Source of the DNA: Vibrio sp. 16
GTDB lineage: Bacteria; Pseudomonadota; Gammaproteobacteria; Enterobacterales; Vibrionaceae
DNA: 64,000 nucleotides
Direction: 5' to 3'
Assembly: GCF_963681195.1 (NCBI RefSeq)
Contig: NZ_OY808997.1
Location: 2,480,001 to 2,544,000 of the forward strand
Each line of letters opens with the position of its first letter. Position 1 is the first letter of the stretch. Below, in pieces: positions 1 to 64,000 of the stretch. Under the pieces are notes generated by a model that saw only the letters and a program-made list of their open reading frames with translations, was not told where the DNA came from and did not search any database. Position numbers and translations under genes: made by a program.

Positions 1-1977
<1,977 letters not shown>

Positions 1978-2004
1978 TAAGCTAAGCTATATATTTTTGT
2001 AATC

Positions 2005-2032
2005 AAAGCGCCAGTCCACACTGGCGCTTTTT
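2005..2032. terminator. Bidirectional terminator between fadA and punR
   Basis: An 11-bp perfect stem (2005-2015 with 2020-2030) around a CCAC loop has A-rich and T-rich flanks, so it can end transcription from both sides. It sits in the 57-base gap between two convergent stops. Confidence 0.85.
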
Positions 2033-2034
2033 CA

Positions 2035-2943
2035 TTACGCTTGTAACCAATCTTGATAGAGCTGATCACTCGGCCCCAAATAATCAACCATCCATTGAAT
2101 CATTTTGTGGTTTTCATCTTTACGCCAAACTAGGCAACAGTGACTCAACGGCTTATCTTCAGGAAGAATTTTCTCGACCAAAACGCCTTCAGTGATCAAC
2201 GGCTGCGCGATATGGCGTGGCATATAACCCACCCCGACACCATGCTTTAAGCATTCAATAGCGCTATACCAGTTCGGCAATAACAATCGACGTTGCTTTG
2301 GATAATGAACGGTGTGACGCTTTGGTAGTACACTCGAGGTATCATCTAAACAAATTGCAGGGAATTGGCTGACAAACTCTTCTGTTAGGTGCTGCTGTTT
2401 AACACAGGCATGGCTTGATGACATTACAAATGCCCAATCCAAGAGACCCATGGCTTTAACTTCAAAGTCTCCACCGACAGGAATGGCCGATGTCGCGCCA
2501 ACAACAATATCGGCACGCCCCTGTGAAATAGCCTCCCACGAGCCATTGAACACTTCCATATTGATCTGCAGCTCCGCATTGGGAAACGTTTGATAGAAAT
2601 CTTCAATAAGAGGCTTGAGCCGCTCCAGCTTAACCACATTATCCAACGTCAACTTAAGCGTTTTCTTCCACCCTTGAGCTACCCGTCGAGTCTGGGCTTT
2701 TACCTCTTCCATCTGCCTAAGCATCGTTCTAGCTTGAGTAAGGAAAAGCTCTCCCGCAGGAGTCAGCTCTACCTTTCTTGGCAGTCGTTTAAACAAAACC
2801 ACATCCAACTCTTGTTCTATTTGCCGAATGCTATAACTGATGGCAGAAGGTACTTTATGTAATACCTCAGCGGCAGCGGTAAAACTCTCTAGCCGCGCAA
2901 CGGTGTCCACCAGCTCTAGGGACGATTGGGAAAAAGCACTCAT
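2035..2943 (-). CDS. punR: LysR-family regulator, PunR (YdhB) type
   Basis: A 302-residue LysR regulator with an N-terminal winged helix (about residues 1-65, with the recognition region VPSAISYSIRQIEQEL) and a C-terminal effector domain. It matches remembered E. coli PunR/YdhB closely, including VPSA(I/V)SY, EVFNG.W.A and the IPVGG segment. In E. coli PunR activates the adjacent divergent punC exporter gene in response to purine nucleosides. The same divergent pairing is present here, with 138 bases between start codons. The inducer in this organism is inferred, not seen. Confidence 0.85.
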   Translation of the reverse strand: MSAFSQSSLELVDTVARLESFTAAAEVLHKVPSAISYSIRQIEQELDVVLFKRLPRKVELTPAGELFLTQARTMLRQMEEVKAQTRRVAQGWKKTLKLTLDNVVKLERLKPLIEDFYQTFPNAELQINMEVFNGSWEAISQGRADIVVGATSAIPVGGDFEVKAMGLLDWAFVMSSSHACVKQQHLTEEFVSQFPAICLDDTSSVLPKRHTVHYPKQRRLLLPNWYSAIECLKHGVGVGYMPRHIAQPLITEGVLVEKILPEDKPLSHCCLVWRKDENHKMIQWMVDYLGPSDQLYQDWLQA

Positions 2944-3081
2944 AACTACCTTTCAATTTTTTTGATTGATAACTGCAAATTTTAGCGTTTCATTTTATTA
3001 AAAGTGAAGAATAGACTACTCAAGTTAATAAAAATGTTGGCGCCGACTGATAAATATCTATCAATTATTTTGAATGGAAAA

Positions 3082-4290
3082 ATGATGAATATTTCAAAAT
3101 TACAACTTTTTTACTTAGCTCTTTTATCTATGCTCGGCTTCATTGCTACTGATATGTATTTGCCTGCATTTAAAGCGATGGAGATAGATTTTGCTACAGG
3201 ACCAGAGCAAATCGCCCTATCTCTGACCGTATTCTTAGTGGGTATGGCACTTGGCCAACTCTTATGGGGCCTAGCTTCGGATAAATTTGGTCATAGAAAT
3301 ACTCTGGCGGCGGGTCTAACACTATTCACCGTTGCTTCATTTGGCTTGGCTTACAGTGACCAAGTGTGGCAACTTCTCACATTGCGCTTTGTCCAAGCGA
3401 TCGGTGTGTGCGCGCCAGCTGTAATCTGGCAAGCGATGGTCATTAAGCGTTACTCGAGCAGTAGCCAACAAATTTTTGCTACCATCATGCCATTAGTCGC
3501 ATTATCCCCCGCATTAGCCCCACAATTAGGCGTGCTTCTCGCCGATAATTTTGGCTGGAGCAGTATTTTTATTGCGCTCACGCTAATGGGCATCATGCTA
3601 GTTATAGCGACGATGGCACAAAACAATGAAGAAGTAGAGTCAAAGCAAACCAGCATATCGTCAGACATTAAGGCTCTACTCGGCTCTAAAACGTACCTCG
3701 GTAACGTGTTGATGTTCGCCACCGCCTCTGCGGCGTTCTTTGCTTACCTGACCGGAATGCCAGAAATCATGGCGCAACTGGGCTACGAAGCGAAGGACAT
3801 TGGTTTAAGTTTTATCCCACAAACCATCGCCTTCATGCTAGGTGGTTACTTGGGTAAAGTGGGCGTACGCAAGTTTGGTGATGAGAAAGTGCTGCGCCAA
3901 CTGATAGGTCTGTTCAGCGTTGCTGCTCTGCTTATTTTCCTCGCTTCACAGTGGCAACTAACATCAATCTGGCCAATCCTAGCGCCTTTCTGCTTGATTG
4001 CGGTAGCGAATGGTGCGCTGTACCCAATCGTGGTAAACCGTGCATTAGCAAGTGCGAAGCAAAGCCCAGCGACGGCTGCTGGTCTGCAAAACAGCCTACA
4101 AATTACCGTGAGCAGCCTTTCAAGTGCACTTGTTGCCGCGATGGCAAGCCAAGCTCAGATGGTCACAGGCGTTGCAATCATCATCTGTATGGGTGGACTA
4201 TGGGTGGGTTATATCGTGTCAAATCGAGAACTCTCTCAGCACTTCACAACGCCTGATAATGCTCGCGTCGTGAGTGAAGAGGAACTCTAA
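3082..4290 (+). CDS. punC: MFS drug/purine transporter, PunC (YdhC) type, Bcr/CflA family
   Basis: A 12-helix major facilitator of the Bcr/CflA subfamily with the typical GFIATDMYLPAF start and the cytoplasmic motif LLWGLASDKFGHRN after helix 2. The shared segments AVIWQA, FATIMPLV.LSPALAP and FIPQTIAFMLGGY agree with E. coli YdhC/PunC, which moves purine nucleosides. The ATG at 3082 (or 3085) was chosen because family alignment begins there and a GGAAA sequence precedes it. A GTG at 3004 would add 26 residues with no ribosome site. It is divergent from its likely regulator punR. Substrate specificity is inferred. Confidence 0.83.
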   Translation: MMNISKLQLFYLALLSMLGFIATDMYLPAFKAMEIDFATGPEQIALSLTVFLVGMALGQLLWGLASDKFGHRNTLAAGLTLFTVASFGLAYSDQVWQLLTLRFVQAIGVCAPAVIWQAMVIKRYSSSSQQIFATIMPLVALSPALAPQLGVLLADNFGWSSIFIALTLMGIMLVIATMAQNNEEVESKQTSISSDIKALLGSKTYLGNVLMFATASAAFFAYLTGMPEIMAQLGYEAKDIGLSFIPQTIAFMLGGYLGKVGVRKFGDEKVLRQLIGLFSVAALLIFLASQWQLTSIWPILAPFCLIAVANGALYPIVVNRALASAKQSPATAAGLQNSLQITVSSLSSALVAAMASQAQMVTGVAIIICMGGLWVGYIVSNRELSQHFTTPDNARVVSEEEL

Positions 4291-4302
4291 TTTTTAATCG
4301 TA

Positions 4303-4324
4303 AGAGCCGCTGTTGTGCGGCTCT
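4303..4324. terminator. Terminator between punC and the convergent binding-protein gene
   Basis: An 8-bp stem AGAGCCGC/GCGGCTCT with a 6-base loop lies in the 52-base convergent gap. T-rich sequence lies on the right and an A/T-rich tract on the left. Confidence 0.7.
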
Positions 4325-4342
4325 CTATCTCAATTAGAGACG

Positions 4343-5119
4343 TTACATACTCTTTAAGCCCCACTTTTCGGCGGTTTGCTTGAAGAAGCCTTGCGTTTTT
4401 TTCAGTTCAACCCAGTGGTTAATGTAGTTGATCCATACTTGGTCATCTTGCGGTAACAACATGGCAATTGGCGTTGGTTTGCGTGGTTCTTTCACCGGTA
4501 CAATAGCCAACTGCTTAAACTTTTCCACCAGCGTTGCGGCTTCTACATTTGAGGTAACGGAAACATCAGCTCTGCGGGCAAGCAGTTCTTGGAAATCACG
4601 AGCAGGCGCTTCAATCACAATGTGTTGCGCAGATGGGAAGAAGTCTTTGACCATTTTTTCTTGTACAGTACCAAGCGTTGCAGCCACTTTTACATCCGGC
4701 TTATCGAAATCAGCCCAGTCAGAGAATTTCGCCAAATCTTTCTTTTGCACCACAGGTACAAACGCGAGGTAGAAATATGGTTGGCTATAACCCGCTACCT
4801 TCGCTCGTGACATATTTAACGACGCACTGCCGGTGATGTCATATTTGTTCGCAGTAATCCCATTCACGAGTGTTTTCCAATCGGTAGCGACAAACTCCAC
4901 CTCAACACCCAAATCTTTTGCTAACTCTGTGGTCACATCAATATCGAACCCACGGTAACTGTTCGTCGCGGGATCTTTCATTGTCATTGGATTCCAGTCT
5001 CCAGTGGTGCCAACACGTAACACACCATTCTCTAGTATTTCGTGTAATCGGCTATCCGCATAAGCCAACTGAGTAAGCGCGAGTAACCAAAGACCAACAG
5101 CAAAAATTAGCTTTCTCAT
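4343..5119 (-). CDS. Periplasmic amino-acid-type substrate-binding protein, PheC-like
   Basis: A 258-residue secreted protein of the type 2 periplasmic binding fold. A signal peptide ends near ALTQLAYA, followed by the typical LEN-GVLRVGTTGDWNP opening and a conserved SR pair in SLNMSRAK. The opening resembles the cyclohexadienyl dehydratase (PheC) branch of this fold, and a Glu follows the usual ligand-Asp region (TSNVEAA), but the Asp is replaced by Ser. A binding role is more likely than catalysis because an ABC permease gene lies divergently 102 bases away. No ATPase gene accompanies the pair. Ligand unknown. Confidence 0.8.
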   Translation of the reverse strand: MRKLIFAVGLWLLALTQLAYADSRLHEILENGVLRVGTTGDWNPMTMKDPATNSYRGFDIDVTTELAKDLGVEVEFVATDWKTLVNGITANKYDITGSASLNMSRAKVAGYSQPYFYLAFVPVVQKKDLAKFSDWADFDKPDVKVAATLGTVQEKMVKDFFPSAQHIVIEAPARDFQELLARRADVSVTSNVEAATLVEKFKQLAIVPVKEPRKPTPIAMLLPQDDQVWINYINHWVELKKTQGFFKQTAEKWGLKSM

Positions 5120-5221
5120 TTTATTTCCTTATATATTTATTTTGATTCGAGATTTCTAAAAACACTCTTGATAACATAGCAGTAACAAGCGGCATTTATT
5201 AGTCAAGTTAGGAAATGAAGA

Positions 5222-5962
5222 TTGAACAATCGAACTCTGTGGCTATTTTTCCCATTTTTACTGACTGGTTGCTCGGATTATCAGTGGGGTTGGTATGTGC
5301 TGGATCCTTCAACCGAGCAAGGACTCACTAACATCCGCTTTCTGATTGCTGGGTTCAACGACACGATTCAAGTTTCTCTTCTTAGCATGTTGTTTGCCAT
5401 GACCATCGGTTTGCTCGTCGCACTCCCTGCACTTTCCAACTCACCTATCCTAAAGGGGATAAATCGCCTCTATGTGGAGATCATTCGTTCGATACCCGTC
5501 TTAGTACTATTGCTGTGGGTCTATTATGGAATGCCAACGTTGCTGGATGTGTCTTTGGATCACTTCTGGGCAGGGGTGATTGCTCTAACCGTCGCCGAAA
5601 GTGCTTTTATGGCCGAAGTCTTTCGGGGAGGGATCCAAGCGATAAGTCGTGGTCAGCATGAAGCAGCGGAATCGTTGGGGCTAAGTTATTGGCAGAAGAT
5701 GCGCTTGGTGATTCTACCCCAAGCGTTTAGGCAAATCTTACCGCCGCTTGGCAACCAGTTTGTTTATATCCTTAAGATGAGCTCTTTGGTGAGTGTGATT
5801 GGTTTGAGTGACCTAACAAGACGAGCCAATGAACTAGTGGTTAATGAGTACTTACCTCTAGAAATTTACACCTTCTTAGTTCTCGAGTACTTAGTGTTGA
5901 TTTTGCTGGTTTCTCAAGCCGTGCGCTGGCTAGAGAAACGTATCGCTATTCCAAGCCATTAA
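5222..5962 (+). CDS. Amino-acid ABC transporter permease (HisM/GlnP type) with lipobox-like N-terminus
   Basis: A 246-residue inner-membrane permease of polar amino-acid ABC systems. The cytoplasmic coupling EAA motif is clear (HEAAESLGLSYWQKMRLVILPQA), preceded by several membrane helices. Translation starts at a TTG 8 bases after AGGA; no in-frame ATG lies nearby. The N-terminus is odd: a hydrophobic stretch ends in LLTGC with Cys17, which fits a lipoprotein signal, before about 35 non-membrane residues. It is divergent from a binding-protein gene and has no ATPase partner in the window, so it presumably borrows one or the ATPase is elsewhere. Confidence 0.87.
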   Translation: MNNRTLWLFFPFLLTGCSDYQWGWYVLDPSTEQGLTNIRFLIAGFNDTIQVSLLSMLFAMTIGLLVALPALSNSPILKGINRLYVEIIRSIPVLVLLLWVYYGMPTLLDVSLDHFWAGVIALTVAESAFMAEVFRGGIQAISRGQHEAAESLGLSYWQKMRLVILPQAFRQILPPLGNQFVYILKMSSLVSVIGLSDLTRRANELVVNEYLPLEIYTFLVLEYLVLILLVSQAVRWLEKRIAIPSH

Positions 5963-5974
5963 CCCTCAATAATA

Positions 5975-5997
5975 AAGCCGCTCATAAAGAGCGGCTT
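5975..5997. terminator. Bidirectional terminator between permease and glmU
   Basis: A perfect 9-bp stem AAGCCGCTC/GAGCGGCTT with a 5-base loop is flanked by A-rich sequence on the right (T-tract for minus-strand transcripts is weak). Confidence 0.7.
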
Positions 5998-6026
5998 AGA
6001 AAAAATGACTTAAAGCTTGTTAGTGC

Positions 6027-7388
6027 TTACTTCTTTTTTACAGGACGCTGCCAACCGGTAATCTTACGCTCTTTCGCACGAGTGATGACTAGTTCACCCT
6101 CAGCGACATCTTTGGTCAGCGTCGTGCCTGCCCCAATCGTTGCGCCATCAGCAATAGTCACTGGCGCAACAAGCTGGCTGTCAGAGCCAACAAACACATC
6201 GTTACCGATCATAGTCTTAAACTTGTTTGCACCGTCGTAGTTGCACGTAATAGTACCTGCGCCGATATTTGTACGCTGGCCGATCTCTGCATCACCTAAG
6301 TAAGTTAAGTGATTAGCTTTAGAGCCTTCACCAATACGTGCATTCTTCACTTCAACGAAGTTACCGACGTGAGAATCGTTACGCATCTCAGCACCTGGAC
6401 GCAGGCGAGTGAATGGCCCCACTGTACATTCTTCGCCAACAGTAGCACCTTCGATTACACTGTATGGGCGAATAACCGTGTTGTCGTCGATTTCACAATC
6501 TTTCAAAACACAACCCGTGCCGATTACGACATTGTCACCCAGAGATACGTTACCTTCGATGATAACGTTGGCATCAATTTCACAATCCATACCACATTGA
6601 AGCTCACCACGTAGATCAAAACGTGCTGGGTCGCGCAACATTACCCCTTGCTCAAGCAGTTTTTTTGCCTGCATTGACTGAAATGCGCGCTCAAGTCGAG
6701 CCAACTGAGCTCGGTCGTTCACACCCTCAACTTCGATTGGGTTAACAGGGTGTACCGCCTCTACCGCTCGACCTTCGTCGTGTGCAGCCGCAATGACATC
6801 CGTTAGGTAGTATTCACCCTGTGCATTTTCATTATTAAGACCCGATAGCCAGCGCTTAAGATCGCCGCCAGTTGCTACCATGACGCCAGTATTAATTTCT
6901 TTGATCAACTTCTGTTCATCGGTTGCATCTTTTTGCTCGACGATAGCAACAACAGGACCATTGCGACGAACGATACGACCATAGCCCATTGGGTTATCAA
7001 GGACGACAGTCAGCAGTGCAATACCACCTGTAGGCTGCGCATCCAACAAACCTTCGATCGTTTCTTCCGAGATCAGTGGTACATCACCGTAAAGCACGAG
7101 GATCTTTTCGTCATCTTCAAACTGAGGAGAAGCTTGATCCACTGCATGACCTGTACCCAATTGATCCGCCTGAAGTACCCAGTTCACATTCTCTTGCGCG
7201 AGTTCTGTTTGCATTTGATCACCACCGTGACCATAAACCAAATGAATATTCTGCGCTCCGAGGCTATTACAAGTATCAATCACATGTTTGACCATAGGTT
7301 TACCTGCCAACGTATGGAGCACCTTAGGCTTGTTAGAGTACATGCGAGTACCTTTACCCGCTGCGAGAATCACCGCGCTAAATTTCAT
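6027..7388 (-). CDS. glmU: Bifunctional UDP-GlcNAc pyrophosphorylase / glucosamine-1-phosphate N-acetyltransferase
   Basis: GlmU makes UDP-N-acetylglucosamine for peptidoglycan and LPS. The 453 residues show the nucleotidyltransferase signature LAAGKGTRM at 8-16 followed by KPKVL, then from about residue 250 a left-handed beta-helix made of hexapeptide repeats (e.g. [16 protein letters not shown]). The acetyltransferase site lies in the [12 protein letters not shown] segment. Length equals the family norm. It follows atpC in the same direction, as in other gammaproteobacteria, but a strong terminator separates them, so glmU probably has its own promoter in the 151-base gap. Confidence 0.97.
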
Positions 7389-7490
7389 GAATGGACCTGT
7401 ATGACGTTGTATTAAAATTGAGAGGTATTTTAGACACTAATCGTTAATTAGTTAATTGATCAGGAAAAATTTCTAATAAAAAATAAGCAA

Positions 7491-7514
7491 AAAGGCGGTC
7501 AATTGACCGCCTTT
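7491..7514 (-). terminator. Terminator of the ATP synthase operon
   Basis: A perfect 10-bp palindromic stem AAAGGCGGTC/GACCGCCTTT with an AATT loop is followed on the minus strand by a T-rich tract. It lies just downstream of atpC. Confidence 0.88.
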
Positions 7515-7539
7515 ATCACTTTTAAAACAACACCGTGGC

Positions 7540-7962
7540 TTAACGACGCTGTTTCGTCAGCTCGATTACTCGTAGCTGAGCAATGGCTTTAGCCAGTTCA
7601 CTAGCCGCTTGAGCGAAGTCCATATCACCGTGCTGGTTTTGAATTGCTTCTTGAGCACAACGCTTAGCTTCTTCAGCCTTAGCTGCGTCCAGTTCTTCAC
7701 CACGGATAGCTGTATCAGCCAGTACAGTCGCTGTACCAGGTTGAACTTCTACCATACCACCAGAAACATAAATAAATTCCTCGTGGCCGTGCTGCTTAAC
7801 AAGTCGCACCATCCCAGGCGTGATAGCGGTTAGCAGCGGAGTGTGTCCATGGAAGATACCAAGTTCACCTTCGCTACCGGTCACCTGAAACGTTTCAACA
7901 CGACCAGAGAAGATTTTCTTCTCAGCGCTTACTACGTCTAGGTGAAAGGTTATTGCTGCCAT
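7540..7962 (-). CDS. atpC: ATP synthase F1 epsilon subunit
   Basis: The last gene of the atp operon. Its 140 residues carry the epsilon N-terminal beta-sandwich ([21 protein letters not shown] and the VSGGMVEV strand) and a C-terminal helical hairpin rich in Ala and Glu. Epsilon joins the gamma shaft to the c-ring and can inhibit ATP hydrolysis. It lies 18 bases after atpD with a good ribosome site and directly before the operon terminator. Confidence 0.97.
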
Positions 7963-7980
7963 ATCGCCTCCTAGTTAGCC

Positions 7981-10286
<2,306 letters not shown>

Positions 10287-10328
10287 CGTTACTCTCCATT
10301 AGTTGGTGGCATTACTGCCACCGACCTA

Positions 10329-11870
10329 TTACCAAGTTTGGGTTGCTACGAAGTCGTCAGTCAGCTTCTTAAGCTGCGCTTCAACTTCATCGTTGTATGC
10401 ACCCGTCTTGTCGATCTCAGCTGCAAATTCAGCGTATTGACCGCGAGCGAACGATAGTAGAGCCGCTTCGAAATCTAGCAGTTTGCTTAGTTCAACATCT
10501 GCTAGGTAGCCGCGCTCTGCCGCAAAGATTACTAGCGCTTGGTCAAATACAGACATAGGAGCGTACTGCTTCTGCTTCATTAGTTCTGTAACTTTCTGAC
10601 CGTGGTCTAGCTGTTTCTTTGTCGCTTCATCAAGGTCAGATGAGAACTGTGCGAATGCCGCAAGTTCACGGTACTGAGCTAGTGCTGTACGGATACCGCC
10701 TGATAGCTTCTTGATGATTTTCGTCTGTGCAGAACCACCAACACGAGATACTGAGATACCTGGGTCAACCGCTGGGCGAACACCCGCGTTGAATAGCTCA
10801 GTCTGTAGGAAGATCTGACCGTCAGTAATCGAGATTACGTTTGTCGGTACGAATGCTGAAACGTCACCAGCTTGAGTTTCAATGATAGGCAGTGCAGTTA
10901 AAGAACCTGTCTTACCTTTCACTTCACCGTTAGTGAACTTTTCTACGTACTCTTCGCTTACACGAGCTGCACGCTCTAGTAGACGTGAGTGGAGGTAGAA
11001 AACGTCACCTGGGAATGCTTCACGACCTGGTGGGCGTTTTAGTAGTAGAGAGATCTGACGGTAAGCTACCGCTTGCTTAGATAGATCATCATAAACAATC
11101 AGTGCGTCTTCTCCGCGATCACGGAAGTATTCACCCATCGCACAACCTGCGTATGGCGCTAGGTATTGTAGCGCTGCAGATTCAGAAGCCGATGCAACAA
11201 CAACGATAGTGTTTGCTAGCGCGCCGTGCTCTTCTAGTTTGCGAACTACGTTAGCGATAGTCGATGCTTTCTGACCGATAGCTACGTAGATTGAGAAAAT
11301 ACCAGAGTTTTTCTGGTTGATGATTGCATCGATCGCCATTGCTGTTTTACCAGTCTGACGGTCACCGATTACAAGCTCACGCTGACCACGACCAATTGGG
11401 ATCATTGAGTCAACAGATTTGTAACCAGTTTGAACAGGTTGATCAACCGACTTACGATCGATTACACCTGGTGCAATCACTTCTACAGGCGAAGACAGTT
11501 TCGCTTCGATTGGACCTTTACCATCAATTGGCTCACCTAGCGTGTTTACAACACGACCAAGCAATTCAGGACCAACTGGTACTTCAAGAATACGACCAGT
11601 ACCTGTAACTTTCATGCCTTCCTTAAGGTCAGCATATGGACCCATTACAACCGCACCAACCGAGTCACGCTCAAGGTTAAGTGCTAGTGCATAACGGCCA
11701 CCCGGTAATTCAATCATTTCACCTTGCATCACGTCCGCTAGGCCGTGAATGCGAATGATACCGTCGCTTACCGATACGATAGTACCTTCGTTGCGAGCTT
11801 CACTAACAACTTCGAAAGATTCGATACGTTGTTTGATTAGATCGCTAATTTCCGTGGAATTAAGTTGCAT
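10329..11870 (-). CDS. atpA: ATP synthase F1 alpha subunit
   Basis: The non-catalytic nucleotide-binding subunit of F1, 513 residues. The P-loop GDRQTGKTA and the signature [17 protein letters not shown] are present. The start at 11870 (MQLNSTEI) is chosen over an upstream in-frame ATG because GGGGATTGGAG lies directly before it and the family begins there; this also avoids overlap with atpH, which stops at 11884. It lies between atpH and atpG. Confidence 0.97.
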
Positions 11871-11883
11871 GCTCCAATCCCCA

Positions 11884-12417
11884 TTAAGACTGCAATGCAT
11901 CGCTCAGGCGGCTTAAACGGCCACGTGCTGAGTTATCGATGACTAAGTCTCCGGCTCTAATAATAACCCCACCAAGTAGGGCCTCATCTACGCTGCAATT
12001 CAGCTGGACTTTGCGTTCAAGACGCGTTTCAAGTTTGCTGCTGATGTCTGCTTTTTGCTGGTCAGAAAGTTCTGTTGCTGAAGTAACTTCAACGGTGATT
12101 TCTTTCTCGTGTTCTTGCTTAAGTAACAAGAACTCAGCGCATACATCAGGAAGGGCCTGTAATCGACCATTCTCAGCCATCACCTTAATCAGGTTTTGAC
12201 CGAACTCATCAACTTGTTCGCCACATACCGCAACAAATACTTCTGCAAGTTTGTCTGCAGACATTGAGCTGGTTAACAGCTCATGAATTTGTTCGTTATT
12301 GGCAACTTCCGCTGCAAAAGACAACATTTGACCCCATTGGTCTAGTTGGTCTTTTTCAACAGCAAAGTCGAATGCTGCTTTAGCATAGGGGCGTGCGATA
12401 GTAGTCATATCAGCCAT
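11884..12417 (-). CDS. atpH: ATP synthase F1 delta subunit
   Basis: The 177-residue peripheral stalk subunit (OSCP-like) that ties F1 to the b subunits. The N-terminal helical domain begins [14 protein letters not shown] and the C-terminal beta segment contains [21 protein letters not shown], the family signature. It follows atpF by 14 bases. Confidence 0.96.
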
Positions 12418-12431
12418 GTGCGCCCCCAGAC

Positions 12432-12902
12432 TTAAAGTTTTGCAGTAATGTTGTCGAGAAGATCTTTGTGCGCATCTTTATCGATTGAACGCTCAAGGAT
12501 TTTCTCAGCACCAGCTAAAGCCAGAGTTGCAACTTGTTTGCGCAGTTCATCGCGCGCACGGTTGCGTTCAGCTTCAATTTCAGCTTCCGCTTGAGCAAGG
12601 ATTTTCTGGCGTTCTGCCTGAGCTTCCTCGCGAGCTTCGTCTAGAATTTGAGTCTTACGCTTGTTCGCTTGCTCAATGACCTCAGTTGCTGTGCGCTTCG
12701 CTTCTTTCATTTGAGAAGAAGCATTAGCTTGAGCTAGATTCAAGTCTTTCTCAGCTCGTTCTGCCGCTTGAAGGCCATCAGCGATTTTTTTCTGACGTTC
12801 TTCAATAGCGTTCATGATTGGCGGCCATACATATTTCATGCAGAACCACACAAATAGTGCGAACGAGATTGCTTGACCTAGCAGAGTTGCGTTCATATTC
12901 AC
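12432..12902 (-). CDS. atpF: ATP synthase Fo subunit b
   Basis: The 156-residue peripheral stalk subunit. One N-terminal membrane helix ([19 protein letters not shown]) is followed by a long charged Ala/Glu/Lys/Arg-rich helix that forms the dimeric stalk. The [20 protein letters not shown] opening is the usual b-subunit form. It lies between atpE and atpH. Confidence 0.96.
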
Positions 12903-12974
12903 AACAGCTACCCCTCTTTATTGGACTTAGTGTTAATCAATGACAAACCGATGCTTGCCTTTGAAAAGCAAAGA

Positions 12975-13256
<282 letters not shown>

Positions 13257-13275
13257 CTAATAAGAGTTTAAAAAA

Positions 13276-14091
<816 letters not shown>

Positions 14092-14096
14092 TCATC

Positions 14097-14486
14097 CTAT
14101 TTTTTGTTGTTAATGAATAGCGCTGGCGCAAAGATGTTAATCCCAAGTACCAGCAAATAGGTTAGTTTCAGGGGAACGAGTTCCACCTGCATATACATGT
14201 AAGCAACGGAAAAGAGTGCCACTGTGATGAGAATCTTTAGTGCTTCCCCAGTGTAGAAAGACGCAGCAACCATTTTGGCAGCACGAGCCCCTACAAAGAG
14301 AAAAGCACACAAGGCAAATACAGCATTAGCGATAACAAAAATGCCACCACCAATTAGCGCTGAAACTCCCCATTCAGTATTTACAGCAATCGCCATTCCT
14401 GCTGCCACTAACGTAACCGCGCCCATTTCGATCAACAACAATCGCTTAGCAAGCTCTCGTCCTGGTCTAGCTAACGCAGCCACCAT
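14097..14486 (-). CDS. atpI: ATP synthase subunit I (assembly factor)
   Basis: The first gene of the operon. It encodes 129 residues with four hydrophobic segments, typical of AtpI, which assists c-ring assembly or Mg/Ca handling and is not a structural subunit. It stops 8 bases before atpB. The family is poorly conserved, so identity rests mainly on position and topology. Confidence 0.9.
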   Translation of the reverse strand: MVAALARPGRELAKRLLLIEMGAVTLVAAGMAIAVNTEWGVSALIGGGIFVIANAVFALCAFLFVGARAAKMVAASFYTGEALKILITVALFSVAYMYMQVELVPLKLTYLLVLGINIFAPALFINNKK

Positions 14487-14550
14487 GTATTCGTACCTCT
14501 AGTAATATCCACTTTGCACGACTTCACTCTGTGCTGGGAAATTGGCAAAA

Positions 14551-14578
14551 ATTATACGGTCAGTGTGCCTTAATGCAA
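14551..14578 (-). promoter_or_regulatory. Probable sigma-70 promoter of the atp operon
   Basis: On the minus strand TTGCAT and TATAAT are separated by 16 bases, about 65 bases upstream of the atpI start. The rest of the 189-base gap to parB is AT-rich and includes a hairpin at 14649-14670 (9-bp AT-rich stem) just downstream of parB that may end or slow parB transcription. Confidence 0.7.
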
Positions 14579-14675
14579 TTAAAAGCCCGCAAAAAGTTAC
14601 ATTTTTGTTTACAAACCGACAACTTTCGCACAAAAAATAGTTTTTTACATAATTGATTGAGATCAATTATCTCAT

Positions 14676-15557
14676 TTAGCTCTCTAGCTTGGCAATCAGT
14701 TGCTCTAATTTGTGAGGCTCATCAAGACTAATCGTCACTTTCGACTTTCCGCTAGGGTTTCGGACAATAGCAACTTTACCCCCGAGCATTACACTCAATT
14801 TTTGTGACAATTCTTGTATCTCCACATCTTGAGGAGCATTTTTATCTTCAACTGCCGGTTGCAGACATTTTTTTACAAGTTGTTCCGTTTGACGAACCGT
14901 TAATTGCTTCTTGGCCACTTGTTGGGCAACTTCGATTTGTTGTTCGCCCTCAAGAGCTAGCAGTGCTCGAGCATGCCCCATATCGAGCAAATTGTCTGAA
15001 ACCAAACCTTTTACGTCATTTTCTAACTGATTAAGACGTAATATGTTGCTGACAGCCGCTCGAGACTTACCTATCACATCAGCGACCTGCTGATGAGTCA
15101 GTGAGAATTCTGTTTGCAAACGCTCAAGCGCAACCGCCTCTTCAATCACGTTGAGATCTTCGCGTTGAATGTTTTCGATCAATGCCATCGCGATCGCCGC
15201 GCGATCTTCCACATTTTTGATCACACAAGGCACTTGTTTTAGACCCGCTTTCCGCGCCGCACGCCAGCGCCGTTCACCCGCGATAATCTCAAATTTGTCG
15301 TGTTCAACCTGACGAACGACAATCGGCTGGATAATGCCTTGGGATTCAATCGACGCTGCCAACTCCTCTAGTGCCTCAGGTGACATATCTTTGCGTGGTT
15401 GATAAACGCCAGGCTTAAGACTGTTGATGCTTAAGTCGGTCAATTCACCTTCAGATGAGAGCTGTTGACTCTGGAGCGCATTTTGCTGTTTTTCACGCGC
15501 TAGCGAACTAGTCGAAAGCAGAGCATCAAGCCCTTTACCCAAACCACGTTTAGACAT
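14676..15557 (-). CDS. parB: Chromosome partitioning protein ParB
   Basis: A 293-residue CTP-dependent DNA clamp that loads on parS sites near the origin. The N-terminal KRGLGKGLDALL segment (ParA contact), the GERRWRAA motif of the ParB/Srx CTP-binding domain and the helix-turn-helix LTHQQVADVIGKSRAAVSN are all visible, with a C-terminal dimerisation region. It lies 23 bases after parA in the conserved rsmG-parA-parB order near oriC. Confidence 0.96.
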   Translation of the reverse strand: MSKRGLGKGLDALLSTSSLAREKQQNALQSQQLSSEGELTDLSINSLKPGVYQPRKDMSPEALEELAASIESQGIIQPIVVRQVEHDKFEIIAGERRWRAARKAGLKQVPCVIKNVEDRAAIAMALIENIQREDLNVIEEAVALERLQTEFSLTHQQVADVIGKSRAAVSNILRLNQLENDVKGLVSDNLLDMGHARALLALEGEQQIEVAQQVAKKQLTVRQTEQLVKKCLQPAVEDKNAPQDVEIQELSQKLSVMLGGKVAIVRNPSGKSKVTISLDEPHKLEQLIAKLES

Positions 15558-15580
15558 GAGACGGAGTTCCTTTGGTTGGT

Positions 15581-16354
15581 TTATGCAGGTACTTCTTCAC
15601 GGCGAAGCATTTCGCCAGCAAGCGCGAGATAGGCTTTTGCGCCTGCAGAGTATTTGTCGTAGTACATGGCTGGTTTGCCATGGCTTGGCGCTTCAGCCAA
15701 ACGAACATTACGAGGAATAACAGTGCGGTACACCTTGTTGCCAAAGTGCTTCTTCAGTTGATCGGACACTTCATTCGAGAGCCGATTGCGAGGGTCATAC
15801 ATGGTGCGCAGCAACCCTTCAATCTTTAGGTTCTCATTCACCACGGCCGCAAGTTTACTGATTGTGTCCATTAACGCCGTTAAACCTTCTAATGCAAAGT
15901 ACTCACACTGCATAGGAACCAAGACCGAATCCGCTGCGGCCATGGCATTGATTGTAAGAAGGTTTAGAGAGGGAGGACAATCGATAAAGATGAAATCATA
16001 GTTATCGCGAACTGACGCAAGAGCGTGCTTTAGGCGTACTTCTCGAGCGAAGACTTCCATTAGCTTGATTTCAGCCGCCGTCACATCTCCGTTCGCGGCA
16101 ATCAAATCATAGTTTCCTGATGTGTTCGTACAGACCACTTCAGAAAACGGCACATCTTCGACGAGAAGTTCATAGGCAGTCGCATCGACTTGATACTTGT
16201 CAACGCCACTGGCCATGGTTGCGTTCCCTTGTGGATCAAGATCAATCACCAAGACTTTACGCTTAGTCGCAGCCATAGAGGCCGCTAAGTTGATACAGGT
16301 TGTTGTCTTACCAACTCCACCTTTCTGGTTGGCGATCGCTACGATTTTACCCAC
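15581..16354 (-). CDS. parA: Chromosome partitioning ATPase ParA (Soj type)
   Basis: A 257-residue deviant Walker ATPase. The signature KGGVGKTT is at 11-18, followed by VLVIDLDPQGNAT and FIFIDCPPSL. It forms a DNA-bound gradient that moves ParB-parS complexes. The short N-terminus without an extra DNA-binding domain marks the chromosomal class. It is part of the mnmG-rsmG-parA-parB cluster, 14 bases after rsmG. Confidence 0.96.
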   Translation of the reverse strand: MGKIVAIANQKGGVGKTTTCINLAASMAATKRKVLVIDLDPQGNATMASGVDKYQVDATAYELLVEDVPFSEVVCTNTSGNYDLIAANGDVTAAEIKLMEVFAREVRLKHALASVRDNYDFIFIDCPPSLNLLTINAMAAADSVLVPMQCEYFALEGLTALMDTISKLAAVVNENLKIEGLLRTMYDPRNRLSNEVSDQLKKHFGNKVYRTVIPRNVRLAEAPSHGKPAMYYDKYSAGAKAYLALAGEMLRREEVPA

Positions 16355-16368
16355 AATGGACCTCGCTA

Positions 16369-17001
16369 TTATTCCTTGCGCGATAAGATTACTAGATGAC
16401 GCTCACCTTCCAATTGAGGAACATTCAAAGCTTTGATGTCGGTCACACAACACCACTCAGGAAGTTCATCAATCTCACCCTGTGGTAATTGCCCCTTCAG
16501 TGCCAAAAATAGCCCTGTTTCGGCTTTTGGAAGGTGGTGACACCAACTTACCATATCTACCATAGATGCGAATGCTCGGCTCAGTACGGCATCAAATTTT
16601 TCTTGTGGTTGAAACTCTTCGACGCGACTTTGAATCGGCATCACATTTTCGATCTTCAGCTCATGGAGTGCTTGCTTGATAAAACGGATACGCTTGCCAA
16701 GGCTGTCGAGTAAGTGAAAGTGCTTATCTGGGCACATAATGGCCAGAGGAATTCCCGGAAGTCCAGGACCTGTGCCTACATCAATAAAGCGCTCACCTTG
16801 TAAGTGAGTGCTAACGATAATGCTATCTAGAATATGTTTCACTAGCATTTCTTCGGGATCACGAACCGAAGTCAAGTTGTACGCTTTGTTCCACTTATTG
16901 AGCATTTCAACGTAACCAACCAGTTGGTTACGTTGCAGTTCAGACACTTCTAAGTCAGTTTGCGCGATGAGTTCATCAAGCTTATTACGAAGTTGGCTCA
17001 T
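16369..17001 (-). CDS. rsmG: 16S rRNA (guanine527-N7)-methyltransferase
   Basis: RsmG (GidB) methylates G527 of 16S rRNA using S-adenosylmethionine. The 210-residue protein shows the SAM loop [14 protein letters not shown] and the family segment [10 protein letters not shown]. Its ATG overlaps the mnmG stop by one base (TAATG), indicating translational coupling. Confidence 0.96.
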
Positions 17002-18896
17002 TACGCGACCTCACCTTTTTTTAAAATGCCTTGCTTTTTCAAGTGAACCAGCAAAATGGAAATCGCAGCTGGTGTAATACCAGAAATACGAGAAGCAATA
17101 CCGATACTTTCAGGTTTCGCTTCCGTCAGTTTTGCGACTACTTCATTGGAGAGACCACTAACTTTGGAGTAATCCATATCGACAGGTAGTTTCGTGTTCT
17201 CATGACGCAGAGATTTTTCGATCTCATCTTGCTGTCGCTGAATGTAACCTTCGTATTTCACTTGGATTTCAACTTGCTCAGCGGCTTGTTGATCCTCAAG
17301 TGCAGGCGCAAAACGATCCAGAGCCGTGAGCTGTGAATAGGTCATCTCAGGACGACGCAGAAGATCTTCGCCACTTGCTTCACGAGACATTGGCGATTTT
17401 AGAATCGCATTAAGGGCATCGATACCTTCTGATTTAGGATTCATCCACGTTTCTTTCAGACGTTGACGCTCTTTTTCCATGTTGTCGATTTTTTCGTTGA
17501 AACGTGCCCAACGCGCATCATCAATCAAACCTAGCTCGCGAGCTTTTTCTGTCAAACGCAAGTCTGCGTTATCTTCACGCAACAAGAGGCGGTATTCTGC
17601 ACGAGAGGTGAACATGCGGTACGGTTCTTTGGTACCCATGGTAGACAAATCGTCAATTAGCACGCCCATGTAAGCTTGATCGCGACGTGGGCTCCAGCCT
17701 TCTTTACCTTGGCTGTGCAAGCTTGCGTTCAAGCCCGCCATCAAGCCCTGTGCAGCTGCTTCTTCGTAACCCGTTGTGCCGTTGATTTGGCCGGCAAAAA
17801 ACAGACCGCTAATAAACTTGGTTTCGTAAGTCTGTTTCAAATCACGTGGGTCAAAGAAATCGTATTCAATCGCATAACCAGGACGAACAATATGCGCGTT
17901 TTCAAACCCTTTCATCGAACGCACGATCTGAACCTGAACATCAAATGGTAAGCTGGTGGAAATACCATTTGGATAGAGTTCGTGAGTCGTCAAACCTTCT
18001 GGTTCAATAAAAATCTGGTGGCTGTTTTTGTCAGCAAAACGCATCACTTTGTCCTCGATCGAAGGACAGTAACGAGGACCAATCCCTTCAATCACTCCAG
18101 CGTACATTGGACTGCGATCAAGGTTGTTGCGGATCACTTCATGCGTACTTTCGTTAGTATGCGTGATGAAACATGGGATTTGACGAGGATGCTGAGTGCG
18201 TTGTCCCATGAATGAAAATACTGGTGTTGGATTATCACCATGTTGTACTTCCAACTCTGAGAAATCGACACTTCGAGCATCGATCCTTGGAGGTGTCCCT
18301 GTTTTAAGACGATCAACACGGAATGGGAGCTCACGGAGACGATCAGCTAGCGCGATCGAAGGTGGATCCCCAGCTCGACCACCTGAAGAGCTCTCCATAC
18401 CAATATGGATCTTGCCACCTAAAAAGGTGCCGACGGTAAGGACCACGGCTTTTGCTCGAAACTTAAGCCCCATTTGGGTTACAACACCTACAGCGGTGTC
18501 ATTTTCCACAATTAGGTCATCCACTGACTGTTGGAAAAGCGTTAAGTTGTCAGCATTTTCAAGGGCTTCACGAACATACGCTTTGTACAGAGCACGGTCT
18601 GCTTGCGCTCGAGTCGCTCGTACAGCTGGGCCTTTAGAGGCATTGAGCGTTCGAAATTGAATACCCGCATGATCGATAGCCTGAGCCATTAAACCACCCA
18701 TTGCATCGACTTCTTTGACTAGGTGACCTTTACCAATACCACCGATTGCTGGGTTACATGACATTTGGCCCAAAGTATCGATATTGTGAGTAAGCAAAAG
18801 GGTCTTTTGACCTGTCCGTGCAGATGCTAATGCGGCTTCCGTTCCTGCGTGACCGCCACCAACGACAATGACGTCAAAGTTTTCGTGATAGAGCAT
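17001..18896 (-). CDS. mnmG: tRNA uridine-5-carboxymethylaminomethyl modification enzyme MnmG
   Basis: MnmG (GidA) is the FAD-dependent partner of MnmE in making the cmnm5 group on wobble U34 of certain tRNAs. The 631-residue protein has the FAD-binding motif [17 protein letters not shown] near the N-terminus, [11 protein letters not shown], and the cysteine segment [11 protein letters not shown]. It begins immediately left of oriC and is transcribed away from it; mnmE, its partner gene, lies on the other side. Confidence 0.98.
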
Positions 18897-19022
18897 GAAC
18901 TGACCTCAGGTATTCAATCAAGCTATAGAAAGATAAAAGAGCGTTATTCTACCTTCTTTCACAGAGTGTGGAAACGCTTTTGAGACTTTTCATTTAAAGG
19001 CTTGAAAGACTTATATATATAA

Positions 19023-19064
19023 GATCTATATATATGATCTTTTATTAGATCTATTATTAGGATC
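19023..19064 (+). promoter_or_regulatory. DNA unwinding element with three GATC-headed 13-mers
   Basis: Three consecutive AT-rich 13-mers, each starting with GATC, begin at 19023, 19036 and 19048 (the last two overlap by one base); the third is GATCTATTATTAG, close to the E. coli right 13-mer. They correspond to the L, M and R repeats that melt during initiation. Confidence 0.88.
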
Positions 19065-19073
19065 GACGATCTC

Positions 19074-19082
19074 TGTGGATAA
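19074..19082 (-). promoter_or_regulatory. DnaA box R1
   Basis: Perfect consensus TTATCCACA on the minus strand, ten bases to the right of the unwinding element, the position of high-affinity R1 in E. coli. Confidence 0.92.
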
Positions 19083-19179
19083 CTCAAAAATGATCAACAA
19101 GATCATGGATGTTTTATGGATCGTAATCTGTGATCAGCCCTTGATCAGATCGAGGATTTCCTGAGATCAAATTTGATGG

Positions 19180-19188
19180 TTATACACA
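19180..19188 (+). promoter_or_regulatory. DnaA box R2
   Basis: TTATACACA on the plus strand, 106 bases after R1; this sequence and spacing match the E. coli R2 box. Confidence 0.9.
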
Positions 19189-19253
19189 GGGGTAAAAAAG
19201 GATCCGAGTTGTTATTGGGATAACTATAGGAAAGTCACTGGATTTGATCTAGT

Positions 19254-19262
19254 TTATCCACA
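19254..19262 (+). promoter_or_regulatory. DnaA box R4
   Basis: Perfect TTATCCACA on the plus strand, 74 bases after R2, at the right edge of the minimal origin. Confidence 0.92.
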
Positions 19263-19312
19263 GACCGAATGGTCGCTTTTTGACCAAGTAAACTTAAAAG
19301 TGGTGGGAGAAG

Positions 19313-19321
19313 TTATTCACA
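19313..19321 (+). promoter_or_regulatory. Additional DnaA box between R4 and mioC
   Basis: TTATTCACA fits the TTATNCACA consensus. It lies 51 bases beyond R4 and 41 bases before the mioC stop, outside the minimal origin. Confidence 0.75.
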
Positions 19322-19361
19322 GAGAGGAAATCAGAGCCGAAAAACGACTCTGAATTGGGGA

Positions 19362-19796
19362 TTAGAAGCGTTCAATATGTTCTAGTAACCAAGTTTCAGC
19401 TGCATCTTCGGGTACTGAGTGGCTGAGTACATCGATGGTTAAACAGTCAGTAATGGGGGCTGCACCAATATCTTCCAGAAGGTCATGGGCATGTTTTCCA
19501 GCGGCACAGAAGGTGTCGTAGCTCGAGTCACCAATCGCGATCACGGCATACTTAACCTCACTCATTTTAGGTGGTGTGTTTTGCAATGCGCTAATGAAGG
19601 GCTGAATGTTATCTGGATATTCGCCCGCACCATGCGTTGATGTGATAACAAGCCATGTCCCTTTGTTTTCAATATCGTTAATGTCTGGTTGGTTGTGGAT
19701 TGTGGTTTCAAACCCTTTCTCAATCAGAAGATCGCTTAGGTGGTCACCCACATATTCAGCTCCGCCTAAAGTGCTGCCTGTTATAATGTGAATCAT
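19362..19796 (-). CDS. mioC: FMN-binding flavodoxin-like protein MioC
   Basis: A 144-residue flavodoxin-fold protein with an FMN phosphate-binding loop ([11 protein letters not shown]) and the [12 protein letters not shown] and GDSSYDTFC loops. The start at 19796 follows AAAGGA; an upstream extension would run through the mnmE terminator hairpin. It is transcribed toward oriC as in E. coli. An imperfect hairpin at 19331-19353 follows its stop, but without a clear T-tract, so transcripts may enter the origin. Confidence 0.94.
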
Positions 19797-19817
19797 TGTT
19801 CGTCCTTTACTAAAAGA

Positions 19818-19839
19818 AGTGCGACCTAGAGGTCGCACT
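19818..19839 (-). terminator. Terminator between mnmE and mioC
   Basis: A perfect 9-bp stem AGTGCGACC/GGTCGCACT with a TAGA loop is followed on the minus strand by TTCTTTTAG. It lies 9 bases after the mnmE stop. Confidence 0.75.
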
Positions 19840-19847
19840 GTCGATGA

Positions 19848-21209
19848 TTATTTACCGATACAGAAAGAAGAGAAGATGCGGCCCAGTAGGTCATCTGAGC
19901 TGAACTCGCCAGTGATTTCACTCAAATGTTGCTGAGCGATACGCAGCTCTTCTGCCAAAATCTCCCCAGCCATATAGCCCTCAAGCTGCTGTTGACCAAT
20001 GTCTAGGTGTTCGGCTGCGCGTTCCAGTGCCTCTAGGTGTCTGCGACGAGCCATAAAGCCGCCTTCATTACCTCCAGCAAAGCCCATGCACTCTTTTAAA
20101 TGGCTGCGTAGTGACTCGACACCTTCACCCGTCTTCGCTGATAAGCGGATAAGAGTTGGAGCGTTGACATGACAAATGCCAAGATCTTCACCGGTTTGAT
20201 CAGCTTTATTGCGGATCACTGTCATACCAATGTTATCTGGTAGGCGATCAACGAAGTCTGGCCAAATTTCTTTTGGATCGGTGGCATCTGTGGTTGTGCC
20301 ATCAACCATAAAGAGTACGCGGTCCGCTTGAGCGATTTCGTCCCAAGCGCGTTCAATGCCGATTTTCTCGACTTCATCAGAGGCGTCACGCAGACCGGCA
20401 GTATCAATGATATGTAGTGGCATGCCATCGATATGGATATGTTCACGCAGCACGTCACGTGTAGTTCCTGCGATGTCGGTCACAATGGCCGACTCTTTGC
20501 CTGATAGTGCATTGAGCAGGCTTGATTTACCCGCATTCGGACGACCAGCGATAACCACCTTCATGCCTTCACGCATAATCGCGCCTTGGTTCGCCTCTTG
20601 GCGTACCGCACTCAGGTTATCAATGATGGCTTGCAGATCGCCTGCTACTTTTCCATCAGCCAGAAAGTCGATCTCTTCTTCTGGGAAGTCAATTGCCGCT
20701 TCAACATAGATGCGAAGGTGGATCAGGGATTCGACCAGAGTGTGAATACGTTGCGAGAACGCACCTTGCAGTGATTGTAGGGCGGATTTAGCCGCTTCTT
20801 CCGAACTCGCATCGATTAAGTCAGCAATGGCTTCTGCTTGAGCGAGATCGAGTTTGTCATTTAAAAATGCGCGCTCTGAAAATTCCCCCGGTCTTGCGGT
20901 ACGAATCCCCGGTATTTGTAGGATGCGTTTTATTAGCATGTCCATCACGACAGGGCCGCCATGACCTTGCAGTTCAAGGACATCTTCACCAGTGAATGAA
21001 TGCGGGTTCGGGAAGTACAATGCGATACCTTGGTCAAGTTGGGAGCCATCTTGCGAGGTAAAGGGTAAGTATTCTGCATAGCGTGGACGCAGTGTTTTCC
21101 CTGTTACTTCTTGAGCGACTTTCTCTGCCAGTGGGCCGGATACTCGAATAATGCCGACGCCGCCACGACCAGGGGCGGTTGCTTGGGCGACAATGGTATC
21201 TGTAGTCAT
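19848..21209 (-). CDS. mnmE: tRNA modification GTPase MnmE
   Basis: The GTPase partner of MnmG in wobble-uridine modification. From ATG 21209 it has 453 residues: an N-terminal formyl-THF binding domain ([17 protein letters not shown]), a central G domain with [22 protein letters not shown] and NKAD, and the C-terminal CIGK ending that carries the essential Cys. An upstream in-frame ATG at 21242 adds 11 non-conserved residues and was rejected. Confidence 0.97.
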
Positions 21210-21281
21210 AGTTGTGCCTGTAGAATCTCGGTGCCATTGCATGGCAAATAAGTAATGTGATGAATTGTAATCAGCTCAAAT

Positions 21282-21308
21282 AAAAAAGGCGACCTTTTGG
21301 CCGCCTTT
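21282..21308 (-). terminator. Terminator after yidC
   Basis: Stem AAAGGCG..CC/GG..CGCCTTT with one mismatch and a TTTT loop, followed on the minus strand by TTTTTTATTT. It ends the rpmH-rnpA-yidD-yidC run. Confidence 0.82.
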
Positions 21309-21330
21309 GATAATAATTTCGCATTAAAGG

Positions 21331-22950
21331 TTACTTAGAGTGTAAGCCTTTTTTCTCCAATGCTTTGTAAATAAGCGTTTGTTGGATAAGCGTTACGATG
21401 TTCGATACTAGCCAGTATAGAACCAGACCTGATGGGAAGAACAGGAAGAAGAAAGTAAACATAACCGGCATAAAGGTCATGATCTTCTGCTGCATTGGAT
21501 CCGTCACGGTCGTCGGGCTCATCTTCTGGATTAGGAACATGGATGCACCCATCAGTAGTGGCAAGATGTAGTACGGGTCTTGCGCTGAAAGGTCATGAAT
21601 CCAACCGAAGAATGGCGAGTGACGTAGCTCAACCGATTCCATCAGTGCCCAGTATAGTGCGATGAAGATAGGCATCTGTAGGATAAGAGGAAGACAGCCA
21701 CCTAGTGGGTTCACTTTCTCTTTCTTGTACAGTTCCATCATTTCTTGACTCATGCGCTGACGGTCATCGCCAATACGCTCACGCATTGCTTGCAGTTTAG
21801 GTTGCAGCATGCGCATTTTCGCCATAGATGTGTATTGCGCTTTCGTTAGTGGGTACATGGCACCACGTACGATGAACGTTAAACAGATGATTGCCACACC
21901 CCAGTTGCCAACAAAGCTTTGAATAAACGAAAGCAGTGAGTGCAGAGGTTTCGCAATGAACCATAGCCAGCCGTAATCGACAACCAGGTCTAGGTTTGGT
22001 GCAACTTCAGCCATCTGGTCTTGAAGTTTTGGACCGACCCAAAGCGTTGCCGTCATTTGAGCGCTGTCACCGGTTGCGATGGTTTTGTTCGGCATACGAA
22101 CGCCGATATCGCCAAGATTGCCAATAACGCGAGTGTATAGGTTGGTGCCTGGCTCGTTGCGTGGAATCCATGCTGATGCGAAGTAGTGCTGGATCATTGC
22201 CGCCCAACCTTGACCATCTGGCAGGTTTAGAGACAAGTTACGATCTTGCATATCTTCGAAGCTGTATTTCTTGTAGCGCGTATCTTCTGTTGAGTATGCG
22301 CCACCACGGTAAGTTGGCATTGTGATGCTGCCACCAGCGTCAAGAAGGTTTTGACGTAGGTGAGCGTACATACCGAATGTCGCGTTGTTGCCAGAGTTGT
22401 TCACAACGTTGTATTCAACGTCGATCGCGTAGCTGCCACGCTTAAGGATGAATGTCTTAGTGTACTCTAAGCCGTTTGCTGCGTATGTCATTGGAACGCG
22501 AAGTTCATCTTGGCCATCTGCTAGAGTGAAGCTATCCGTGCTGACTGCGTATGCAGGACGGTTAGTACTGCTTAGGTCGATACCTTGAGGGCCAACAAGG
22601 CCACTTTGAGCGATGAACTGGTGACCAGGCTCGTTTTTAAGTAAAACGAATGCATCAGCAGAATCCATCTCAGCCGAGTATTGGTTTAGATCTGCGTGAA
22701 TGACATCACCACCAACTGTATCAATCGACAGAGTCAATGCATCAGTGGTCACGGTAATCGTTTTAGCAGAAGCTTGCTGACCAGGAGCTGGATCTAGCTC
22801 GTCAGCAAAAGATGGGGCAGGTAGAGTACTGCTTGATTGAGCCTGCTCAACCGGCTGAGGCGTTGGGTTCTTTGCAACTTGCCATTGTTGGAACAATAGG
22901 AAAGAAACCAGTGCTAGCGCGATTAACAGGATATTACGTTGAGAATCCAT
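21331..22950 (-). CDS. yidC: Membrane protein insertase YidC
   Basis: A 539-residue insertase that places proteins such as F0c into the inner membrane alone or with SecYEG. It has an N-terminal anchor ([20 protein letters not shown]), a large periplasmic domain, and the conserved core helices including [19 protein letters not shown] with the groove Arg and [19 protein letters not shown] positively charged tail follows. Start 22950 was chosen because yidD stops at 22953. Confidence 0.97.
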
Positions 22951-22952
22951 CG

Positions 22953-23216
22953 TTAATTGTCTCTGTCTTGTTTTTGGACTGGTGGAACGGGGTCGTATGT
23001 CCAACCCTTTTTATTTAAAGGGTTGCATTTTAATAGACGTTTGCTTGATAACCAACACCCTTTTACAAAACCGTGAGCTTTCAACGCTTCAATGGCATAA
23101 GTAGAGCAGGTTGGAGTAAAACGACAACGCGGTCCAAGAAGTGGACTAATAAAGCCTTGATAGAGTCGGACGAGGCCGATCGCTAACCGCGAGAGGGGCG
23201 AGACAGACGCTGCCAT
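22953..23216 (-). CDS. yidD: Membrane protein insertion efficiency factor YidD
   Basis: An 87-residue small protein with the UPF0161 motif [22 protein letters not shown], including its conserved cysteines. It overlaps the 3' end of rnpA by 34 bases and ends 2 bases before yidC, the usual arrangement. Confidence 0.95.
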
Positions 23217-23539
23217 AATTTATCAAACAGTTTAAACATTTCATCGTTGCTTAAATCTTGCGCGCTTTTCTTGGCAATAACAACAAAATCTTTGTTAGGA
23301 AGCTGATGTTGTTTGTTACGAAAGCTTTCGCGAGCGAGACGCTTGAAGCGATTACGACCAACAGCAGTTTTAATCTGTTTCTTCGGAACGGCTAAACCTA
23401 GTCTTGGGTGAGATAAGGAATTTTTGCGAGCAATGATAGTGAAATGAGGAGAGCCAGCTCGATGAGCTTGCTGAAAGACATTTTGATAATGCTCGGGAGT
23501 TAACAAGCGTAACTCCCGATTGAACGCGTACGTATTCAA
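23183..23539 (-). CDS. rnpA: Ribonuclease P protein component
   Basis: A 118-residue basic protein that assists M1 RNA in tRNA 5' processing. The RNR motif region [14 protein letters not shown] is clear. It follows rpmH by 12 bases and overlaps yidD, as in most bacteria. Confidence 0.96.
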
Positions 23540-23551
23540 AATAATCGAAGA

Positions 23552-23689
23552 TTACTTAGAAAGACGCTTACGGCCTTTAGCACGACGTGCGTTGATTGTT
23601 GCACGACCGTTCTTAGTAGCCATACGTGCACGGAAACCGTGAGTACGCTTGCGCTTTAGAACTGAAGGTTGAAAAGTGCGTTTAGACAT
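23552..23689 (-). CDS. rpmH: 50S ribosomal protein L34
   Basis: A 45-codon ORF that reads [19 protein letters not shown] at its start and ends KGRKRLSK, the highly conserved L34 sequence. It is too short for many ORF scans but unmistakable. First gene of the rpmH-rnpA-yidD-yidC cluster, with its own promoter upstream. Confidence 0.98.
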
Positions 23690-23803
23690 GGTTATTACCT
23701 TTACTGATCAGTAGTTTTAGGTCAATGTTAACCCGGCGTGGGTATACGAGGTCTTCTCTATATATAAAGAGGACAAACCGACGCCTCTCAACAAAGAGGC
23801 GGA

Positions 23804-23832
23804 ATTGTAATCACAGTCACACAAAGTGTCAA
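23804..23832 (-). promoter_or_regulatory. Sigma-70 promoter of rpmH
   Basis: On the minus strand a perfect TTGACA and TACAAT are separated by 17 bases, about 115 bases upstream of the rpmH start. The leader contains a 7-bp inverted repeat CGCCTCT/AGAGGCG (23782-23801) near the predicted transcript start. Confidence 0.8.
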
Positions 23833-23919
23833 TCTTTGTGCAAGCGCTAAATTCCGGCCGAGCGATTATACGTAGTGTGAGCAAAATCTCAAGGATCAAA
23901 CGATCCTCTTTTGTGATCT

Positions 23920-24657
23920 TTACTCTGCACCAACTTGTCGAAGGAATTTTTGTAAGCGAGGATCTTGTGGATTTCCAAAGATATCCTGTGGAGAACCTTG
24001 CTCAACAATGTGCCCTTCTGCCATAAAGATCACCCGATCGGCGACCTCTCTAGCAAATTGCATCTCATGAGTGACCACCAGCATGGTCTGATGTTTTGTA
24101 GCTAAGTCCTTCATTAAATTAAGAACTTCACCCACCCATTCAGGATCAAGTGCCGATGTTGGCTCATCGAAAAGCAGCAGTTCTGGTTGCAGCGCCATAG
24201 CGCGTCCGATACCCACACGCTGCTGTTGACCACCAGACAGCGCTGCTGGATAACTGTCACCCTTATCGCCTAAGCCAATATCATCAAGAATCTCTTGCGC
24301 GCGTTGAAGTGCGTCTGTTTTTTTCCAACCACGCACAGTCATCAGCCCTTCAGCGATGTTTTGTCTCGCGGTCATGTGGGCGAAAAGCGCATAGTTTTGG
24401 AACACAAAGCCTGTCTTACGACGCAAAGCGAGAACTTCGGCTTTGGTGTGATTTTCACTATCGACGCTGACATCATCAATCGTGATGACCCCTTTGTCGG
24501 CATTCTCTAAGAAATTTACTGTGCGAAGTAATGTCGACTTGCCTGTTCCGCTAGAGCCAATAATGACGATGATCTCACCTTGTTTTATCTCAAGGTCAAT
24601 CCCTTTTAGCACTTCAGTATCCCCGAAGCGTTTTCGAATATTGCTCAGTTTGATCAT
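23920..24657 (-). CDS. Amino-acid ABC transporter ATPase (GlnQ/TcyN type)
   Basis: A 245-residue ABC ATPase with Walker A GSSGTGKST, signature LSGGQQQRVGIGRAMA, Walker B LLLFDEPTSALDP and the H-loop VVTHEM. Sequence type is that of polar amino-acid importers. Its ATG overlaps the permease stop (ATGA), so the two are coupled. With the permease and binding protein upstream it forms a complete importer, probably for cystine or a related amino acid. Confidence 0.94.
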   Translation of the reverse strand: MIKLSNIRKRFGDTEVLKGIDLEIKQGEIIVIIGSSGTGKSTLLRTVNFLENADKGVITIDDVSVDSENHTKAEVLALRRKTGFVFQNYALFAHMTARQNIAEGLMTVRGWKKTDALQRAQEILDDIGLGDKGDSYPAALSGGQQQRVGIGRAMALQPELLLFDEPTSALDPEWVGEVLNLMKDLATKHQTMLVVTHEMQFAREVADRVIFMAEGHIVEQGSPQDIFGNPQDPRLQKFLRQVGAE

Positions 24658-25325
24658 CGTACGTACGCCTTATTGAGTTTAGCTTCTGCCCAGATTTGAA
24701 CACGAGTAAGGATAACCACCACACCCCAGTAAATAAGTGCAACCGCAAGAAACGCTTCAAAGAAACGGAAGCTTGATGATGCCTCCATTTGTGCTTTGGC
24801 CATAATCTCTGCAACGCCTAGCGTAAAGGCCAGTGACGTTGATTTGATCATATCGATGAAGTAGTTCATCAGTGAAGGCAAGGCCACACGAGTCGCTTGC
24901 GGCAAAATGACGCGACGCATCGCTTGTGTCGTCGTCATGCCAACTGAGAGGCTCGCTTCCATCTGGCTACGATCAATACCAATAATGGCAGCGCGAATAC
25001 TTTCTGCCATGTAGGCGGCGAAGTGCAAGGTCAAACCGATGACAGCGGCACTGAAAGCATCTAGCCCGACCATCCATGGGAAAATCTGTGGTAAGCCGTA
25101 GTAAAGCAAAAATAGCTGTACTAACAGAGGCGTGCCACGGAAGAAGCTGATATACAGCTGGCTCAGTTGATCGAGCACTGGAACCTTGAATACGCGGATA
25201 TTGGCGAGAATCACTGACAGTATTAAAGAGAAGATCAGACCCCAAACGGCCATCTCCATAGTTGTTCCCAGATACTTAAGCAGTATCGGCATCAACTCCA
25301 GCATGTAGTTAAAATCGAATCCCAT
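24654..25325 (-). CDS. Amino-acid ABC transporter permease
   Basis: A 223-residue permease of the HisMQ/TcyL class with the coupling motif MEASLSVGMTTTQAMRRVILPQA and typical GTPLLVQLFLLYYGLPQ region. Start 25325 has GGGA seven bases upstream; an earlier in-frame codon would run into the intercistronic hairpin. It lies between the binding protein and the ATPase genes. Confidence 0.93.
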   Translation of the reverse strand: MGFDFNYMLELMPILLKYLGTTMEMAVWGLIFSLILSVILANIRVFKVPVLDQLSQLYISFFRGTPLLVQLFLLYYGLPQIFPWMVGLDAFSAAVIGLTLHFAAYMAESIRAAIIGIDRSQMEASLSVGMTTTQAMRRVILPQATRVALPSLMNYFIDMIKSTSLAFTLGVAEIMAKAQMEASSSFRFFEAFLAVALIYWGVVVILTRVQIWAEAKLNKAYVR

Positions 25326-25360
25326 AACGTGTCCCAGTGTATAACGACATAGAAAAGCAA

Positions 25361-25392
25361 AACCCACTGCAAAGGAAGGAAAGCAGTGGGTT
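25361..25392 (-). terminator. Intercistronic hairpin between binding-protein and permease genes
   Basis: A perfect 10-bp stem AACCCACTGC/GCAGTGGGTT with a 12-base loop, followed on the minus strand by TTTTGCTTTTC. In ABC importer operons such elements lower readthrough or stabilise the binding-protein mRNA so that it is made in excess. Confidence 0.75.
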
Positions 25393-25431
25393 AGAAAAGC
25401 CTACTTCAACAAAAGTAGCGGAGTGGTCACA

Positions 25432-26178
25432 TTATTTAGTGATGTCTGCACCAAACCACTTTTCAGAAATTTGCGCTAGAGTACCGTCTGCGCGCATTGC
25501 TGCAAGCGCTTGGTTAACTTCTGCTTGCAGTTTCTTACCATTTTCATTGTTTACAAATGGCCAAGCGTTTTGAATCGTTTCAAACGGTTCGCCTGCAAGT
25601 TGAAGAGGAAGACCTGTCTTTTTAATTAGCTCTAGTGCTGAAAGGCGATCCATCACGAATGCATCAGCGCGGCCTAGTGCAACATCGTGCTCGATACCTG
25701 TGTCGTAAGTTTTGATATTGATCTTGCCATCTTTGTCGTAATCACGCAGTAGCTGTTCAAAGTTTGAACCTAGGTTTACAGCTACCGTCTTGCCCGCAAG
25801 ATCTTGAACACCTTTGATCTCGTCGTTGCCTTTACGAACCGTAATTTGTGCACCATCCACCACGTATGGGTCAGCAAATAGGTATTTTGCTTTACGAGCG
25901 TCTGTCATTGTAATTTGGTTAGAAATTGTATCGATGCGGCCTGTTTCGAGTAGACCGAACAAACCAGAGAAGTTTGCGGTTACGTATTCCACTTTGTAAT
26001 CATTACGTTTACCAATCTCGTCCCATAGGTCCACTTCGAAGCCTTGTAGCTGATCTTGCTTAACGAAAGTGAATGGGAAGTAACGGCCAGACATGCCGAC
26101 TTTGACTTCCGTAGCAGCCTGCACAGTCGCAGCAGACAGAGCGATTGCTGCAACTGCAGCCTTAAACCAGATTTTCAT
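25432..26178 (-). CDS. Periplasmic amino-acid-binding protein, cystine-type (TcyJ/FliY-like)
   Basis: A 248-residue secreted binding protein; the signal peptide ends near SAATVQA. It shows the GRYFPFTF opening, INxQ-like NQITMTDARKAKY with the ligand Arg, and the ending SEKWFGADITK that is nearly identical to E. coli cystine-binding TcyJ (FliY). First gene of the three-gene importer and expressed upstream of the hairpin, which suits a binding protein needed in excess. Cystine as ligand is inferred. Confidence 0.88.
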   Translation of the reverse strand: MKIWFKAAVAAIALSAATVQAATEVKVGMSGRYFPFTFVKQDQLQGFEVDLWDEIGKRNDYKVEYVTANFSGLFGLLETGRIDTISNQITMTDARKAKYLFADPYVVDGAQITVRKGNDEIKGVQDLAGKTVAVNLGSNFEQLLRDYDKDGKINIKTYDTGIEHDVALGRADAFVMDRLSALELIKKTGLPLQLAGEPFETIQNAWPFVNNENGKKLQAEVNQALAAMRADGTLAQISEKWFGADITK

Positions 26179-26312
26179 AGTACAACTCCATATAATTATG
26201 GGGATAAATATTACTGTTACTTTAGTTAATTAGATAAATAACTAAGAGAAATATCCTAGATAGTAGAGTAATAAGGTTGATATTTTGGTCTAAATCTTAC
26301 GGCTCAGAGGAT

Positions 26313-26530
26313 TATTTTTCGATCCTGTGACGGTGGCGATCGATATTTCATGCACAGAGTTATCACCAGAGTCAGGATCGGGCGGAAATTGCCCTTATGT
26401 GGATCAATGTGTGAGTAAAAATGGGGCAGTGTGTGGGGATCCGCCGAATAATGTCGAAAATATTGTGAATAACTTGGATCTTATTCACTGGATCGTCGAT
26501 CTATTGCTAGCGATCTTGGTTATCAACAGG
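26313..26530 (+). promoter_or_regulatory. dnaA promoter/regulatory region rich in GATC and DnaA boxes
   Basis: The 398-base gap before dnaA holds nine GATC sites between 26321 and 26515, a perfect DnaA box TTATTCACA on the minus strand at 26464-26472, a one-mismatch box TTATTCACT at 26481-26489 and TTATCAACA near 26519. This fits autoregulation by DnaA and SeqA/Dam control. No single convincing -35/-10 pair was picked. Nothing else is seen in 26179-26312. Confidence 0.75.
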
Positions 26531-26576
26531 TAAAATTGCCAATCTTTTCCAATCAATTACTTCGAGTGGGGGCACC

Positions 26577-27983
26577 GTGTCATCTTCGCTTTGGTTGCAA
26601 TGTCTGCAACAGCTTCAAGAAGAGCTACCAGCAACTGAATTCAGCATGTGGGTTCGTCCGCTACAAGCGGAGCTTAATGACAATACGCTCACCTTGTTTG
26701 CCCCAAACCGCTTTGTCCTCGATTGGGTTCGCGATAAGTACCTCAACAGCATTAATCGACTGCTGCAAGAGTATTGTGGTAATGACATTCCGAGCCTACG
26801 CTTTGAAGTGGGTAGCAGACCTGTTTCTGCACCTAAGCCGACACCGAAACGCACGCCAGCCGATGTTGCTGCAGAGTCGTCGGCACCGGCACAATTGCAA
26901 GCTCGTAAACCGGTTCATAAAACCTGGGATGACGACGCACAAGCCATTGCAGACATTAATCACCGCTCTAACGTCAACCCAAAACACAAGTTTACTAACT
27001 TCGTTGAAGGTAAATCGAACCAGCTCGGTTTAGCGGCAGCGCGTCAGGTGTCGGATAACCCTGGTTCAGCATACAACCCGCTGTTCTTATACGGTGGTAC
27101 TGGCCTAGGTAAAACACACTTGTTGCACGCGGTCGGTAACGCGATTGTGGACAACAAACCGAATGCTAAAGTGGTTTACATGCATTCTGAGCGTTTCGTG
27201 CAAGATATGGTAAAAGCGCTACAGAATAACGCGATCGAAGAGTTCAAACGTTACTATCGCAGTGTTGACGCTCTACTTATCGATGATATTCAATTTTTCG
27301 CCAACAAAGAGCGTTCGCAAGAAGAGTTTTTCCATACCTTCAATGCGTTATTGGAAGGCAATCAACAGATCATCCTCACATCTGACCGTTACCCGAAAGA
27401 GATCAACGGTGTAGAAGATCGTTTAAAATCCCGTTTTGGTTGGGGTCTGACGGTTGCGATCGAGCCACCTGAGCTTGAAACGCGCGTTGCGATCTTGATG
27501 AAAAAAGCGGAAGACCACCAAATCCACCTTGCAGATGAAGTGGCATTCTTCATTGCTAAGCGCCTGCGCTCTAATGTTCGTGAGTTGGAAGGGGCATTGA
27601 ACCGTGTTATCGCCAACGCTAACTTTACTGGTCGTCCTATTACCATCGACTTTGTTCGTGAAGCACTGCGCGACTTGCTTGCTCTGCAAGAGAAGCTAGT
27701 GACCATTGATAACATTCAAAAGACGGTCGCGGAATACTACAAGATTAAAGTGGCGGATCTCCTGTCCAAACGCCGTTCACGTTCGGTGGCTCGTCCGCGT
27801 CAGCTTGCGATGGCATTGGCCAAAGAGCTCACCAACCACAGCTTGCCTGAAATCGGTGATGCGTTTGGTGGTCGTGACCACACGACAGTTTTACATGCTT
27901 GTCGTAAGATTGAGCAGCTTCGCGAAGAGAGCCATGACATCAAAGAAGACTACTCGAATTTGATTCGTACCCTTTCTTCGTAA
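26577..27983 (+). CDS. dnaA: Chromosomal replication initiator DnaA
   Basis: DnaA binds the oriC boxes about 7 kb to the left and melts the origin. Starting at a GTG after GTGGGGG, it has 468 residues: domain I (1-80), a variable Pro/Ala linker to about 125, an AAA+ domain with Walker A GGTGLGKT at 173-180 and Walker [10 protein letters not shown], and the C-terminal DNA-binding domain with [15 protein letters not shown]. First gene of dnaA-dnaN-recF-gyrB. Confidence 0.98.
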
Positions 27984-28075
27984 TTCGAAGTATTCTATGG
28001 CCTTGAATGTTCGAGGCCATTGCACCTGAACTAATCTCTTTTATAAAGCTAGAAGAATTCTGATAAGAGCGTCCT

Positions 28076-29176
28076 ATGAAATTTTCCATTGAGCGTAGCC
28101 ATTTACTGAAGCCTCTCCAGCAAGTCTCAGGGGCTTTAGGTGGTCGTCCAACTCTGCCTATTCTTGGTAACCTGCTACTCAAAGTCGAAGACAATGTACT
28201 GTCAATGACAGCAACCGACTTAGAAGTGGAATTGATCAGCCGAGTGACGTTAGAAGGCGATTTTGAGGCGGGGAGCATTACTGTCCCGTCGCGTAAGTTC
28301 CTTGATATTTGTCGTGGTTTACCCGATGACTCGGTGATTACCTTTGTCTTAGAAGGTGATCGCGTTCAAGTTCGCTCTGGTCGTAGCCGCTTCTCTCTAG
28401 CGACGCTACCAGCTAATGACTTTCCGAATATCGAAGATTGGCAAAGCGAAGTTGAAATCTCATTGACCCAAGCAGAGCTGCGCGGTCTGATTGAGAAAAC
28501 TCAGTTCTCAATGGCCAACCAAGATGTGCGCTACTACCTCAATGGTATGTTGTTTGAAATTGAAGGTTCAACATTACGCAGTGTGGCGACTGATGGTCAC
28601 CGAATGGCCGTTTCGCAAACGGCACTGGGCGCTGATTTTGCTCAGCAACAGATCATTGTGCCGCGTAAAGGGGTCCTTGAGCTGGTCAAGTTGATGGATG
28701 CGCCAGAGCAACCCGTCACGTTGCAAATTGGCAGCTCCAATGTGCGCGCTGAAGTGAATAACTTTGTCTTCACATCCAAGCTTGTTGATGGCCGTTTCCC
28801 AGATTATCGCCGCGTAATGCCGCAAAATACAACCAAGACGTTGGAAGCGGGTTGCGACGAATTGCGTTCCGCATTTTCTCGAGCTGCGATTCTTTCCAAC
28901 GAAAAATTCCGTGGGGTTCGCGTTAATCTAGCCGATACTGAAATGCGCATTACCGCCAACAACCCAGAGCAGGAAGAAGCGGAAGAGATGTTGGATGTGA
29001 GCTTTGATGGTGAGCCGATCGAAATTGGCTTCAACGTTAGCTACGTATTGGATGTGCTCAACACGTTACGCTGCGAAAAAGTACGGGTCTCGATGTCGGA
29101 TGCGAATGCCAGTGCTCTGATTGAAAACGCAGAAGACGACAGTGCCATGTACGTGGTGATGCCAATTCGACTCTAG
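28076..29176 (+). CDS. dnaN: DNA polymerase III sliding clamp (beta subunit)
   Basis: A 366-residue clamp made of three similar domains, beginning [19 protein letters not shown] and ending with the conserved YVVMPIRL. Length is the family norm. The 92-base gap after dnaA contains an imperfect hairpin (27997-28020) without a T-tract, so readthrough from dnaA is likely. Confidence 0.98.
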
Positions 29177-29177
29177 C

Positions 29178-30260
29178 ATGCCGCTTACACGTCTCATCAT
29201 TAAGCAGTTTAGAAACATTGAAGCCTGTGACATTAACCTGTCAGCAGGCTTTAACTTTCTTATTGGCCCGAATGGCAGTGGCAAAACCAGCGTCTTAGAG
29301 GCGATCTATTTGTTGGGTCACGGCCGTTCTTTCAAGAGCTCTTTGACCGGCAGAATTATTCAAAATGACTGTAATGAACTGTTTGTTCATGGGCGTTTTT
29401 TGAACTCGGATCAATTTGAGCTACCAATTGGCATTAATAAGCAGCGTGATGGCTCAACAGAGGTTAAAATAGGCGGTCAATCTGGGCAAAAGCTCGCTCA
29501 GTTGGCGCAGGTTTTACCCCTGCAATTAATACACCCTGAAGGGTTCGATTTGCTGACGGATGGGCCGAAACATCGCCGCGCATTTATCGATTGGGGGGTA
29601 TTTCATACCGAGTCGGCATTCTATGATGCGTGGGGGCGATTTAAGCGCTTGAACAAGCAGCGCAATGCCTTATTGAAAACAGCAACCAGTTATCGAGAGC
29701 TCAGTTATTGGGATCAAGAGATGGCTCGGTTGGCTGAAAATATCAGTCAGTGGCGCTCAGTGTATGTTGAGCAAATGAAGTCAAAGGCTGAAGAAATCTG
29801 TCAAACTTTCCTGCCGGAGTTTGATATCCAGTTGAAGTATTACCGAGGCTGGGACAAAGAGACCCCATATCAGCAAATTCTGGAGAAGAATTTTGAACGG
29901 GATCAGGCCCTAGGTTACACCTTTAGTGGCCCAAATAAGGCAGATTTAAAAATTAAGGTAAATGGCACGCCTGTTGAGGATGTGTTATCTCGTGGCCAAC
30001 TGAAGTTGATGGTATGTGCCTTACGAGTGGCGCAAGGCCAACACTTGACTGAAATGACAGGCAAACAGTGTGTTTACCTTATAGATGACTTTGCATCGGA
30101 ATTAGATAGCCAACGTCGGGAGCGTCTTGCGGACTGCTTAAAAGAGACGGGGGCACAAGTTTTTGTAAGCTCTATTACGCAAAGCCAGATTGCCGATATG
30201 GCAGATGAAAATGGTAAGATGTTCCATGTGGAACATGGCACAATAGAGCAAAATATATAG
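29178..30260 (+). CDS. recF: DNA replication and repair protein RecF
   Basis: A 360-residue SMC-like ATPase that helps load RecA at gaps through RecOR. Walker A GPNGSGKT is at 30-37, the signature region [17 protein letters not shown] follows, and Walker B reads [11 protein letters not shown]. It starts one base after the dnaN stop, so translation is coupled. Its last codons include the KMFHVEHG segment, whose DNA is a parS-like palindrome. Confidence 0.97.
30220..30235. promoter_or_regulatory. parS-like palindrome inside the recF 3' end
   Basis: TGTTCCATGTGGAACA differs at one central position from the ParB site form TGTTNCACGTGNAACA, and its 7-bp arms are perfect inverted repeats (8 with the next base pair). 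It encodes MFHVEH in frame in recF. It lies about 11 kb from oriC. Binding by ParB is inferred. Confidence 0.5.
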
Positions 30261-30270
30261 TGGAAGATAA

Positions 30271-32691
<2,421 letters not shown>

Positions 32692-32814
32692 TATCTTTGA
32701 TACTTCGCTCTTTAGCTTAATTTCTGTGTCAGAGGTGCTCACATACCTTCGTATGCTCCGCGCCTCTTCCTTGAACTAAAGCCAAATAGCTTCGTCTCAA
32801 AAAACTAAATTTTT

Positions 32815-32846
32815 AAAGGACTGCCAGAAATGGTGGTCTTTTTTAT
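32815..32846 (+). terminator. Terminator after gyrB
   Basis: A 12-bp stem with three G-T wobbles (32815-32826 with 32831-32842) and a GAAA loop is followed by a T run. It lies 124 bases after the gyrB stop; the bases between hold no ORF that I would support. Confidence 0.82.
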
Positions 32847-32888
32847 TTCCGATGTTTTCATTATTTTTCAATTGGCTGGAGCGTTATC

Positions 32889-33067
32889 CTCAAGAGAGAG
32901 GAACGACCTAGTTGGGGATATCTAGAAGCGTATAGAAAATTTTTTAATCCGATCCCTTGAAACTGATTTGTGGTATCCACATATCTATTGGTGAAGAGGA
33001 AAGCTGTCTTGCTCAAGAGAGAAGAAACAGGCCTCTGGACTCGCTGATAAGGTATCGCTCAAGAGAG
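32889..33067 (+). repeat. Three dispersed copies of the 10-mer CTCAAGAGAG
   Basis: Exact copies start at 32889, 33012 and 33058, all on the plus strand, in the noncoding region before ibpA. The first lies upstream of the heat-shock promoter, the other two in the leader. Function unknown. Confidence 0.8.
32956..32984 (+). promoter_or_regulatory. Sigma-32 (heat-shock) promoter of ibpA
   Basis: CTTGAAA at 32956-32962 and CCACATAT at 32977-32984 (7 of 8 to CCCCATNT) are separated by 14 bases, the expected RpoH spacing. It lies about 245 bases upstream of ibpA. Confidence 0.82.
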
Positions 33068-33229
33068 GATGACTTTAGAGGCACACAATTGAACTGATTT
33101 ATTACTACGTCCCAGTGCTGATTGAGCCCGAGGAGTAGAAGATAAATCCCTTAGCTGGCAAGGATCGAACAGAGCATCGATCTGAGCAAACTCACGGCTA
33201 AGACTATTGCTTATTATGAGGATAGCATT
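32985..33229 (+). promoter_or_regulatory. Long 5' leader of ibpA, possible RNA thermometer
   Basis: About 240 untranslated bases separate the RpoH promoter from ibpA. A GCCTCT/AGAGGC long-range stem (33031-33036 with 33077-33082) is possible. A TTGCT at 33207-33211 lies just before the ribosome site GAGGAT (33218-33223), and ATTGCTTAT can pair imperfectly with ATAGCATT across it. ROSE-type thermometers with a UUGCU element before the ribosome site are known in small heat-shock genes. The fold was judged by eye. Confidence 0.5.
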
Positions 33230-33667
33230 ATGAGAACTGTAGATTTCACTCCACTTTACCGCAACGCAATTGGCTTCGATCGTCTTTTGAATATGATGGA
33301 AGCGAATACATCAAAGAACTCTTCTGGCGGTTACCCTCCATACAACATCGAGCAGCAAGACGAAAACCACTACCGTATTACCATGGCCGTGGCGGGTTTT
33401 GCAGAAGAGCAGTTAGATCTGACTCAGAAAGAGAACATGCTAATTGTTAAAGGTGAGCGTAAAGCAGAAGAAGAGAAACAATACGTTTATCAAGGTATTG
33501 CAGAGCGCGATTTTGAGCGAAAATTCCAGCTGGCAGACTACGTGAAAGTCGTGGGGGCAACTATGGAAAATGGTCTACTGCATATTGACCTAGAACGCGA
33601 AATCCCAGAAGCGATGCAGCCACGTAAAATTGCGATTAACGGCAGCAAGCTTATTGAAAGCAAATAA
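33230..33667 (+). CDS. ibpA: Small heat shock protein, IbpA family (Hsp20)
   Basis: A 145-residue holdase chaperone that keeps aggregated proteins in a refoldable state. The alpha-crystallin domain runs from about 38 to 130, with [22 protein letters not shown] and a [13 protein letters not shown] strand near the end, preceded by the typical [10 protein letters not shown]-terminus. It is transcribed alone from an RpoH promoter and ends at a strong terminator. Only one ibp gene is seen here. Confidence 0.94.
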
Positions 33668-33683
33668 TTGCGAGTAACGAGTG

Positions 33684-33711
33684 AAAGAGCACCATCTAGG
33701 TGCTCTTTTTT
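33684..33711 (+). terminator. Terminator after ibpA
   Basis: A 10-bp stem AAAGAGCACC/GGTGCTCTTT with a 5-base loop, followed by T residues; it also faces the convergent avtA. Confidence 0.87.
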
Positions 33712-33766
33712 GTATCTTGCGTAAGCGACTTGGCAAGCATTCATTATTCAGGTCGCTGGCTAGGTA

Positions 33767-35017
33767 TTATCCTTGTTGGTACGCCTTTTCGACCTCTTCA
33801 GCGATAATCTTGATGCCTTTCTGCATCATCTCGTCATCCTGAACATAGTTCATGCGCAAGCACTGATGCGCATGCTCCCAGTCATCTTCTTGACCGATAA
33901 AGAAGTACTCACCTGGGACAATCAATACACCAAGGGATTTAAGGCGTTTGTAGAGCTCCATTGTGGTGATAGGCAGCTCATCAAACCATAGCCATAGGAA
34001 GATGGCGCCTTCAGGTTTATGGATACGAAAGCGCTTATCGGTAATGGCTTCTTGCAGCAATTGAACCGCACGTTGAGACTTTTGTTGGTAAAACGGCTTA
34101 ATCACATTGGAACTCAGCTCAAGCAGATCGCCTTTTTCGATCATACGATTGGCCATCGCAGGGCCTAAGCTGCCTGGAGCTAGGCTGATGATGCCATTCA
34201 TGTTGGTCATCGCTTGGGTTATCTCTTCACTCGCAATCACAATCCCGCAGCGAACACCTGGTAGACCGAGTTTGGACAGGCTCATACACAGGATGGTGTT
34301 CTCATTCCAGAAGGGTTCAACGTCTTCAAAAATAATATTTGGGAACGGTAAACCGTAGGCGTTATCGATGATCAGTGGAATGTTGTTTTCACGTGCTAGC
34401 TTATCCAATTTATGGATTTCTTCATCAGTGAGTACATTACCTGTCGGGTTGGTTGGGCGAGAGGCACAAATTGCGGCAACTGAGTCATCGACTTTAAGCT
34501 GTTCAAAATCAACGTGGTATTTAAACAAGCCGTTATCAAGTAGCTCAATTTCTGGGTGGTAAGAGACGAAGATATCTTCATCAATGCCAGCGTCGCCATA
34601 GCCGATGTATTCAGGGGCAAGCGGCAGAAGAATCTTTTTATGCGAACCGTCAGGTTGCTTGCCTGCCAGTAAGTTGAATAAGTAGAAGAAGCCACTTTGA
34701 CTGCCATTGGTCAGGCTAATGTTCTTCTCGCTGATGTTCCAACCATAGGTATCTTTGAGTAATTGAGCGAGTGCTTTAACAAAGGCATCTTTGCCCTGGG
34801 GACCATCGTAGTTCGCCATGGCGGCCACGAGTTCACCACTGGCGAGCATCTCTTCACTGGTTTGATGAAAGTAATCGAGCATGGCTGGAATCGCGGCAGG
34901 GTTACCGCCTCCGAGCATGATGGCACCTGGAGTGCGTAGACCATCATTGAGATCATCCATTAATTGTGTGATACCTGAGTACTGATTAAATTTTTCACCA
35001 AATTGAGAGAATTGCAT
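33767..35017 (-). CDS. avtA: Valine-pyruvate aminotransferase
   Basis: A 416-residue fold-type I PLP aminotransferase close to E. coli AvtA (417). The PLP Lys lies in CMSLSKLGLPGVRCG, the Asn/Asp cofactor region in SRPTNPTGN and IIDNAYG, and the phosphate Arg in PGVRCGIV. The enzyme interconverts valine/alanine and their keto acids. It stands alone, 221 bases from glyS, and its position between ibpA and glyS is the usual Vibrio order. Confidence 0.93.
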   Translation of the reverse strand: MQFSQFGEKFNQYSGITQLMDDLNDGLRTPGAIMLGGGNPAAIPAMLDYFHQTSEEMLASGELVAAMANYDGPQGKDAFVKALAQLLKDTYGWNISEKNISLTNGSQSGFFYLFNLLAGKQPDGSHKKILLPLAPEYIGYGDAGIDEDIFVSYHPEIELLDNGLFKYHVDFEQLKVDDSVAAICASRPTNPTGNVLTDEEIHKLDKLARENNIPLIIDNAYGLPFPNIIFEDVEPFWNENTILCMSLSKLGLPGVRCGIVIASEEITQAMTNMNGIISLAPGSLGPAMANRMIEKGDLLELSSNVIKPFYQQKSQRAVQLLQEAITDKRFRIHKPEGAIFLWLWFDELPITTMELYKRLKSLGVLIVPGEYFFIGQEDDWEHAHQCLRMNYVQDDEMMQKGIKIIAEEVEKAYQQG

Positions 35018-35165
35018 CGCAGATTTTACCTAATTCATTATTGTCATTGCTTTTTGTTATCAGAGATCAGTGCGTGGCTGATCAATCGAGTAATCCTTGA
35101 ACATACCTTAATGGTCATAAGACGAAAAGCACTAAATTGGGGCAGGCTAGAATAAGCGGAAAAAT

Positions 35166-35193
35166 AAAGCCCAACTCCGTGGAGTTGGGCTTT
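35166..35193 (-). terminator. Terminator after glyS
   Basis: A 12-bp stem AAAGCCCAACTC/GAGTTGGGCTTT with a 4-base loop, followed on the minus strand by TATTTTTCC. It lies 45 bases after the glyS stop. Confidence 0.85.
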
Positions 35194-35238
35194 AAAGGTC
35201 TTACTTTAAGTAAGGTCTTCTGAGGTTTAATCGAAGGC

Positions 35239-37305
35239 TTACTTTTGTAGTAAAGAGATATCTGCAATCTGTAGGAACAGGTTACGTAGGTTGTTCAGTA
35301 GTGTTAGACGGTTCTTCTTCAGAGCTTCGTCGTCAGCCATTACCATTACGTTATCGAAGAAGGCATCAACAGGCTCGCGTAGACCCGCTAGCTTGCTTAG
35401 CGCTTCTTGGTAGTTACCTGTAGCGAATGCCGGCTCTAGCGCTTCTGTCATTACTTCAACGCTTTCTGCTAGAGCTTTCTCTGCGTCTTCTTGTAGAAGA
35501 GCTAGGTTGATCTCAGCAGCGAGTTCACCGTCGAACTTCGCAAGGATGTTGCCTACACGCTTGTTCGCAGCGGCTAGTGCTTCAGCGGCTTCTAGTTCAC
35601 GGAAGTGAGATACCGCTTTCACACGCTGGTCGAAGTCTGCAGGTTTAGTTGGACGGTTAGCCAGTACCGCTTGGATGATATCCACGCTGAAGCCTTGGTC
35701 TTTGTACCATGCATTGAAGCGACCAAGCATAAACTCGATAACGTCGTCCGCAACATTTGCGTTAGTCAGCTTGTCGCCGAATAGAGACTGAGATTTCGCG
35801 ATTAGGTCAGTTAGGTCTAGGTTGTAGCCGTTTTCTACGATGATACGTAGTACACCTAGTGATGCACGACGAAGTGCGAATGGGTCGCTGCCTTTAGGCG
35901 CTTGGCCAATACCGAAAATACCAACGATAGTATCTAGCTTGTCTGCCATTGCTACAGCAGATGAGATACCTGTGCTTGGTAGGTCATCACCAGCGAAACG
36001 AGGCATGTACTGCTCGTAAAGTGCTAGTGCAACTTGCTCGTCTTCACCATCGTGAGTCGCATAGTGCATGCCCATGACACCTTGAGTATCGGTAAACTCG
36101 AATACCATAGAGGTCATTAGGTCACACTTCGCCAGTAGACCAGCACGCTTCGACTTTTCAACGTCAGCATCGATCTGCTCAGCGATGTAGCCAGCTAGTT
36201 CAGTAATACGGTCAGTCTTGTCTTTGATAGTACCAAGCTGCTTCTGGAAGATAGCTTGCTCTAGCTCAGGTAGACGATCGATTAGAGGACGCTTACGGTC
36301 AGTGTTGAAGAAGAATTCTGCATCCGCAAGACGTGGACGTACAACCTTCTCGTTACCTTCGATTACGTAGCGAGGCTCTTTTGATTCGATGTTTGAAACG
36401 AAGATGAAGTTAGGTAGTAGCTTCTTGTTGTTATCGTAAACAGGGAAGTACTTCTGATCACCCTTCATGGTGTAAACCAAAGCTTCAGAAGGCACTTTTA
36501 GGAACTCTTCTTCAAACTTCGCCGTTAGGACTACTGGCCACTCAACCAGAGACGTTACTTCTTCTACTAGGTCATCTTCTAGATCCGCTGTACCACCAAC
36601 CGCTGCTGCTGCTTTTTGCGAATCAGCAAGGATGATCGCTTTACGCGCTTCGTAATCTGCCATTACTTTACCGCGCTCTTCTAGGATCGCTGGGTATTGC
36701 TCTGCAGATTCGATAGTGAACTCTTGCTCACCCATGAAACGGTGACCACGGATAGTGCGGTCTGATGCTACGCCTAGGATCTCACCTTCAATAAGGTCAG
36801 AGCCCATTAGCATAGTTAGTGTTTTAACCGGGCGGATAAACTGAGTGGTCTTGTTACCCCAACGCATCGGCTTAGCGATAGGTAGGTTACCTAATGCTTT
36901 TGCTGCCAGCTCAACAACGATTTCAGACGTAGCTTGGCCTTTCACTTCTTGTTTGAACAGTAGCCATTCGCCTTTGTCTGTCACTAGACGGTCAGCTTGT
37001 TCAACAGTGATACCGTTACCACGCGCCCAGCCTTGAGCCGCTTTAGTTGCATTGCCGTCAGCATCGAATGCGACAGAAACTGCAGGACCACGCTTCTCAA
37101 CCACTTTGTCTGCTTGGCCTTCAGCTAGAGCTGAAACCTTAAGCGCTAGACGACGAGGAGCGGCGTACCATTTCACACCTTCATGTGCTAGGTCTGCGCC
37201 TTTTAGCTCAGCTTCGAAGTTTGCTGCGAACGCTTCCGCTAGAGTGCGAAGCTGCGTTGGTGGTAGCTCTTCAGTACCAAGTTCAATTAGAAATTCTTTT
37301 GCCAT
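35239..37305 (-). CDS. glyS: Glycine--tRNA ligase beta subunit
   Basis: The 688-residue beta chain of the heterotetrameric bacterial glycyl-tRNA synthetase, which carries tRNA-binding functions. It starts [16 protein letters not shown], a hallmark, and ends with the helical DALRG-like anticodon region. Start 37305 follows AGGAG and lies 2 bases after glyQ; an earlier in-frame codon would overlap glyQ. Confidence 0.97.
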
Positions 37306-37307
37306 GA

Positions 37308-38228
37308 TTACTTCTCCTCGTCCTTCTTGCACATTGGGAAGCCAAGCGCTTCACGTGATGCGTAGTATGCTTCAGCAACTGATTTGGTCAGGTTGCGGAT
37401 ACGAAGGATGTAACGTTGGCGCTCTGTAACAGAGATAGCTTTACGTGCGTCTAACAAGTTGAAAGCGTGTGCCGCTTTTAGGATGCGCTCGTAAGCTGGT
37501 AGAGGTAGAGGCTTCTCTAGCTCTAATAGTTCTTTTGATTCTTTTTCACACTGGTCGAAGAAGCTGAATAGGAAATCAACGTCAGCGTGTTCAAAGTTGT
37601 ACGTTGATTGCTCAACTTCATTTTGGTGGAAGATGTCACCGTAAGTTACGTTAGAACCGTCTGGTGCTACGTTCCATACTAGGTCGTAAACTGAGTCTAC
37701 TTCTTGGATGTACATAGCTAGACGTTCGATACCGTAAGTGATCTCGCCAGTAACTGGTTTACACTCAAGGCCACCAACTTGCTGGAAGTAAGTAAACTGA
37801 GTCACTTCCATACCGTTTAGCCATACTTCCCAACCAAGACCCCATGCGCCTAGCGTTGGGTTTTCCCAGTTATCTTCTACGAAACGAATATCGTGAACTA
37901 GCGGGTCGATACCAAGAACTTCAAGCGAGCCTAGGTACAACTCCTGAATGTTATCTGGAGAAGGTTTTAGAGCTACTTGGAACTGATAATAGTGCTGCAG
38001 ACGGTTCGGGTTTTCACCGTAGCGACCATCGGTCGGGCGACGTGAAGGTTGAACGTAAGCTGTCGACATTGGCTCTGGGCCAAGTGCACGTAGACATGTC
38101 ATTGGGTGAGAGGTGCCAGCACCTACTTCCATATCTAGAGGTTGAACAATGGTACAACCGTTTTGTGCCCAGTAATCCTGCAGCGCGAGGATCATTCCCT
38201 GGAAGGTTTTGATATCGTATTTTTGCAT
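37308..38228 (-). CDS. glyQ: Glycine--tRNA ligase alpha subunit
   Basis: The 306-residue catalytic alpha chain, a class II synthetase. Visible motifs include [25 protein letters not shown] split around the active site and the [22 protein letters not shown] segment. Start 38228 gives [10 protein letters not shown], the usual opening; an upstream in-frame codon at 38276 was rejected. The ribosome site is weak. Confidence 0.96.
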
Positions 38229-38422
38229 AGTAATTCGCGCGATTCTTTGAGTAATAGTTGTGTCTAAAATAGACAAAAAATAACAATCAAGTATACCCAG
38301 ATAATTGGCATGGGAGTAGCGCTAATCTTGATTAATTCCTAGTCGAAATTCTCCTTTAGTAGATTTTTAATGGCTTATTCGTCCAAATTTTCCTAAAAGG
38401 GAGTTTTTCACCAGTTTATTGC

Positions 38423-38451
38423 TTGAGATGTTGCAATGAGATGACTAAAAT
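38423..38451 (+). promoter_or_regulatory. Sigma-70 promoter of mneA
   Basis: TTGAGA and TAAAAT are separated by 17 bases. The predicted start near 38458 falls at the beginning of the riboswitch. In 38229-38422 I see only AT-rich sequence that must hold the divergent glyQ promoter. Confidence 0.72.
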
Positions 38452-38456
38452 GCAGC

Positions 38457-38580
38457 CATCTTTGGGGAGTAGCTTACTTGATAGATACCACGTTTATCAG
38501 GTTCGTCCGTCAACATAATTGGTGCAAAATCACCATGGCGTTCGAGGCTCATGCACATGAGCTTAGCAAGACCTTAGATA
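38457..38580 (+). ncRNA. Manganese riboswitch (yybP-ykoY family) upstream of mneA
   Basis: The two conserved internal-loop sequences of yybP-ykoY RNAs are present: GGGGAGTAGC at 38464-38473 and GCAAGACCTTAG at 38566-38577, with flanking ATCTT/AGAT bases that can close the first stem. Downstream a perfect-plus-one-wobble stem GGGGTAGGG/CCCTGCCCC (38594-38602 with 38636-38644) ends 12 bases before the mneA start and is a likely expression platform. The family senses Mn2+ and controls Mn exporters, which fits the next gene. Confidence 0.85.
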
Positions 38581-38656
38581 AACATCGTGAACCGGGGTAG
38601 GGCGCGAGGTTTGTCTATGGTTAAAAAACTATAATCCCTGCCCCAATGAGCATGTC

Positions 38657-39214
38657 GTGAGCGTTTTAGCTATTTCAATTACTACCGTAGCCTTAGCAGA
38701 AATTGGCGATAAGACCCAATTGCTATCCTTGCTACTGGCCAGTCGATACCGTAAACCCATTCCCATTGTTGCAGCGATCTTTTTTGCCACTATTGCCAAT
38801 CATGCGTTAGCGGCATGGCTTGGGGTTGTAGTGGCGGATTACCTTTCTCCAGAAGTCTTAAAGTGGGTGGTCGTTGTTAGCTTTTTAGCCATGGCAGCTT
38901 GGGTGTTGATTCCAGACAAACTGGATGACGATGAAGAGATCTCCAATCGCGGTCCTTTTGTTGCCAGTTTTATTGCCTTTTTCATTGCGGAAATTGGCGA
39001 TAAAACGCAGATCGCTACCTCTATCTTAGGGGCGCAGTACTCCGATGCCTTAACTTGGGTCATTCTAGGTACCACGATTGGTATGCTGCTTGCCAATGTT
39101 CCGGTTGTGCTGATTGGCAAATTGTCCGCCGATAAGATGCCCCTTGGCTTGATCCGAAAAGTGACCGCATTGCTGTTTGTTGCTTTGGCTGTTGCCGCTG
39201 CGGTTTTCTCTTAA
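38657..39214 (+). CDS. mneA: Manganese exporter, TMEM165/GDT1 (UPF0016) family
   Basis: A 185-residue inner-membrane protein with two repeats each carrying the family signature EIGDKTQ (LAEIGDKTQLLSLLLA and FIAEIGDKTQIATSIL), six predicted membrane helices in two triplets. The Vibrio cholerae member MneA exports Mn2+. The start is a GTG; no in-frame ATG lies near it. An out-of-frame four-codon ORF at 38646-38660 ends in a TGA that overlaps this GTG. It is preceded by a manganese riboswitch, which supports the assignment. Confidence 0.92.
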   Translation: MSVLAISITTVALAEIGDKTQLLSLLLASRYRKPIPIVAAIFFATIANHALAAWLGVVVADYLSPEVLKWVVVVSFLAMAAWVLIPDKLDDDEEISNRGPFVASFIAFFIAEIGDKTQIATSILGAQYSDALTWVILGTTIGMLLANVPVVLIGKLSADKMPLGLIRKVTALLFVALAVAAAVFS

Positions 39215-39231
39215 ACGTCGGTATTCTCAAG

Positions 39232-39267
39232 GCGACCAGAAAGAGTTTTAATCTGGTCGCATTTTTG
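39232..39267 (+). terminator. Terminator after mneA
   Basis: A 9-bp stem GCGACCAGA/TCTGGTCGC with an 11-base loop followed by ATTTTTG. The 240 bases from here to the next gene show no ORF or clear site. Confidence 0.8.
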
Positions 39268-39508
39268 TTGATTGGTATGTTGTTGATGTCACTGGAATAT
39301 GTGGTAATTTTCCTTCAAACACGGCGTCATTTAATGATATGACACGCAAAGGATCCGCTATCTTGATAGAATTGTGGTTGCTTAATAATTAAACAGTGTT
39401 TGCTTGTGTTATTTTTGCAACTTTCTGTTTTTTATCAAAAATTACTCATATTGAAGCAGAGCGATAGTCCGGTTAGTTTTTATGCATCTCTACTCGTAAG
39501 GTATTGCC

Positions 39509-41182
39509 ATGAAAACAAAACTTCTATCTACTCTGATTACGTCATCATTAGTATTTTCCGCCCATTCTGTGGCCGATGCTAACTTAGACAACATGTCGAA
39601 GTTGACGATCATTCCCAATCACAACCCTTCTCTGATTCGAAACTTCAACCCTTATGCGGTTTCTCGTTTGCATACGGCTCGAGACTTCATTTTTGAGCCT
39701 TTGGTTATCTTCAATGAACTAAAAGGCAATGTCCCTGAGTACCGCCTTGCGACGGGGTATACGATGAGTGATGATCTACTGAGTATCACTTTTGACCTTC
39801 GCGAAGGAGTGAAATGGTCAGACGGTGAAACCTTCGATGCCGATGATGTGTTGTTTACCTTTGACCTTGTGCGTAAAAACCCGAATATCGATGATCGTGG
39901 TATCAACAGCAAAATTAAGTCGGTTGAGAAGTTAGGGCCATATCTGGTGCGTTTCAATCTAGACAAGGTGAATACCAATATCGGTTATGAGATCGCTCAA
40001 GTACCTGTTGTTCCTGAGCATCAATGGAAGTCCGTTGACGATCCTGCCGCATTCATGAACCCAAATCCTGTTGGTACTGGACCATTTACTGAGCTGCCTC
40101 AATTCACTTCAACACTATTTCTCCAGTGTCGTAATGCGCACTATTGGGATCAAGCTAACCTAGATGTCGACTGCTTACGCGTCCCGCAAATGAATCATAA
40201 TGACCAAGTACTTGCAGAGTTGATGAACTCGCGCATTGACTGGGCTGGCTCTTTTGTTCCTGATATTGACCAAACCTACATGAAAGCGTCAAGCCACCAT
40301 GGTTACTGGTATCCACCCGCAGGGACTCAAGCATTTATGTTTAACTATGCATCGAAAGATAAAGTCAAACATGCGGTGCTGAACGATATTAACTTCCGTC
40401 GTGCTTTCTCTATGGCGATCGACCGTCAGACACTGATTGACATCGCTAACTACGGAAATGCGGTCTTGAATGACTTTGCTTCTGGTTTGGGCTACGCGTT
40501 TGAAGCTTGGTCAGATGAAAAAGTGCATAACCAGTACAAGCCATTTATGACTTACTCGCCTGAGAAGGCCAAAGCGTTACTTGCCAAGTCAGGTTATAAA
40601 GATATCGACAATGATGGCTTTGTTGAGTCTCCGTCGGGTGACAAATTTGAGTTGAGTATTCAGTCTCCGCAAGGATGGACCGATTTCAATAATACGGTCA
40701 TGCTGGCCGCAGAGCAGCTCGTCAGTGTTGGGATTAAGGTCAAAGCACGTACGCCTGATTTTTCAATCTACAACAAGAGTATGTTAGGGGCGGACTACGA
40801 CATTGCGTATACCAACTATTTCCATGGACCGACGCCACACAAATATTGGGACAGTGGCTATCACTCACGCTTGCAAGCATCGGAAGGAATGCCACGATTT
40901 GCCATGCACCACTGGAAGAGTGAAAAGTTAGATAACTTGTTAGACAGTTTCTATAAGACGGCTGATATTAAAGAGCAGAGAGCCATCGCTCACTCAATCC
41001 AAAAGACCATTGCTGAAAATCAGGTCACGGTTCCTGTTTTGTCTGGGCCGAACTTCTACCAATACAATACGACCCGCTTTACCGGCTGGTGGAATGCGGA
41101 TAATCCGAAAGGGCGCCCAATGATTTGGGAAGGCACACCTGAGCGCTTACTGCATGTGCTTGACTTAAAGCCTCGTAGCTAG
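39509..41182 (+). CDS. Periplasmic oligosaccharide-binding protein, chitooligosaccharide (CBP) type, family 5 SBP
   Basis: A 557-residue secreted protein of the peptide/oligosaccharide class of binding proteins. A signal peptide ends near SAHSVADA. It resembles the Vibrio chitooligosaccharide-binding protein CBP along its length, including FIFEPLVIFNE, GVKWSDGETF, FASGLGYAFEAWSDEK, TNYFHG and TRFTGWWN, which contain aromatic residues used for sugar stacking in CBP. No permease or ATPase gene lies next to it, so it is either a lone paralogue serving a transporter elsewhere or a sensor ligand-binder. The exact sugar is unknown. Confidence 0.85.
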   Translation: MKTKLLSTLITSSLVFSAHSVADANLDNMSKLTIIPNHNPSLIRNFNPYAVSRLHTARDFIFEPLVIFNELKGNVPEYRLATGYTMSDDLLSITFDLREGVKWSDGETFDADDVLFTFDLVRKNPNIDDRGINSKIKSVEKLGPYLVRFNLDKVNTNIGYEIAQVPVVPEHQWKSVDDPAAFMNPNPVGTGPFTELPQFTSTLFLQCRNAHYWDQANLDVDCLRVPQMNHNDQVLAELMNSRIDWAGSFVPDIDQTYMKASSHHGYWYPPAGTQAFMFNYASKDKVKHAVLNDINFRRAFSMAIDRQTLIDIANYGNAVLNDFASGLGYAFEAWSDEKVHNQYKPFMTYSPEKAKALLAKSGYKDIDNDGFVESPSGDKFELSIQSPQGWTDFNNTVMLAAEQLVSVGIKVKARTPDFSIYNKSMLGADYDIAYTNYFHGPTPHKYWDSGYHSRLQASEGMPRFAMHHWKSEKLDNLLDSFYKTADIKEQRAIAHSIQKTIAENQVTVPVLSGPNFYQYNTTRFTGWWNADNPKGRPMIWEGTPERLLHVLDLKPRS

Positions 41183-41204
41183 GGGCAAGATACCCCCAAC
41201 CTTC

Positions 41205-41238
41205 AAGGCCCTGATTTCGATTAGGGCCTTTATTTTTC
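41205..41238 (+). terminator. Terminator after the CBP-like gene
   Basis: Stem AAGGCCCT/AGGGCCTT (8 bp plus two weaker pairs) with a 6-base loop followed by TATTTTTC. Confidence 0.86.
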
Positions 41239-41360
41239 AATGAGAAAGCAAGTTTCGTGACGCATTGAATAGATTCGGTGGAAGTCGTGATCGCTGACAT
41301 ATTAGTGTCACAATTGTCATGCTAATTTAATCTTGTGGATGATAGCGAGAGGGCTAGTTT

Positions 41361-41621
41361 ATGCTTACACGTTACATGGGGATGACCCCAAAAAGTCAGA
41401 GTTATTTGTTCACCTTTGGTCTCGCCTTATGCTTACTAGCAATGGTACTCACCGACATGTGGTTACCCATTGTCGCCGGGACGTTTATTTTAACTGGGTT
41501 GACGGTAGAGGCGTGGATTCGCGTCGCACACATTATTCCTATGCATGAGGAGATGAGAGCGATGAGAAAACAGATCAATAAGCTCCAATCGGAAGTCCGC
41601 ACCTTAGAATATGATGAATAA
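41361..41621 (+). CDS. Small hypothetical inner-membrane protein
   Basis: An 86-residue protein I do not recognise. Two hydrophobic segments (about residues 15-32 and 36-52, around the LTDMWLP turn) are followed by a charged helix rich in Met, Arg, Lys and Glu that could form a coiled coil (MRKQINKLQSEVRTLE). GAGAGGG lies 8-14 bases before the ATG and a strong terminator follows, so it is a monocistronic unit. The upstream region has TGACAT, TGTCAC and TGTCAT at 41295, 41306 and 41315, loosely like a Pho box. Function unknown. Confidence 0.8.
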   Translation: MLTRYMGMTPKSQSYLFTFGLALCLLAMVLTDMWLPIVAGTFILTGLTVEAWIRVAHIIPMHEEMRAMRKQINKLQSEVRTLEYDE

Positions 41622-41624
41622 TTG

Positions 41625-41651
41625 AAAGCAGCCGTCAGGCTGCTTTTTTTG
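41625..41651 (+). terminator. Terminator after the small membrane protein gene
   Basis: A 9-bp stem AAAGCAGCC/GGCTGCTTT with a GTCA loop and a run of T. Confidence 0.9.
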
Positions 41652-41726
41652 TCCAATTTTTGAAGTGAAACGTAAACTCTCGGTAAGGCTGTTGCTCTGC
41701 TCTAAGGGGCTGTTACAACTAGCGTT

Positions 41727-43052
41727 ATGCGCCAGTTTTGTTTTATTTTACGTATTGTTGAAGCCGTTGAAACTCGCTTACCGTGCAAGCTTGAGATCAA
41801 CGCACTTGCTGACACTTTAAACGTCAGTCGATGGCATCTTCAGCATGAATTTAAGCGTTATACGGGGATTCCTCTGGGGCGTTACTACCGCTTGCGGTTG
41901 CTGACGTTAGCGATGAAGGCGCTGGCGTGTTCAGAGCGAAATGTGCTCGATATTGCGCTCGACTATGGGTTTGAATCGCAAGAAGCCTTGTATCGCGCTG
42001 TTAGACAAAACTTCCTCATCTCTCCAAAGCACTTTAAACGCAACCCAACCTTGGCCAAGTACTTCGGTGTGCCGCCAATTGATATCAGCTACTTAACGTT
42101 TTTTCAGCGAATGCAATCTTGTCCACCTGAGGAGGTGATCTTCCCTGCGGATACCTTTTATGGCGTGGTCAGTGATTTTGCTTCGGTCTTTTTTGATGAG
42201 AAAGAGACTGGCGATAAAGTTGAGCAGATGTGGCAAACGTTTGTTGAGGCGACTGCGGACTGGCAACATGAAGCACGGGACTACTATGCGTTGGAATATC
42301 GTAATAATTGTTCGGTAAGGTCCGGTCAATTTCAGATGCTGGCGGTGTGCAATGGGGAGAAAGAGGAGTCCCCATATCCTATAGCGCGGATCGACCTGCC
42401 ACAGCGTAAAATGTGGCGTTTTCAATTGTCCCACAACCCACCTCTAAAGGCCTTATTTGTCTACCTCAACCAAGTCTTTTGTATCCCACGTAAACTGACG
42501 CTTAAGCGTTTACCTTACATTTGGCAAATGGATAGCGAAGGAGAGTTGGTGTTTTGGGTCGAACTCAGAAGTTTTGCAGGCCCAGTAACGCTGCCCTCGT
42601 CGATTCAATTGCTTACTCGAGTGGAAGGGCAATCTTTCTCTGGTCGCCTTGAAGGGGCGGATATTCCACAGACTTGTGTGGAGAAATACCAGCGCTTAGC
42701 GTTTGTGTTAAACCACTTTCGAGCATCATTACCCAAGCTAAACTCCGGCGCTGAAAAGTGGCTGATTGGGCGACCAATGAGCTCGGATTATGCGCCTAAC
42801 CACGATTACCGTGTGAGCCGGATTACCCCAGAAGGTGGCAGTACAAACGGTGTAGAGTCGGGCATGATCTTAAAGTGTGTTTTGCAAGGAAGCTTGGCAA
42901 AAATTGGCGAAGACCTTGATAGCCTTTACTTCTCTCACCTACACGAAGTGGGGTATGTATTGCGTCAAGGGTTTGAGTGGATAACCCGAGCAGACGAATT
43001 ACCGGGACAAGAGTGGTGTATTGAACTGCTTATCCCGGTTTCTAAGCGTTAG
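41727..43052 (+). CDS. AraC-family regulator with N-terminal HTH and long C-terminal region (possible tandem GyrI-like domains)
   Basis: A 441-residue protein. The first ~105 residues are a two-HTH AraC domain (LADTLNVSRWHLQHEFKR and VLDIALDYGFESQEALYRAVR, then SPKHFKRNP) in the Rob/SoxS arrangement, with DNA binding at the N-terminus. The remaining ~330 residues are much longer than the single GyrI-like domain of Rob. Two stretches, about 170-300 and 310-441, each look like GyrI-type ligand domains; the second ends ELLIPVSK as GyrI domains do. The start ATG lacks a clear ribosome site. Its stop overlaps the convergent next gene by 4 bases. Target and ligand unknown. Confidence 0.75.
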   Translation: MRQFCFILRIVEAVETRLPCKLEINALADTLNVSRWHLQHEFKRYTGIPLGRYYRLRLLTLAMKALACSERNVLDIALDYGFESQEALYRAVRQNFLISPKHFKRNPTLAKYFGVPPIDISYLTFFQRMQSCPPEEVIFPADTFYGVVSDFASVFFDEKETGDKVEQMWQTFVEATADWQHEARDYYALEYRNNCSVRSGQFQMLAVCNGEKEESPYPIARIDLPQRKMWRFQLSHNPPLKALFVYLNQVFCIPRKLTLKRLPYIWQMDSEGELVFWVELRSFAGPVTLPSSIQLLTRVEGQSFSGRLEGADIPQTCVEKYQRLAFVLNHFRASLPKLNSGAEKWLIGRPMSSDYAPNHDYRVSRITPEGGSTNGVESGMILKCVLQGSLAKIGEDLDSLYFSHLHEVGYVLRQGFEWITRADELPGQEWCIELLIPVSKR

Positions 43053-43483
43053 CGATAATCAAACAACGTGACGGTTTGTTCGCTATTTTGAGTCAGTTTA
43101 AAACTGGTCGAAGAGAACTGGGGTGGACCTGTCAGAATGTTATTGCCAGAGTAGCCAAGCGGCTCTTTTGGCATCATACCGGCCATGGTCAGTTCATTAT
43201 TCCCGTCAATATCTTGAAAAGTAAAAATGTCATACTCTCCAGCAGGGATTTGCTCAAGCAGGATTGATGACGATGCTGCTACTGCCTGCGCCATATGCTC
43301 CGCGACCACATTACTGTGTTTATCCCGTACTCCAATATAGAGATTTCCGCCCTCTTCGGTGATACCTGTGACAGTCACTTGCAGATCATGCTTTTTACTC
43401 GCATCTACGGTGACTTCTTCACTCTCGTTACACCCGATTAAGGCAATAGAGGTCACCATTAGGGCAATCAGTTTTCTTTTCAT
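43049..43483 (-). CDS. DUF2141-type lipoprotein
   Basis: A 144-residue lipoprotein: a short signal with lipobox LIGC places the lipidated Cys at 18. The rest fits the DUF2141 family, with GEYDIFTFQDIDGNNEL followed by MPKEPLGYSGN and a GPPQFSS segment, the typical Asp/Asn-rich calcium-like loop and PxE-GxS signature. Its ATG directly abuts the upstream OpgC-like stop and its ribosome site AAGGAG lies within that gene, so the two are translationally coupled. Function of the family is unknown. Confidence 0.8.
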   Translation of the reverse strand: MKRKLIALMVTSIALIGCNESEEVTVDASKKHDLQVTVTGITEEGGNLYIGVRDKHSNVVAEHMAQAVAASSSILLEQIPAGEYDIFTFQDIDGNNELTMAGMMPKEPLGYSGNNILTGPPQFSSTSFKLTQNSEQTVTLFDYR

Positions 43484-44593
43484 TTAGGAACTCCTTGTCA
43501 GATTTAATGTATTGAGCTGTTGTTGTCGCTGTTTAATGAGTGGTGGAATAAAGAGCAACAATGCGACAGCAACTAAGCAGAGGTTGAAATTTGGCTGGAA
43601 GTTAAAGTGACCTAATGCAAACGGTGCTAAAGCAAAAATCACCACGTAGTGCCAAGTAAAAACGTGTAGGGAATAGCGGCCAAGAAGGGCCAGTGGCTTA
43701 AAGGCGAGCGCATTGGGTTTGCAGTGCAACAGCCAAGAAAATAAGTAGACTAACAGCAACAAGTTAAAGGCTCTTAGCCAGCCGATGAGCGGCTTATCTG
43801 CAAGTTCATACAGCGTTCCATAGTGGATGCCATACTCGGCCAATACGTTGCGATTGAGAAAGAAAATGATCGTCGCGATGATAGCTACGGCAACCGTGAC
43901 AGCGCGATATTTAAACCAGTTTATCGGCTGGTACTTTGCGTAGTATCCCAAGGTGATGCCAATTACAAATATCAACTGCCAAGCCAGTAAACTGAAGTAG
44001 CCAGTATTGAGTTCGCTGTCGGGGAAATATGGAGTGAGCCACTCAGACAGATTTATCACTCGACTCGACAGCCAGAGCAAAACACTGACGATCAGCACTT
44101 GGGCCGTGCGACCGTTTTGCAACTGGCTCAGGACAAGTGGAGCAAGTAGCAGGAAAACAATGTACATGGGCAAAATATCGAAGTACGCCGGCTTGTGAAT
44201 CAAGGTGGCACTCGCCGCGACCGCAAGCAGTTTGTTCTCCATTAGGCCAGGAAATATCTTGTTGTAAAAGGCTTGAATCGAAGGTTCCAGCGCAATTTGT
44301 AGCGACGCGATGATCAGTAAACCGACAATCGCTGCCATGTGATAGAAGTAGAGTTGCTTGGCTCTGCGGAACAGTTTTTGGCGGGTCACTTGGCGATCAT
44401 AGGCCGAGTATATTAGCCCAACCATCAGGCCTGAAATGAGAATAAAGCCTTCCGCAGCCCCGACTTGCCCGAGCGGTTGAAGAGTAAAGTATTGAATCTC
44501 TGTCCACCCCACAGTAAGCCAAATAAAGTGGTTAACGGACATGATCAGCAGCAAAGTGCCGCGAATGGCATCAATGGAATGATTACGTTGCAT
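43484..44593 (-). CDS. OpgC-like membrane acyltransferase
   Basis: A 369-residue integral membrane protein with about ten hydrophobic segments. It opens RNHSIDAIRGTLLLIMSVNHF with the His and Arg pattern of OpgC/acyltransferase-3 proteins and contains VGAAEGFILISGLMVGL and LGRYSLHVFTWHYVV, typical of OpgC. In other bacteria OpgC adds succinyl groups to osmoregulated periplasmic glucans. No opgGH genes lie in the window. It is coupled to a downstream lipoprotein gene. Confidence 0.82.
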   Translation of the reverse strand: MQRNHSIDAIRGTLLLIMSVNHFIWLTVGWTEIQYFTLQPLGQVGAAEGFILISGLMVGLIYSAYDRQVTRQKLFRRAKQLYFYHMAAIVGLLIIASLQIALEPSIQAFYNKIFPGLMENKLLAVAASATLIHKPAYFDILPMYIVFLLLAPLVLSQLQNGRTAQVLIVSVLLWLSSRVINLSEWLTPYFPDSELNTGYFSLLAWQLIFVIGITLGYYAKYQPINWFKYRAVTVAVAIIATIIFFLNRNVLAEYGIHYGTLYELADKPLIGWLRAFNLLLLVYLFSWLLHCKPNALAFKPLALLGRYSLHVFTWHYVVIFALAPFALGHFNFQPNFNLCLVAVALLLFIPPLIKQRQQQLNTLNLTRSS

Positions 44594-44691
44594 AAAATTT
44601 CCTCCCTTAATGCTGCTAGCTTAGAAGGGAGGAAAAATGAAAAACTGACTAATTGTGTGGTGAATCGATGAAGTGCGATCCGGCGGTTAGT

Positions 44692-44946
44692 CTAGCTAAG
44701 CCCTTTCTTGATGAGATACAGGTAGGGTAACGCCTCTGTCTGAGAACCAATTAATTGATGATCCATAAAGCGACAGAAACTCGGGATATCTCGAGTGGTT
44801 GATGGGTCGTCTGCTTTGACCAACAAAACTTCCCCATCTTGCATAGTTCGAATTGTCTTCCTGACCATCATTACTGGCTCTGGGCAACGTAATCCTTCTG
44901 CCTCTAGTGTTTTATTTGCCTGTTCTGGATTGAATGTCATGGTCAT
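44692..44946 (-). CDS. tusA: Sulfurtransferase TusA (SirA family)
   Basis: An 84-residue sulfur carrier protein. The active Cys21 lies in [17 protein letters not shown], and the [12 protein letters not shown] segment follows. TusA passes persulfide sulfur from IscS to TusBCD for tRNA 2-thiolation. The start at 44946 has GAGG nine bases upstream; a second ATG two codons later is also possible. It stands alone, divergent from the next small ORF. Confidence 0.93.
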
Positions 44947-45077
44947 ATCTGTTTTACCTCAATTGGGCCTAGATGATACTGCTGAAGAAAAAATATTCAA
45001 TAACCCCTTGGCAAAGTGATCATTTTGTTTTAACTTAGTTAACAAGTTGGTAACATTTAAAACGGAGAGCAGATATT

Positions 45078-45269
45078 ATGACAGCTTTAGATCGGCTAAC
45101 AATCTATTCAGTGCTGTGTTTTATTTCCTTTTGCGCTCTTGTTTTACGTTCACCATCTGAATCGTCGTCATTTATGCCGTTACTTGGTATGGGCGCGACG
45201 GTCGTAGGGATTTGGCTCGAGATGCACCGCTGGCCGAGTGCATCTGAAGAGCATGAGAACGGTCAATAG
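45078..45269 (+). CDS. Small hypothetical membrane protein
   Basis: A 63-residue protein with two hydrophobic segments (about 6-24 and 32-48) and a charged tail. I do not recognise a family. GGAGAG lies 11 bases before the ATG and a strong terminator lies about 75 bases after the stop, so expression is plausible. Function unknown. Confidence 0.6.
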   Translation: MTALDRLTIYSVLCFISFCALVLRSPSESSSFMPLLGMGATVVGIWLEMHRWPSASEEHENGQ

Positions 45270-45343
45270 ACTTCCAACTATTGACCGCACTTGCCACTAC
45301 ACTCAACTACATTCCGACACTATCCCCAGTTTTCTTGGGCTTC

Positions 45344-45368
45344 CCCGCTGAAAAGCGGGATTTTTTTT
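45344..45368 (+). terminator. Terminator after the 63-residue ORF
   Basis: Stem CCCGCT/AGCGGG with a GAAA loop followed by A and eight T. It lies just before the LysR gene, insulating it. Confidence 0.87.
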
Positions 45369-45418
45369 GCCTGAAAAAGGTACAATAGCGCATCCCATTT
45401 TAATGACCTTGGCAGAAC

Positions 45419-46360
45419 GTGGAACTAGAAGACATCTATCGTCGTGATCTGAATTTGCTGGTGGCACTGCGAGTTTTAATCGAAGAATGCAGTGTAAGCA
45501 AAGCGGCAAACCGTTTAAATCTAAGCCAATCGGCGATGAGTCGAGTGCTGGGGCGGTTGCGTGACATGTTAGGAGACCCGCTCTTTACCCGCCAAGGACA
45601 ACATTTGATTCCGACCGAAAAAGCACTGGAAATTGATCGGTCTTTGGGAGAACCGCTAGAGTCATTGCGTCAGTTGCTGTCACCGTTGGAGTTCGATCCA
45701 CAAAGCTGCGATCAGACCTTTACTATCGCCACGACCGATTACGCGATGCAAACCATATTGCCGTTTGCCTTGCCGCGTATTTATCAAGAAGCGCCAAATG
45801 TCTCGTTTAACTTTTTACCCTTGCAGCATGACAGATTGGCAGACCAACTCACTTACGAGAATGCCGATTTAGCCATTTGTCGCCCGATTGGTCCTGTTGA
45901 GCCTCTGCGTAGCGAGATCTTAGGCCGAGTGGGGGTGCTTTGTTTGCTCTCTAAACAGCATCCTTTAGCGGACGCAGAAATGAGCTTGGCGGATTATCTG
46001 ACTTATCCGCACGCGATGATCGCAATCAGTGATGGAGTGAAAGCGTTAATTGAGGGGGCTCTGGTCGATCAGCCAAAGCGTAAGATGGTGCTGCGTGCTT
46101 ATCATTTGGAAGCGGCATTAGCGATTGTCGATACCATGCCTATCATTATTACCGTACCCGCTGACTTAGCGTATCTAGTCGCAGAGCGTTACGACTTAGT
46201 CATCAAGCCGTTACCATTTCAGTTTACGCCGTTTGACTACTCAATGATTTGGCACCCACGCTGTGAGCACTCTCCGGCTCAAGAGTGGTTGCGGGGAATT
46301 GTAAAGGAAGAGTGCAGTCGCTTGATTGCTAAACGCATTGACGACATTGGATTGGACTAA
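45419..46360 (+). CDS. LysR-family transcriptional regulator
   Basis: A 313-residue regulator beginning RRDLNLLVALRVLIEECSVSKAANRLNLSQSAMSRVLGRLR, a clear winged-helix domain of the NodD/LeuO-like branch, followed by a PBP2-type effector domain (FTIATTDYAMQTILPFALPRI). The start is a GTG with a poor ribosome site. It is convergent with acuI across a shared terminator. Target genes are not evident from position. Confidence 0.9.
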   Translation: MELEDIYRRDLNLLVALRVLIEECSVSKAANRLNLSQSAMSRVLGRLRDMLGDPLFTRQGQHLIPTEKALEIDRSLGEPLESLRQLLSPLEFDPQSCDQTFTIATTDYAMQTILPFALPRIYQEAPNVSFNFLPLQHDRLADQLTYENADLAICRPIGPVEPLRSEILGRVGVLCLLSKQHPLADAEMSLADYLTYPHAMIAISDGVKALIEGALVDQPKRKMVLRAYHLEAALAIVDTMPIIITVPADLAYLVAERYDLVIKPLPFQFTPFDYSMIWHPRCEHSPAQEWLRGIVKEECSRLIAKRIDDIGLD

Positions 46361-46364
46361 ATGT

Positions 46365-46397
46365 AAAAGAGCCAGCATTACAGGTGCTGGCTCTTTT
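46365..46397. terminator. Bidirectional terminator between LysR gene and acuI
   Basis: A 13-bp perfect stem AAAAGAGCCAGCA/TGCTGGCTCTTTT with a 7-base loop; A and T runs make it work in both directions. Confidence 0.92.
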
Positions 46398-46412
46398 TCT
46401 TTGTAGCGTTTA

Positions 46413-47393
46413 TTACAGCTTAATCACAACGCGACCCGTGACTTGGCCGTTAGTGATGTCTTCTGCGTATTTTGGTGCTTCGGCTAATTCAACTTCGGTA
46501 CATGCTTGCTCAAAGTAGCTCTCTGGAAGTAGCTCAACCAGTTTTTCCCATGCTGCGATTCGTTTGTCTGTTGGACACATGACCGAGTCCACACCCTGTA
46601 AGCGCACGTTACGTAGGATGAATGGCATTACTGTTGTTGGTAGGTCAAAGCCACCAGCCAGACCACACGCTGCAACTACGCTGTTGTAATCCATTTGAGC
46701 GAGAACTTTCGCGAGCACTTTGCTACCAACGGTATCAACCGCACCTGCCCAAACTTGTTTTTCGAGTGGACGCGCTGGCTCTTCAAACTCGCCACGCTCA
46801 ATGATGCGGCTCGCGCCAAGTTTTTCAAGTAGTGGACCGTTCTGTTCAATGCGGCCTGTCACTGCTGCCACTTTGTAGCCTAGTGTTGATAGAAGCGTCA
46901 CTGCTACTGAGCCAACACCACCACTTGCGCCAGTGACTAGGATTTCACCGTCTTCTGGTTTCACACCACCATCAATGATGGCTTGAACACACAGCATTGC
47001 CGTGAAGCCCGCTGTACCGACCATCATGGCTTTTTTGCTGTCGATACCTTTTGGTAGTGGCACTAGCCAATCTGCTTTTAGGCGTGCACGCTGTGCCATG
47101 CCGCCCCAGTGGTTCTCACCCACACCCCAACCAGTAAGCACAACTTTGTCGCCTGCTTGGTAACGGTCATCGACTGAGCTCACTACCGTACCCGCGAGGT
47201 CGATACCCGGTACCATAGGGAAGTTACGGATGATTTTTCCCTTACCTGTGATTGCTAAACCGTCTTTGTAGTTTAGTGATGAGTAGTCCACATCGATCAG
47301 TACTTCGCCTTCCGGCAGTTGCGCTTCATCGATCTGTTCGATGGTTGCGATAGTACGTTTTTCTTCTTGGTTTAGAATCAGTGCGTTAAACAT
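46413..47393 (-). CDS. acuI: Acryloyl-CoA reductase (NADPH), AcuI/YhdH family
   Basis: A 326-residue medium-chain dehydrogenase/reductase without catalytic zinc. The SSLNYKDGLAITG and MVPGIDLAGTV segments and the NADPH loop VTGASGGVGSVAVTLL are typical of AcuI/YhdH, which reduces acryloyl-CoA to propionyl-CoA. In DMSP users this detoxifies an intermediate, but the gene is widespread without DMSP genes. Start 47393 has GGAG just upstream; an earlier in-frame codon was rejected. Monocistronic. Confidence 0.92.
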   Translation of the reverse strand: MFNALILNQEEKRTIATIEQIDEAQLPEGEVLIDVDYSSLNYKDGLAITGKGKIIRNFPMVPGIDLAGTVVSSVDDRYQAGDKVVLTGWGVGENHWGGMAQRARLKADWLVPLPKGIDSKKAMMVGTAGFTAMLCVQAIIDGGVKPEDGEILVTGASGGVGSVAVTLLSTLGYKVAAVTGRIEQNGPLLEKLGASRIIERGEFEEPARPLEKQVWAGAVDTVGSKVLAKVLAQMDYNSVVAACGLAGGFDLPTTVMPFILRNVRLQGVDSVMCPTDKRIAAWEKLVELLPESYFEQACTEVELAEAPKYAEDITNGQVTGRVVIKL

Positions 47394-47520
47394 AGTGATC
47401 TCCACAAATAGAGCAGCAATTTAAAAACTGGTTATGAGTGTAGACCTAATTTGGGTATGACTAAAATGAAACTTTAGCATTATATCTATGCGTATCACGC
47501 ATTCTGTGGCAATGCTGCAA

Positions 47521-47550
47521 TAAAAATTAAAGCCAGTCGATTGACTGGCT
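47521..47550 (-). terminator. Terminator of the ilv operon
   Basis: An 8-bp stem AGCCAGTC/GACTGGCT with a GATT loop, followed on the minus strand by TTAATTTTTA. It lies 10 bases after the ilvA stop. Confidence 0.8.
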
Positions 47551-47559
47551 CTAAGATTG

Positions 47560-49089
47560 TTAAGAGAGGAAGAACTTGTATGACGGGTTGTCGGTTTCGT
47601 CCTTGCACTGGTAACCAAGTTCGCGCAGATGTGCTGAGAAGCGTGATAAGTCTGATTCATCAAGCTCAAAACCACATAGGACACGACCATAATCCGCACC
47701 GTGATTGCGATAGTTGAACAAGCTAATGTTCCAGTGTGTCCCGAGCGTGCTCAAGAACTTCAGTAGCGCTCCTGGGTACTCTGGGAACTCAAAGCTGTAC
47801 AAACGTTCTTTGAGAGGCTTGGAAGGCTTACCACCAATCATGTAGCGTACGTGCAGTTTTGCCATTTCGTCATCGGAGAGGTCAACCACTGGGTAGCCTC
47901 CGTCACGTAGATCGTGAATGATGTGGTTTAGCTCATCTTGGCCACCTTGCAGGCGGACACCGACGAAAATATTGGCTAACGCATCATCGTTGTAACGGTA
48001 GTTAAATTCCGTTACCGCTCGGCCGCCAATGAGATTGCAGAACTCAAAGAAAGCGCCCTGACGTTCAGGAATCGTCACTGCCAGCAAGCCTTCACGTTTT
48101 TCACCCAGTTCACAACGCTCAGAAACGTAGCGTAGACCGTGGAAGTTGGTATTGGCCCCTGATAAAACCGTACCTAGATTCTGACCCTTAAGCTCGTTTT
48201 GCTCGGCAAACTTCTTCAATCCCGCCAAAGCTAACGCACCAGAAGGTTCAGCAATCGCACGAGTATCTTCAAAGATATCTTTGACTGCTGCACAGATTTC
48301 ATCACTGGATACCGAAATATGACCATCGATGAATTGCTGACATAAACGGAACGTCTCTTCACCGATGCGTTTTACCGCAACACCGTCGGCAAACATGCTG
48401 ACTTGGTCAAGCACCACAGGTTCGCCCGCATCGAGTGCTGCTTTTAGACAAGCAGAATCTTCAGGCTCAACCGCAATCACTTTGATTTCAGGCATCAGCT
48501 GTTTCACCAGTACCGCAACACCTGCAGCAAGACCGCCGCCACCGACAGGCACGAAGATGTAATCGAGATGGCCATTTTGCTGCAGCATCTCCATACCAAT
48601 CGTCCCTTGACCTGCAATCACAAGTGGGTGATCGAATGGGGGCACAAAGGTGTAGCCATGCTCAGCAGATAAGCGCTCTGCTTCGGCTTTAGCTTCATCA
48701 AAGTTGCTACCGTGCAGCACCACGTTACCACCAAAACCGCGCACCGCCTCGACTTTGATGTCTGGGGTGGTTTTTGGCATCACAATGGTGGTCTTAATCC
48801 CCAGCTTGGTGCCAGACAGCGCCATGCCTTGAGCGTGATTACCTGCTGATGCTGCAATTACACCTGCTGCTTTTTGCTCATCCGTGAGGCTTGCTACCAT
48901 GTTGTACGCACCGCGCAGCTTGAACGAGTGCACCGGTTGGCGGTCTTCACGTTTGATTTGTACATTGTTGCCAATGCGAGCGGCTAAGCGAGGCATCTCT
49001 TGAAGTGGCGTTACCGTTGCCACTTCGTAGACTGGAGCTCTTAATATCTGGCGCAGATAATCTGCGCCAGTTTGGTTTGTCAGAGTCAT
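47560..49089 (-). CDS. ilvA: Threonine ammonia-lyase, biosynthetic
   Basis: A 509-residue PLP enzyme that makes 2-oxobutanoate from threonine, the first step to isoleucine. The PLP Lys57 is in PVHSFKLRGAYN, and GGGGLAAGV binds the phosphate. Two C-terminal ACT-like regulatory domains (from about 325) mark the feedback-inhibited biosynthetic form. Last gene of the ilv operon, 3 bases after ilvD. Confidence 0.97.
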   Translation of the reverse strand: MTLTNQTGADYLRQILRAPVYEVATVTPLQEMPRLAARIGNNVQIKREDRQPVHSFKLRGAYNMVASLTDEQKAAGVIAASAGNHAQGMALSGTKLGIKTTIVMPKTTPDIKVEAVRGFGGNVVLHGSNFDEAKAEAERLSAEHGYTFVPPFDHPLVIAGQGTIGMEMLQQNGHLDYIFVPVGGGGLAAGVAVLVKQLMPEIKVIAVEPEDSACLKAALDAGEPVVLDQVSMFADGVAVKRIGEETFRLCQQFIDGHISVSSDEICAAVKDIFEDTRAIAEPSGALALAGLKKFAEQNELKGQNLGTVLSGANTNFHGLRYVSERCELGEKREGLLAVTIPERQGAFFEFCNLIGGRAVTEFNYRYNDDALANIFVGVRLQGGQDELNHIIHDLRDGGYPVVDLSDDEMAKLHVRYMIGGKPSKPLKERLYSFEFPEYPGALLKFLSTLGTHWNISLFNYRNHGADYGRVLCGFELDESDLSRFSAHLRELGYQCKDETDNPSYKFFLS

Positions 49090-49092
49090 AAG

Positions 49093-50934
49093 CTAGTCCT
49101 CTAGCTTAGATTTATCTCGTACAGCGCCTTTGTCTGCACTGGTCGCCATACTTGCGTACGCTTTTAGTGCAAATGAAACTTCACGTTGACGGTCAACTGG
49201 TTTCCAGCCTAACTCGTCTTGTTTTGCACGGCGCTCTTCAAGCTCTTGTTCAGAAACTTCTAAAGAAATTGAACGGTTTGGAATATCAATCGCGATAATA
49301 TCGCCTTGTTTTACCAGACCAATTGCGCCGCCATTTGCTGCTTCAGGAGAAGCGTGACCGATAGACAAACCTGATGTACCACCCGAGAAACGGCCATCCG
49401 TCAGCAGTGCACACTCTTTACCAAGACCCATCGATTTTAGATAAGTGGTTGGATAGAGCATTTCTTGCATTCCCGGACCACCTTTAGGGCCTTCATAACG
49501 AATCACTACAACATCACCGGCTTTGACTTTGCCGCCTAAGATGCCTTCAACCGCATCTTCTTGGCTTTCAAATACCACCGCAGGTCCGGTGAATTTGTGG
49601 ATGCTTTCATCAACACCCGCTGTCTTAACGATACAGCCATCAAGGGCGATATTGCCTGAAAGCACTGCTAAGCCACCTTCTTGTGAGAACGCGTTATCGA
49701 TGGAACGGATACAACCTTCAGCGCGGTCATCATCAAGACGGTCCCAGCGACAATCTTGTGAAAACGCTTTAGTGGTACGAATACCAGCAGGGCCTGCGCG
49801 GAAGAACTTCAATACGTCTTCGTCTTCCGTTTGGATGATGTCGTATTTCGCAAGTTGCTCTTTCATGGACAAGCCAAGTACCGTGCGAGCTTGATTATGA
49901 AGTAGGCCTGCGCGGTCCAGTTCACCAAGGATCGCCATGACACCACCAGCGCGGTGTACATCTTCCATGTGATATTTCTGGGTTGATGGCGCCACTTTAC
50001 ATAGGTGAGGAACTTGGCGAGATAGGCGATCGATATCTTCCATATCGAAGTCAACTTCACCTTCTTGCGCTGCCGCGAGTAGATGAAGGATAGTGTTGGT
50101 AGATCCACCCATCGCGATATCGAGTGCCATCGCATTTTCAAACGCATCAAACGTTGCGATGTTGCGTGGCAATGCAGATTCATCGTCTTGCTCGTAGTAA
50201 CGTTTAGTTAGTTCAACAATGCGTTTACCCGCGTTGATGAACAGCTGCTCACGGTCTGCGTGCGTTGCTAGCATTGAGCCATTACCTGGCTGAGAAAGAC
50301 CTAGCGCTTCTGTTAGACAGTTCATCGAGTTTGCTGTGAACATGCCTGAACATGAACCGCAAGTCGGACACGCACTACGCTCGATCTGCTCACTCTGCTC
50401 GTCTGAGACTTTCGGGTCTGCGCCTTGGATCATCGCATCAACAAGGTCGAGCTTGATGATTTGGTCAGAAAGCTTGGTTTTACCCGCTTCCATTGGACCG
50501 CCAGAGACAAAGATTACTGGGATGTTTAGGCGCATTGACGCCATCAGCATTCCCGGAGTGATTTTGTCACAGTTAGAGATACATACCATGGCATCGGCGC
50601 AGTGTGCGTTGACCATGTACTCTACCGAATCTGCGATAAGCTCACGTGAAGGCAGTGAGTACAGCATGCCGCCGTGACCCATTGCGATACCATCATCAAC
50701 GGCGATGGTGTTAAATTCTTTGGCGATACCGCCCGCTTTTTCGATTTCACCTGCAACCAATTGGCCCATATCTTTTAGGTGAACGTGGCCTGGTACAAAC
50801 TGGGTGAATGAGTTCACCACGGCGATGATCGGTTTACCGAAATCTTCGTCTTTGACACCTGTCGCACGCCATAAAGCGCGCGCACCGGCCATATTGCGTC
50901 CATGTGTTGTGGTTGCTGATCTGTATTTTGGCAT
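49093..50934 (-). CDS. ilvD: Dihydroxy-acid dehydratase
   Basis: A 613-residue iron-sulfur dehydratase, fourth step of valine/isoleucine synthesis. Cluster Cys candidates lie in [12 protein letters not shown] and [19 protein letters not shown], both family signatures. It lies 30 bases after ilvE and just before ilvA. Confidence 0.97.
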
Positions 50935-50964
50935 TGTGTTACTTCCTATATTTGCCGGTGCTTT

Positions 50965-51912
50965 TTAAGCTTTTTCTGCGTCTTGTGGGTACACGTAATC
51001 GAGCCAACCCCATTTATCTTCTGTAGTGCCATTGAATAGGCCGAAGTAAGCTTCTTGGAGCTCTTTGGTGATTGGGCCGCGTTTGCCTGTGCCGACTTCA
51101 ATCTTATCGATAGTGGCAACAGGAACGACCTCTGCTGCTGTACCGGTCATAAAGACTTCATCTGCTAGGTAAAGTGCTTCACGAGCAATGTTTGCTTCAC
51201 GAACTTCATAACCGCGATCACGAGCGATTGTCATGATGGAATCGCGAGTGATACCCGGCAGGATTGCACTGGTTGCTGGTGGCGTGGTGATAACACCATC
51301 TTTAATCACAAAGATGTTTTCGCCCGCACCTTCAGATAGGTAACCATCAACGCTTAGCGCGATACCTTCGTCGTAACCGTGACGACGGGCTTCACCGCCG
51401 ACAAGTAGTGATGATAGGTAGTTACCCCCCGCTTTTGCTGCGGTAGGAATGGTGTTTGGTGCTGCGCGGTTCCAGCTAGAGATCATCGCGTCTACGCCTT
51501 TCTCTAGTGCTTCTTCACCTAGGTAAGACCCCCAAGGGAAAGCCGCAATGATCAGATCCATTTCAGTGCCGACAGGCGGGCATACACCTAGACCTACATT
51601 ACCAACAAAGCCCAGTGGACGAATGTAGGCGCTTTCAAGTTTGTTTTGACGCAGTGTTTCACGCGTTGCTTCCATGATCTCCTCAACCGTGTATGGGATT
51701 GGGAAGCGATAGATTTTTGCCGAATCTTTAAGGCGCTTTGCGTGCTCTAGATGGCGGAAGACAATTGGGCCTTTGGGTGTGTTGTAGCAACGTACACCTT
51801 CGAATACTGACGTTCCATAGTGCATCGCGTGAGTCAAAACGTGTACATTTGCCTCCGCCCAAGGAACCATTTCACCATTAAACCAAATGTAGTCTGCTGT
51901 TTTTGTAGCCAT
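50965..51912 (-). CDS. ilvE: Branched-chain amino acid aminotransferase
   Basis: A 315-residue fold-type IV PLP enzyme. The cofactor Lys160 is in PTAAKAGGNYLSSL and the substrate region EGVRCY near 39-43. It catalyses the last step for valine, leucine and isoleucine. It lies 12 bases after ilvM. Confidence 0.97.
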   Translation of the reverse strand: MATKTADYIWFNGEMVPWAEANVHVLTHAMHYGTSVFEGVRCYNTPKGPIVFRHLEHAKRLKDSAKIYRFPIPYTVEEIMEATRETLRQNKLESAYIRPLGFVGNVGLGVCPPVGTEMDLIIAAFPWGSYLGEEALEKGVDAMISSWNRAAPNTIPTAAKAGGNYLSSLLVGGEARRHGYDEGIALSVDGYLSEGAGENIFVIKDGVITTPPATSAILPGITRDSIMTIARDRGYEVREANIAREALYLADEVFMTGTAAEVVPVATIDKIEVGTGKRGPITKELQEAYFGLFNGTTEDKWGWLDYVYPQDAEKA

Positions 51913-51924
51913 TTATTGCCTTCC

Positions 51925-52209
51925 TTATGCACAGATTTTTTGTTGTAGATTGTTATTTGGGAGTTCGTCACGAGCGATTTGCGTGACTTCAACAGTGCGC
52001 ACATCCCAAAGCTTCTCAATTTGATTGGTTAAGAATGAGATAGGGCGATCGCTGTCGACAATGATTTCAACGCTGGCAACCTTGCTTTCGTGATTTTGAG
52101 TGCCAGCCACTTGTTTCACCACAAATCCGCGGTGACGCACGACGCGAAGAACACGCTCTAACAGTACCGGTTTATCGTCAGCTTTGATGTCGATTAAGTA
52201 TCTTTCCAT
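51925..52209 (-). CDS. ilvM: Acetolactate synthase II small subunit
   Basis: A 94-residue ACT-domain protein that supports IlvG. It begins MERYLIDIKADDKPVLLERVLRVVRHRGF, the usual IlvM opening. The start at 52209 lies one base after the ilvG stop; an in-frame upstream codon at 52281 inside ilvG was rejected. Confidence 0.94.
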   Translation of the reverse strand: MERYLIDIKADDKPVLLERVLRVVRHRGFVVKQVAGTQNHESKVASVEIIVDSDRPISFLTNQIEKLWDVRTVEVTQIARDELPNNNLQQKICA

Positions 52210-52210
52210 G

Positions 52211-53857
52211 TTAGGTGTTCTCCAGCATGTCATTGTTTGATGCACCTGGCGGTACAAGTGGCCATACGTTTTCTTCTTCATCGATTAAAACATGAAGTAA
52301 GTATGACGTCTTACTTTCTAGCATTTCTTTCAGTGCTGGCTCAACTTCTTCTTTCTTGGTGATGGTTTTTCCAGGAATATCAAAAGCTTTTGCTAGCATG
52401 ACGAAATCTGGGTTGTCATCCAAAATCGTTTCACTGTGGCGTCCATCAAAGAACAGTGATTGCCATTGACGAACCATGCCTAGGCGTTGGTTATTGAGCA
52501 GGACGATTTTCACTGGGATTTGACGACGCTTAAGTGTCCCAAGTTCCTGCACGTTCATCATAAACGACCCATCACCTGTAATAAGGATAGATTGGTCATC
52601 AGGACGCGCCACTGCCGCACCCATGGCAGCAGGAAGGCCAAAGCCCATGGTGCCAAGGCCTGCCGACGTGATGAAGTTTTGTGGTTCGCGTGGTTGAATG
52701 TGCTGCGCTGCCCACATTTGGTGTTGACCAACGTCGGTTGAGACGATCGAGCTGTCTGGCATCATGTCAGACAGCTGATTCAGCAGACCTGGGGCGTAGA
52801 TAAGTTCGCCTGGGTGATTGTAGTTCCATTTAAAGTCACTACGCAGACTTTCACTGTGCTTCACCCAAGGGGTGATGTCTTGCGTCAATTCAAGTTGAGG
52901 AAGCACGGCAGGGATCTCTCCACGAACTGGTGCATTGGCTTGGCGCAACTTGTGGATTTCTGCGGCATCGATATCGATATGGATGACTTTAGCGTTTGGC
53001 GCAAAGGTATCGAGCTTACCCGTAACTCGGTCATCGAAACGGGCACCCACAGCAATCAATAGGTCACACTCTTGCACCACTAAGTTCGCCGCTTTGGTTC
53101 CGTGCATGCCTAGCATACCGAGATAGTGCGGGTCGTGACGTTCAATAGTACCTAAGCCTTTTAGCGTACTGACCGATGGCATTGGATTTAAACGCAAGAA
53201 CTCGCGCACTGCGTCAGTCGCATGACCAAGCTGAACACCGCCACCAACATACATGACAGGACGTGAACTTTGCGATAACAAGGCTTGCGCTTTGGCTATA
53301 TCGTCGTTGCTTGCAACTGGCATTGCAGGTGGTGTGAAAGGAGGAAGAAGAGTGACAGGTGCTTGACCTAATTGAACATCTTTTGCGATATCGACAATGA
53401 CTGGACCGGGTCGCCCCGTTTTTGCCACTTCAAACGCTTCAGCAAGGGTTGGTGCTAGCTCATGGATGTCAGTGACAAGATAACTGTGCTTGGTACAGGA
53501 GAGTGACATACCGATCACATCCATTTCTTGGAATGCATCGGTACCGATGTGGGAGCTGGCAACCTGACCTGTTATCGCCACAAGGGGGATGGAGTCCATA
53601 AAGGCATCGGCAAGACCTGTCACTAGATTGGTTGCGCCGGGTCCAGAAGTGGCCATACACACGGCAACATCTTGCGTTGCTCGTGCCATTCCTATGGCAG
53701 CCATTGCAGCGCCTTGTTCATGGCGGCAAAGAATGTGTTCGACGCCACCATCATAAAGGGCGTCATAGATTGGCATTATGGCACCACCAGGATAACCAAA
53801 TACGGTTTTGATCCCTTGTTGTTTTAATGCGGCTACGACTAATTCGGCACCTGTCAT
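52211..53857 (-). CDS. ilvG: Acetolactate synthase II large subunit
   Basis: A full-length 548-residue thiamine diphosphate enzyme, the first common step of branched-chain synthesis. Glu47 ([10 protein letters not shown]) activates the cofactor and [12 protein letters not shown] ... NNQRLGMV is the ThDP/Mg motif. No frameshift is present, unlike E. coli K-12 ilvG. First structural gene behind the ilvL attenuator, preceded by GGAGG. Confidence 0.97.
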
Positions 53858-53994
53858 CGTAAGCCTCCTTGTTTACCGCTTGAGCGATGTTGTGTTGCAT
53901 TGCACTTCATGTGCGCTCCCATTCTTCCTGTCATCAGGGTCAAGAACGACGTTGACCAAGATGAACTCTATTTTAATTGTCTGGCGTAAGTTGT

Positions 53995-54032
53995 AAAAAA
54001 ACCCCCGGACTTTTCAGTGCGGGGGTTTTTAA
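53995..54032 (-). terminator. Attenuator terminator of the ilv operon
   Basis: Between ilvL and ilvG the minus strand has a GC-rich stem (five C-G pairs plus more, one mismatch) with a TTTC/GAAA loop followed by seven T. With the leader peptide upstream it forms a classical amino-acid attenuator. Confidence 0.92.
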
Positions 54033-54042
54033 AATGCTGTGG

Positions 54043-54132
54043 TTATTTGTCGCCCACTAGCCCCCGCGTGGAATCAATAATGACCACGATAATCAGGAGA
54101 ATCAGTGCGTTGAAGCGGGCGTTTAAATTCAT
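54043..54132 (-). CDS. ilvL: ilv operon leader peptide
   Basis: A 29-codon ORF on the minus strand whose middle reads ALILLIIVVIID, ten consecutive Leu, Ile or Val codons. It sits directly upstream of the attenuator and about 185 bases before ilvG. Ribosome stalling at these codons when charged Leu, Ile or Val tRNA is scarce would favour the antiterminator. It is too short for standard ORF finding but its role is clear from composition and place. Confidence 0.95.
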   Translation of the reverse strand: MNLNARFNALILLIIVVIIDSTRGLVGDK

Positions 54133-54192
54133 AGTTCTTTTAAGTCTTTTGGTACTCAATACTGGTACGAAATTGTTTGCGTCACTAGTGGT

Positions 54193-54221
54193 AACATACA
54201 ATTCCGTTAAATGACAAGCAA
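54193..54221 (-). promoter_or_regulatory. Probable promoter of the ilv operon
   Basis: On the minus strand TTGCTT and TATGTT are spaced by 17 bases, about 60 bases upstream of the ilvL start. The divergent comM promoter must lie in the same 180-base gap. Confidence 0.6.
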
Positions 54222-54313
54222 AAACTCATACTTTTTTCACATTCTTTCAGCAACTGGGCAGGCTATATAACAACCTTGATGACAAATTCAGCGAACTATC
54301 AGGGAGATAAATA

Positions 54314-54346
54314 ATGGATTGGAATGTGAGTCAATTATGGGGTTAG
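54314..54346 (+). CDS. Ten-codon mini-ORF overlapping the comM start
   Basis: ATG at 54314 lies 7 bases after AGGGAG, the only good ribosome site in this leader, and reads MDWNVSQLWG to a TAG at 54344-54346. The comM ATG at 54337 lies inside it in another frame. It could couple or limit comM translation. Alternatively, comM starts at an in-frame TTG (54319) using the same ribosome site. Confidence 0.45.
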   Translation: MDWNVSQLWG

Positions 54347-55860
54347 CCATCATCCATAGCCGAGCGTCTGTGGGAGTTGAAGCGCCCAGCGTCACAGTTG
54401 AAGTACACATCAGTAATGGAATGCCAGGGTTTACCTTGGTTGGTCTACCGGAAACAACCGTCAAAGAATCCCGCGATCGGGTGCGTAGCGCGATTATTAA
54501 CTCTCGTTTTGAGTTTCCAGCCAAGCGGATTACGGTCAATTTAGCCCCAGCAGATTTACCTAAAGAGGGAGGCCGCTTTGATCTGCCGATCGCGCTGGGC
54601 ATCCTTGCCGCTTCAGAGCAGATCCCGTTAACCCATTTGGCCGACAAGGAGTTTATTGGTGAATTGGCGTTATCGGGAGAGTTGCGGCGCGTAAAAGGTG
54701 TGTTACCTGCGGCATTGGCGGTGAATCAAGCACAACGTTGTTTGGTGGTTCCGCAGAGCAATGGCGACCAAGCGGCGTTAGTTGGAGAAAAACAACATAA
54801 GTCAGCCAGCACTTTACTGGAGGTCTGCGCGGCGTTGTGTGGCCAAAATGAACTGCAGCTCCACCAATCTCCACACAAGATGTCGTCACCCGCGCTAGAG
54901 CGTGACTTGCAAGATATTATTGGTCAGCAACAAGGGAAGCGTGCACTAGAGATCGCTGCTGCAGGCAATCACAACCTCTTATTTCTTGGTCCGCCGGGGA
55001 CAGGGAAAACCATGCTTGCCTCTCGCCTTTGTGATTTGTTGCCTGAAATGACCGATGAAGAGGCGATGGAAACGGCCTCCGTTGCCTCTCTAACGCAACA
55101 AGAAATCAACGCCTACAACTGGAAACAGCGTCCATTTCGCTCGCCGCACCACTCTAGCTCGACCGCAGCATTGGTGGGCGGTGGGTCAGTACCGAGACCC
55201 GGAGAGATCTCTTTGGCGCACAATGGTTTGCTGTTTCTTGATGAAATGCCCGAGTTTGAGCGGAAAGTGTTGGATTCTTTGCGTGAGCCTTTGGAATCAG
55301 GGGAAATTATTATTTCTCGTGCTCAAGGGAAAACGCGTTTTCCTGCTCGCTTTCAATTGGTCGGCGCACTCAACCCAAGTCCGACAGGTTACTATGAAGG
55401 CAATCAGTCTCGAGTGAACCCTCAAGTGATTTTGCGTTATTTAAGTCGCCTATCTGGGCCGTTATTAGACCGGTTTGATATGTCGCTAGAGATTCCCGCT
55501 TTGCCCAAAGGAACCTTGGCGGAAGGAGGAGATCGCGGTGAAACAACTCAAGTGGTGAAGCAGCGAGTCATTGAGGCGCGCGAGAGAATGTTGAGTCGAT
55601 CAAACAAAGTGAATGCTTTGCTAGGCAGTCGTGAAATTGAGCGATATTGCCCGCTACGTAAAGAAGATGCCCAGTTTCTGGAAAGCGCGTTACACCGATT
55701 GGGATTGTCTATTCGTGCTTATCATCGAATTATCAAGGTGGCACGCACCATTGCTGATTTGGAGGGGGCAGAGCACATTGAACGTAATCATTTGGCGGAA
55801 GCGTTAGGTTATCGTTCGATGGATAGGCTGCTCAAACAGTTAACGGCTCAAGCTGTATAG
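54337..55860 (+). CDS. comM: ComM/YifB-type AAA+ helicase (Mg chelatase-like)
   Basis: A 507-residue protein with an N-terminal Lon-like domain (IIHSRASVGVEAPSVTVEVHIS), an AAA+ domain with Walker A GPPGTGKTMLAS and Walker B LLFLDEMPEF, and a C-terminal Mg-chelatase region. In Vibrio cholerae ComM is a branch-migration helicase needed for natural transformation. Start 54337 aligns with E. coli YifB but has no ribosome site of its own; see the overlapping mini-ORF. It is divergent from ilvL, the conserved synteny. Confidence 0.95.
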   Translation: MGLAIIHSRASVGVEAPSVTVEVHISNGMPGFTLVGLPETTVKESRDRVRSAIINSRFEFPAKRITVNLAPADLPKEGGRFDLPIALGILAASEQIPLTHLADKEFIGELALSGELRRVKGVLPAALAVNQAQRCLVVPQSNGDQAALVGEKQHKSASTLLEVCAALCGQNELQLHQSPHKMSSPALERDLQDIIGQQQGKRALEIAAAGNHNLLFLGPPGTGKTMLASRLCDLLPEMTDEEAMETASVASLTQQEINAYNWKQRPFRSPHHSSSTAALVGGGSVPRPGEISLAHNGLLFLDEMPEFERKVLDSLREPLESGEIIISRAQGKTRFPARFQLVGALNPSPTGYYEGNQSRVNPQVILRYLSRLSGPLLDRFDMSLEIPALPKGTLAEGGDRGETTQVVKQRVIEARERMLSRSNKVNALLGSREIERYCPLRKEDAQFLESALHRLGLSIRAYHRIIKVARTIADLEGAEHIERNHLAEALGYRSMDRLLKQLTAQAV

Positions 55861-55861
55861 A

Positions 55862-55884
55862 AAGGCTCGCGAAATGCGAGCCTT
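55862..55884. terminator. Terminator between comM and the outer-membrane protein gene
   Basis: A 9-bp stem AAGGCTCGC/GCGAGCCTT with a 5-base loop lies in the 52-base convergent gap; T-tracts are short. Confidence 0.65.
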
Positions 55885-55912
55885 GATCGTCTGAGAGTAA
55901 GGGAGCTTTGCG

Positions 55913-56893
55913 TTAAAAGCGGTAGTTTATACCAGCGGAAACCAGTGACTCTTGGGTATCGTAAAAGTTTATATTGGCTTGGTTAGAGCCGTAACCCGCA
56001 AGACCAATCAGCGACCAGTTTTGCCATCCCATAAACTGCTTGTACTCGTAGGCGGCGAATAAGCTCCACTCGCCATCCTCGCGTGTTTTGTTATACAGCG
56101 GATTTTCTTCGTCATAAGAACGAGTGGTGTAGCCTGCCGTGAGAGCGAGCTGATGACGATTCATGATCTTGAAGTAGGAAATTTCGCCGCCGACAGAGTT
56201 AAGAGAATTCGCCTCTCCCTTGGCGTCGGTTTTGATAAACGTCATCGAGGGTTGGATAAAAGCGGTTCGGCTTAGAGGGAATCGGTAACTGCCTTTGATG
56301 TAGTAGGATTGGGCATCACGTCTGAGACGATTTGCTTCAGCGCTATTAAGCTGAGACGTGCCCGACGCTTCGTCTTCCACGTTTTTATTGGCATAAGCGG
56401 TATCGATACTCAAGCCGCTGCCAAACAGATTGCTGAGTTTGAGTCGGTAGGCATGACCAGTTTCTTCTGTTGTACTGCGTTTTTCTCCGACGAGATAAGG
56501 GTCTTCCCATGTCTTGCCTGACATAATTGTCGGTAGGTATGAAATGTCGACAACGGTACCTGAACCGAGCTTATGCTTGTAGCCCACTTCGAGTGCTAGC
56601 GTACCTACCGCCAAATCTTCACGGGACGTACCCACATAAAATTGCTGATTAAGTGGTACGCCAAAGGTATAGGCTAAATTGCCAAGGGGGGCGGCAATAA
56701 AGCCATTGTCACTTGATGGCTGATGATCAAGGCTATCGATGGTTTTATCACCAGACGTATTAAAGTTGGATGTGGAAGAGGTGTATCCTACATTAAAGCT
56801 CAGCTCTCCACTAAAACCCGCGCTATCCGAGAGTTGGGCGAAAGCTGGGCTGGCAAAGAGCGAGAGAGTAAGCACTGATAATGTTGTTTTCAT
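55913..56893 (-). CDS. Outer-membrane beta-barrel protein, DUF2860-like
   Basis: A 326-residue protein with a signal peptide ending SPAFA and many alternating hydrophobic strands with Tyr/Phe, ending in Phe (NYRF), the outer-membrane barrel sorting signal. The GFSGELSFNVGYTSSTSNFNT opening and length agree with DUF2860 proteins common in Vibrio. Function unknown. Monocistronic; about 170 noncoding bases separate it from the divergent acyltransferase gene. Confidence 0.78.
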   Translation of the reverse strand: MKTTLSVLTLSLFASPAFAQLSDSAGFSGELSFNVGYTSSTSNFNTSGDKTIDSLDHQPSSDNGFIAAPLGNLAYTFGVPLNQQFYVGTSREDLAVGTLALEVGYKHKLGSGTVVDISYLPTIMSGKTWEDPYLVGEKRSTTEETGHAYRLKLSNLFGSGLSIDTAYANKNVEDEASGTSQLNSAEANRLRRDAQSYYIKGSYRFPLSRTAFIQPSMTFIKTDAKGEANSLNSVGGEISYFKIMNRHQLALTAGYTTRSYDEENPLYNKTREDGEWSLFAAYEYKQFMGWQNWSLIGLAGYGSNQANINFYDTQESLVSAGINYRF

Positions 56894-57062
56894 AAATTTT
56901 CTTCCTAGATCTAACGTTGGTTGTATGGCCTGAGTAACCTAACTAATCTGACCATAGTCGCAGTGATTCCAATGTGCTTGAGGACCAGTATAATTACACG
57001 CTGTTTTATTGTTCATATATGAACCTCATTAAACTTTCATACGGAGCTCACAATTAATCGCT

Positions 57063-57950
57063 ATGTTGGCCTATCTGACTCTTATCCTAAACGTTGTGTT
57101 GGTTGCTTTAAACTCCGCTGTCTGCTCTTTAATCATTTGTATCATCGCTGTGTTTAAGATTGTATTGCCCACCGCCCTGTTAAAAGCTAAAGCGACTGAA
57201 ATGGCGAACAAGACAATGTGGCTTTGGGCATCCATTAATGCAGTCATCTTGGCCATGTTCAATCGAGTTGATTGGGACATAGAAGGTGGAGATGAGCTGA
57301 AAAAGCACGGTTGGTACTTGCTGATTAGCAACCATTTAAGTTGGACCGATATCGTGGTGCTTTGCTGCGTGTTTAAAGATCGTATTCCGATGCCGAAGTT
57401 TTTCCTTAAACAGCAGCTACTGTATGTGCCATTTATTGGGATGGCTTGCTGGGCGCTCGATATGCCGTTTATGCGTCGTTACTCGCGAGAATACTTGATT
57501 CGTCATCCGGAAATGCGGGGTAAAGACTTAGAAACGACGCGCCGTTCATGTGAAAAGTTCAAATACTCTCCCACAACGGTGGTGAACTATGTGGAAGGCA
57601 CGCGCTTTACACCGGAAAAGCAGCGCAAGAGTAAAGCCGGTTACGATTACCTACTTCAACCCAAAACGGGTGGCATCGCCTATACGCTAGCGGCAATGGG
57701 GGATCAGTTTGAGAATATTATTGATGTGACTCTCGCCTACCCAGAAAACACCCATAAACCTTTTCGAGACATGTTGATGGGGCGAATGACGAAAGTGGTG
57801 GTTCGGATAAATGTCTTGCCTGTCGATCAGCAAGTTCGAGGTGATTACTTTAAAGATAAGCCGTTTAAGCGTCAGTTCCAGCAGTGGCTGGGTAATGTAT
57901 GGCAAGAGAAAGATGAGTTACTGAAAGAGATTTATCACAAGCAATCATAG
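57063..57950 (+). CDS. yihG: Lysophospholipid acyltransferase family protein, YihG type
   Basis: A 295-residue membrane acyltransferase. The HX4D catalytic motif is in SNHLSWTDIV and the VNYVEGTRFT motif fits PlsC-like glycerolipid acyltransferases. N-terminal hydrophobic helices anchor it. Overall pattern matches E. coli YihG, an acyltransferase that influences phospholipid composition. Monocistronic with a strong convergent terminator. Confidence 0.9.
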   Translation: MLAYLTLILNVVLVALNSAVCSLIICIIAVFKIVLPTALLKAKATEMANKTMWLWASINAVILAMFNRVDWDIEGGDELKKHGWYLLISNHLSWTDIVVLCCVFKDRIPMPKFFLKQQLLYVPFIGMACWALDMPFMRRYSREYLIRHPEMRGKDLETTRRSCEKFKYSPTTVVNYVEGTRFTPEKQRKSKAGYDYLLQPKTGGIAYTLAAMGDQFENIIDVTLAYPENTHKPFRDMLMGRMTKVVVRINVLPVDQQVRGDYFKDKPFKRQFQQWLGNVWQEKDELLKEIYHKQS

Positions 57951-57977
57951 AAAAGGGAGCGAAACGCTCCCTTTTTA
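57951..57977. terminator. Bidirectional terminator between yihG and dsbA
   Basis: An 11-bp stem AAAAGGGAGCG/CGCTCCCTTTT with a tight AAA loop in a 33-base convergent gap. Confidence 0.9.
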
Positions 57978-57983
57978 GTGTGT

Positions 57984-58586
57984 TTATTTTTGTGTCAGCA
58001 AGTAGTTAACCAGTTCAAAGTATTCATCGATCGTTTTGATGCTTTGTGCTTGAACCAAGTACTTGTTATTCACCACTACAGCGGGTACACCTGATAAGCC
58101 GCTATCTTTAAACTGTTTGTCGAAGCGACGAACCATTGAGTCCACCGCAAAACCGTTAAATGCCGCGTCAAATTTTTTCGCATCCACACCTTCATCTAGG
58201 AAAATCTGGCGTAACTCTTCGTCATTTTTAGGGGCTTTGCGCATGTTATGAATGCGGTTAAACAGCACAGGTGTCATTTTGTCTTCCACTTTTAGCACCA
58301 GCATGGTTGCGTATGCCTTGCTCATGGACTCGCCCATGTTTCCACCCATAAACGAAACGTGGTTCTTTTGGAACTTTGCGTTGTCAGGCAACTGCGCTTT
58401 CAACTGCTGAATGATAGGTTCAAAGGTATTACAGTGAGGGCAGTAGAAAGAGAAAAATTCGGTCACAGTTGGCTTTTTAGATGCTTCTAGCTCAAGAACC
58501 TTAAAATACTCGCCTTCTTTAAATTGCGCTGCGTGAGCAGTAAGGCTCAGCATCAAGGTTGCAAATAGTGCAAACAGCTTTTTCAT
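57984..58586 (-). CDS. dsbA: Periplasmic thiol:disulfide oxidoreductase DsbA
   Basis: A 200-residue secreted oxidase that introduces disulfides into periplasmic proteins. The signal peptide ends near LTAHA; the redox motif CPHC is Cys49-Cys52 in [12 protein letters not shown], and the cis-Pro loop is GVPAVVVN. Start 58586 has GGAG six bases upstream; earlier in-frame codons were rejected. It follows srkA by 32 bases, as in E. coli. Confidence 0.97.
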
Positions 58587-58618
58587 TATTGACTCCATGT
58601 TTGTCGTTGTTTGGCTTT

Positions 58619-59605
58619 TTACCACTGCGGCATCAGTGATAATGGTGGCTCATTCAGTGCTGAGATTTGTTCTTTGAATGCCAACACTTGGCTTTCCCAA
58701 TATTTTGGATCATCAAACCATGGGAAGGCGAGCGGGAAAGCAGGATCCTGCCATCTTTTTGCTAACCATGCCATATAGTGCACCATACGTAGACCGCGTA
58801 ATGGTTCGATTAGTTTCAATTGATTCGAATCAAAGTCACTAAATTCTTGGTAGGCTTCCAAGAGAATGTCCAGTTGCATCAGCTTATCGGCATGCTCTCC
58901 GTTGAGCAACATCCATAGATCTTGAATCGCGGGTCCATTGCGAGCGTCATCCAAGTCGACAAACATAGGTCCATCACGCCATAAGATGTTACCAGGGTGG
59001 CAATCGCCGTGGAGACGAATCTGGGAACTTGGCGTTGTCCAATGCTGTTCAAGCGTTTTGATCAGTAGGTCTAGATCGTTAAAAAAAGCATTCTCTAGGT
59101 GCATTGGAATAAACTGAGAGTTTTGCAGCAAGGTGCGAGGCTGATAAAGGTATTCCTCTAAGCTGATGGAGGGGCGGTGCTCAAATGTCTGTTTTTCGCC
59201 AACCTTGTGAATGCGCCCTAGGAAACGGCCAACCCCTTCGAGTTGTTCCAAATTATCCACTTCAAACTGACGTCCGCCGACGCTCGCAAACAAAGCAAAC
59301 AGATAGCCTTGGTATTGATGGAGTGACTGACCGTTGATGATCACAGGAGGCGCGACTGGAATCTCGGATTCGATCAACTCGAGGGTAAAGTCGTGCTCTT
59401 CTTGAATCTGAGCTTGGCTCCAGCGTTCTGGTCGGTAAAACTTAACCACGTAGCGTTGGCGCTCTTCATCAGTAAATTGGTAGACGCGGTTTTCGTAGCT
59501 GTTGAGGGCCAAGAAACCGGATTCTGCGCGAATGCCAATGCTTTCCAGTGCGTACCACATAAAGTCTGGCGTCAGAGCATCAAAGTTAAAAGCGTGTTGA
59601 GTCAT
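58619..59605 (-). CDS. srkA: Stress response kinase A (YihE/RdoA)
   Basis: A 328-residue aminoglycoside-phosphotransferase-fold kinase. The catalytic loop HGDCHPGN gives Asp201 and Asn206, and the metal Asp217 is in [10 protein letters not shown], identical positions to E. coli. SrkA counters MazEF-linked death after stress. It is the upstream gene of srkA-dsbA. Confidence 0.95.
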
Positions 59606-59610
59606 AAATA

Positions 59611-59636
59611 AAAAAGGCTCATTGCTGAGCCTTTTT
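59611..59636 (-). terminator. Terminator after ccoG
   Basis: A perfect 11-bp stem AAAAAGGCTCA/TGAGCCTTTTT with a TTGC loop between ccoG and srkA, both leftward. Confidence 0.9.
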
Positions 59637-59654
59637 CCATAGAGTAATGAAGGT

Positions 59655-61073
59655 CTAGAGCTTCTTAATGAATCGGCTCTCGACGGCTATCGTAAAGTCT
59701 TCGCTGTCAGACAGTATAAACTGAATCTTGGAAACGGAAGAGTCTAGATTCTCAGGGTTGACGCCTAGGCTCATTGGTAAGCTCAGTACTTCACCTGGTG
59801 CAACTTGAACGGTTTGTTTGCCATACCAAGAGACATCGCCCAGCCCTTCTACATCTAGATTGTAAACCTGCTGCTGTTGAGTTTTATTGATTACTTTTAG
59901 CGTGTAGGTGTTTTCGACTTCTCCGGCACTGTTGACGCGGAAGAGCTGGTTTCGATCGCGAAGCACACTTAAGCCCGCAGGTTCGACGGCCGCAATTTGA
60001 GCGAAGAACAACCCAATCATAACAAGCAGGACGGCGCCATAGCCCAGCAGTTTAGGGCGCAGTACTTTGGTGTGTTTGCCCGACAATCTATGCTCAGTCG
60101 TGTAGCTAATGAGGCCTTTGTCATACCCCATACGCTCCATAGTCTTGTCACACGCATCGATACAGGCACCACAGTTGATACATTCATATTGCAGGCCGTC
60201 ACGGATGTCGATACCGGTTGGACATACCTGAACACACAGGTCACAGTCGATACAGTCACCCAAACCCAGTGCTTTCGGATCCGCTTTGCGTGAACGCGGT
60301 CCTCGGTTCTCTCCTCGCTGGCTGTCGTAGCCAACGATAAAGGTATCTTTATCAAACATGGCCGATTGGAATCGCGCGTAAGGACACATATGAACACATA
60401 CGATAGAGCGCATCCAACCCGCGTTGGCATAGGTACATCCTGCAAAGAACAGTACCCAAAACACGGGCCAGAAATCGGCATCAAAGGTAAAGAAGCCCAC
60501 TACCAGCTCTTTCACGGGAACAAAATAGCCGACGAATGTCAGGCCTGTGGCGATAGCAATGGCAATCCAAGCAGCATGTTTGGCCACTTTACGCATCAGT
60601 AGATTCGAGGTGAGCTTATTGGAATCTTGTTTGCGTCGTTTGTTCGCGCTGCCTTCGAGTTTTTCTTCAAACCAGATGTACATAAAAGTCCAAACGGTTT
60701 GCGGGCAAAGATAACCACACCACACACGGCCCAAAAAGGTGGTAATAAAGAATAAGCCGAACGCGGCAATCATAAATAGCAGCGCGAGTAGGGTGAGATC
60801 TTGAGGGTAAAGGGTTGTGCCAATAAAGTTGAACTGTTGGTTACCAATGTCGAGCAAGATAGCCTGGCGATCGCCGTACGAAAACCATGGAATGGAGGCG
60901 AAAAGCACCAGTAAAAACCATCCCCCGTAGCGGCGTAGCTTTTGGAATGTGCCTTTACTTTCTCGCACGTAAATACGATTACTTGGGTTAAACCTGTCGC
61001 CCTTAGTTTTATGGGTCTTAGGGTTAAAGGTTTTAGGAGTCACATCTTTTACATCGATCTTATCCTGACTCAT
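59655..61073 (-). CDS. ccoG: Cytochrome c oxidase accessory protein CcoG (FixG/RdxA)
   Basis: A 472-residue membrane polyferredoxin. Helices include WCGYLCPQTVWTFMYIW; two 4Fe-4S ferredoxin clusters lie in CIDCDLCVQVCPTGIDI and CINCGACIDACDKTM; a C-terminal Ig-like domain follows. CcoG acts as a cupric reductase in assembly of cbb3 oxidase. Here it stands apart from any ccoNOQP genes. The 209 bases upstream hold a GTGTGA-N10-TCACAC inverted repeat (61099-61120) and AT-rich sequence. Confidence 0.95.
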   Translation of the reverse strand: MSQDKIDVKDVTPKTFNPKTHKTKGDRFNPSNRIYVRESKGTFQKLRRYGGWFLLVLFASIPWFSYGDRQAILLDIGNQQFNFIGTTLYPQDLTLLALLFMIAAFGLFFITTFLGRVWCGYLCPQTVWTFMYIWFEEKLEGSANKRRKQDSNKLTSNLLMRKVAKHAAWIAIAIATGLTFVGYFVPVKELVVGFFTFDADFWPVFWVLFFAGCTYANAGWMRSIVCVHMCPYARFQSAMFDKDTFIVGYDSQRGENRGPRSRKADPKALGLGDCIDCDLCVQVCPTGIDIRDGLQYECINCGACIDACDKTMERMGYDKGLISYTTEHRLSGKHTKVLRPKLLGYGAVLLVMIGLFFAQIAAVEPAGLSVLRDRNQLFRVNSAGEVENTYTLKVINKTQQQQVYNLDVEGLGDVSWYGKQTVQVAPGEVLSLPMSLGVNPENLDSSVSKIQFILSDSEDFTIAVESRFIKKL

Positions 61074-61280
61074 GAAGCTTCCTTCTTAGGCTTGAACGGT
61101 GTGATTTATTGAGCTCACACTCTGTAGACATTGCTATTTTAGTAAATACTTATGGGCGGCGATTATATACGCAATAACATTTTTATTTCTTTAAGGTTAT
61201 CAACCTTTAACAACAAAGGTCAGTACAGTTTTATAAATAAATGTCCTAACAGTTCGTGGTGTTGTGATGGTTTGGGTATA

Positions 61281-61305
61281 AAAAAGGCGACCAAGTGGCC
61301 GCCTT
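61281..61305 (-). terminator. Terminator after yihD
   Basis: Stem AAGGCG..CC/GG..CGCCTT with one mismatch and an AAGT loop, followed on the minus strand by TTTTTATAC. Confidence 0.8.
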
Positions 61306-61322
61306 AACCGAATCTGTTTGTT

Positions 61323-61589
61323 TTATTTGATGATGCCGCGAGCGCGAAGAATCGCGGTTTTAAAGTCATCTTCTTGGTCCTTTTTTAGACCCGGAATCAT
61401 TTCATCTTTGGCGCTGTTGCGCATTTTGAGATGGTAGATGAGGACATCATCGGTCAACTCTTCCAGCTTACCTTCGTAGCCCGCTTCTTGAGCCAGTTTT
61501 ACGATCATTTGCAGTAAGTTGAGCTCTTGGTCTTTTTGCCATTCTGGCTCTAGTAGCTCAAGCAGCTCCTCAATGCGATGACATTTCAT
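61323..61589 (-). CDS. yihD: YihD family protein
   Basis: An 89-residue cytoplasmic protein matching E. coli YihD in [18 protein letters not shown] and the [15 protein letters not shown] end. The molecular function is not established. Start 61589 follows GGAGAAAGAAG; an earlier in-frame codon was rejected. In E. coli yihD also sits beside srkA-dsbA; here ccoG is inserted between. Confidence 0.93.
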
Positions 61590-61656
61590 CTTCTTTCTCC
61601 ACAATAATTATAATGATTTGCTGATTAAGGTATCAGATTGGCGTATTTGAGTTAAG

Positions 61657-61685
61657 AAAAAAGCGCAGCCGAAGCCGCGCTTTTT
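61657..61685 (-). terminator. Terminator after the 55-codon ORF
   Basis: A 12-position stem with one mismatch (AAAAAGCGC-A-GC / GC-C-GCGCTTTTT) and a CGAA loop; the minus-strand side ends in a T run. It lies one base after the small ORF stop and marks a transcription unit on the minus strand. Confidence 0.85.
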
Positions 61686-61686
61686 A

Positions 61687-61854
61687 TTAAGCTGCTTTAA
61701 CGATTTTGGTGGGTGTTGAGCTCATGAAGACACTCTTTTCCACTAAAGTCATACCAGGAGCTGATTTCTTTGCCGTTGGAGCAGCCACAAAGCCACTGCG
61801 ACGACGCATCGCACTACGGTTAGTGTGCGAGAACCTGACGGTTGTTGGGCGCAT
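61687..61854 (-). CDS. Unrecognised 55-residue basic small protein
   Basis: An ATG (61852-61854) with AGG eight bases upstream opens a 55-codon frame rich in Arg, Lys, Ser, Thr and Pro. It contains a NRSAMRRRSG basic patch and ends in KIVKAA, with 11 Arg/Lys and 1 Glu as the only acidic residue. No signal or membrane segment. I recognise no family. Support comes from the strong terminator right after the stop and from the structured RNA right before the start. It could be a nucleic-acid-binding small protein or a chance ORF in an RNA gene. Confidence 0.5.
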   Translation of the reverse strand: MRPTTVRFSHTNRSAMRRRSGFVAAPTAKKSAPGMTLVEKSVFMSSTPTKIVKAA

Positions 61855-61870
61855 TTCTTGACCTAACTGT

Positions 61871-61996
61871 CAGGCAATTCCATTGCCAATGTAATGGCCT
61901 GGCCCGCTTTGAGTTGAGCTTCATTACTGAAGGGTGGCTCTCTGGCTTTCGCCAATCCAAACTGCGGGACAGGAATGCTGATATGCGTGCATATCA
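61871..61996 (-). ncRNA. Structured RNA element (unrecognised), leader of the 55-codon ORF
   Basis: Read on the minus strand, 5' to 3': a 6-bp hairpin (61980-61995); a 9-bp helix with a 2-base bulge (61958-61968 with 61903-61911) closing a junction of two hairpins, one UGGC-GAAA-GCCA (61943-61954) and one of 4+4 bp with a GUAA loop (61916-61940); then a 6-bp hairpin GGCAAU-GGA-AUUGCC (61873-61887). GNRA loops appear only when read on this strand. An alternative pairing AGGC/GCCU can replace the last hairpin. This looks like an aptamer plus switch, or a small RNA. No known family matched from memory. Confidence 0.5.
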
Positions 61997-62000
61997 TTGG

Positions 62001-62159
62001 TTAGATTAGCACCAAGACTTTTATTGATCGACAGCTATTCACTACGGCCTTAGTCGTAGGAGAAAGTTTCTGTGAGAGGTGTTGCATCCCTGATACATCG
62101 TGGCAGATTAGTATGTTACTTTAAGCATAGTTAAAGCGAAGATTGCCAAGGAGGAGCGC
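62001..62159. other. Noncoding gap before spo0M
   Basis: About 160 bases with no supported ORF. An inverted repeat CTACG/CGTAG lies at 62042-62059. It must contain the spo0M promoter and probably the start of the minus-strand unit; I could not pick convincing -35/-10 pairs. Confidence 0.5.
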
Positions 62160-62957
62160 ATGTCGTTTTTTAAAAAGACACTGGCGAGTTTTGGAATCGG
62201 TTCAGCGAAAGTTGATTCTGTGTTGCAGCAAGAGGTCCTTTATCCTGGCCAAAAGGCGAATGTGGTGATCCATGTTTATGGTGGCGCGACGGCGCAAGAA
62301 ATCGACAACATAGAGCTCAAACTCTTTTGTCGCTATATCAAAGAAGTGCCTGCGGATCATGATAAGAACAAGCACACGGCAGGACGAATGCGCCGTGTCC
62401 CAGCCAGTTATCAACTCGCCGACTGGAAACTGCCGTACGCTTTTACTCTGCAACCTGGCGAGGAACGGACGTTTGATGTCGAATTAGAGGTGCCATGGAA
62501 CACACCAGTGACGATTGGCGACTCCAAAGTATGGTTAGAGACTGGTCTCGACATTGCGATGGCCAAAGACCCTAGCGATAAAGACATCTTAACAGTACGT
62601 CCTGACCCGCTTTTAGATGGCATCTTTACCGCGTTGGAAGAGCAAGGTCTGCGTATCCGCCAGGTTGAGTGTGAGCAAGTGGATGGGTTTGCGATGCCCT
62701 TTGTTCAGGAGTTTGAATTTGTTCCAACCACGGGGCCATTTCATGGTCGCTGGCGTGAATTGGAAGTGGTCGCGTATCGCAGTGAAGAATCGCTTCAGAT
62801 GTGGTTTGAAATCGATCGCCATCGCGAGGGGGCGAAAGGAATGCTCGCGAGTCTGTTGGGGGTTGGCCAGTTAAAGCGAGAGCTGAAAATCCCATTGCAC
62901 ACCTCCGCTGAAACAGCCGGTGAACTGGTCCTTGAGTACTTAGATAACCACTCTTAA
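62160..62957 (+). CDS. Spo0M-like arrestin-fold protein
   Basis: A 265-residue protein of the sporulation-control Spo0M family (arrestin-like beta-sandwich), beginning MSFFKKTLASFGIGSAKVDSVL and containing VYGGATAQEIDNIELKLFCRY, YAFTLQPGEERTFDVELEVPWNTP and a C-terminal RELKIPL region. This organism type does not sporulate; the role in gammaproteobacteria is unknown. The ribosome site AAGGAGGAG is very strong. Confidence 0.92.
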   Translation: MSFFKKTLASFGIGSAKVDSVLQQEVLYPGQKANVVIHVYGGATAQEIDNIELKLFCRYIKEVPADHDKNKHTAGRMRRVPASYQLADWKLPYAFTLQPGEERTFDVELEVPWNTPVTIGDSKVWLETGLDIAMAKDPSDKDILTVRPDPLLDGIFTALEEQGLRIRQVECEQVDGFAMPFVQEFEFVPTTGPFHGRWRELEVVAYRSEESLQMWFEIDRHREGAKGMLASLLGVGQLKRELKIPLHTSAETAGELVLEYLDNHS

Positions 62958-63044
62958 CCTAGCTTTCATATTTTAGGCTTACAAGTGTAAGCTGAATGTG
63001 CCATACTCTGGAGTAATTATTCAAATTCTGGAGTAGGCACTGCT

Positions 63045-63698
63045 ATGTCCGTCAGCGAGTCATCTCAATATAGCGTCAAAGAAGAGATCGCCAATACGAT
63101 TACGCATGCACTAGGCATGGTGCTGGGCATTGTTGGCCTGGTTCTATTGTTGGTCAAAGCGATTGATCACAATGCCGACGCACTGACCATCACCAGTATG
63201 AGCATTTACGGCAGTAGTATTATCGTGCTGTTTCTCGCTTCGACGCTGTACCATGCCATTCCTTATCAGCGCGCCAAACGAGCGTTAAAAACCTTTGATC
63301 ATTGCGCGATTTACTTATTAATTGCTGGCAGTTACACGCCGTTTTTACTGGTCAGCTTAAGAACGCCACTTGCGATCGGTTTGATGATTGTGATTTGGTC
63401 GATAGCGCTGATCGGCATCATTATGAAGCTTGCCTTTGTTTATCGCTTTAAGAAACTATCTTTGGTGACCTACCTGCTGATGGGGTGGTTATCATTGATC
63501 GTGATTTATCAGTTAGCGCTGAACTTGGAAGTAGGTGGCCTGACCCTTTTGGCTGTCGGCGGTTTAATTTACTCGCTAGGGGTTATTTTCTATGTGGCGA
63601 AACGCATCCCATACAACCACGCGATTTGGCACGGGTTTGTACTAGCGGGTTGCGCTTGCCACTTCTTTGCTATTTATCTGTATGTAAAACCCATCTAA
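63045..63698 (+). CDS. Hemolysin III / PAQR family membrane protein (TrhA/YqfA)
   Basis: A 217-residue seven-helix membrane protein with the family pattern: [28 protein letters not shown], and a C-terminal [19 protein letters not shown], which hold the conserved Ser and His residues of the PAQR metal site. Despite the name, most bacterial members act in membrane lipid homeostasis. GGAG at 63030 precedes the ATG by 11 bases. It overlaps the convergent trkH by 4 bases. Confidence 0.93.
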
Positions 63699-64000
63699 CG
63701 GCGCCAAAATGCCGGGAAGAACAGCACCAGTAAGGTAAGAATTTCAAGCCTCCCCATCAGCATGCCTAAGCTCAGTATCCATTTCGCAGCGTCTGGTAGA
63801 GGAGCAAAGTTGCCCGTTGGTCCTATAATGCTGCCCATCCCAGGACCGACATTGGCCACGGCGGTAATCGCGCCAGAAATGCTGGTGATTGGGTCAAGCC
63901 CCATTGCACTCAAGCAGCCAGCAACGACAATGATGGTGATGAAAAACATCAACCCAAACGCGACGATTGAGCGGACAATATCATCATTCACTGGACGGCG
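63695..64000 (-). CDS. trkH: Trk potassium uptake protein TrkH, 3' part (partial)
   Basis: The frame is open to the window edge, giving the last 101 codons of TrkH. Visible are the fourth pore-loop region [15 protein letters not shown] with the selectivity Gly, and the conserved ending [22 protein letters not shown]. TrkH works with cytoplasmic TrkA to import K+. The rest lies to the right. Confidence 0.95.

Follow-up and report, generated by a model that had tools for sequence, protein, structure and literature searches.

In E. coli, CsrA opens a hairpin that sequesters the Shine-Dalgarno sequence of ymdA and also acts on the moaA leader, according to the accessible text of one study (PMC7652899), and the accessible part of another report describes activation of hmsE by CsrA via an upstream GGA (PMC10294631). 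The locus analysed here, located in a stretch of 64,000 nucleotides from Vibrio sp. 16 (hereafter, the window), resembles the leader of the CsrA-activated ymdA in having its ribosome site sequestered by a hairpin, the opening of which we propose to involve two GGA sites, one of them immediately upstream. It departs from ymdA, as far as the accessible text portrays that leader, in that the ribosome site is not overlapped by any GGA, codons 6-8 supply the sequestering strand, and one GGA is carried by a covarying three-way junction, with CsrA being a candidate (PMC7652899). With the E. coli moaA leader, for which the same text describes a Moco aptamer together with CsrA, it shares a folded structure and GGA sites thought to govern ribosome access, whereas our locus matched the Moco family neither in sequence nor in Rfam, and its gene encodes an uncharacterised small protein (PMC7652899).

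As a transcription unit, the locus recalls VcdRP of V. cholerae, a dual-function RNA encoding a 29-residue protein, since it is likewise a Vibrio-wide short unit with its own (here putative) promoter, a small ORF and a terminator (PMC8672173). However, in the part of that report available, VcdRP maps to the vc2278-vc2279 locus and its conserved base-pairing cytosines lie 3' of the ORF, whereas the folded leader described here is placed 5' (PMC8672173); the different locus ruled out identity with VcdRP. Identity with the Vibrio RNA srvg23535, which lies between rctB and a hypothetical gene, was ruled out as well. A parallel in kind is provided by the orphan structured-leader motifs obtained by comparative genomics, where a covarying leader is also tied to one uncharacterised gene; compared with those in the accessible text, the present unit differs in being confined to Vibrionaceae, as far as searched, and in having a coding-region pairing as its most conserved feature (PMC2864571). 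Our searches of open-access text found no account of the yihD-spo0M intergenic locus. The locus is a real, uncatalogued and conserved leader-plus-small-protein unit of Vibrionaceae, and its novelty is that of a further family of a known kind, the structured cis-regulatory leaders.

The unit is compact and occupies the minus strand between spo0M and yihD, comprising a promoter-like site, a 5' hairpin, a folded leader, a 55-codon ORF and a terminator (Table 1). Upstream, TGNTANNCT was found by script in 97 of 104 loci, and a TCGANN element preceded the hexamer by 17 nt in 73 of the 97 and by 13 nt in 18, with none in 6 (the spacing script took the last TCGA). The stem of the 5' hairpin is kept in most of the 97 aligned leaders, with some pair changes; by a strict script, the 5-bp stem is perfect in 80 of 97 loci. 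At the other end, the TAA of the ORF is followed by one T and then by the A-rich 5' side of the terminator stem, exactly the arrangement (a basic 55-codon ORF with a terminator one base past its stop) that the initial annotation had described. A stem plus T run was located by script no more than 110 nt past the stop codon in 99 of 104 loci, the stem starting a median of 2 nt past it. The promoter-like site was not listed by a generic sigma-70 scan, nor was the terminator listed by a generic terminator scan.

Table 1 Features of the spo0M-yihD intergenic unit and its neighbours, in window coordinates.
Feature	Position	Strand	Basis
spo0M	62160-62957	+	Pfam Spo0M match
Promoter-like site: TCGATC, 17 nt, extended -10 TGCTAATCT	62003..62031	-	comparative
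5' hairpin GATATG-CACG-CATATC, at inferred transcript start	61980..61995	-	comparative
Three-way junction P1-P2-P3, closed by P1 (61962-61973 with 61898-61909)	61898..61973	-	fold and covariation
J1/2 junction segment carrying GGA	61952..61961	-	comparative
P2 hairpin TGGC-GAAA-GCCA	61943..61954	-	comparative
P3 stem, length variable	61911..61940	-	comparative
P4 hairpin, ANGGA loop	61873..61887	-	comparative
H5 5' arm GCCUGAC, sharing GCC with P4	61869..61875	-	pairs with codons 6-8
Ribosome-binding site GUUAGG	61862..61867	-	sequence
55-codon ORF, ATG start, Arg-rich protein MRPTTVRFSHTNRSAMRRRSGF...KAA	61687..61854	-	open frame
H5 3' arm GUCAGGU, within codons 6-8	61833..61839	-	complementarity
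Intrinsic terminator; stem 61660-61683, then T run	61656..61685	-	sequence
yihD	start near 61595	-	Pfam DUF1040 match

The distribution of the unit was determined in a sample of 118 genomes of the genus Vibrio, evenly drawn from a larger group, and the combination of blastn, an RNA model and a protein profile revealed a homologous ORF at the locus in 116 of them. By blastn, the intergenic stretch was recovered from 105 genomes and the homologous ORF was encoded in all 105 loci; within the flanks covered, yihD was present in 103 and spo0M in 99, and the order spo0M-ORF-yihD-ccoG was complete in 94. Of the 13 genomes missed by blastn, 4 were recovered by the RNA model, with the ORF adjoining yihD (G013, G068, G102 and G111), and 7 by the protein profile (G014, G015, G041, G066, G070, G075 and G079), the ORF adjoining spo0M in all 7 and yihD in 6. 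The two genomes without a match were G026 (1.0 Mb) and G064 (73% complete), and the small gene is absent from both G026 and G267, Vibrio-genus genomes of 1.0-1.1 Mb. Family-wide, the RNA search gave matches at E <= 1 in 228 of 296 genomes and in 8 of 13 genera, weak ones counted; among 38 further loci inspected, 33 adjoined yihD, including most of the weak matches, and the homologous ORF was also present in Aliivibrio (g11 genomes) and Photobacterium (g8). The genome of origin contained no second significant match to the RNA motif (next E 0.149), and beyond Vibrionaceae no convincing match to it was obtained in 394 genomes of the order and 368-369 of the class. Weak R1 matches did arise there, with E 0.002-0.007 in 3 of the 394 order genomes and with E from 2e-4 to 0.003 in 4 of 368 others of the class, a number close to chance expectation at E <= 0.01 per genome; they were set aside. 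The unit would bring to almost all of the sampled Vibrio, Aliivibrio and Photobacterium genomes a regulatory RNA not yet catalogued and a small-protein family not yet named.

Neither the leader nor its product could be placed in a known RNA or protein family by the initial annotation, and the database searches agreed with it. Among 4,227 Rfam models, nothing reached the gathering threshold on the leader stretch (best sub-threshold match over 61400-62300, E 0.13), no Pfam or NCBIfam profile matched the 55-residue protein at E <= 1, and no relative of it was found among PDB sequences. Its 111 homologues at E <= 0.01, where named, are entered as 'hypothetical protein' of Vibrio or Photobacterium. 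The frame is nevertheless conserved and under purifying selection, as had been looked for, with a median dN/dS of 0.22 (1,637 usable pairs of 3,655); the corresponding medians were 0.06 in codons 13-22 and 0.31 in codons 23-55 (usable pairs). The N-terminal half is Arg-rich and strongly basic, with a nearly invariant Arg pair, and the C-terminal half is variable, ending in KAA in most cases; the predicted structure is of low confidence and shows two short helices (mean pLDDT 68.5, pTM 0.21). From its charge, an RNA- or ribosome-binding role might be guessed. Length is exactly 55 codons in 86 of the 105 ORFs counted. Naturally short versions occur in L098, L099 (both cut to 29-30 codons), L104 and L105, and the V. 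halioticoli clade (L113, L114, L116, L173 and L181) encodes a protein of 37-38 residues. Frameshifts in close relatives, which the initial annotation had named as evidence against the ORF, are missing from most loci; frameshift-like truncations were seen in 2 of 104, L037 and L049 (48 and 38 codons), where assembly errors are possible. Two other frames were discarded: a 44-codon upstream frame (61863-61997, minus strand), open in the window, is not regarded as coding, since leader length changes across species are not multiples of three, and the mini-ORF ATG-GAT-ATG-CCT-GAC-AGT-TAG, common as it is, lacks its start or stop in several lineages and is not the conserved feature.

The folding of the leader agreed with what had been drawn from the window, as the bulged 9-bp helix (CCUGuCCCGC/GCGGGccAGG), the GAAA-capped P2 and the GUAA-capped P3 were all present in the minimum-energy fold. 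The junction reached -27.3 kcal/mol (z -2.5; a level attained by 1 of 200 shuffles) and the excess of the whole leader was modest (143 nt, z -1.9, 12 of 200 shuffles as good; 404 nt, z -2.85), so the case rests on conservation and covariation and not on energy. Fifty-six leaders were aligned with MAFFT, structure not being used, and compared to 500 shuffles. For P1-P4 together, 93.3% of cells were paired and double changes affected 16 of 28 pairs, amounting to 124 cells versus 32.8 in shuffles; no shuffle reached any of five measures, and pairing fell to 26-44% when the partner was slid along. Taken separately, P1 was paired in 92.4% of cells, with double changes in 8 of 12 pairs, P2 in 96.4%, with one such pair, and P3 in 93.1% (outer) and 86.9% (inner), with double changes in 6 of 8 pairs. 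As shuffles ignore kinship, a tree-aware test was written, in which parsimony substitutions were re-placed on the tree and an APC-corrected G statistic was computed (60 simulations). Of 11,175 column pairs, the seven that scored highest all fell in P1, which thus yielded the compensatory changes that had been sought; over all pairs, two P1 pairs had E < 0.05 and a third E 0.27, and P2, P3, P4 and H5 stayed below significance in this test, being conserved rather than variable. Within P1, the basal three pairs are near-constant (C-G in 56, C-G in 56, and U-A in 53 plus U-G in 3 of 56) and the other nine vary. The GNRA loops, put forward by the initial annotation as a tell-tale, are present in the window but not conserved (P2 loops in other loci include ACUA, AGCU and UUAC); what is conserved is the two GGA motifs and the pairing of the leader with the codons. 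The loci of the V. halioticoli clade cited above (V. ezurae, comitans, halioticoli, inusitatus, superstes and breoganii) have lost the P1-P3 junction and kept the 5' hairpin, the ANGGA hairpin and the H5 sequence.

Two unpaired runs located 5' of the ribosome site, the GGA of J1/2 and the A-N-GGA of the P4 loop, were invariant in the 56 leaders, the former being unchanged in 56 of 56. ANGGA was found in all 104 loci, those without the junction included, and TNGGANNGG in 96 of 104, being absent from L104 and L105. Predicted folds left the junction GGA unpaired in all 4 Aliivibrio leaders folded and in 4 of 7 Photobacterium leaders, in which the helices have diverged; in the other 3 it was not freed. 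Both GGA features typical of CsrA-regulated leaders, a GGA in a hairpin loop and a second GGA site, are therefore present. ANGGA could also be a standby site, its GGA resembling the ribosome-binding core. The P4 stem was paired in 99.6% of cells (alignment A1) and is thermodynamically weak, with a probability above 0.5 in just 2 of 56 leaders.

The alternative pairing near the ribosome site suspected by the initial annotation was also borne out: GCCUGAC and GUCAGGU (H5) enclose the ribosome site and the AUG in a hairpin of -12.4 kcal/mol (z -2.7; a level attained by 2 of 200 shuffles). H5 was paired in 99.0% of cells, or 97.9% together with the inner helix, in which the ribosome site pairs with codons 2-4 (96.4% of cells), and its probability exceeded 0.5 in 39 of 56 leaders. 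It is more conserved than covarying: double changes affect 3 of its pairs, in 4 cells altogether; only one further pair-type count was clearly above shuffles, and its number of pair types was reached by 10 of 500. The conservation extends to codon choice, as codon 6 (Val-6) is GTC in 102 of 104 loci and codon 7 (Arg-7) is AGG in 101, AGA in 2 and AGT (Ser) in 1. AGG is used for none of the 552 remaining Arg codons of the small ORFs and for 6 of 680 in 29 long ORFs of the window, so its near-fixation at codon 7 is a choice for which selection on the protein offers no explanation; if true, this constraint would be a clean case of a coding sequence acting as part of its own translational switch. 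H5 formed in all 3 Aliivibrio leaders folded (of 11 retrieved); the helix inside it, which covers the initiation region, was a different one there. The minimum-energy folds of 16 more distant loci contained H5 in 8 (L110, L113, L156, L160, L163, L166, L173 and L174) and lacked it in 8 (L112, L114, L116, L168, L170, L177, L181 and L183). The clade L208-L216 has a reduced leader and a short ORF (MRPVPVRA...); the H5 sequence was absent from the 4 leaders folded, and 3 of the 4 counted had two GGA motifs no farther than 75 nt from the start codon. In L098 and L099, AGG is replaced by AGA and the P4 stem GGC/GCC by GAC/GUC, P4 and not H5 being the predicted fold of L098. A compensatory H5 change noted by eye in L098, L112 and L168 was dropped, as these fold without H5, and so was a short-range CCUGA/UUAGG hairpin covering the ribosome site, for which most rows have the complementarity but only 2 of 56 reach a probability above 0.5.

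Comparison of the loci shows the promoter-like site, P1-P3, P4, the H5 complementarity, the ORF and the terminator to be conserved, and the compensatory changes plus the selected frame favour the earlier proposal of a regulatory leader for a new small protein. On balance, we read the locus as a self-contained gene for an Arg-rich protein of about 55 residues, translation of which would be set by its folded 5' leader, with CsrA as the likeliest effector. That control is translational and operates through leader structure seems likely. In the resting state, H5 would close off the ribosome site and the AUG, together with the helix that the ribosome site forms with codons 2-4 inside it. An RNA-binding protein, most likely CsrA, may then bind the P4 GGA together with the junction GGA and stabilise P4; since GCC belongs to both P4 and H5, only one of the two can form at a time, so H5 would open and ribosomes could enter. 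The weakness of P4 alone (2 of 56 leaders, versus 39 for H5) fits a site that can prevail only with the help of a protein. CsrA was considered first because CsrA targets likewise combine a hairpin-loop GGA with another site, an analogy on which its role as effector can be proposed tentatively, at somewhat less than even chances; should CsrA act here, activation would be fairly likely, rather than repression, and the small protein would come under a regulator that globally governs carbon use and lifestyle in these bacteria. A search of part of the text of a V. cholerae CsrA study found no mention of VC0037 or VC0038. It is rather doubtful that the locus represents a new class of switching leader, in which CCUGA/UCAGG would be exchanged among the P1 base, the ANGGA hairpin and codons 6-8, a GGA-binding protein or ligand would decide synthesis, and the rare AGG would be kept for the switch.

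Other explanations account for part of these data. A small-molecule or ion riboswitch, with P1-P3 as aptamer and a ligand fixing P1, is possible and less supported than CsrA: the CAGGC of the P1 3' strand would otherwise pair with the GCCUG of H5/P4, a complementarity found in nearly all 56 rows, and the ligand would in this way switch the ribosome site. The three-way junction and its strong covariation suit this explanation, as do the near-constant basal P1 pairs, expected if those bases also pair elsewhere, but few unpaired positions other than GGA are conserved, the junction is lost in the V. halioticoli clade and in L208-L216 with the gene retained, and the motif occurs once per genome, before a single gene and not before several related ones, which makes a riboswitch unlikely. 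We find it similarly improbable that the Arg-rich protein regulates itself in the manner of ribosomal proteins, by attaching to its own leader to block or permit translation. The basic N-terminal half with its Arg pair and the joint inheritance of leader and gene at one locus would agree with such autogenous control, but the protein resembles no known RNA-binding family and its predicted two short helices are of low confidence (pTM 0.21).

A leader without a dedicated effector, either a constitutively structured mRNA or a standby or thermosensor leader, would explain both the likeness of ANGGA to the ribosome-binding core and the closure of the initiation region by H5. No known thermometer family was matched in Rfam, however, and melting alone leaves the junction GGA and the P1 covariation unexplained, so we give this explanation little credence. 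Least probable by far is that the ORF is a leader peptide whose translation governs a terminator ahead of yihD. The stem does start a median of 2 nt past the stop codon and in 103 of 105 loci yihD comes next, in the same orientation, but the ORF persists where yihD was not detected (L077, L098 and L216, with limited flanks), the protein sequence is conserved in its own right (dN/dS 0.06 in codons 13-22), and the distance from the terminator to yihD leaves room for a separate promoter in many loci, a promoter-like site being present there in this window. Elsewhere in the window, Rfam matched a manganese (yybP-ykoY) riboswitch, RF00080, at 38452-38564 on the plus strand (45.8 bits, threshold 45), and the dnaA antisense RNA AsdA, RF02674, at 27090-27170 on the minus strand (53.9 bits, threshold 52).
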